Assembly (NCBI GenBank): GCA_025964395.1
Contig: JAOPYY010000051.1
Span: forward strand, 1 to 35,345
Source of the DNA: Actinomycetes bacterium
GTDB taxonomy: Bacteria; Actinomycetota; Thermoleophilia; Gaiellales; Gaiellaceae
DNA: 35,345 nt
Direction of reading: 5' to 3'
Shown: one piece after another, positions 1 to 35,345 of the stretch
How positions within the stretch are numbered: the first letter of the stretch is position 1
Layout: every line of letters starts with the position of its first letter
Position numbers and translations under genes: made by a program
The notes under the pieces: model-generated
Database searches by the model: none
What the model was told of the DNA's origin: nothing
The model's input: the letters and a program-made list of their open reading frames with translations, nothing else

Positions 1-329
<329 letters not shown>

Positions 330-339
330 GAGCAACAAC

Positions 340-864
340 ATGACAACGACAGCAGTGCATCCAGAACAACCAACCGCGGCGCATGAGGGGCTCGCCAGCG
401 AGCTGCTCGCCCGCCGAAGGAAGAAGCTCCCGGCGCTCACGGCCGCGCTCGCCCTGGCAGTCGCCGTCGCAGGTGGCCTGATCGGCGGCGTGGAGGCGCA
501 GAAGCACTGGGGCGCCTCCTCGGCAGGGGCCGCTCCCGGGGCGGGCTTCGCAGCACGCTTCGGCGGACGGCCGGGCGGCGGCGCCGGCGGCTTTCCCGGG
601 GCGGGCGGCTTCCCCGGCGCGGGCGGCGCCGGTGGCGCCACCACCGGAACGGTGACGCTGATCAAGGGATCGACCTTGTACGTGACCGACGCAAGCGGCA
701 ACACCGTGCTCGTGCACACGACCGCCGGCTCGGCCGTGCAGAAGACGGTGTCGGGGACGCTCAAGACCGTGCACCCCGGAGACTCGGTCACGGTCACCGG
801 CAGCCAGAACAACGACGGGAGCTACAGCGCCCAGAAAATCACGATCGGAGGCAGCAATGGGTAA
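340..864 (+). CDS. Membrane-anchored Gly-rich protein with DUF5666-like beta domain
   Basis: ATG at 340 (inside the listed 139..864 ORF); one N-terminal TM; GTVTLIKGSTLYVTDASGNTVLVHT...GDSVTVTGSQNNDGSYSAQKITI. Confidence 0.75.
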   Translation: MTTTAVHPEQPTAAHEGLASELLARRRKKLPALTAALALAVAVAGGLIGGVEAQKHWGASSAGAAPGAGFAARFGGRPGGGAGGFPGAGGFPGAGGAGGATTGTVTLIKGSTLYVTDASGNTVLVHTTAGSAVQKTVSGTLKTVHPGDSVTVTGSQNNDGSYSAQKITIGGSNG

Positions 865-1414
865 CGCACTTCGTTTCGCGGGCGCAACAGCGGTCGCTGC
901 AGTGGCGATCGTCGCCGCAGGGTGTGGATCGAACGGGTCGCCCTCGGCGTCCTCGGCGACGACGACAACGACCGCGACCGCGCCCGGCACGGGTGGAGGT
1001 GCGAATACCGCGGACCGCACGGCGTTCAATGCGTGTCTGGCCCAGCACGGGGTGACGCTCCCGGCCAGGCCGCCCGGCGGCGGCGGCGGCGGCGGAAACG
1101 GCCAGCCGCCTGCCGGTGGTCCCGGCGGCGGAGGTTTCGCGAACCTGACGGCCGCTCAGCGGGCGGCGTTCACGGCGTGCCGCAGCAAGCTGCCTGCCGG
1201 GGGCTTCGGAGGCGGCCGTCCTGGCGGCGGAAACCGGGCGAACAATCCCGCCTTCGCGAAGTACAACACGTGCCTGAAGCAGCACGGCGTCACGCTCGGA
1301 GCGAGCAACAGCCCGACGGCGTTCGCCAAGGCCCAGGCCGCGTGCGCCAAGTTGGCGCCGACCGCCAGGCCCGCCGGGGCCGGTGGAAGCGGGGGAGGCG
1401 CGACGCTGCAGTAG
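857..1414 (+). CDS. Secreted lipoprotein with two CxxHGVTL motifs and Gly-rich linkers
   Basis: Lipobox-like VAAGC; FNACLAQHGVTLP and YNTCLKQHGVTLG; start overlaps the upstream stop (ATGGGTAA). Confidence 0.8.
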   Translation: MGNALRFAGATAVAAVAIVAAGCGSNGSPSASSATTTTTATAPGTGGGANTADRTAFNACLAQHGVTLPARPPGGGGGGGNGQPPAGGPGGGGFANLTAAQRAAFTACRSKLPAGGFGGGRPGGGNRANNPAFAKYNTCLKQHGVTLGASNSPTAFAKAQAACAKLAPTARPAGAGGSGGGATLQ

Positions 1415-1433
1415 AGCCTGCGACGATACTCCG

Positions 1434-2111
1434 ATGCCGAATCGCGTCCTGGTCGTCGACGACGACGCCGCACTGCGCTCGGCCATGTCGCGCACGCTGA
1501 AGCTCGAGGGCTATGAGGTCGACGTGGCCGAGGACGGAATGCGTGCGCTCTCGTTCTTCGACCAGGGCGTCGTGCAGCCGGACATCGTCATCCTCGACTT
1601 GCTGATGCCGAACCTCGACGGCATGACGGCATGCCGTCTGATCCGCCGAACGAGCGAGGTGCCGATTCTGATGTTGACCGCACGACACGCGTTGGCCGAC
1701 CGTGTGGACGGTTTGGAGGCCGGCGCCGACGACTTCCTCGGCAAGCCGTTCGCTGTCGGCGAGTTGCTCGCCCGCGTACGTGCGCTTCTGCGCCGCTCGA
1801 CACCGGAGGGTCGTCTGCGGTTTCTCGACGTCGAGCTCGATCGTGGCCAACGGTTCGTCCGGCGCGGCGAGCGTGTCATCGAGCTGACGCGACTCGAGTT
1901 CTCATTGCTCGAGCTCTTTCTTGCCAACCCGCGCAAGGTATTGACGCGGACGACGATCTTCCAGGAGGTGTGGGGCAGCGACTCGGAGTCCGCGTCGAAC
2001 TCACTCGACGTCTTCGTCGGCTCGCTCAGACGCAAGCTGGAAGCCGATGGTGAGCTACGGCTGATCCAAACCGTGCGCGGTATCGGTTACGTGCTCCGTG
2101 AGGAGCTCTAG
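1434..2111 (+). CDS. OmpR/PhoB-family response regulator
   Basis: MPNRVLVVDDDAALRSAM...IVILDLLMPNLDG...GKPF receiver plus winged-helix GSLRRKLEADGELRLIQTVRGIGYVLRE. Confidence 0.95.
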   Translation: MPNRVLVVDDDAALRSAMSRTLKLEGYEVDVAEDGMRALSFFDQGVVQPDIVILDLLMPNLDGMTACRLIRRTSEVPILMLTARHALADRVDGLEAGADDFLGKPFAVGELLARVRALLRRSTPEGRLRFLDVELDRGQRFVRRGERVIELTRLEFSLLELFLANPRKVLTRTTIFQEVWGSDSESASNSLDVFVGSLRRKLEADGELRLIQTVRGIGYVLREEL

Positions 2112-3455
2112 CTGAGCCTTCGCGCCCGGCTGACGCTCGGCACGGCGGCCCTGCTCGCGCTCGCGATCGCCGTTGCGCTCTTCGCCGCGTACCACGTCGT
2201 GAGCTCGCAGCTACACGGCCAGGTGGACAAGTCGTTGCGGGAACGAGCAGGCGCGCTCGCGGCGATCGGCCGTCGCCCATCGGGCGCCCCGCGGCGCGCC
2301 CGGCCGCCGCGCGTCGCGCCGGCAAAGCTCGGTGAGGCGACGGGGTACATCCAGTTCGTCACCGCGAACGGGAAGGTGACGTTGCTGCCGGGTGAACACG
2401 CTCGGCTGCCGACGGACTCGGCGGCCGCGGTCGCCGCCGGGCGGCATCGCGCGTTCTTCTCCGAGGCCCGCGTTCAAGGGACGCAGGTTCGGATCTACAC
2501 ACGGCGGGCCGGCGCCAGGGCGGTGCAGGTCGCGCTGTCGCTCAACGGCACCAACCACGTCCTGTGGTGGATTCGGCTGCTCTTCCTCGCCATCTCCAGC
2601 GTCGCTGTCGCGGGCGCGGCTGTGGTCGCGCTGTTCGTCGCCCGGACCGTGCTTCGTCCCGTGCGGCGCTTGACGGCTGACGCGGAGCGGATCGCTGCGA
2701 CGCGAGACTTTCACCCCGTCACGGATGATCGCCGCACCGACGAGCTCGGCCGCCTCGCGCGGGCGTTCAACACGATGTTGGCGGCGCTCGCCGGCTCGAT
2801 CGCCGCGCAGCGCCAGCTCGTGGCCGATGCTTCTCACGAATTGCGGACGCCGTTGACGACTGCTCGAACGAGCCTGGAGTCCATGCAGCTCCACCCTGAG
2901 ATGTCGGAGAGCGAGCAACGCCAGAGCATCGATGCAGCCGTCGTGGAGCTCGCCGAGATGACGCATTTGATCGACGAGCTCGTCGAGCTCGCGCGCGGGG
3001 ACGCACAGGCGTCGGAGCACGAGCCCGTGCGGCTGGACGACATCGCGCGGGAGGCGGTCCTGGTTGCCGCCCGGCGGGCCGACCGGGAGTTTCGCTTCGA
3101 GCACGAGCCCACGGTTGTCAGCGGCGCACCGGCAGAGCTCATGCGCGCGATCTCGAACCTCCTCGACAACGCCGTGAAGTGGAGCTCGCCGGAGGATCCG
3201 ATCGACGTGACCGTCGCGGCCGGCGTCTGCAGGGTTCGCGATTATGGCACCGGCATCGCAGTTCAGGACCTACCGCACGTCTTTGACCGTTTCTACCGCG
3301 CCGCGGACGCTCGAACGCTCCCGGGCTCGGGCCTGGGGCTCGCGATCGTGCGCCAGGTCGCCGAGGCGCACCGGGGAACTGCGATGGCGGAGGCCGCGCC
3401 GGGAGGGGGGACGATCATGTCCGTCCGCCTGCCGGTCATCCGCGCCGGCGTCTGA
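2112..3455 (+). CDS. HAMP-containing sensor histidine kinase (CTG start proposed at 2112)
   Basis: HAMP; DASHELRTPLTTARTSLESMQ (H box); NLLDNAVKWSS (N box); GSGLGLAIVRQVAEAH (G box). The N-terminal TM LSLRARLTLGTAALLALAIAVALFAAYHV lies before the first GTG (2199). Confidence 0.9.
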   Translation: MSLRARLTLGTAALLALAIAVALFAAYHVVSSQLHGQVDKSLRERAGALAAIGRRPSGAPRRARPPRVAPAKLGEATGYIQFVTANGKVTLLPGEHARLPTDSAAAVAAGRHRAFFSEARVQGTQVRIYTRRAGARAVQVALSLNGTNHVLWWIRLLFLAISSVAVAGAAVVALFVARTVLRPVRRLTADAERIAATRDFHPVTDDRRTDELGRLARAFNTMLAALAGSIAAQRQLVADASHELRTPLTTARTSLESMQLHPEMSESEQRQSIDAAVVELAEMTHLIDELVELARGDAQASEHEPVRLDDIAREAVLVAARRADREFRFEHEPTVVSGAPAELMRAISNLLDNAVKWSSPEDPIDVTVAAGVCRVRDYGTGIAVQDLPHVFDRFYRAADARTLPGSGLGLAIVRQVAEAHRGTAMAEAAPGGGTIMSVRLPVIRAGV

Positions 3456-3510
3456 GCTTCACGAGCTCAGGTGCTGCTGCGGGTGAGCACAGCCTTCGCA
3501 ATCGCGCTCC

Positions 3511-3544
3511 TACAAAGAAGAATCCCCCGCCAGGCGGGGGATTC
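3511..3544 (-). terminator. Intrinsic terminator downstream of tRNA-Ala
   Basis: GAATCCCCCGCC-A-GGCGGGGGATTC (3520-3544), followed on the minus strand by TTCTTTGTA. Confidence 0.8.
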
Positions 3545-3549
3545 TCTGA

Positions 3550-3622
3550 TGGAGCCAGGCGGGCTCGAACCGCCGACCTCCTGGGTGCGATCCAGGCGCT
3601 CTCCCAGCTGAGCTATGGCCCC
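3550..3622 (-). tRNA. tRNA-Ala(CGC)
   Basis: Minus: GGGGCCATAGCTCAGCTGGGAGAGCGCCTGGATCGCACCCAGGAGGTCGGCGGTTCGAACCCGCCTGGCTCCA; anticodon loop ATCGCAC; G3:U70 pair; CCA not encoded. Confidence 0.96.
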
Positions 3623-3732
3623 TGGGCGGCTCTCAGTGTAGCGGCGCCCGGTTTTACCTGAGCCTGATCCAACCTTCACGTCCCCCTCGCCGGTGCCGGG
3701 AAGGGAGGGGTAAACGCCTGAAAGGGGCCTAC

Positions 3733-4542
3733 GTGAAAATCACAACAATTCTGCCGTTGCTTGCGGCGGGGGCGGTGACCGTTCTCGCGGTCGCCGGCCT
3801 GTCGAATGCGGCCAGCAGTGCAGTGCCGGTCAACACCGTCGAGCCGAAGATCTCGGGCACGGCGCAAGAGGGGCAGACGCTCAGCGCCACCTCCGGCACC
3901 TGGACGAGCTCGACCACGCTCTCGTACGCCTATCAGTGGCGGCGCTGCGACGCTCAGGGCGCCGGCTGCGCGAACATCGGCGGCGCCGACACCTCGTCGT
4001 ACCTCGTCAAGCACGCCGATATCGGCGACACGCTGCGCGTTCGCGTGACCGCCAAGAACACGGACGGCTCGGCGCAGTCGACGTCGAACCAGACTCCCGT
4101 CGTGACGGCGAAGGGCCCAGTGCCGCCCGTGACTGTCAACGGTTGTCCGGCGGCCGGCTCCGGCACGATCGACGTTGCGTCGATCACGCCGCCTGCGCGG
4201 CTCGTGATCGACGGCCAGGGTGTCTCCCCGTCGGTGATCACGCGCTCCGCCGCTGACGTGACGGTTCGCTTCCACGTCTCGGCCTGCAACGGCCGCTCGG
4301 TGTCGGGTGCGCTCGTCTATGCGACGGCCGTCCCGTTCCAGCAGTTCTCCATCCCGGCCGAGACGCCCACCGGCGCCGACGGCTGGGCGACCATGACCCT
4401 GCACCAGGACAGCGCGTTCCCGGCCTCGCCGCGGCAGCAGTTGCTCGCCGTGTTCACGCGGGCCCGCAAGTCGGGTGAGAACCTGCTCGGTGGCATCTCC
4501 ACCCGCAGGCTCGTCTCGTTCCCCGTCAACACGCGCGGGTAG
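3733..4542 (+). CDS. Secreted protein with an Ig-like (YAYQWRRC) repeat domain
   Basis: GTG start; signal peptide; EPKISGTAQEGQTLSATSGTWTSSTTLSYAYQWRRCDAQGAGCANIGGADTSSYLVKHADIGDTLRVRVTAKN. Confidence 0.8.
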   Translation: MKITTILPLLAAGAVTVLAVAGLSNAASSAVPVNTVEPKISGTAQEGQTLSATSGTWTSSTTLSYAYQWRRCDAQGAGCANIGGADTSSYLVKHADIGDTLRVRVTAKNTDGSAQSTSNQTPVVTAKGPVPPVTVNGCPAAGSGTIDVASITPPARLVIDGQGVSPSVITRSAADVTVRFHVSACNGRSVSGALVYATAVPFQQFSIPAETPTGADGWATMTLHQDSAFPASPRQQLLAVFTRARKSGENLLGGISTRRLVSFPVNTRG

Positions 4543-4584
4543 CACCACTCCATCCGACCGCACGCATCGCCCTACGATACGGCG

Positions 4585-5463
4585 GTGCGTGCGGTCGTAC
4601 TCGACGCCGACGGGCTCCCTGAGCTTGCCGACCTGCCGGAGCCTTCGGGCGCCGGCTTGCTCGTGCGTGTCCTGGCGTGCGGCCTGTGCGGCTCCGACGT
4701 GGAGAAGCTCGGCCGCGCTGCGCGCGGGACCGTGCTCGGCCACGAGGTCGCGGGCGTGCTCGAGAATGGCGCGCGCGTCACGGTCATGCACCGCGTGCCG
4801 TGCGGCACGTGCGAGCGCTGCCTCGCCGGCCACCAGTCGACGTGCGGCGAGTTTCGCGAGCTGCGCATCGCGCCCGGCGGTTTCGCGGAGCAGTTGCGGG
4901 CGACGCATTGCGTGCCGCTGCCTGACGCGCTCGGGGAGCTGGACGGCGTCTGGGCGGAGCCGCTCGCGTGCGTGCTGCGCGCGGCGGCGGCGGTGCCGCG
5001 GGGGCGCGTGCTCGTCGTCGGAGCGGGGGCGATCGGCCAACTCTGGATCCAGGTGCTCCGCCGGCGCGGCGACGACGTCGTTGCCGTCGACCCGCGCCTC
5101 GAGCGCCTCGCGACAGCGCACATGCTCGGCGCGGAGACGGGCGACACCGACACGGTCAACGCTGCGGTGCTGACCGCACCCGCGGGCATCAACGATGCGC
5201 TGCACCAGCTGGAGCCGGGCGGGACGCTGCTCGTCTTCGCCGCGCCGGAGGAAGACGTGCCGACGACACTCGACGCCGTGTATCGCAAGGAGCTGCGCGT
5301 GGTCGGCTCGCGCTCGGCGACGCCTGCGTACTTCCGCAGCGCGGTCGAGCTCCTGCCGACGCTCGTGCTGCCCGAGGTGACGACGCTACCCCTCGACCGT
5401 TTCCTCGAAGGCGTCGAGCTCTACCGCCGTGGCGATGCGCTGAAGGTCGTCTTCGCGCCGTGA
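4585..5463 (+). CDS. Zinc-dependent medium-chain alcohol dehydrogenase family protein
   Basis: CGLCGSDVEKL...GHEVAG; structural-Zn-type CGTCERCLAGHQSTC; GAGAIGQLWIQ Rossmann motif. Confidence 0.88.
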   Translation: MRAVVLDADGLPELADLPEPSGAGLLVRVLACGLCGSDVEKLGRAARGTVLGHEVAGVLENGARVTVMHRVPCGTCERCLAGHQSTCGEFRELRIAPGGFAEQLRATHCVPLPDALGELDGVWAEPLACVLRAAAAVPRGRVLVVGAGAIGQLWIQVLRRRGDDVVAVDPRLERLATAHMLGAETGDTDTVNAAVLTAPAGINDALHQLEPGGTLLVFAAPEEDVPTTLDAVYRKELRVVGSRSATPAYFRSAVELLPTLVLPEVTTLPLDRFLEGVELYRRGDALKVVFAP

Positions 5464-6392
5464 AGGCGGCGCTGCTCTACGCGCCCGGCGATCTGCGCAT
5501 CGAGGAGGTGCCGCGTCCCGAGCCCGGGCCTGGCGACGTCCTCGTGCAGATCGAGGTTGCGCTGACCGACGGCACCGATTTGAAGACGTTCCGGCGTGGG
5601 CATCCGGTGCTCGCGCGCGAGTCGCCTGCGCCGTTTGGGCACGAGTTCTGCGGGATCCTCGACGGGCGGCGCGTCGTCGCTGCCAACTCGGCGCCGTGCG
5701 GCGCCTGCGACGGGTGTGCGCGTGGCGAGCAGTGCCGCGACCTTTCGTTCCTCGCGGGCGCCTACGCGGACTGGATCGTCGTGCCCGAGCGCATCGCCGC
5801 CGTGAACGTGCACGACGTGCCGCCGGGTGTCGAGCCCGAGGTCGCGGCGATGGTCGAGCCGCTGGCCTGCTGCTTGCGCGGCATCGAGCGCGCGGGGATC
5901 CACGCGGGCGACACGGTTGCGATCCTCGGCGCAGGTCCGATCGGGCTGATGCTCGCCGCGTGTGTTGCAGATGCGGGCGGCTGGCCTGTGGTCGTCGGAG
6001 GCCGGCCCGAGCGGCAAGAGCTCGTGGAGTTGTTCGGCGCGGAGAGCGGGGCGGGGACCGGCGCCGACGTCGTGATCGAGGCGGTCGGGAGCGAGGCTGC
6101 CTGGACGAACGCGGTGGAGCTCGTGCGCCCCGGCGGCACGGTCGTGATGTTCGGCGGGCTTCCGCGCGACGCGCGCCCGCCCGTTGATGCGTATCGCCTC
6201 CACTACGAGGAGCTGACGGTGCGCGGCTCGTTCCACCACACGCCGGCCACCCTGCGCGCCGCGCTCGGCTTCCTTGCGAGCGGCGCGTATCCGTGGGGCC
6301 GGCTCGTCACGCACCGCGTCCTGCTCGACGAGCTGCCCGCGCTGTTCGCCGACCCTCCGCGCGACCTGCTCAAGGCCGCTGTCGTACCGTGA
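5460..6392 (+). CDS. Medium-chain dehydrogenase (ADH-like), GTG start overlapping the previous stop
   Basis: PGPGDVLVQIEVALTDGTDLKTFRRGHP...GHEFCG; CGACDGCARGEQC; GAGPIGLMLAACV; GTGA overlap at 5460. Confidence 0.88.
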   Translation: MKAALLYAPGDLRIEEVPRPEPGPGDVLVQIEVALTDGTDLKTFRRGHPVLARESPAPFGHEFCGILDGRRVVAANSAPCGACDGCARGEQCRDLSFLAGAYADWIVVPERIAAVNVHDVPPGVEPEVAAMVEPLACCLRGIERAGIHAGDTVAILGAGPIGLMLAACVADAGGWPVVVGGRPERQELVELFGAESGAGTGADVVIEAVGSEAAWTNAVELVRPGGTVVMFGGLPRDARPPVDAYRLHYEELTVRGSFHHTPATLRAALGFLASGAYPWGRLVTHRVLLDELPALFADPPRDLLKAAVVP

Positions 6393-7384
6393 CCGTGCGC
6401 GAGTTGAACCGCACGCTGCTCTTACGGCAGATGCTGCTCGAGCGCGCGCGCATCTCGGTTCCTAAAGCGGTGGTGAAGCTCGTGGCACTACAGGCGCAAT
6501 ACGCGCCGTCGCCGTACGTCGCGCTCTGGACTCGCCTCGAGGGCGCGACGAAGGCGCGGGTGGACCGCGCGTTCGCGCGCGGGTCGATCGTCAATGCTGG
6601 GACATTGCGCAGCACGTTGCACGTCATGGCGCGCGCCGAGTACCCGTTCATCGCCGCCGCTTACATCGACGGGCAGCGTGGGCGCGTCGCGAATCTCGGC
6701 GTCGACATCGAATCGCTCCGCACCGCGGTCCCGGACGAGCCGCTCGGCGGTGCCGAGACGAGGCGGTTGGCGGCGCACGCCCTCGGGACGGACGACGAAT
6801 GGACGATTGCGTTCGCCCTGCGCGCGCTGCCGTTCGTCCGCGTGCCGCCGATTGGGCCGTGGCCGCACACGAAGCCGCCGCCCTACGTGCTCCGCCGTGA
6901 CCCGTTGCCCGACCCGGTCGAGGCTGCCATTCGCGTCGTTCGCGCGTACGTCGCCGCGTACGGTCCGGCGACGCGGGACGACATCGAGCAGTACACGGGC
7001 TTCCGGATCCGGCAGATCGCGCCAGCGCTCGACCGGCTGCGCGACTTCGAGGGCGAGGACGGTCGGACGTACTACGACCTCGCGCGTGCGCCGGTCGCCG
7101 ACGCGCGCGTTCGCGCGCCGGTGCGCTTCCTGCCGGCCTTCGATTCGATCATCCTCGCGCACCGCGATCGCTCGAGGATCGTCCCGAGCGAGTACATCGA
7201 GACGGTGTTCAACAAGAAGAACGCCACGACGAAGAACACGTTCACCGTCGACGGCTTCGTCGCGGGCGCGTGGCGGATCGAGAAAGGGAAGCTGTCCGTC
7301 GAGCCGTTCGCGCCTCTGCCGCCGAAGGTGCGCCGCGAGGTGGACGCCGAGGGCAGGCGCCTGCTCGCGTACTACGTGAGCTAG
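6389..7384 (+). CDS. Winged-helix DNA-binding domain protein (HTH_42; AlkZ/YcaQ-like)
   Basis: KLVALQAQYAPSPYVALWTRLEG...GTLRSTLHVMARAEYP...RFLPAFDSIILAHRDRSRIVP; GTGA overlap with the preceding gene. Confidence 0.82.
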   Translation: MTVRELNRTLLLRQMLLERARISVPKAVVKLVALQAQYAPSPYVALWTRLEGATKARVDRAFARGSIVNAGTLRSTLHVMARAEYPFIAAAYIDGQRGRVANLGVDIESLRTAVPDEPLGGAETRRLAAHALGTDDEWTIAFALRALPFVRVPPIGPWPHTKPPPYVLRRDPLPDPVEAAIRVVRAYVAAYGPATRDDIEQYTGFRIRQIAPALDRLRDFEGEDGRTYYDLARAPVADARVRAPVRFLPAFDSIILAHRDRSRIVPSEYIETVFNKKNATTKNTFTVDGFVAGAWRIEKGKLSVEPFAPLPPKVRREVDAEGRRLLAYYVS

Positions 7385-7456
7385 GCACCGACGGCGGTGC
7401 CTCGCCGTTCATGTCATTGGCATGTAGCGGCGATTAGGTTGGCGAGGTGACGTGAC

Positions 7457-8323
7457 ATGAAGAGGTTCATCTTCATCGTCGCGCTCGCCCTCGTCGCGGC
7501 AGCGGATGCGCGCGCAACGCAACGGCAACTCCCGCCAGCCGGGATTTCCTGGCGGCCGGCGGGATTCGTTGTGCTGGGGACGAGGCCGCTTGCAGTTGCC
7601 ACGCTCGCGACGCCGGCGGGCGTGGCGTACGTCGCGTGGATCGATCACACACGGACGCGGCTCGCGCTCTACCCGGGGCGGCTTGAGCCGCCCGCCGTTC
7701 CGCTTCGCGGCCCTGCTCAGGTGCCGAGCGGCCAGCGGTGGCGTCTCCTCGCCACGTTCAACGGCGGCTTCAAAGCGCGTGCGGGAGCAGGGGGAATGGT
7801 CGTGAACGGCGTTGTCGAGGAACCGATGCAGAACGGCATGGGAACGCTCGTGGTCTATCGCGACGGGACGATCGCGATCCTCGACTGGCTGGGGCGGACG
7901 AACCCGCGGCAACTCGTTCTTGCACGCCAGAACCTGGCGCCGCTCGTCTGGAACGGCCGGCCGTCCGCGCGTGTGCTCGACTGGAGTGCGTGGGGCGCGA
8001 CGCTGAGCGGCGGGTCGGCTGTCTGGCGCACCGGCGTCGGCGTCACGAAGCAGGGCGATCTCGTCTACGCAGCCGGCGACGGACAGACGCCGGCGTCACT
8101 CGCGAACATCCTCGGCCGCCTGGGAGCGTGGCGGGCGATCCAGCTCGACATCAATCCGCAATGGCCGTCCTTCATCACGTATGGCCACCGCGGTGGGCGT
8201 GATCCGGTTCCACTCGTTCCGAACGCGCAGCAGAGCGCGTACCGATACCTGAGCCCGGACCCGCGCGACTTCTTCGCTGTTTACGCGCGCGCGGGTGGTG
8301 GCACCAGCGTGCCCTTCCGCTGA
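7457..8323 (+). CDS. Phosphodiester glycosidase (NAGPA-like) family protein, secreted
   Basis: TFNGGFKARAGAGGMVVNGVVEEPMQNGMGTLVVYRDGTIAILDW; signal peptide. Confidence 0.75.
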   Translation: MKRFIFIVALALVAAADARATQRQLPPAGISWRPAGFVVLGTRPLAVATLATPAGVAYVAWIDHTRTRLALYPGRLEPPAVPLRGPAQVPSGQRWRLLATFNGGFKARAGAGGMVVNGVVEEPMQNGMGTLVVYRDGTIAILDWLGRTNPRQLVLARQNLAPLVWNGRPSARVLDWSAWGATLSGGSAVWRTGVGVTKQGDLVYAAGDGQTPASLANILGRLGAWRAIQLDINPQWPSFITYGHRGGRDPVPLVPNAQQSAYRYLSPDPRDFFAVYARAGGGTSVPFR

Positions 8324-8330
8324 CCCGCGA

Positions 8331-9005
8331 TTAGAGCGCGAAGAGCGTTAGCTCGGGCTCGCGCTCGCCGCGGAGCACCGCCAGGTCGACACGTACGCAC
8401 GCGATCCCGCGCTGGTCTGCAAGTGCGATCGCCTGCGGCTTGATCGACTGCGCGACGAGGAAGCCGCGGCAGTCCGCGCGCGACGGGTCGACGCGGATGC
8501 AATCGAGGTAGCGCGTGAGCTGCTCAACGGCATCGATCGTGCCGACGCGCTTGATCTCGACGGCGACCCAGCCGTCGTCCTCGTCGCGGCACATCAGATC
8601 GACGGGCCCGACGTCGGTCGGCCACTCGCGCTTCACGAGCCGGAGGCCTTCGACGATGTGCGTCGGGTCGTCCGCGAGCAGAAGCTGCAGGTCGCGCTCG
8701 ACGCCGTCCTTCTCGAGCCCGGCCGCCTCGCCCATGTCGTGCGTGACGTCGGAGAGCACCTCGATCAGCTTGATCTCGAGCCGGTCCTCGGTCTTGCCGG
8801 CGCGCTTGCGCACGACGACGAGATCGCCGCTGTCCTCGATCACTGTTGGGGGCGTCATCCAGTTCAACGGTTTAAATCCACCTGCGTCCGCATGGACCAA
8901 GAAGGACCCGTCCTCCTTGACCATCAGCAACCGGGTCGATTCGGGCAGGAACGCGTTCAGGCGGCCGGAGTAGGTGACCTCGCAGCGGGCGACGATCAGA
9001 CGCAT
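8331..9005 (-). CDS. nucS: Endonuclease NucS
   Basis: MRLIVARCEVTYSGRLNAFLPESTRLLMVKEDGSFLVHADAGGFKPLNWM...GPVDLMCRDEDDGWVAVEIKRVGTIDAVEQLTRYLD...RGFLVAQSIKPQA. Confidence 0.95.
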   Translation of the reverse strand: MRLIVARCEVTYSGRLNAFLPESTRLLMVKEDGSFLVHADAGGFKPLNWMTPPTVIEDSGDLVVVRKRAGKTEDRLEIKLIEVLSDVTHDMGEAAGLEKDGVERDLQLLLADDPTHIVEGLRLVKREWPTDVGPVDLMCRDEDDGWVAVEIKRVGTIDAVEQLTRYLDCIRVDPSRADCRGFLVAQSIKPQAIALADQRGIACVRVDLAVLRGEREPELTLFAL

Positions 9006-9060
9006 CGCGCCAACCTACCGTCCGTTTCGGACAGGTCCAGGCACGACCTCCTTCGACGTC

Positions 9061-9633
9061 CTAGTCGCGGCTGGCCGGGAGGGTCGGATGGTCGGTGGGA
9101 TAGACGCCGACCGCGAATCCGTACACGGTCTCGCCCGACCGCGGGAGCCGCTCGAACTCCGCTACCAGCTCCGCCATCCGCTCCCAGAACTCCGACACCT
9201 GCGCCTCCGAGATGCGGGCGTGCCGAATGAAACCCCACAGCTTCCCGTCTTGGTACGCCGCGCCCGACTCCTGAGCGGCGACCTCGAAATCGTTGAAGTC
9301 CCGAGGCAGATCGTCGCCACCGGGCGTCCGCTCGACCCCGACGTAAAACATCCGCGCCGTGCGGCCGTAGAGGCGCTCCTCGATGGCGCGCACCCGGCGG
9401 GTTCTCACCACCTGAACCAGTCCGGCCTCGGTGAGGACCTTGACGTGGTGGGCGACCGTGCTCTTCGGCCGCTCGACCGCGACCGCCAGCTCGGTCACCG
9501 TGGCCGCCCGCTCGTGGAGCAGGCCCAGGATCGTGGTGCGGAGGGGATGGCTGATCGCCTTCACCTGCGAGGGCCCGGTGAGGGCCATTCGGTCGGCGAG
9601 CTCGTAATCCGGGGGAGACGGGTTGCCAGTCAT
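9061..9633 (-). CDS. ArsR-type winged-helix transcriptional regulator
   Basis: VKAISHPLRTTILGLLHERAATVTELAVAVERPKSTVAHHVKVLTEAGLVQVVRTRRVRAIEERLYGRTARMF; start chosen at MTGNPS. Confidence 0.85.
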   Translation of the reverse strand: MTGNPSPPDYELADRMALTGPSQVKAISHPLRTTILGLLHERAATVTELAVAVERPKSTVAHHVKVLTEAGLVQVVRTRRVRAIEERLYGRTARMFYVGVERTPGGDDLPRDFNDFEVAAQESGAAYQDGKLWGFIRHARISEAQVSEFWERMAELVAEFERLPRSGETVYGFAVGVYPTDHPTLPASRD

Positions 9634-9646
9634 GGCCAAACAGACT

Positions 9647-9662
9647 AACATTGCAGAATGTT
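9647..9662. promoter_or_regulatory. Palindromic operator candidate between divergent regulator and hydrolase
   Basis: AACATT-GCAG-AATGTT, perfect 6-bp arms, between divergent starts 9633(-) and 9699(+). Confidence 0.5.
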
Positions 9663-9698
9663 CCACTTTAATGGATCAATGACTCAGGAGGATCAGGG

Positions 9699-10304
9699 AT
9701 GACCGAGGTTGTGCTGTACCACCACGTCCAGGGGCTGACCGAGGGAGTGCGGTCGTTCGCCGGCGAGTTGCGGCAGGCGGGGCACACCGTGCACACGCCC
9801 GACCTGTTCGACGGGCGGACGTTCGACACGATCGAGGAGGGCATGGCCTTCGCGCGCGAAGCGGGGTTCGGCGCGCTGGCCGAGCGCGGGGTGGCCGCCG
9901 CCGAGGGGATCCACCCCGAGGCCGTCTACGCCGGCTTCTCCTTCGGGGTCGTGGTCGCCCAGCAGCTCGCGCAGACCCGGCCCGGCGCCCGCGGGGCCCT
10001 GCTCATGTACTCGTGCCTCCCGGTGTCGGAGTTCGGGGACGCGTGGCCCGAGGGCGTTCCGGTGCAGGTGCACGGCAAGGACGCCGACCCGTTCTTCGCC
10101 GAGGACATCGAGGCTGCGCAGGCCCTGGTCGACTCGACCGACCGGGCCGAGCTGTTCCTCTACCCAGGGGCGGAACACCTCTTCGCCGACTCCTCGCTCC
10201 CGGCGTACGACGCCGCCGCTGCGGCGTTGCTCACCGAGCGCGTGCTGGCGTTCCTCGACGCGGTCGAGGCCGACGACACGCCAAATGCATTCCGGCTGAG
10301 CTAG
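9699..10304 (+). CDS. Dienelactone hydrolase family protein (alpha/beta hydrolase)
   Basis: VVLYHHVQGLTEGVRSFAGELRQAGHTVHTPDLFDGRTFDTIEEGM...YAGFSFGVVVAQQLAQ; GAEHLFAD. Confidence 0.85.
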   Translation: MTEVVLYHHVQGLTEGVRSFAGELRQAGHTVHTPDLFDGRTFDTIEEGMAFAREAGFGALAERGVAAAEGIHPEAVYAGFSFGVVVAQQLAQTRPGARGALLMYSCLPVSEFGDAWPEGVPVQVHGKDADPFFAEDIEAAQALVDSTDRAELFLYPGAEHLFADSSLPAYDAAAAALLTERVLAFLDAVEADDTPNAFRLS

Positions 10305-10819
10305 ACGTGCGCCAAGACGCGGTCGAGCGGCCGCGGGACGCGCTCGAGGTCGAGTGCCTCCACCAAGAGCACGGCGTACTTTTGCTTACGGTTCCACATG
10401 AAGCCGTGCAGCTGTTCTTCGAGCGGCCGGTCGCGGTGCGCAGGCTGTTTCTGGTAGGTCCGAAACGCGCGCAGCTCGCCTTGCTCCGTGAGGACGCGCT
10501 CCATTCCATCCGGCCCGACCGCCCGCGTCAGCTCGTCCTCGAGGTCGCGCATGCATGCGTAGAACCCGACGCGCTCGAGCTCGCCGCGATCGTCGCACCC
10601 CAGCGCGCGCAAGAAATGTCGTTCTTCCCCGACGTCATAGAGGCCGGCGAGTGGGACGTCGCGGTACCGCTCGAGGACGCGTGGCAGGTTCCCGTAGCCG
10701 CCCATCGGCACGATGGCGACGTCCTCGGCTTCGAGGTCGCGGCCACGGCGACGGGCAAGCGTCTCGACGGCGCGGCGGTCGCTCGTGCCCTCAACGAGCA
10801 CTACTCCGCGCAGCTGCAT
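10301..10819 (-). CDS. Stand-alone OLD-type TOPRIM domain protein
   Basis: GVVLVEGTSDRRAVETLARRRGRDLEAEDVAIVPMGGYGNLPRVLERY...GLYDVGEERHF; no ATPase domain on the ORF. Confidence 0.75.
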   Translation of the reverse strand: MQLRGVVLVEGTSDRRAVETLARRRGRDLEAEDVAIVPMGGYGNLPRVLERYRDVPLAGLYDVGEERHFLRALGCDDRGELERVGFYACMRDLEDELTRAVGPDGMERVLTEQGELRAFRTYQKQPAHRDRPLEEQLHGFMWNRKQKYAVLLVEALDLERVPRPLDRVLAHV

Positions 10820-10841
10820 TGCTGCATCAGACCAGTTGGGT

Positions 10842-11462
10842 CTAGGCCTTGCGGATCAGCGTCATGCCGTCGCGCACGCTCAGGAGCACCTGAACGGAGC
10901 GTGGATCGGCGGCAACGTGTTCGTTGAACGCGGCGATCGGCGGGGCCTCGTCGACGACGCGGCCGCTCGACAAGGTGTTGTCGGCGACGATCAGGCCGCG
11001 TTCGGCGAGCCGGGGTAGGACGGCTTCGTAGTACCCGACGTAGCCCTCCTTCTCGGCGTCGATGAACACGAAGTCGAACTCGCCCTCGAGCCGCTCGAGC
11101 GTCTCGAGCGCCGGGCCGACGTGGAGCGTGATCTTCGAGCCGTGCGGCGAGCGGTCGAAGTAGCGCTGCGCGAACGCCGCGCGCTCCGGATCGAGCTCGC
11201 ACGCGTCGATGTGCCCGCCGTCCGGCAGCGCCGCGGCCATCGAGAGCGCCGAGTGGCCGCTGAACGTCCCGATCTCGACCACGCGCTTCGGCTGCGAGAC
11301 CCAGACGAGGAACTCGAGGAACCGGCCGGCGACCGGACCGGTGAGCATCTGGGGCATCCCGAGCTCACGCGCGGTCTCCTCCGAGAGCTCGGCGAGCAGC
11401 GGCTCGTGCGGTGTGGTGAACCGCTCGACGTACTCCTCGATCCGGGGGTCGATGATGTCCAT
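10842..11462 (-). CDS. Class I SAM O-methyltransferase (CCoAOMT-like)
   Basis: RVVEIGTFSGHSALSMAAALPDGGHIDACELDPERAAFAQRYFDRS...FDFVFIDAEKEGYVGYYEAVLPRL...GLIVADNTL. Confidence 0.92.
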   Translation of the reverse strand: MDIIDPRIEEYVERFTTPHEPLLAELSEETARELGMPQMLTGPVAGRFLEFLVWVSQPKRVVEIGTFSGHSALSMAAALPDGGHIDACELDPERAAFAQRYFDRSPHGSKITLHVGPALETLERLEGEFDFVFIDAEKEGYVGYYEAVLPRLAERGLIVADNTLSSGRVVDEAPPIAAFNEHVAADPRSVQVLLSVRDGMTLIRKA

Positions 11463-12100
11463 CAGTTGCGTTCCACTCTAGAGCCACCGACGATCGCGTC
11501 GATGCCGTCTACGTACCGGACCCACGCCTTGCCCTTGCCGTCGTAGTCGGGCGACCAGACGATCAGCGTGGCATCGCGCCCAGCGACACGCACGCGCTCC
11601 GTGCCCTCGGGCTCGATGCCGCGCCAGACACGCACGAACGGGTTCTCCTCCCACTCGCGACCGATCGTCGTCTCATCCGTGTGGCCGGGCAGCACGCGCC
11701 GCTCGTGCGGCATCGCCATGTAGACGTCCATCACCGAGCGGCGGACGCGCTCGTAGTCGCCGCCGCCGACCGCGTCCTTGAAGAGCGTGTCGCCGGAGAA
11801 CACGAGCTCGCCGTTGACGACGAAGCAGACCATGTCCTCGGAGTGGCCGGGCGTCGGGATCGCCTCGACGTCGAGGCCGCCGACCTGCAGCGCCGCGCGG
11901 ACGACCGGCAGCCCGAGCTCCCCCTCGTGCTCGACGTGATCGGGATGCGCGTGGGTGCGCAGGATGTGCGACGGCTCGACACGCCACGCCGCCGCCGCCT
12001 GGAGCAGCGGCCCCAACGGGGCGCCCGAGTCCACGAAAACGGCCGCGCCACCCTCCTCGTCGGCGACGAGGTAGGCGTTCGAGAGCCAGCGGGCATCCAT
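11462..12100 (-). CDS. MBL-fold metallo-hydrolase
   Basis: ILRTHAHPDHVEHEGEL, TPGHSEDMVCFVVNGELVFSGDTLF, LPGHTDETTIGREWEENPF; likely start MDARWLSNAY. Confidence 0.9.
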   Translation of the reverse strand: MDARWLSNAYLVADEEGGAAVFVDSGAPLGPLLQAAAAWRVEPSHILRTHAHPDHVEHEGELGLPVVRAALQVGGLDVEAIPTPGHSEDMVCFVVNGELVFSGDTLFKDAVGGGDYERVRRSVMDVYMAMPHERRVLPGHTDETTIGREWEENPFVRVWRGIEPEGTERVRVAGRDATLIVWSPDYDGKGKAWVRYVDGIDAIVGGSRVERN

Positions 12101-12112
12101 GCTCACAGCGAC

Positions 12113-12139
12113 CAGCACGCAGTTAGGCTAACTGTGCTG
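12113..12139. promoter_or_regulatory. Interrupted palindrome upstream of pspA (operator candidate)
   Basis: CAGCAC[GC]AGTTAG-G-CTAACTGTGCTG; 12-bp complementary arms apart from a 2-nt insertion, between divergent genes. Confidence 0.5.
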
Positions 12140-12180
12140 CAGAAGCACCGTGCACACCCGAAGCGAGGAGAGAGACACAA

Positions 12181-12921
12181 ATGCCCGGCCTCATGTCACG
12201 CCTGAGCCTGATCTTCAAAGCGAAGTTCTCGAAAGCGCTCGATCGCGCCGAGAATCCCAACGAGACGCTCGACTACTCCTACGAGGAGCAGCTGCGCCAG
12301 CTGCAGAACGTCAAGCGCGGCATCGCCGACGTGACGACGGCCAAGAAGCGGCTCGAGCTGCAGTACACGAGCATGCAGCAGCAGGTCGACAAGCTGGACG
12401 GCCAGGCACGCGACGCGCTGAAGGTGAACCGCGAGGATCTCGCCCGCGAGGCGCTGACGCGGAAGACCGCCGTGCAGGGGCAGCTCGACGGGATCATGCA
12501 GCAGGGGCAGCAGCTCGAAGCGCAGCAACAGAAGCTGATCGAGGGCGAGCGCACGCTGCAGGCGAAGGTCGAGGCCTTCCGCACGCAGAAGGAAGTGATC
12601 AAGGCGCAGTACTCAGCCGCCGAGGCGCAGGTCCGGATCGGCGAAGCCGCCACGGGGATCGGCGAGCAGATGGCCGACGTCGGGCTCGCGGTGCAGCGCG
12701 CGAAGGACAAGACCGAGCAGATGCAGGCGCGTGCGAACGCGATCGACGAGCTGACGACGTCCGGCGCCCTCACCGACCTCACTTCGTCGGGCGACGACAT
12801 CGACCGGCAGCTCGCTCAGATCTCGCAGGGCGGCCAGGTCGACGACGAGCTCGCGAAGATGAAGGCCGAGCTCGGCAAGGGCGATCCGCCCAAGGCAATC
12901 GAAGGCGAGGAAGCCAAGTGA
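12181..12921 (+). CDS. pspA: PspA/IM30 family membrane-stress protein
   Basis: LMSRLSLIFKAKFSKALDRAENPNETLDYSYEEQLRQLQNVKRGIADVTTAKKRLELQ, long coiled coil. Confidence 0.93.
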   Translation: MPGLMSRLSLIFKAKFSKALDRAENPNETLDYSYEEQLRQLQNVKRGIADVTTAKKRLELQYTSMQQQVDKLDGQARDALKVNREDLAREALTRKTAVQGQLDGIMQQGQQLEAQQQKLIEGERTLQAKVEAFRTQKEVIKAQYSAAEAQVRIGEAATGIGEQMADVGLAVQRAKDKTEQMQARANAIDELTTSGALTDLTSSGDDIDRQLAQISQGGQVDDELAKMKAELGKGDPPKAIEGEEAK

Positions 12922-13211
12922 TCGTCCGCCTTCTCGGCGAAGGCCAGTTCAGGGTCGACGACTCGTTGCTCGGCCGGCTGAACGAGCTGGACGATGAGGT
13001 CGAGAAGGCGGTCGCCGCCGGCGACGAGCGCGCGCTCTGGGCGGGGCTGCAGGCGCTCGCTGAAGCGGTGCGCGAGAACGGTGTGAAGCTCGCGGACGAG
13101 GACCTCTCTCCGTCGGACGCGGTCATCCCGCCCGAGGACCTGTCGCTCGAGGAAGCGCGGGAGCTCATGCAGGACGAGGGGTTCATCCCGGACATCTCCG
13201 ACGTCGCGTGA
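12918..13211 (+). CDS. PspA-associated protein (PspAA-like)
   Basis: GTG start overlapping the pspA stop (GTGA); VIVRLLGEGQFRVDDSLLGRLNELDDEVEKAVAAGDERALWAGLQALAEAVRENG... Confidence 0.78.
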   Translation: MIVRLLGEGQFRVDDSLLGRLNELDDEVEKAVAAGDERALWAGLQALAEAVRENGVKLADEDLSPSDAVIPPEDLSLEEARELMQDEGFIPDISDVA

Positions 13212-14194
13212 GCCGCGAGGTCATCCTGGCCGCGCGCCCTCAAGGCGTGCCACAGGAGTCGGACTTCGAGCTGCGCGAGGTTGCCGACGACGCCGAGCTC
13301 GCCGACGGCGAGGTGCTCGTCCGCAACGTGTTCGTCTCCGTCGATCCGTACATGCGCAGTCGCATGTCGGGGATCCGCACGTACGTCGGGCCGTACGAGA
13401 TTGGCGACCCGATCGATGGTGGGGCTGTCGGCCGCGTCGTCGCGTCGAACTACGACGGCCTGGCGGAGGGCGACTGGGTGCTCTCGCAACTCGGCTGGCG
13501 CGAGGCAGGCGTGGTGGAGGGCAAGCGCGTGCGGAAGCTCGATCCGGAGCGCGCCGCTCCGTCGACCGCGCTCGGAGCACTCGGCATGCCGGGATTCACC
13601 GCGTGGCTCGGGCTCACCGAGATCGCCGACGTCAAGGAGGGCGAGACGATCTACGTGTCCGGAGCCGCGGGCGCCGTAGGGAGCGCCGCGACACAGATCG
13701 CGAAGCTGAAAGGGCTACGCGTGATCGGCAGCGCCGGCTCCGACGAGAAGGTCGAGTGGCTTCGCTCGCTCGGCGTCGAGGCGTTCAACTACAGGGAGAC
13801 GCACGCAAGGGAAGCGCTCGCAGATGGGATCGACGTGTACTTCGACAACGTCGGTGGTGAGCAGCTCGAGGCCGCGCTCAGCGCGCTTCGTCCGTTCGGC
13901 CGCGTGGCGGCGTGTGGCGCGATCTCGCGCTACAACGACCAGAAGCCTGAGTCCGGCCCGCGCAACATTGGCTTCGTCGTGACCAAGCGCCTGCGTATTC
14001 AGGGCTTCATCGTCAGCGACCACAACGCGCGCTTTGCCGACTTCCTGCGGGAGGTCGGCCCGTGGGTCGCCGAGGGGAAGATCGAATGCCGCGAGACGAT
14101 GATCGACGGGATCGAGAACGTGCCCGCCGCGTTCGCCGGCCTCTTCCACGGACACAACACAGGGAAGATGCTCGTGCGCGTCGGCCCAGCTTAA
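13208..14194 (+). CDS. NADP-dependent (leukotriene B4 dehydrogenase/CurA-like) oxidoreductase
   Basis: FVSVDPYMRSRMSG...VYVSGAAGAVGS(A)ATQIAKLKGLRVIGSAGSDEKVEWL...VYFDNVGGEQLEAALSAL; GTGA overlap. Confidence 0.9.
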   Translation: MSREVILAARPQGVPQESDFELREVADDAELADGEVLVRNVFVSVDPYMRSRMSGIRTYVGPYEIGDPIDGGAVGRVVASNYDGLAEGDWVLSQLGWREAGVVEGKRVRKLDPERAAPSTALGALGMPGFTAWLGLTEIADVKEGETIYVSGAAGAVGSAATQIAKLKGLRVIGSAGSDEKVEWLRSLGVEAFNYRETHAREALADGIDVYFDNVGGEQLEAALSALRPFGRVAACGAISRYNDQKPESGPRNIGFVVTKRLRIQGFIVSDHNARFADFLREVGPWVAEGKIECRETMIDGIENVPAAFAGLFHGHNTGKMLVRVGPA

Positions 14195-16131
14195 GATCGC
14201 TCGAACCCGAGGACGGTCGATCCCAGCAGGGGCCCGCCCCGGATCGTGAACAGGCACGTGCTGCTGTGCAAGGCGGGCACCGGAATCGTTCCGTGCCAGG
14301 ACTGAAGTCCGGCGATCCTGCGTTGCAGTGCTGGTTTCCCGTCGAGTGTGATCCGTACGATGTCGGTGGCCTTCGGGAGCAGGGTCAACTCGAGGCTACC
14401 GCCGGCGCACGCATACACGGTGATCGTGCCCGGGCCGGTCAGATCGCCGTTCGGGAGAAACCCGGTCGTGACCGTCGAGAGCCGTGCCGGCGCCCGAAGG
14501 CGCCAGAGGGTCAACGCCTCCAGGTCGACACCGCGCGAGTGGTGGGCGACGGGGGTTCCGAAGAAGGTGTAGCGGTCGGTCGCCACGACATAGCGATCAC
14601 GGATCGCGACGAATCCGCCGGGCGTCGGCGCCCGTGCCTGTTGAGGCATAGGCCCGGGAACGCGCGTCGGAGGAAACGTCAGGACGTGTGCGATCCTTTG
14701 ATTCCAGAAGCGTTGTTGCCACACGCTGTTCCACTCTGGCTCGCCGTCGTAGAGATAGGTCACGTTGCTCCGAGCCGCGCGGTCGACCCAGTTACGAGGC
14801 GACCCGAGCAGCGCCAGCTGGTCTGCGCGCGCCCTCGGGATGATCAGCATTGAGGCTGACACCGAGGTGGCCACGAGCAGCGCCAGCGCGAGCCCTGGGA
14901 GGACGAAGGCGACCTGCCGCGGGACGACCGCGAAGCAGGCCAGGAGCGCGACGCCCGCAAGTGTGACGAGGGTCGCCGCGTCGAAGTGCGCGCTCAGCCG
15001 GTAGATCAGCGAAGCGTCGAGCGAATCCGGCAGCGCGGCGGTGACCACGAGCTTGTTCCACGGTGTGAGAGCGAGCAACGCGAGTACCGCGAGGCAGACG
15101 GGCGGAGCGACCCAGCGCCGGCGCGGAGCACCGCGCGCGAGCCAGAGTGCGAACGTGAGGAAGAGGAGCGGCGGGAGCGACGCCAGGTCGCGCCCCAGTA
15201 GATGCGGGGCAAAGCGCGCCGCGAAAAACCCAACCTGTCCGCAGACGGCGACCGTCGCGGTCGCCGTCACGAGGAGAAGCGCGCGGGTCGCGCGATCGCG
15301 GCCCCGCAAGGCGTCGACGAGCATCACACCCAACGCGGCGAACGGGAGGACGGCGGTTGAAAGCACCAAGTACGCCAGGTGCTCGAACGTGAGACGGAGG
15401 GACGCGGCGATCGGGTAGCCACCGTTCAACGTCCCGGCATACGACCCGAAGACACCGGGCGCCAGAGTGACCACGAAAGCAGCGGCCAAGAGTGTCAACC
15501 ACGTCGGCCAAAACAACCGCAGCCGGCGACGGTCGTGAGTCACCAGGCAGTCGAGTAGCGCCGCCGTCGCGAGGACCGGGACGAACACAACTGCCTGAGC
15601 TCGAGTGGCGGCTGCCGCCGCGACCAACGCCAGCGCGACTGCCTGGTCGCCGATACGTCCTGTCTCGACGGCTCGTGTGATCGTGAGCAACGTCAGGGCG
15701 GCGAGCGGGTAGAACAGGACCTCCGTCATCACGAACCCCGAGTAGAGAAGGAGTGGGGACGCGACCGTCAACGTCGCGGCAAGGAGCGAATAGGCCGGAG
15801 ACATCAACCGCCTGCCGTAGAGGAAGACCGGGACTGCGGCAAGTGACATGACGAACGCCTGGACCAGCTTCAGTGAGGCCAGGCTCCCGAGGATCAACGG
15901 GCCCCCGGCAAACGCCGGGTAGAGGAGCCCATAGCCGGCGCCCTGTCCCCTGATGACGGACAATGCTCCGTCATGCCAGAGTCGTAGCGCTCGATCGGCG
16001 TAGATCGCCTCGTCGGGCATGATCCAAAGACCCGGCACGCGCGCACCCGCCAAGCCATAGGCGAGCGTAGACACCGCGACGATGGCGAACAGCCGAAGCG
16101 TTAGACCGGTGCGTCGAAGAGCGCGAGCCAT
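14191..16131 (-). CDS. Polytopic membrane glycosyltransferase-like protein
   Basis: Many TM helices; N-terminal MPDEAIYADRALRLWHDGALSVIRGQGAGYGLLYPAF resembles GT39/83-like membrane glycosyltransferases. Confidence 0.65.
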   Translation of the reverse strand: MARALRRTGLTLRLFAIVAVSTLAYGLAGARVPGLWIMPDEAIYADRALRLWHDGALSVIRGQGAGYGLLYPAFAGGPLILGSLASLKLVQAFVMSLAAVPVFLYGRRLMSPAYSLLAATLTVASPLLLYSGFVMTEVLFYPLAALTLLTITRAVETGRIGDQAVALALVAAAAATRAQAVVFVPVLATAALLDCLVTHDRRRLRLFWPTWLTLLAAAFVVTLAPGVFGSYAGTLNGGYPIAASLRLTFEHLAYLVLSTAVLPFAALGVMLVDALRGRDRATRALLLVTATATVAVCGQVGFFAARFAPHLLGRDLASLPPLLFLTFALWLARGAPRRRWVAPPVCLAVLALLALTPWNKLVVTAALPDSLDASLIYRLSAHFDAATLVTLAGVALLACFAVVPRQVAFVLPGLALALLVATSVSASMLIIPRARADQLALLGSPRNWVDRAARSNVTYLYDGEPEWNSVWQQRFWNQRIAHVLTFPPTRVPGPMPQQARAPTPGGFVAIRDRYVVATDRYTFFGTPVAHHSRGVDLEALTLWRLRAPARLSTVTTGFLPNGDLTGPGTITVYACAGGSLELTLLPKATDIVRITLDGKPALQRRIAGLQSWHGTIPVPALHSSTCLFTIRGGPLLGSTVLGFERS

Positions 16132-16667
16132 CGGGTCAGATCCTGCTCGATCGGGAGCTCGTTTTCGAGCTTCGCCTTCAGCTCGAGCTCCTTCGCGTTG
16201 TCGCGCTTCGACTCGCCGATCGGGATGAACGGCCACCATGCGCCCCGCTTGAAGCCGTAGATGAAGTAGACGGGGTGCTCGTACCCGTCGAAGCGGAAGA
16301 TCGACGCGAGAAGCTGCGAGCCGAACCCTTTTGCCGTCAGCTCAGACGCGAGCGTGTGGGCCGTCGCAATCAGATCCTCGAGATCGGGATCCTTGACGAT
16401 GATCCAGTCGTAGCCGTAGTCGTCGCTCTTGCGCTCGACCTCGGAGCCGCACTGCTGCGCGACCGCTTCGACCAACTGATCGACGTCGTCGAACGCGCTT
16501 CGGAACTCGCCCGAGGACTGCGGCTTGAACGCGATCGCACCGGCGCCGGCCGTCTTCAGGCCGAGCTCCGTGTCAAGTGTCACCGCCGCCGTTGCGAGGG
16601 CGAACAGCTGATCGGCCTTCGGCTCGGAGAGCTTCTTCTTGCCGAAGAGGACGTCGCGCAGGCCCAA
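16101..16667 (-). CDS. PspAB-like protein
   Basis: MGLRDVLFGKKKLSEPKADQLFALATAAVTLDTELGLKTAGAGAIAFKPQSSGEFRSAFDDVDQLVEA; directly downstream of htpX. Confidence 0.75.
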   Translation of the reverse strand: MGLRDVLFGKKKLSEPKADQLFALATAAVTLDTELGLKTAGAGAIAFKPQSSGEFRSAFDDVDQLVEAVAQQCGSEVERKSDDYGYDWIIVKDPDLEDLIATAHTLASELTAKGFGSQLLASIFRFDGYEHPVYFIYGFKRGAWWPFIPIGESKRDNAKELELKAKLENELPIEQDLTRWLALFDAPV

Positions 16668-16672
16668 GGGCT

Positions 16673-17587
16673 CTACGCGACCGGACGGCCCATCTCGCGC
16701 GCGATCTCGGAGAGCGCTGCGAGGCGCTTCTCGATCGGCGGATGGTCCATGAAGAGCTCGCCGACCGCCGACTTGATCTTCGGCGAGACGATGAAGAACG
16801 CGCTCATGCCCTCGACCGCGCGGAGGTCGCGGTTTGGGATCAGGGTCATCTGCGACGAGATCTTCTGCAGCGCGCTCATCAGGTACTCGGGTGCGCCGGT
16901 GATCAGTGCCGAGCCGCGGTCGGCTGCGTACTCGCGGTAGCGCGAGATCGTCCTGATCAGGACGTAGCTGATCGCGTAGACGACGATCGCGACGACCGTG
17001 ACGATCAGCCAGATGGGCGGGCCGTTGTTGTTGTCACGGTTGTTGCCGCCGCCGAACATCCCGGCGTAGAGACCGAACCGGGTGAGCAGGGCCGCGAGCA
17101 TGGCGAAGAAGCTCGCGACGGTCATGATCAGCACGTCGCGGTTCGCGATGTGGGAGAGCTCGTGGGCGAGGACGCCCTCGATCTCCTTCGGCTCGAGCCG
17201 ATCCCAGAGGCCGGTCGTCACGCAGACGGCGGCGTGCTTCGGCGAGCGTCCCGTCGCGAATGCGTTCGGGACGGGCGTGTCCATCATCGCGACCTTTGGC
17301 TTCGGCAGGTCGGCCATGGCGCAGAGGCGCTCGACCATGTCGTGCAGCGCCGGAGCCTCTTCGCGCGAGACGACCTTCGCCCCGGCTGCTGCGAGCGCCA
17401 GCTTGTCCGACGTGTAGTACTGGAAGATCGCGAGCCCGCCGACGATCAGGATCATCGGGACGACGCCGACGTTCAAGGCGTTGATGAGGATGACCGCGAA
17501 GATCACGTAGAGCAGGCCGAGGAGGCCGCTCGTCAGGATCATGCGGATCGTGAGCCCGGCATCCCTTCCATAGGACCTGCGCTTCAT
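16673..17587 (-). CDS. htpX: HtpX-type M48 zinc metalloprotease
   Basis: EGVLAHELSHIANRDVLIMTVASFFA, NAFATGRSPKHAAVCVTTGLWD, YREYAADRGSALITG. Confidence 0.95.
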   Translation of the reverse strand: MKRRSYGRDAGLTIRMILTSGLLGLLYVIFAVILINALNVGVVPMILIVGGLAIFQYYTSDKLALAAAGAKVVSREEAPALHDMVERLCAMADLPKPKVAMMDTPVPNAFATGRSPKHAAVCVTTGLWDRLEPKEIEGVLAHELSHIANRDVLIMTVASFFAMLAALLTRFGLYAGMFGGGNNRDNNNGPPIWLIVTVVAIVVYAISYVLIRTISRYREYAADRGSALITGAPEYLMSALQKISSQMTLIPNRDLRAVEGMSAFFIVSPKIKSAVGELFMDHPPIEKRLAALSEIAREMGRPVA

Positions 17588-17696
17588 GCCTGGGATTGTA
17601 GGGGGGTAGAGGATGCTGCCGCTGACCTTAACGCGGGGTCAACAGACCTTCGATTCTCCGGTAACGCCCGCGGCGCGCTGTATAGACTCCGCGCTC

Positions 17697-18107
17697 GTGC
17701 GCCGCCTTCTTCCGCTCGCGATCTTCCTCGTCTTCGCCGCCGGCTGTTCCGTCAACAAGCCGGGAGAGAAGGTCGTTGCCCCGCTGCCTTCGAAGGTCGT
17801 CGGCACGGTGCCGAAGGCCCAGGTTACCTCGGTGCCCACGCAGTACAAGAACGGTGACCCGGTCGCCGGCAAGCAGGTCTTCGAGAGCGCCGGCTGCAAG
17901 GGCTGCCATACGCTCAAGGACGCGGGCGCCACCGGCACCGTCGGCCCGAACCTCGACCAGGTGAAGCCGCCGCTCTCGAAGGTCGTCCCACAGGTTCTGA
18001 ACGGCGGACCTCAGATGCCCCCCTTCAAGGGCTCGCTGAGCGCCAAGCAGATCGCCGACGTCGCCGCCTACGTGGTGAAGGCCACCGGCGGCAACCCGAA
18101 CGGCTGA
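17697..18107 (+). CDS. Lipoprotein-type c-type cytochrome
   Basis: FAAGC lipobox; GKQVFESAGCKGCHTLKDAGATGTVGPNLDQ; GPQMPPFKGSLSAKQIADVAAYV. Confidence 0.9.
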   Translation: MRRLLPLAIFLVFAAGCSVNKPGEKVVAPLPSKVVGTVPKAQVTSVPTQYKNGDPVAGKQVFESAGCKGCHTLKDAGATGTVGPNLDQVKPPLSKVVPQVLNGGPQMPPFKGSLSAKQIADVAAYVVKATGGNPNG

Positions 18108-18934
18108 GCCTCCGGCTCCCCGAGAACTTCCCGCGGGACGTCGACGTCATTGCGACGGACTTCGACCGCACGCTCGTCTGGGAGGACGGAACCCTGCGGC
18201 CGCGCACCCTGCAGGCGCTCCGCGACGCTCACGACGCCGGGCTGCACGTGATCGTCGTCACCGGCCGGATGGTGCAATCGGTGCGCCGCTTCCTCGAGCC
18301 CGCCGAGCTCAACGAGCCGGTGATCTGTTACCAGGGCGCCGTCGTCGCCGACGCGGACGGGACGTGGCTGCGGCACGAGCCGATCCCCCTCGAGCTCGCG
18401 AAGGAAGCGCTCGCCGCGCTCAAGGACGAGGGCTACGACCCGAACGTCTACATCGACGACGAGCTGTACGTCTCCGACCTGACCCAGGCTGCGCGCGACT
18501 ACGCCGACTTTCAGCACCTGAAGATCCACGAGGTGGGGGACACGCTCGAGTGGCTGAGCGCGCCACCGACGAAGCTCGTCGCCGTCGGCGATCCTCAGGC
18601 GCTCGACGGCGTCGAAGTTCGCATGAAGGAACAATTCGCCGAGCGCCTCTACATCTCGAAGTCGCTGCCGTACTTCCTCGAGTTCGCGCAGGCGGGCGTC
18701 ACGAAGGGCGCTGGCCTCGATTTCCTCTCAGAGCACATGGGCTTCACCAAGGCGCGTACGGTGGCGTTCGGGGACGGCGAAAACGACGTCGAGCTCGTCG
18801 GATGGCCCGACTACGGCGTCGCCGTGGAGAACGCGCACGACCGCGTGAAGGCCGTCGCGAGCTGGATCTGCCCGCCCGCGTCCGAAGAAGGCGTGGCGCA
18901 AGTGATCGAAGCCCTTCTAGACTCGAAGCGATGA
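18104..18934 (+). CDS. Cof-type HAD-superfamily hydrolase (CTG start proposed, overlapping cytochrome stop)
   Basis: DVDVIATDFDRTLVWEDGTLRPRTLQAL (HAD motif I) lies before the first GTG at 18248; VIVVTGR; FGDGENDVELV. Confidence 0.88.
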   Translation: MSLRLPENFPRDVDVIATDFDRTLVWEDGTLRPRTLQALRDAHDAGLHVIVVTGRMVQSVRRFLEPAELNEPVICYQGAVVADADGTWLRHEPIPLELAKEALAALKDEGYDPNVYIDDELYVSDLTQAARDYADFQHLKIHEVGDTLEWLSAPPTKLVAVGDPQALDGVEVRMKEQFAERLYISKSLPYFLEFAQAGVTKGAGLDFLSEHMGFTKARTVAFGDGENDVELVGWPDYGVAVENAHDRVKAVASWICPPASEEGVAQVIEALLDSKR

Positions 18935-20172
18935 TCGACCTCAAAGCAGCCCGCAACGACCCCGATGCCTACCGCGTCGCCCTCGCCCGCAAGGGTGCCG
19001 CGGCGATCTTCGACGAGCTGCTCGCGGCCGACGAGGCACGGCGCGCGGTGCAGACGCAGGTCGAGGAGTTGCGCGCGCGGACGAAGCTGAAGGGCAAGCC
19101 GACGCCCGAGCAGCTGGAGGAGATGAAGGCGATCAAGGAGCAGCAGCAGCCGCTCGAGGCGGAGTTCGCGGCGCTGTCCGAGCGCGTCCACGAGCTGCTC
19201 GACCGCGTCCCGAACCCACCGGCCGAGGACACGCCGGACGGCGACCAGGAAGAGGACGCCGTCGAGGTGAAGAAGGTCGGCGAGCCGCCGAGCTTCGACT
19301 TCGAGCCGAAGGACCACCTCGAGCTCTCGGCGCCGCACGGTTGGATCGACGTCGAGCGGGGCGCGAAGGTGTCCGGCTCGCGGTTCGTCTACCGCGTCGG
19401 TGACGTCGCACTGCTCGAGACCGCGCTCTACCGCTGGGCACTCGCGCGCATCGTCGCGAAGGGGCACGTGCCGGTGCTGCCGCCGGTGCTCGTCCGCGAG
19501 GAGGCGATGTACGGCACGGGCTTCTTCCCGTCGGAGAAGGGCGACTTCTACTCGGTGCCCGACGACGACCTCTATCTCGTCGGCACGTCCGAGGTTCCGC
19601 TGGCCGCGTTCCACATGGGCGAGGAGCTCGACGAGGTGCCGCTCCGCTACGTGGCGCTCTCGACGTGCTTCCGCCGCGAGGCGGGCGCCGCCGGCCGCGA
19701 CACGCGCGGCATGTTCCGCGTGCACCAGTTCGACAAGGTCGAGATGTTCGTCTTCTGCGACCCGAGCAACTCACGCGACGAGCACGAGCGCCTGCTCGAC
19801 ATCGAAGAGAAGCTCGTGCAGGAGCTCGAGCTGCCCTACCGCGTGCTGAACATCGCGGCCGGCGACCTCGGCTCCTCCGCGGCGAAGAAGTACGACATCG
19901 AAGCGTGGTTCCCCGGGCAGTCGCGCTACCGCGAGATCACGTCGACGTCGAACACGACGGACTTCCAGGCGCGCCGGCTCGACATCCGTTTCCGCCGCGA
20001 CGGGAAGCTCGAGCACGTGCACACGCTGAACGGTACGGCGGTGACCGCCCGCGCGATGATCGCGATCCTCGAGAACTTCCAGCACGAGGACGGCTCGGTC
20101 TCCGTCCCGGAGCCGCTCGTCGAGTTCGGCGCGCCGTCGAAGCTCGGCGCCGACCGCGTCCCGGCGAAGTAG
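18931..20172 (+). CDS. serS: Seryl-tRNA synthetase
   Basis: MIDLKAARNDPDAYRVALARKG; coiled-coil arm; VGTSEVPLAAFH; CFRREAGAAGRDTRGMFRVHQFDKVEMF; TSTSNTTDFQARRL; LNGTAVTARAMIAILEN. Confidence 0.97.
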   Translation: MIDLKAARNDPDAYRVALARKGAAAIFDELLAADEARRAVQTQVEELRARTKLKGKPTPEQLEEMKAIKEQQQPLEAEFAALSERVHELLDRVPNPPAEDTPDGDQEEDAVEVKKVGEPPSFDFEPKDHLELSAPHGWIDVERGAKVSGSRFVYRVGDVALLETALYRWALARIVAKGHVPVLPPVLVREEAMYGTGFFPSEKGDFYSVPDDDLYLVGTSEVPLAAFHMGEELDEVPLRYVALSTCFRREAGAAGRDTRGMFRVHQFDKVEMFVFCDPSNSRDEHERLLDIEEKLVQELELPYRVLNIAAGDLGSSAAKKYDIEAWFPGQSRYREITSTSNTTDFQARRLDIRFRRDGKLEHVHTLNGTAVTARAMIAILENFQHEDGSVSVPEPLVEFGAPSKLGADRVPAK

Positions 20173-20185
20173 CCTTTACGTTCGC

Positions 20186-20272
20186 GGCGGGGTGCCGGAG
20201 CGGCCGAACGGGGCGGTCTTGAAAACCGCTGACGGGGCAACTCGTCCGTGGGTTCAAATCCCACCCCCGCCG
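20186..20272 (+). tRNA. tRNA-Ser(TGA)
   Basis: GGCGGGGTGCCGGAGCGGCCGAACGGGGCGGTCTTGAAAACCGCTGACGGGGCAACTCGTCCGTGGGTTCAAATCCCACCCCCGCCG; long variable arm; anticodon TGA. Confidence 0.96.
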
Positions 20273-20382
20273 CCTTTGACACGGCCGCTTGTCCTCGAAC
20301 AGCATGAGCCGGCCGCTGGCAGCGAATCCGAAACGGCGTCCCGTTCGTTTGTAAGGAAGGTGAAGAATCGGGAGGCTGACTG

Positions 20383-20526
20383 ATGGACTTGATCGTTGTA
20401 TTGCTGGTGGTGCTGTTGCTGCTCGCGCTACTCGGCGGCTTCGTGCTGTCGAAGCTGATCTGGATCGTGCTCGTCGTGCTGCTCGTGGTGCTGGTGATGC
20501 GCATCGCCTCGGGCCGCCGCGTCTGA
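20383..20526 (+). CDS. 47-aa hydrophobic small membrane protein
   Basis: SD GGAGG upstream of ATG; MDLIVVLLVVLLLLALLGGFVLSKLIWIVLVVLLVVLVMRIASGRRV*; absent from the ORF track because of length. Confidence 0.7.
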   Translation: MDLIVVLLVVLLLLALLGGFVLSKLIWIVLVVLLVVLVMRIASGRRV

Positions 20527-20652
20527 CGCGCCGGCGGGGGTAGGCGCGAGGCGGGCAGGGTGGGCGCGGCGTGCGCCCACCCTGGGCACGCCGCCTCCGC
20601 TTCGACCGGTACTGTCGAGACACGGCAGGCGCCGATCCGCATTCGGAGGTCC

Positions 20653-21342
20653 GTGAGCGTCCCTGACGCTGATCCTCGTCCCTATGGTCGCCGCGCATTC
20701 CTCGCGCTTCTGGCCGGCGGAGTGACGTCGTTTGCTTGGGCGCTGCCCGCGAGCCGGATCTTCTCGCCACTGACCTCGGGGCTCTCGCAGCTCGTCGCCG
20801 ATGTGTTTCCGGTCGGTGGCTGGCGGATCTACACGATCTCCGGTTCGATGCCGGTCTTCGACCGGAAGTCGTGGCGCCTGGAGATCGCCGGGCTCGTCAG
20901 GAAACCGCTGAGCCTGAGCTACGACGACCTTCTGTCCTTGCCGCGCGCTGAGCAGATCTCGACGTTCCACTGCGTGACCGGTTGGACCGTGAAGGACGTC
21001 CACTGGGCCGGCGTCCGGTTCAAGCACCTGCTCGCGTTGAGCGAGCCCCTGCCCGAAGCGCGCGCGATCCGCTTCGTTTCGCTCGAACAGCCGTACACGG
21101 ATTCGCTGACACTGCAACAGGCGACGCAGGGAGACGTGATGCTCGCCTACGAGATGGACGCGAAGCCGCTCACCCGTCCGCACGGCTCGCCGGCGCGCGT
21201 CGTGATTCCCGAGATGTACGGCTACAAGGGCGTCAAGTGGCTGACGCGCATGGAGCTCGTCGCATCCGAGCCGACCGGCTACTGGGAAAACCTGGGCTAC
21301 GACCAGAACGCATGGGTCGGTCGGTCGAATGGCTACGGCTAG
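20653..21342 (+). CDS. Tat-exported molybdopterin-dependent oxidoreductase (sulfite oxidase/MsrP fold)
   Basis: YGRRAFLALLAGG Tat-like signal; STFHCVTGWTVKDVHWAGVRFKHLL; PHGSPARVVIPEMYGYKGVKWLTRMELV. Confidence 0.88.
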   Translation: MSVPDADPRPYGRRAFLALLAGGVTSFAWALPASRIFSPLTSGLSQLVADVFPVGGWRIYTISGSMPVFDRKSWRLEIAGLVRKPLSLSYDDLLSLPRAEQISTFHCVTGWTVKDVHWAGVRFKHLLALSEPLPEARAIRFVSLEQPYTDSLTLQQATQGDVMLAYEMDAKPLTRPHGSPARVVIPEMYGYKGVKWLTRMELVASEPTGYWENLGYDQNAWVGRSNGYG

Positions 21343-21949
21343 CCGCCGCCTGCATCGCTTCACGCGGACCGAGCGGGCTGTCCATTGGGTGCACGCGTCG
21401 GCGTTCGTCATCCTGCTCGCCACCGGGCTGGGTCTGTACCTACCCAGCCTGGCCGAGTTGGTCGGCCGTCGTCCGCTGCTGAAGACGATCCACGTGTACA
21501 CCGCGATTGCGTGGCTCGTCGCTCTCGTGCTGATCGTCGTGCTCGGCGACCGGGCCAGCCTGCGGGCGACGGTGCACGAGATCGACCTCTTCGATCGCGA
21601 CGACCGAGCCTGGCTGCGCGGTCGCCGACCGCCGCAGGGTCGCCTCAACGCAGGTCAGAAGGTCAATGCGATTCTGACGGCGGTCTTCGCGCTGATGTTC
21701 GCGCTCACCGGCTTCTTCCTCTGGTACGGCGAGCGCAATACGCGCTTTCGCTTTGCGCAGACGATCTTGATCCATGACTGGCTGATGTACATCTCGTTCG
21801 TCTTGTTCCTCGGCCACCTCTACCTGTCGCTGATCAATCCGGGGACGAGGCATTCGCTGAACGGCATGACACGCGGCTGGGTCGACGAGGACTGGGCGCA
21901 GGCACATCACGCGAAGTGGGCGGCGCGGGCTTCGAGCGACGACGCGTGA
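21329..21949 (+). CDS. Cytochrome b561/formate-dehydrogenase-gamma-like membrane subunit
   Basis: RFTRTERAVHWVHASAFVILLATGLGLYLP; KTIHVYTAIAWLVAL; GHLYLSLINPGTRHSLNGMTRGWVDEDWAQAHHAKW. Confidence 0.85.
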   Translation: MATASRRLHRFTRTERAVHWVHASAFVILLATGLGLYLPSLAELVGRRPLLKTIHVYTAIAWLVALVLIVVLGDRASLRATVHEIDLFDRDDRAWLRGRRPPQGRLNAGQKVNAILTAVFALMFALTGFFLWYGERNTRFRFAQTILIHDWLMYISFVLFLGHLYLSLINPGTRHSLNGMTRGWVDEDWAQAHHAKWAARASSDDA

Positions 21950-21950
21950 G

Positions 21951-21990
21951 CAGCGGGCGCCGGGGACGCGTGCGTCCCCGGCGCCCGCTG
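21951..21990. terminator. Perfect 19-bp-arm palindrome between convergent genes (bidirectional terminator candidate)
   Basis: CAGCGGGCGCCGGGGACGC-GT-GCGTCCCCGGCGCCCGCTG. Confidence 0.65.
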
Positions 21991-21997
21991 GCGTGCC

Positions 21998-24016
21998 CTA
22001 CCCCTGCGTCAGGGTGAGGCCGTCGACCTCGAACGAGTCGCCGGCGACGGCGGCCGATTCGGTGACGGCCACGTCGATCGTCCCCGCGTTGCGCGCGGCG
22101 ATATAGCGGTTCGCGGCGAACTGCTGCCAGCTCTGCGTCGACGTCACGCACGACGAGCGCGAGCCGGCAAGTGAGCCGCCGGCGGTCCACTCGCGGACGA
22201 TCAGGCACACCCTCCGGCCCGGTGTGTCGCTGCGGATCCAGCCGCCCGCGCTGTAGGCCGCGCCGGCTGCCGTCGAGGTGACCGGCTTGGACGAGGTGAG
22301 GATCGAGAAGCTCGGCCCCGAGGTGCGTGCGACCCGAGCCGCGCCCGAGCCGACCTTGCCGTCGGACGCGAGCGTGAGTGACGACGAGGCACCGCTCCAG
22401 CCGGCGAGGGACCCCTCGAAGCTGCCGTTCGCCAGAAGGTTCGACGGCGGTGGAGCTCCCGCGGTGACTGTCCAGTTGCGGGTCGCTGGGCTCGGGTCGG
22501 CGGTGCCACCCGGGCTGATCGCCCGCACTGCGAATGTGTGGGCCCCTGTCGCGAGCCCCGAGTACGCGCGCGGAGACGTGCAGGCGGCGAAGGCCGCGTT
22601 GTCGAGGCTGCACTCGAACGTCGAGCCGTACGTGTCGGACGTGAAGCCGAAGCTCGCGGACGTCGACGACGTCGAGCCGGACGGACCGGACGTGATCGTC
22701 GTCTCGGGCGACGTGTCGTACGTCACGTCGAGGTACGGCATCTGCGAGGTCTGCGGCGCGCTCGTCGTTGCGAAGTGAAGGACATTCGGTCCTTCGGTCG
22801 CGTGCAATAGCAGCCCGTCGTTCGCAACCGAGCCGTTGACCCAGCCCTGGACGAGCGTCGTCAGATTCCAGGTCGCACTGACACCCGTCGATCCTCCGAC
22901 AGTCGCGGTCGCGTCGGGTGTCGTGGCGAAGTCACCGCCGGGCGAGGTCCAGGGGACACCCGTGTCGGCTTCGTTCCACGTGGTCGAGACCGTCCACGGG
23001 GTCGTGACGCGGTGCACGTCGACGTTCAACGGCGTCGCGTTAGCCTCGTCCTGCAGATAGAGACCAAGAGTCGCGCTTTGCACGATCGCGTTCGACGGAA
23101 CGATCGACGAGAGATCCCACATAAGGAGCGTGCGACTCGTCAGCGTGCCGTCGTTTCCGACGTCGATGCTCGACCCGCCGCAGAAGCTGCTCGCGGCGTC
23201 TGCGCCGTCGCGAATGAAGCATTCACGGTCGGCGCCGTTCGCGATGAAGCTCGGGTCGACCACGACAGGCCACGCACGGCTGCGATCGGCGAGCCACTGC
23301 TTGTCGGCGCGCAGCGTCAGCGTCGTGCCGTCGTGACCGAGCTGGAACCGCACGCGGTCAGACGAGAGGCCGGCTGCGTCGATCATCGACGGTGGCGCGA
23401 ATACAAAGGCCGTGGCGCCGTTCGGGTCGACGAAGTCGATCCCACCGGACGTGTTCAGCCGTGGCGTCAGGCCGGGGCTCGTGGAGAGCGAGTAGGCGAA
23501 TGACGTCGGTGCCGACGCATTCGCCAGCGTCAGTGTCTCCTTCACGCCCGCGTTCGCGACGGTGTACGCGACGTCCACGCCCGGCAGTGCGCGCGCGTAC
23601 GTGGCGTGCGTGCCTTCGAAAGCGCGTCGGCCGTGTGCGCCGGCCAGCTGGAAGCTGACGGAACCGCGCTTGGTCGTGAACTGCACGGGCCCTGAGAGGT
23701 CGCCGGGCAGCGACGCCCGATAGCTGTTGGCCGCGTTCGTGACGTCGCCGAAGCCGTCCGGGACGAGCGTGTTGTCGATCGGCTGCCACTTTCCCTGCGC
23801 GTCGCGATAGTGGATCGGGCCCGCGTAGACGTGCACCGTGTACCGCCCGTTTCCGTCGACACTGGTCGCGGAGTGCGACGTGCGAAGGTTCGGATCCTCG
23901 TGCTGACCCTGGCTCGGGCCGCCGGCGACGGCGGCAACGGCCGAGACGGCCGAAACGAGCAGGAGCGCGGAGACCGCCGCGCCGAACGTACGCAAACCGC
24001 GCCTTGGCGACGCCAT
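21998..24016 (-). CDS. DNRLRE-domain secreted/surface protein
   Basis: ATG 24016 with AAGGGGG SD; signal peptide; SRTLLMWDLSSIVPSNAIVQSATLGLYLQDEA...WTVSTTWNEADTGVPWTSPGGD...LTTLVQGWVNGSVANDGLLLHATEG. Confidence 0.82.
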   Translation of the reverse strand: MASPRRGLRTFGAAVSALLLVSAVSAVAAVAGGPSQGQHEDPNLRTSHSATSVDGNGRYTVHVYAGPIHYRDAQGKWQPIDNTLVPDGFGDVTNAANSYRASLPGDLSGPVQFTTKRGSVSFQLAGAHGRRAFEGTHATYARALPGVDVAYTVANAGVKETLTLANASAPTSFAYSLSTSPGLTPRLNTSGGIDFVDPNGATAFVFAPPSMIDAAGLSSDRVRFQLGHDGTTLTLRADKQWLADRSRAWPVVVDPSFIANGADRECFIRDGADAASSFCGGSSIDVGNDGTLTSRTLLMWDLSSIVPSNAIVQSATLGLYLQDEANATPLNVDVHRVTTPWTVSTTWNEADTGVPWTSPGGDFATTPDATATVGGSTGVSATWNLTTLVQGWVNGSVANDGLLLHATEGPNVLHFATTSAPQTSQMPYLDVTYDTSPETTITSGPSGSTSSTSASFGFTSDTYGSTFECSLDNAAFAACTSPRAYSGLATGAHTFAVRAISPGGTADPSPATRNWTVTAGAPPPSNLLANGSFEGSLAGWSGASSSLTLASDGKVGSGAARVARTSGPSFSILTSSKPVTSTAAGAAYSAGGWIRSDTPGRRVCLIVREWTAGGSLAGSRSSCVTSTQSWQQFAANRYIAARNAGTIDVAVTESAAVAGDSFEVDGLTLTQG

Positions 24017-24057
24017 TGCAGAACCCCCTTGGTTGACATCCCCCCGGAAGTGCGCGG

Positions 24058-24085
24058 ACTCTAGCGCCCTTTTAATCTTTGTCAA
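24058..24085 (-). promoter_or_regulatory. Sigma70-like promoter for the DNRLRE gene
   Basis: Minus strand TTGACA-N16-TAGAGT, about 42 nt upstream of the ATG at 24016. Confidence 0.5.
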
Positions 24086-24129
24086 CCATAAAGGCGGCCC
24101 GGTCCCGGGCCTGTCTGGATGGTGGGTGC

Positions 24130-24660
24130 CTAGGCGAGCCGTCCGAGGAGACGACGCAGCGTCCCGCGCGTCGCCGGCTCTCCGACGCCGAGCGCCGTGA
24201 CGATCTCGTGCTCGGAGCGGCCTTGCCACACCATCGACTCGATCATCGCCAGCTGTATCCACCGCGCATACTCCTCGCGGTCCGCTCGATCGGCGAGGGC
24301 GCCCGAAACAGTCGCGACGAGCTCGACGCGGCTGAACGGCTTGAACACATGACCGACTGCGCCCGCGTCGACCGCCCGCTGCACGAAGTCGCCCCTGCTG
24401 TGCCCGGTCAGCGCGACGACGGGCACATCACGTTCATGAAGGATCTGACGAGTTGCTTCGACGCCGTCGAGATTCGGCAAGCTCAAATCGATCAGTACGA
24501 GATCCGGCTTGTGCTCGCGCGCGAGGTCGACTGCTTCGATTCCGTCACGTGCATCCGGCACGACCTCGAACCCTGCGTCCTCGAGCATCAGGCGCAGGTC
24601 GGCACGGACGATTGCGTTGTCGTCGACGGTGAGGATGCGGGCTGTTGTAGTGGCCGGCAA
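24130..24660 (-). CDS. Response regulator with C-terminal domain of uncertain class (TTG start proposed)
   Basis: ARILTVDDNAIVRADLRLMLEDAGFEVV...DLVLIDLSLPNLDG...VVALTGHS...FKPFSRVELVATV; AAGGAGGGAGG then TTG at 24660. Confidence 0.85.
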   Translation of the reverse strand: MPATTTARILTVDDNAIVRADLRLMLEDAGFEVVPDARDGIEAVDLAREHKPDLVLIDLSLPNLDGVEATRQILHERDVPVVALTGHSRGDFVQRAVDAGAVGHVFKPFSRVELVATVSGALADRADREEYARWIQLAMIESMVWQGRSEHEIVTALGVGEPATRGTLRRLLGRLA

Positions 24661-24848
24661 ATGAGACCTCCCTCCTTGGGAACAAAAAAAGACCCCAGGC
24701 ATTTGCCCGGGGTCGACAGAGACCGTTGGTCGCGCACCTTCGTGCAACCAAGGTCGAAGGTAGCAGCCGCTGCGACGGTGCCGGAGACTGCAAACTGAAT
24801 CGGTTTGCGGCTACGCGACCGTGAACGAGCCGTTTTTCGCGAAGCGGG
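24661..24848 (-). promoter_or_regulatory. Structured 5' leader containing hairpins and an intrinsic terminator (attenuator/riboswitch candidate)
   Basis: Minus: GTAGCCGC...GCGGCTGCTAC outer pairing; GCAAAC(N7)GTTTGC; GACCTTGGTTGCAC-GAAG-GTGCGCGACCAACGGTC; then GACCCCGGGCAAATGCCTGGGGTC-TTTTTTT; then AAGGAGGGAGG RBS. Confidence 0.55.
24684..24714 (-). terminator. Intrinsic terminator in the leader of the response-regulator gene
   Basis: GACCCC(G)GGCA-AA-TGCC(T)GGGGTC followed by T7 on the minus strand. Confidence 0.8.
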
Positions 24849-25283
24849 CTAACGCACGGTGAAGACGTCGCTGTCCGCCGACGCGAGGTACGAGCCATCA
24901 GGCCCGTAGAGCACGAAATGCAGCAGGTAGTCGGTCGGAGTGCCCGGCTTCGTGAAGCGCACCGTGACGTCCTTGCTCTCGGCCGAGGACGTCGTCGTGT
25001 ACTTCGCGGCCAGGCGCTCCTCCTGCGAGGCGCGCACGCCCGAGACCGCATCGACGAGCCCATAGCGGAGCGTCAGATGCTCGCCGGGCTTGCCGCCTTC
25101 CGTGACCTTCACGGTGCCAACGATCGAGGTGCCTTCGACCTTGGCGGACGCGTGGTCGACCTTCGTGACGAGCGTGCCTGATGCTGCCGGGGGAGCCCCG
25201 CTCGAGCTTGGGCTGCCGCTGCCTCCACCGCAGCCCGCGGCGGCGAGGACGAGCGCGAGTAGAAGAACCGGACGAAATCTCAC
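24849..25283 (-). CDS. Secreted lipoprotein of unknown function
   Basis: GTG start; MRFRPVLLLALVLAAAGCGGGSGSPSSS lipobox; beta-rich C-terminal domain. Confidence 0.75.
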   Translation of the reverse strand: MRFRPVLLLALVLAAAGCGGGSGSPSSSGAPPAASGTLVTKVDHASAKVEGTSIVGTVKVTEGGKPGEHLTLRYGLVDAVSGVRASQEERLAAKYTTTSSAESKDVTVRFTKPGTPTDYLLHFVLYGPDGSYLASADSDVFTVR

Positions 25284-25411
25284 GTCGCAACCCTAGCCAT
25301 GAGCTCGGAGATCAAGGGTCCGTAAGCACTCGGTAAGCGTCCGTCCGGCGAGGCGTTGAGAACCGGGGCAGCGGGGACCGATAGGAGATGAACCCAATGA
25401 AGGAGAACCCC

Positions 25412-26428
25412 ATGCGCACGCACAAGATCGGCCTGCGTCGGCTCGTTCCGCTCGCGGTCATGATCGTTGCCTCCGGGGTGGCAGGCTCGGTGGCGACCGC
25501 TCGCTCCGCGGCGGCGCCCCAGAACACTGCGATTCCGCAGGTCAGCGGGACCGCCAAGGAAGGCGAGACGCTGACCGCTTCGAATGGCACGTGGAGCAAC
25601 ACCCCGACCTCGTACGCCTACCAGTGGCGCCGCTGTGCGTCCGACGGCACGGCGTGCGGCGACATCACCGGGGCGACCAAGCAGACCTACCCGGTCTTGG
25701 CCGCGGACATCGGTCACACGCTTCGCGTCGTCGTGACTGCTTCTAACGCTGACGGCAAGGCGTCGGCGACCTCGGGCGCGACCGACGTGGTCGACTCGAA
25801 GTCCGGCCCGGTCAACTCCGTGAAGCCGGCCGTCAGTGGCACGGCGACGGTCGGCCAGGAGCTCAGGGTCTCGACCGGCACCTGGTCCCCGAAGCCTGGT
25901 TCGTACGGGTACCAGTGGCAGCGCTGCACGTCCACGGGTGCGGACTGCGTCAACGTCGACGGTGCGACCTCGGCGACCTACGGCGTCCGCTCCGCTGACG
26001 TCGACCATCGCATGCGCGCGTTGGTAACTGCTCGCACGTCGGCCGGCCGGTCGACCGCCGCGTCGACCCCGTCGAGCGTCGTACTCGACAACACGAGCAC
26101 GACCACGACCACGGTTCAGGGCAACAAGGCGCCGACGGTCACGTTCATCTCGTTCAAGTGGGTCGGCCCGCGCGCCTTCGCCCGCTTCCGCGTCTGCGAT
26201 GACGGCCTCGGCCGCATCACGGTGATCGAACGCGACAACAAGGCCAAGACCCTCGCGTCCGAGCGGCGCTTCCGCATCACGCGGAGCGCGTCCTGCGGCA
26301 CCTACTCGCGGAACTGGATCCCGGCGCCGCGGTTCCGCACCAAGGGCCGTTATGTCGCGACGCTGCGCGCAGTCGACACGTCGAACGCGCTCAGCCGGAT
26401 CGTCAGCCGCTCACTCGTCAAGCGCTAA
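25412..26428 (+). CDS. Secreted protein with two Ig-like YAYQWRRC/YGYQWQRC repeats
   Basis: AAGGAG SD before ATG 25412; tandem repeats PQVSGTAKEGETLTASNGTWSNTPTSYAYQWRRC / PAVSGTATVGQELRVSTGTWSPKPGSYGYQWQRC. Confidence 0.83.
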   Translation: MRTHKIGLRRLVPLAVMIVASGVAGSVATARSAAAPQNTAIPQVSGTAKEGETLTASNGTWSNTPTSYAYQWRRCASDGTACGDITGATKQTYPVLAADIGHTLRVVVTASNADGKASATSGATDVVDSKSGPVNSVKPAVSGTATVGQELRVSTGTWSPKPGSYGYQWQRCTSTGADCVNVDGATSATYGVRSADVDHRMRALVTARTSAGRSTAASTPSSVVLDNTSTTTTTVQGNKAPTVTFISFKWVGPRAFARFRVCDDGLGRITVIERDNKAKTLASERRFRITRSASCGTYSRNWIPAPRFRTKGRYVATLRAVDTSNALSRIVSRSLVKR

Positions 26429-26492
26429 CGGTATGGCATGCCGGCGCGATCGTCAGGCCTTCACGGCCTTGACGATCGCGCCGTGCATACCG
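26429..26492. repeat. Imperfect 64-bp inverted repeat overlapping the 3' end of arsM (bidirectional terminator candidate)
   Basis: CGGTATG..CGGCGCGATCGTCA-GGCC-TTCAC-GGCC-TTGACGATCGCGCCG..CATACCG. Confidence 0.75.
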
Positions 26493-27229
26493 TCGGCAAC
26501 CTCATGCGTGAACTCGACGGTCACGTCGTCGAAGCCCGCTGCACGCAAGCCCTCGGTGTACTCGGAGGTCGAGAGCGCTCCGGAGATGCAGCCGACGTAG
26601 CTCCCGCGATCCGCGCGCTCCTTCGGGTCGAGCCGGTCCTCAGCGACGACGTCGCTGATGCCGATCCGGCCGCCCGGCTTCAGCACGCGGCCGATCTCGC
26701 GCAGCACCGACGGCTTGTCGGTCGACAGATTGATCACGCAGTTCGAGATCACGACGTCGACGCTCGCGCTGGGGAGGGGGACATCCTCGATCAGGCCCGT
26801 CAGGAACGTCACGTTCACAATGCCTGCGTCGGCAGCGTTGCGGCGCGCGAGCTCGAGCATCTCGTCGGTCATGTCGAGCCCGTACGCGTGCCCGGCAGGG
26901 CCGACGCGCCTGGCGGAGAGGATCACGTCGATCCCGCCGCCCGAGCCCAGGTCGAGCACGGTCTCGCCGTCGCGCAGGTCGGCGACGGCCGTCGGGTTCC
27001 CACAGCCGAGCGATGCGAGCACGGCCGCGTCGGGCAACTCGGCGCGCTGTGAGATGTCGTACAGGGTGGACCCGAACTCTCCGTCCGAACAGCACCCGCC
27101 ATCACCGCAGCCGCACCCGGCGCCGGTCGCAGCCTCCGCGTACTTCTGTCTGACCTCTTCGCGCAGATTTTCGGGGCGCAGATCTTCGGAGCGCAGATCT
27201 TCGGGGCTCAGGTCGTTGGTCGTTGCCAT
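26453..27229 (-). CDS. arsM: Arsenite S-adenosylmethionine methyltransferase
   Basis: VRQKYAEAATGAGCGCGDGGCCSDGEFGSTLYD; VLDLGSGGGIDVILSARRVGPAGHAYGLDMTDEML; VISNCVINLSTDK; SDVVAEDRL; SYVGCISGAL. Confidence 0.93.
   Translation of the reverse strand: MATTNDLSPEDLRSEDLRPENLREEVRQKYAEAATGAGCGCGDGGCCSDGEFGSTLYDISQRAELPDAAVLASLGCGNPTAVADLRDGETVLDLGSGGGIDVILSARRVGPAGHAYGLDMTDEMLELARRNAADAGIVNVTFLTGLIEDVPLPSASVDVVISNCVINLSTDKPSVLREIGRVLKPGGRIGISDVVAEDRLDPKERADRGSYVGCISGALSTSEYTEGLRAAGFDDVTVEFTHEVADGMHGAIVKAVKA
27161..27205 (-). repeat. Three tandem 15-bp repeats in the arsM N-terminal coding region
   Basis: Plus strand GCGCAGATYTTCGGR x3, encoding repeats of (S/R)PE(D/N)LR type. Confidence 0.85.
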
Positions 27230-27567
27230 CAGCAGCACGCCTCCTTCAGGTCGGCGACAGCGGCGAGCTTCGCGACCGCATCGCGCTTCAGTGAGTAGTA
27301 GGCCCACTTGCCTCGCTGCTCACGCTCGAGCAGGCCGGCGTCGTAGAGCTTCTTCAGGTGGTGCGAGACCGTCGGCTGGGAGAGCCCGAGGTCGGTCAGC
27401 TCGCAGCCGCAGACTTCGCCGCCGGCCGTCGCGAGCACGTTGACGATGCGCACGCGTGCGGGATCGCCAAGCGCCCGAAAGAGCGCCGCGGTTCCCTCCG
27501 CCTCCTCGTCGGTGAGGGTGGCGGAGCCGAGCGGCGCGCAACACGCGATCGGCTCGACGGCGAACAT
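27229..27567 (-). CDS. arsR: ArsR-family arsenic-responsive repressor
   Basis: FRALGDPARVRIVNVLATAGGEVCGCELTDLGLSQPTVSHHLKKLYDAGLLEREQRGKWAYYSL; CC at residues 9-10, CGC at 53-55, terminal CC. Confidence 0.93.
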   Translation of the reverse strand: MFAVEPIACCAPLGSATLTDEEAEGTAALFRALGDPARVRIVNVLATAGGEVCGCELTDLGLSQPTVSHHLKKLYDAGLLEREQRGKWAYYSLKRDAVAKLAAVADLKEACC

Positions 27568-27675
27568 CTAGATCCTCGGGCCTTGCAGAGCGGCCTTGAA
27601 CAGCGCCTCGTCGCGGAGCTGGGCGGCGCGGCACAGGTTGTCGCAAACGGCGCTAGCGTGCTTCTTCCGGAACAT
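27568..27675 (-). CDS. 35-aa small ORF upstream of arsR
   Basis: AGGGGAG SD, ATG 27675, MFRKKHASAVCDNLCRAAQLRDEALFKAALQGPRI*; its TAG abuts the arsR ATG. Confidence 0.6.
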   Translation of the reverse strand: MFRKKHASAVCDNLCRAAQLRDEALFKAALQGPRI

Positions 27676-27689
27676 CCTCGCTCCCCTCA

Positions 27690-27733
27690 TATCGATGGAC
27701 GTCAATATATCGACAACCATCGATACGTGTCAA
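27690..27733 (-). promoter_or_regulatory. ars promoter with overlapping ArsR operator candidate
   Basis: Minus TTGACA (27728-27733), 18-bp spacer, TATATT (27704-27709); inverted repeat TATCGATGG (27690-27698)/CCATCGATA (27717-27725). Confidence 0.65.
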
Positions 27734-27800
27734 GTCTTCATGCAAGGTTCCGGCGCGCGGCGCGTCTCAGGCTCCGTACCCAACTTTCCAAGGAGTCCAT

Positions 27801-28595
27801 ATGAAACGTCTCGCCCTTTTCCTGATCGTTGCCGCAGCGCTGCTTGCGCCGTCCGCGGCGCTCGCGAGCGGCGTCGTGCTGAAGGTTCAGAAGGCGACCC
27901 ATCTCGTTGCCGTCACCAACGGCAAGACGAAGGTCAATCTCGTCCACACCGCCGCCAAGCTGCGCGTCGGGCAGCGGGTCACGCTGAGTGGGCGCACGCT
28001 GCGCAACGGCACGCTTGCCGCTTCCTCGATCCGCGTCCTCGGCCGCGCGCACACCGTGCACTTCCGCGGCCTGCTCCTCAAGAAGAGCGGCACGCAGCTG
28101 GTCGTCTCGGCCGGCGGCGCGATCATCGCCGTGCACCGCGGCGCACGCACGACCTCGTCCGCGAACGACACGGGCCCGACGCCCGGCGCGACGGTTGACG
28201 TCACCGCCACTGTCGGCACCGACGACGAGCTCGCCGCGACGACCGTCTCGACCGCCTCGGCCGATACACCCGGCGGCAAGATCGAAGGCACGCTGACGCT
28301 CGGGACCGGCACGGTCACCGTCAAGTCGGATGAGATGAACCTCTCGATCAAGGTTCCGACGGGCTTCGACCTGACGAAGTTCGCCACCGGTGACGAAGTT
28401 CTGGCAACGTTTTCGCAGCAGGCTGATGGTTCGCTGCTCCTGACTGACATTTCCGGAGATGGGAATGCTCAGGAAGCGGACAACAACGACAACAACGACA
28501 ACAACGACGGCGATAACAGCGACGACAACGGGGGCAACGGCGACAACAACGGTGGGAGCTCCTCACAGTCCGCAGTCGCTTCGGTCCACATCTAG
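27801..28595 (+). CDS. Secreted DUF5666-like protein with Asp/Asn-rich C-terminal tail
   Basis: Signal peptide; repeated beta-type units (KVNLVHTAAKLRVGQRVTLSGRTLRNGTLAASSIRVLG); tail EADNNDNNDNNDGDNSDDNGGNGDNNGG; CCAAGGAGT SD. Confidence 0.72.
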   Translation: MKRLALFLIVAAALLAPSAALASGVVLKVQKATHLVAVTNGKTKVNLVHTAAKLRVGQRVTLSGRTLRNGTLAASSIRVLGRAHTVHFRGLLLKKSGTQLVVSAGGAIIAVHRGARTTSSANDTGPTPGATVDVTATVGTDDELAATTVSTASADTPGGKIEGTLTLGTGTVTVKSDEMNLSIKVPTGFDLTKFATGDEVLATFSQQADGSLLLTDISGDGNAQEADNNDNNDNNDGDNSDDNGGNGDNNGGSSSQSAVASVHI

Positions 28596-28631
28596 CTCGA
28601 TCCACTATCACCAAACGAAGGTAGAAGTGAC

Positions 28632-30008
28632 GTGAGCCCGCTTCTCTACAAGCGTCTCTCGGACGAGAACCTCGGCAGCCGCCTCGCCTCTGGCGAGGCG
28701 GCTGCGTTCGATGAGCTGTACCGCCGGTACGCGCATCGCCTTGCGGCGTACGGTTCGCATCTGCTGGGCGACGCCGCCTCGGGCGAGGACGTTGCGCAAG
28801 CCGCGATGCTCAAGGCGTACGGCGCATTGCGCGACGGTCGCCTGCCGGACAAGCTGAAGCCCTGGCTCTACCGGATCGCGCACAACGCCGCGATCGATCT
28901 CGTCGCGAGACGGCGTGAGCTGTCGACGGAGACGCTGCCCGAGCTATCCGCGGGCGAGCGTGAGCCGTTCGCGGGTGCGCTCGTCGAGGCCCTCGCGACG
29001 CTGCCCGACCGGCAGCGCCGCGTGTATGTCCTGCGCGAGGTGCACGGGTTGCGGATCGACGAGACCGGCGCGGAGCTCGGGCTCACCGCCGCGCAGGTTG
29101 AGCAGTCGCTGTTCGCGGCGCGGAACCGGCTCGCCGAGCAGCTTGTCTTTGGCGACCGCCTGAACTGCGTCACCGTTCAGCGGCTCGCCGAAGGGCCGTT
29201 GGACGCCTCAGAGCGGCGCGCGTTGAAGACGCACCTTCGCTCGTGCCAGGAATGCCGCCAGACGATGGGTCTCCGCGGGCGCGCGCTCTCGATCTTCCCG
29301 AGCGGCGCCGGCCTCGAGTGGCTGCGCGGCCTGGGCGCCGGCCTGATCGGCGGCGGTGGGCCCGTCGCCGCGAAGGTCGGTGCGGTCGTCGCGACGGCGA
29401 CGATCGTCGGAGGAGGCACGGTGGCGGTCGAGCAGACCGCCCAGCACCACGCCCATCGCGCCACGTTGACCGTCGTGCGCGCGGCTCCGGTGGTCACGCA
29501 TGTGGCCCGCCCGACCTCGCTCGCCACTGGGGCTGTTCAGGTCGCGGCGGGCGGCACGCCGGTGCACAAGGTGGTGGATGAGCACAGGGGGAGCAACTCC
29601 GGCGACACGGGAACCTCTCATGACTCGGCGGCCAAGGAGCACGACGCGCAACAGATCGCCGAGCACGACGGTCCCTCCTCTAACGGCAACCAGTCGAACG
29701 ACAACCAGTCAAACGGCGACGGCGAGCACACCACCACGATCGCGGCGCAGAACACCTCGGAGCACACCTCGTCGTACGATCATTCGTCCGACCACTCCGG
29801 CCAGGGCTCGGAGACGCGTCCAACCGAGACGCAGCCGACGGAGACGCAGCCGACGGAGACGCAGCCGACGGAGACGCAGCCGACCGAGACGCAGCCGACC
29901 GAGACGCAGCCTGCCGAGCCTCAGCTCTCGGAGCAATCGACCCCGACGACGAGCGCCGACCTGACGGCGCCTCCGCCGCCCGCAGTCTCGGTCATCGTCG
30001 CCCCCTGA
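28632..30008 (+). CDS. ECF sigma factor fused to zinc-finger (anti-sigma-like) domain, membrane-like segment and TETQP repeat tail
   Basis: SDENLGSRLASGEAAAFDELYRRYAHRL...LPDKLKPWLYRIAHNAAID...LPDRQRRVYVLREVHGLRIDETGAELGL; then LKTHLRSCQECRQ; Gly/Ala/Val-rich segment; (TETQP)6. Confidence 0.88.
   Translation: MSPLLYKRLSDENLGSRLASGEAAAFDELYRRYAHRLAAYGSHLLGDAASGEDVAQAAMLKAYGALRDGRLPDKLKPWLYRIAHNAAIDLVARRRELSTETLPELSAGEREPFAGALVEALATLPDRQRRVYVLREVHGLRIDETGAELGLTAAQVEQSLFAARNRLAEQLVFGDRLNCVTVQRLAEGPLDASERRALKTHLRSCQECRQTMGLRGRALSIFPSGAGLEWLRGLGAGLIGGGGPVAAKVGAVVATATIVGGGTVAVEQTAQHHAHRATLTVVRAAPVVTHVARPTSLATGAVQVAAGGTPVHKVVDEHRGSNSGDTGTSHDSAAKEHDAQQIAEHDGPSSNGNQSNDNQSNGDGEHTTTIAAQNTSEHTSSYDHSSDHSGQGSETRPTETQPTETQPTETQPTETQPTETQPTETQPAEPQLSEQSTPTTSADLTAPPPPAVSVIVAP
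29823..29912 (+). repeat. Six 15-bp tandem repeats encoding TETQP
   Basis: ACSGAGACGCAGCCK x6, in frame with the sigma-factor ORF. Confidence 0.95.
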
Positions 30009-30081
30009 ACCGACGTTTCCACCCCGGCAGGTCTGCACACGTCGTCGGCGGGCGAGCACCGGCGCGCGTCGCGAGCGTCGC

Positions 30082-30972
30082 TTAGCCGACGAGCTGTTCG
30101 ACGCGGTTCTTCCGCACCGCGAGCATCTCGGCCAGGATCTCGAGCGCGACCTCGGACGGCGTTTCGCCACCGAGATCGAGCCCGACCGGGCCGCGCACCT
30201 GGTCGACCAGGTCGCCGAGGTGCTCGCGGCGCTTCTCCTGCGCGCGGCGCGAGCCGAGCGCGCCGACGTAGAAGGCGCCGCCTTCGACAGCTCGCTTCAG
30301 TGCGGGAATGTCGAGCCGCTCCTCGTGTACGAGCGAGACGAGCGCGGTGTCCGCGTCGACGTCGACGTCTTCGGGCCAGACGACGAGGAGTTCGTCGGCA
30401 CTCGGTACGCGCTCCCGCGTCGCGAGCCCGGCGCGCGGGTCGACGACGACGCTGTGCCAGCCGAGCGGCTTCGCGAGCGCGCAGAGCGCCTCCGCGATGT
30501 CGCCGGCGCCGACGGCGACGAGGCGCGGCGGCGGCGTGACCGCCTCGGCGAACACCTCGCCGCGCAGCTCCGTGCGCGTCGGCGTGTCGTCGTGCCAGCG
30601 CTCGCCGGCCTTGTCGCCGCTCACGACGACGTAACTCGTGCCGCGTTCGATCGGCGGCGCACCGGCGAACGGCTCGACGAACACGTCGATCTCGCCGCCG
30701 CACGGCAGTCCCACGGTCCAGGCCTCGTCGTCGGCGATGCCGTACGAGACCACCTCAGGCGCGCTCCCCGCCAGCACGGCCTTCGCGCGCTCGGCGACGT
30801 CCGCTTCCACGCAGCCACCCGAGACGGAGCCGAAGAGGCGGCCCGACGCCGTGACCGCGAGCTTCGAGCCCAGCGGGCGCGGCGCGCTCCGGCGTGTGGC
30901 GACGACCGTCGCCAGCGCGACCTCCTCGCCCTCGGCGCGCCACTCCTCTGCCTTGGCCAGAACCTCGTCCAT
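30082..30972 (-). CDS. XdhC/CoxF family protein
   Basis: VVATRRSAPRPLGSKLAVTASGRLFGSVSGGCVEADVAERA...GLPCGGEIDVFVEPF; PPRLVAVGAGDIAEALCALAKPLGW. Confidence 0.92.
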   Translation of the reverse strand: MDEVLAKAEEWRAEGEEVALATVVATRRSAPRPLGSKLAVTASGRLFGSVSGGCVEADVAERAKAVLAGSAPEVVSYGIADDEAWTVGLPCGGEIDVFVEPFAGAPPIERGTSYVVVSGDKAGERWHDDTPTRTELRGEVFAEAVTPPPRLVAVGAGDIAEALCALAKPLGWHSVVVDPRAGLATRERVPSADELLVVWPEDVDVDADTALVSLVHEERLDIPALKRAVEGGAFYVGALGSRRAQEKRREHLGDLVDQVRGPVGLDLGGETPSEVALEILAEMLAVRKNRVEQLVG

Positions 30973-30987
30973 CTACCCTCATCCTAG

Positions 30988-31374
30988 ATGGACGCGCTAG
31001 AGGATCTACTCACGCGGGTGGACGCCGGGGAGTTCGGCGATCCGCTCCCCGTCCTGGCCTATATCGCCGGCCAGGCCGTGGAGATCGACGAAGGAGACCT
31101 GAACGGCGGCCGCCGCCGGGCATTGCTGCTCGTCGCGGCGGGCGGCGACCCCCACCGGGACCTCGACGTCGACGATCGCGCCGTGAAGGCACTCGCCGCC
31201 GACCTCTACACCGACGAGCGCCGCGAGCAGCTCGGCCGCAGCATCGACGCGCTCGTGCTGCGCGTCCGCGAGCGCCCGGTCGCACGCGAGGCGGCGCTCT
31301 TCCTCGCGGCTGACGTCGACCTGGCGTGGCGCCTCTTCTCGCTCTCGCTGCTCGCCGAGGAGCTCGCAGAATGA
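30988..31374 (+). CDS. Conserved hypothetical protein
   Basis: 128-aa ORF MDALEDLLTRVDAGEFGDPLPVLAYIAGQ...; ATGA overlap with the next gene. Confidence 0.6.
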   Translation: MDALEDLLTRVDAGEFGDPLPVLAYIAGQAVEIDEGDLNGGRRRALLLVAAGGDPHRDLDVDDRAVKALAADLYTDERREQLGRSIDALVLRVRERPVAREAALFLAADVDLAWRLFSLSLLAEELAE

Positions 31375-31823
31375 CGCCCGCGGTCGAGGCGGTGAAGGGT
31401 GCGGGGATCACGTTCGAGCTCCACGAGTACGAGGGCGTCGAGGTGGGGGAGGGCGACTACGCGACGGCGGTGGCAGAGGCGCTCGAGCGTCCGCCCGCGC
31501 AGCTCTACAAAACGCTCGTCGCGAAGGTCGACGGCGAGCTCGCCGTCTTCATCATTCCGGCCGATCGGATGCTTGACCTGCGCGCCGTCGGCAAGCGCGC
31601 CGAGCTGGCGGCGAAGGCGGAGGCCGAGCGTACGACCGGCTATGTGGTCGGCGGGATCAGCCCGCTCGGCCAGCGCAAGCGGCTGCCCACGACGATCGAC
31701 GCGTCGGTCTACGAGTGGGAAACGATCCTCGTCAGTGCCGGACGGCGTGGCCTGCAGATCGAGCTCGCGCCCTCAGACCTGATCGCCCTGACCGACGCCA
31801 AGGTCGGCGAGCTCACGCGCTAG
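31371..31823 (+). CDS. ybaK: YbaK/EbsC-type aminoacyl-tRNA deacylase
   Basis: PPAQLYKTLVAKVDGELAVFIIPADRMLDLRAVGKRAELA...TTGYVVGGISPLGQRKRLPTTIDASV. Confidence 0.92.
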   Translation: MTPAVEAVKGAGITFELHEYEGVEVGEGDYATAVAEALERPPAQLYKTLVAKVDGELAVFIIPADRMLDLRAVGKRAELAAKAEAERTTGYVVGGISPLGQRKRLPTTIDASVYEWETILVSAGRRGLQIELAPSDLIALTDAKVGELTR

Positions 31824-31827
31824 GCCT

Positions 31828-32871
31828 CTAGGTGCCCCACCAGAAGCTCGCGGCGATCACGACGTAGAAGCCGACGAGCACGGTGCCTTCCTGCCACGTC
31901 GACTCGCCGTCGTTGACGATCAGCGCGCCGAGGATCCCGGCGATCACGAGGACAAGCGCGAGCAGCATCGGGAAGACCAACGTCAGGTGCGGCGTGAAGA
32001 AGAGCGACGCGAACACGAGCACCGGCGTCAGCGCGAGTGCGACCTGGAGCGCCGAGTTGAGGATCACCGAGATCGCGAAGTCGGCCTGGTTACGCATTGC
32101 GAGTTGGACGCCGACGACATTCTCGACTGCGTTGCCTGCGATCGCGACGATCACGAGCCCGGCGAACGCCTGACTCATGTGCAGGGTGTGAATCGCGGGC
32201 GTCAGCGCTGTGACAAACCAGTCCGACGTCAGCGCCGCGAGCACGCCGGCACCGCCGAGCACGACCCCGGTCGTCACCGGCGACCAGCGCGCAGGGACGT
32301 GCTCCTCCTCGCCCGTCGACTGGAGGAACGTCGGAATCGTGACCACGAAGACGATCAGCAGGACGCCGGCGCAGATCAGCGAGAGCGCCTCGGAGTGCGC
32401 GGCCGCCGGCGTGTGGAACCCGTTCGCGAGCGACGGCAGAGCCATCGTGGCGGCCGAGAGCACGAGGAGCGTCGAGATCATCCGGGCGCGGTTCGAGTTG
32501 AACCGCTGCACGCCGTTCTTCAGGCCGCCCGCGAGGAACGCGATCCCGAGCACGAGGATGCTGTTCGCGAGGATCGAGCCGACGAGCGCCGCCTGAACGA
32601 CCGTGACGAGGCCCTTGTTCAGGGCGAAGAGGGCGATGAAGAGCTCCGGCAGGTTCCCGAGCGCCGACTGGACGACGCCGGCTGCGCCGGAGCCGAGGCG
32701 CGACCCGAGCTGCTCGGTCGCGTGCCCCACCGTCCGTGCCAGGGCCGCCAGGGCAACGGCGGTGACGACAAAGGCAGTTACGTCGCCTAGCGCGAAATGG
32801 CACACGGCGGCCGCTGCGACGAGTGCCAGCGTCACCCCAAGCTCCAGGAGTTCGCGGCGGGTCACACGCAC
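31828..32871 (-). CDS. Ca2+/H+ antiporter (CaCA/CAX family)
   Basis: SALGNLPELFIALFALNKGLVTVVQAALVGSILANSILVLGIAFLAGG; second alpha repeat AGNAVENVVGVQLAMRNQADFAISVILNSALQVALALTPVLV; start approximate. Confidence 0.92.
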   Translation of the reverse strand: MRVTRRELLELGVTLALVAAAAVCHFALGDVTAFVVTAVALAALARTVGHATEQLGSRLGSGAAGVVQSALGNLPELFIALFALNKGLVTVVQAALVGSILANSILVLGIAFLAGGLKNGVQRFNSNRARMISTLLVLSAATMALPSLANGFHTPAAAHSEALSLICAGVLLIVFVVTIPTFLQSTGEEEHVPARWSPVTTGVVLGGAGVLAALTSDWFVTALTPAIHTLHMSQAFAGLVIVAIAGNAVENVVGVQLAMRNQADFAISVILNSALQVALALTPVLVFASLFFTPHLTLVFPMLLALVLVIAGILGALIVNDGESTWQEGTVLVGFYVVIAASFWWGT

Positions 32872-32996
32872 GACGCTAACAACACCTACCTCCGGCGGAG
32901 GACGCCTCTCCCTCCGCTGGGGGACGCGACCACGAGAGACCCCGGCGACACTGGTTCTGCCCAGTACGAATATCGCTTCCAAGCAAGGGGGTCTTC

Positions 32997-33884
32997 TTGC
33001 GCGTTCTCGTTCTGCTCGCCGTTGTCATCGCCGCCGTCGTGGCCTCGTCCACGGCCAGCGCGTCCCAGCTCATCGATCGCGACGCGACCAGCGTCAAGCT
33101 CGCCGTGAACGCCAAGGGCCAAGCGCTTCTCACCTATCGCGCCGCGGGCCAGCTCAAGCACGTGCTTGCGAGCGGCGCAGTCAACGCGATTGCGCCGACC
33201 ACGGCTCGCAAACAGGTCGCATTCAAGCTCGACTATGCAGGAGGCTGGGGGCAGTATCACCGCGAGTACTGGAAGACCTTCGGAGCCAGGTGCGGCGCCT
33301 ATGACGGTCCGACACTCCACTGGCTCGTGACGGCGTGCAAAGCGCCCGACGGCTCGTACTGGGCCGTCCAGGCGTGGCAGCGGATGCTCCCGAACTACGG
33401 CGTCGCGCCGGACGCGACCTCCGGTGCCTGGGAGCTTCGCCTCTCGCACTGGACCGGTGAGATCGCACAGCTGACGATCAACACCGACTGGGCGTGGCAC
33501 CAGTGGGACCACCTCTATGGGACGTACACCTACAACGGCAGCCCCGTGTACGGCTTCAGGTCACAGTCATCCGGCAACCCGCTCGACACGTACGGCCGCA
33601 ACGTCTATCTCGACACGTTCGACTCGGTCTACGGCACGGGCTGGAAGCGCGAGAACAGCTTCCTGACGCATACCGGCACCGGCGCCTTTTGCTACTCCGT
33701 CAACCCGCACGGCTCGCATCCGTCGGGCAGAGGGACGCAGTACCGCGCCACGATCATCGGCCCCGGCGTAACGCCGGACGCTTACTGGGAAGGCGCAGCC
33801 CCCGGCCCGTACAACCGGGGTGCCGACTTGGTCGCCAACAACGCGATCAGGCAGCTCGGCGACAGGCAGTGCCGGGCGAACTGA
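32997..33884 (+). CDS. Secreted protein of unknown function
   Basis: TTG start with AAGGGGG SD; signal peptide; Trp/Tyr-rich domain; conserved-looking Cys. Confidence 0.65.
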   Translation: MRVLVLLAVVIAAVVASSTASASQLIDRDATSVKLAVNAKGQALLTYRAAGQLKHVLASGAVNAIAPTTARKQVAFKLDYAGGWGQYHREYWKTFGARCGAYDGPTLHWLVTACKAPDGSYWAVQAWQRMLPNYGVAPDATSGAWELRLSHWTGEIAQLTINTDWAWHQWDHLYGTYTYNGSPVYGFRSQSSGNPLDTYGRNVYLDTFDSVYGTGWKRENSFLTHTGTGAFCYSVNPHGSHPSGRGTQYRATIIGPGVTPDAYWEGAAPGPYNRGADLVANNAIRQLGDRQCRAN

Positions 33885-33908
33885 GTCTCTCGCGCTAGGC
33901 TCGGCCCC

Positions 33909-34379
33909 GTGGATGACCTCGGGGCCGAGCAGCGGGCGCTCTTCCGGCGGTGGCCCGCCGGCGTGTCGGTGGTCGTTGCAGAGGTCGACGGACGACGCGC
34001 TGCGCTGACCGTCTCCTCGCTCGTCTCGCTGTCCCTCGATCCGCCACTCGTCGGGATCTCGATCGCGCACCAGGCGTCGCTGCACGAGCTGCTGCGTAGC
34101 GCGGACGAATGGACCGCGTCGATCCTCGCCGGCGGCCAGGAGAACCTTGCGCAACACTTCGCGCGCAGCGTGCCGCCGATCGTCCTCTGGAACGGGATCG
34201 ACGTCAGGGAGGACGACCCGCGGCTGCTCAAGGGCGCCGCGGGATGGTTCGTCGCGCGCACCGTCGACGAGCACCGCACCGGCGACCACACGTTCTTCGT
34301 CGGGGAGGTGCTCTCCGTCGAGGAAGGCACGGCCGCGGACTCGCTCACTTACGTCCACCGCTCGTACAACGCCGTTTGA
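33909..34379 (+). CDS. Flavin reductase family protein
   Basis: FRRWPAGVSVVVAEVDGRRAALTVSSLVSLSLDPPLVGISIAHQASLHELLRSADEWTASILAGGQENLAQHFA. Confidence 0.9.
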   Translation: MDDLGAEQRALFRRWPAGVSVVVAEVDGRRAALTVSSLVSLSLDPPLVGISIAHQASLHELLRSADEWTASILAGGQENLAQHFARSVPPIVLWNGIDVREDDPRLLKGAAGWFVARTVDEHRTGDHTFFVGEVLSVEEGTAADSLTYVHRSYNAV

Positions 34380-35023
34380 TCGCCGCGGTTGTCTTTGACC
34401 TGGACGGCGTGATCGTCGACTCCGAGCAGGTGTGGGACGAGGTGCGCGAGCAGTACGTGCGCGAGGTCGGCGGCAACTACACCGAGTCCGCGACGCGCGA
34501 CATGATGGGCATGAGCTCCGTCGAGTGGTCCCGCTACATGGCAGAGGTGCTCGGAGTCCCCGGCACGCCGGAGGAGATCAACGCGGCGATCGTTGAACGG
34601 ATGCTCGAGCGCTACGGCGAAGCGCCGCCCCTGATCCCCGGCGCGGTCGAGGCGGTGCGCCGCTGCGCGGAGCGCTGGCCCCTGGCCGTCGCGTCGTCGT
34701 CGAACCCGGAGCTGATCGACGTCGTCCTCGACGCAGCGGGACTGCACGACGTGATCCCGGTCGTCGTGTCGTCGCAGGAGGTGCCGCGTGGCAAGCCCGC
34801 GCCGGACGTCTACCTGGAAGCGGCGCGGCGGCTCGGCGTCGATCCGCACTCCTGCGCGGCAGTCGAAGACTCACACAACGGCATCCGCTCCGCGAAGGCG
34901 GCCGGGATGCGCGTGATCGCGATTCCGAATCCGCACTTCCCGCCCGATGCCGAGGCGCTGGTGCACGCCGACGTCGTGCTCCGCTCGATCGCCGAGCTGA
35001 CGCCTGAGGTGATCGACGCCTAG
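34376..35023 (+). CDS. HAD-superfamily hydrolase (beta-phosphoglucomutase-like), TTG start overlapping upstream stop
   Basis: LIAAVVFDLDGVIVDSEQVWDEV...IPGAVEAVRRCAERWPLAVASSS...GKPAPDVYLEAARRLGVDPHSCAAVEDSHNGIRSAKAAGM. Confidence 0.93.
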   Translation: MIAAVVFDLDGVIVDSEQVWDEVREQYVREVGGNYTESATRDMMGMSSVEWSRYMAEVLGVPGTPEEINAAIVERMLERYGEAPPLIPGAVEAVRRCAERWPLAVASSSNPELIDVVLDAAGLHDVIPVVVSSQEVPRGKPAPDVYLEAARRLGVDPHSCAAVEDSHNGIRSAKAAGMRVIAIPNPHFPPDAEALVHADVVLRSIAELTPEVIDA

Positions 35024-35345
35024 AGAACGCGCGCGGCGTGCGAGGACGAGTAGACGTCCTTGCGTGCGATCTTGCCGTCGACGATCGGGAACACGTCGAT
35101 GCCGTCCCACTCGCGCGTCTCGCCGTCGCCGGTCGTGCGCGCCGTCCATTCGCTGACGACGAAGTCGTCGCCGACGCGCATGGCCCGTCCGGTGAACCGC
35201 AGCGTGGGGTTGCGCTCGAAGATGCCGCCGATGTGCGCACGGACCGCTTCGGCGCCCTCAACGCGATCGCCCGCCGTCCAGTTGTGGAAGACGATGTCGT
35301 CGGCGTGCATCGACGCAATCACGTCGAGGTCCTGTCGGTTCCACG
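35020..35345 (-). CDS. SnoaL/NTF2-like protein, 5' end outside window
   Basis: WNRQDLDVIASMHADDIVFHNWTAGDRVEGAEAVRAHIGGIFERNPTLRFTGR...; open to the window edge. Confidence 0.8.
   Translation of the reverse strand, partial: WNRQDLDVIASMHADDIVFHNWTAGDRVEGAEAVRAHIGGIFERNPTLRFTGRAMRVGDDFVVSEWTARTTGDGETREWDGIDVFPIVDGKIARKDVYSSSHAARVL

Follow-up and report, generated by a model that had tools for sequence, protein, structure and literature searches.

Transcription antiterminators of the ANTAR type have been described as leader RNAs with two hexaloop hairpins that carry A at loop position 1 (A1) and G at loop position 4 (G4), whereby the second hairpin, P2, lies within a terminator and mostly nitrogen genes are located downstream (PMC3369931, PMC8934654). 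In Enterococcus faecalis, where the linkers of the eut leaders between both hairpins are 5–12 nt long, a linker of 3 nt severely reduced induction, and mutation of loop position 1 weakened the binding of EutV (PMC3369931). For actinobacterial ANTAR RNAs, linkers of 2–25 nt have been accepted and A1 is a majority feature rather than a strict one; few of these RNAs are followed by a terminator, and an overlap with the ribosome site or the start codon is seen in about 37% (Mehta and Ramesh, 2021; PMC8164766). The main text of that study makes no mention of glutamine synthetase or ammonium genes.

The leader described here is located on the minus strand of a window of 35,345 nucleotides (the whole stretch of DNA that was analyzed) from a Gaiellaceae bacterium, between the stop codon of a lipoprotein gene and a gene for a stand-alone receiver (Table 1). 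It is most probably an ANTAR dual-hexaloop transcription antiterminator with a candidate ANTAR protein as its binding partner, which would put the receiver gene into a nitrogen-assimilation regulon; we put the probability of this reading at roughly 0.88. The functional switch is the segment 24750–24684 of the minus strand alone. Its first hairpin, P1, has one A·C mismatch in the stem as well as G1 and G4 in the loop, whereas the P2 loop carries U1 and G4. The 3' arm of P2 (24714–24711) represents the first 4 nt of the intrinsic terminator, and since P2 thus shares the 5' arm of the terminator, the two structures cannot coexist. P2 is the predicted antiterminator hairpin. It is identical to an alternative pairing of CGGTC with GACC that had been proposed in a preliminary description of the locus, in which the terminator, the T7 tract, the 23-nt gap, the Shine-Dalgarno sequence, and the TTG had also been placed correctly. 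The attenuation suggested there, with a terminator that requires read-through, is supported.

Table 1. Features of the leader and of the receiver gene (positions in the window).
Feature	Position	Strand	Basis or remark
Leader between lipoprotein stop codon and receiver-gene TTG	24661–24848	-	~188 nt
GCAAAC-N7-GTTTGC	24808–24790	-	Read in sequence
Predicted -10 promoter element TACCTT	24762–24757	-	TANNNT conservation in related leaders; predicted start ~24750
Long hairpin GACC..GGTC	24755–24721	-	Read in sequence
P1 hexaloop hairpin GGUUGCAC-[GAAGGU]-GCGCGACC	24749–24728	-	Alignment to model R1, covariation
Linker AAC between P1 and P2, 3 nt	24727–24725	-	Sequence; fold of the nascent RNA
P2 hexaloop hairpin GGUC-[UCUGUC]-GACC	24724–24711	-	MFE fold of the nascent RNA, covariation in relatives
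Intrinsic terminator GACCCCGGGC-AAAT-GCCTGGGGTC, 10 bp	24714–24691	-	Terminator scan and fold, -22.0 kcal/mol
U7 tract (T7 in DNA)	24690–24684	-	Sequence
Shine-Dalgarno sequence AAGGAGGGAGG	24677–24667	-	Sequence
Start codon TTG of the receiver gene	24660–24658	-	23 nt from the T-tract
Stand-alone receiver gene	24130–24660	-	TTG start, 176 aa, Pfam Response_reg 3.2e-28
GC-rich hairpin past the stop codon of the receiver gene	24095–24111	-	Sequence

The leaders of eut from Enterococcus (EutV/EutW), nasF (NasR), and amiE (AmiR) likewise combine two hexaloop hairpins, G4 in both loops, an overlap of P2 with the 5' arm of the terminator, and nitrogen-related genes downstream. In contrast to these, P1 starts its loop with G instead of A in 82 of 90 leaders of the model alignment, and the window leader has a very short linker, U1 in P2, and a receiver gene as its target. 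With the published actinobacterial set (PMC8164766), it shares the GC-rich, divergent dual hexaloops, which need a lineage-tuned model; it differs in that 87 of 92 related leaders are accompanied by a terminator, as compared to few there. The preliminary description had held that the sequence does not fit the ANTAR two-hairpin type. It does fit by its hexaloops, by G4 in both loops, and by the overlap of P2 with the terminator, but deviates at loop position 1, so that the strict A1/G4 rule does not hold for the window. Its linker falls outside of the range of the E. faecalis eut leaders and within that of the actinobacterial RNAs. Points against the ANTAR reading are the missing A1, the 3-nt linker, a P2 of only 4 bp, a poor -35 region, the lack of a matching Rfam family that would tie the RNA to an ANTAR protein, and the presence of four competing candidate ANTAR partners. 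We take the leader to be a lineage variant of the ANTAR antiterminators, characterized by G1 in P1, a short linker and, in the window, U1 in P2.

By single-sequence statistics, the leader is modestly unusual and the case is undecided on those grounds alone. A region of 221 nt folds at z = -1.84, whereby 7 of 200 shuffles were equally good, the fold of the whole region merges unrelated stems, and the two terminator-like sites in 4 kb compare to 2.2 expected by chance. Comparison with its relatives places the leader far beyond chance. A covariance model (R1) that was built from three other leaders, with the window left out, scored the window leader with 45.3 bits (E 1.8e-14), and the rest of the window yielded no comparable match. 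R1 and then a refined model from 17 leaders (R2) were run over the family and the order. At E<=1e-3, R2 detected leaders in 65 of the 129 genomes of the order, which amounts to about 90 relatives. In a sample of 399 genomes of the class, only two weak matches occurred outside of the order (G196, G201), and as both lie inside unrelated coding sequence, they were taken as chance matches.

A DNA search of the genome of the window (G000) yielded a second place, on contig C267, that matches the hairpin and the terminator and is located directly in front of another receiver gene. In total, this genome contains three copies of the leader: the one in the window, the one at the second stand-alone receiver on C267, and one in front of glnK-amtB on C1, with the loops GUAGGC and AUCGAG. 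The closest orthologues of the window receiver in other genomes of the family (G073, G011, G094, G124, and also G097) show the same layout in front of the gene, and the leader is present at all six window-type receivers that were found. In each receiver leader, a hairpin with six bases in its loop is followed, after a short linker, by a GGYC-N6-GRCC hairpin, the 3' arm of which opens the terminator. In G011 two kinds of stand-alone receivers are encoded in one operon behind one leader (L069), and in the genome of the window the same two kinds are found apart, with one leader each (the window leader and L067 at G000:C267).

Conservation and covariation were analyzed over 90 leaders. The window and nearly all of the 90 relatives carry two hairpins with six-nucleotide loops and at least 3 bp each within one leader. 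In the model alignment, G4 occurs in 89 of 89 P1 loops and 88 of 89 P2 loops, whereas position 1 of P2 is A in 64 of 85, G in 19, and U in two leaders, one of which is that of the window. The cells of the P1 and P2 pairs are occupied by standard pairs in 95.1% of cases, and 130 compensatory (two-sided) cells were counted compared to 35 in shuffles, which bears out the covariation that the preliminary description had named as a check. The covariation score was 0.406, as compared to at most 0.061 when slid. Since the 90-leader alignment had been fitted to the structure, the hairpins were also parsed independently, without loop size or G4. Here again, six-base loops were the commonest (55 and 60 of 92 for the two hairpins), with G4 in 52 of 55 and 59 of 60, respectively. 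A joint energy parse that forces two hexaloops sometimes takes the terminator loop as P2, also in the window; its P2 and linker tallies were therefore left out and the model alignment was used.

The start of the RNA is suggested by a putative promoter element. A TANNNT motif was found 71 times in 92 leaders at positions -20 to -10 from the start of P1, but the 18 positions that precede -22 contained it only three times. In the window this -10 box is located directly upstream of P1, and the RNA should thus start near 24750; no good -35 region is seen by inspection. Consequently, the stems upstream of ~24757 are probably not contained in the RNA, and 5' stems were rejected as a part of the switch, given that they are separated from P1 by the conserved -10 box. 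This concerns two stems from the preliminary description, namely the outer stem and that of GCAAAC with GTTTGC, which are present in the sequence but probably precede the site at which transcription starts. The alternative pairing of GGTCGCG with CGCGACC proposed there is likewise present in the sequence. The long GACC..GGTC hairpin, which was also part of that description, exists and is largely the P1 hairpin in another register. A start near 24750 probably also excludes the GACC at 24755–24752, which would otherwise be a partner for the 5' arm of P2. The center of the GCAAAC-N7-GTTTGC palindrome lies ~49 nt upstream of the predicted start; it could be an operator or a chance occurrence.

It might be that the terminator simply ends the transcript of the upstream lipoprotein gene, that the receiver gene is transcribed from a separate promoter behind the T-tract, and that the hairpins are not regulatory. 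A terminator ~135 nt past a stop codon would be ordinary, and the -35 region of the window is weak. However, the T-tract and the start codon are separated by only 23 nt, P1 and P2 are conserved and covarying, and the -10 box is located upstream of P1. In addition, the receiver and nitrogen-gene leaders sit on unrelated contigs with different upstream sequences. We consider this explanation very improbable. For the antiterminator, the predicted folding fits: the minimum free energy fold of an RNA of 42–50 nt that starts at 24750 is exactly P1 plus P2, and once the 3' arm of the terminator has been made, the fold changes to P1 plus terminator (-33.0 kcal/mol). The terminator alone accounts for -22.0 kcal/mol, P2 for -5.0 kcal/mol. 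In this model, the order is that expected of a default-off attenuator.

In order to deduce which genes are controlled by the leader, the downstream genes of 92 located matches were read. About 89 of these matches stand in front of genes for glutamine synthetases, GlnK/AmtB, or receivers. Of the 92, 36 are followed by glutamine synthetase I or a relative, 12 by glutamine synthetase II, 7 by PII, 13 by AmtB (often after PII), and 13 by receivers, while 11 remained without a blast call. Eight of the latter were read as AmtB-type transporters, including L145, which was verified by Pfam, another one (L070) is a receiver-type leader without an intact gene behind it, and the other two are L166 and L178, described below. 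Thus, almost the same switch is located in front of the ammonium-uptake and glutamine-making genes of relatives, so that the window receiver gene appears to be wired into the nitrogen response of its lineage. As for the architecture, the conservation, and the covariation, this membership in a regulon is read from the sequences themselves. Several peculiarities were noticed among the leaders. L166 (G006:C10) and L178 (G009:C181), the first hairpin of which fails to parse as a hexaloop, precede a glycosyltransferase-like gene and are the sole cases among the 92 with a target that is neither a nitrogen nor a receiver gene. Tandem dual-hexaloop/terminator units are found in front of an amtB-type gene in L132 (G081:C78), L149 (G082:C29), and L144 (G083:C141). 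Immediately 3' of the U-tract, a TGGTCC(G) is conserved among nitrogen-gene leaders (L071, L072, L074, L076–L083, L086, L087, L091, L096) that the window leader lacks.

A leader that is common to nitrogen genes could also be a riboswitch, in which a metabolite such as glutamine or ammonium drives the terminator without a protein, as attenuators can be driven by ligands. The preliminary description had left this option open while recognizing no known riboswitch consensus. The latter agrees with the Rfam search, in which neither the window leader nor eight related leaders matched any family at the gathering score, riboswitches included. The option itself finds no support, since an extended aptamer with conserved sequence is missing: besides the terminator and position 4 of the loops, only the two small hairpins are conserved, and the layout as well as the loop rule match those of protein-bound ANTAR targets. 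A metabolite riboswitch is therefore hardly to be expected here.

Candidates for a protein partner are available. The genome of the window harbors four ANTAR (PF03861) genes, and in 18 of 58 genomes, compared to 0.8 expected, the distance between a leader and a PdtaR-like ANTAR gene is no more than 12 kb, whereby the genomes are not all independent owing to shared ancestry. In G080 a glnA gene with the leader adjoins genes for a GAF-HisKA_2 kinase and an ANTAR protein. In G115 a receiver and a receiver-ANTAR protein are encoded in one operon behind the leader, which would mean autoregulation. The nearby ANTAR gene resembles the mycobacterial PdtaS-PdtaR system in that it codes for a receiver-ANTAR protein and is accompanied by a GAF/HisKA_2 kinase; the apparent targets here are nitrogen genes, whereas the mycobacterial system has been linked to host-stress, redox, and iron signals (PMC8131098, PMC11537054).

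In the mechanism that we infer, from the binding by an ANTAR protein and the choice of this protein to the signal, the direction of control, and the role of the receiver, transcription would start near 24750 and P1 would form, followed by P2. By default, the stronger terminator would displace P2, and RNA polymerase would stop at the U-tract, in front of the ribosome site. An active ANTAR response regulator would bind to the P1/P2 hexaloops and stabilize P2, so that the terminator would be blocked and read-through into the receiver gene would occur. The receiver would then be expressed along with glnA, glnII, glnK, and amtB, all of which have this leader throughout the family. The most likely regulator would be the PdtaR-like protein encoded at G000:C43, for which a PdtaS-like kinase is the presumed phosphate donor. 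Alternatively, the short RNA that results from termination could work in trans and sequester the ANTAR protein like a sponge, as known from EutX (PMC8934654), with control of the receiver gene being secondary. The terminated product would indeed carry P1, the recruitment hairpin, but the RNA runs straight into a strong ribosome site and a gene, and the same layout heads many structural genes, which leaves the sponge with a very slim chance.

The receiver protein contains neither an ANTAR domain (PF03861, Pfam, even at E<=10) nor any output domain recognized by Pfam. Its identity to the PdtaR-like protein encoded in the same genome is 41%, that to its sister receivers is 46–54%, and alignment with relatives revealed that the phospho-acceptor region and the lysine are retained. 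The GC-rich hairpin after its stop codon suggests a one-gene transcript, and a promoter-like site for the next gene is found at 24085–24058. Elsewhere in the window (26453–27567, minus strand), an ArsR-type regulator gene adjoins a methyltransferase gene that resembles arsenite methyltransferase (Pfam HTH_5, Methyltransf_31). With its phospho-site retained and an output domain missing, the receiver most likely exerts feedback on the phosphorelay. Made while the ANTAR protein is active, it could drain phosphate from the kinase or compete for it. Phosphate-sink receivers and the response-regulator-like protein that exerts feedback on CckA (PMC9430884) likewise lack an output domain and possibly feed back on a kinase; here, unlike there, the receiver gene itself is under the antiterminator. 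A broader, rather doubtful proposal is that a lineage-wide nitrogen regulon runs on the variant ANTAR antiterminator with G1 in P1 and a very short linker, whereby receivers are made only with an active ANTAR protein and then act on its kinase as a feedback brake that is itself an antiterminator target.

With these data, a previously unexplained leader becomes a testable switch that is tied to a regulon of glutamine synthetases, GlnK, AmtB, and receivers in a little-studied lineage, and that would represent a form of terminator-coupled ANTAR control, which has been reported as rare in actinobacteria. The alignment of the leaders can serve as a seed for an RNA family that is missing from Rfam. 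The variant loops and the short linker question what ANTAR proteins require of their targets, which might be G4 but perhaps not A1. Finally, the finding that receivers without an output domain share this switch suggests that two-component antitermination may be designed with feedback.
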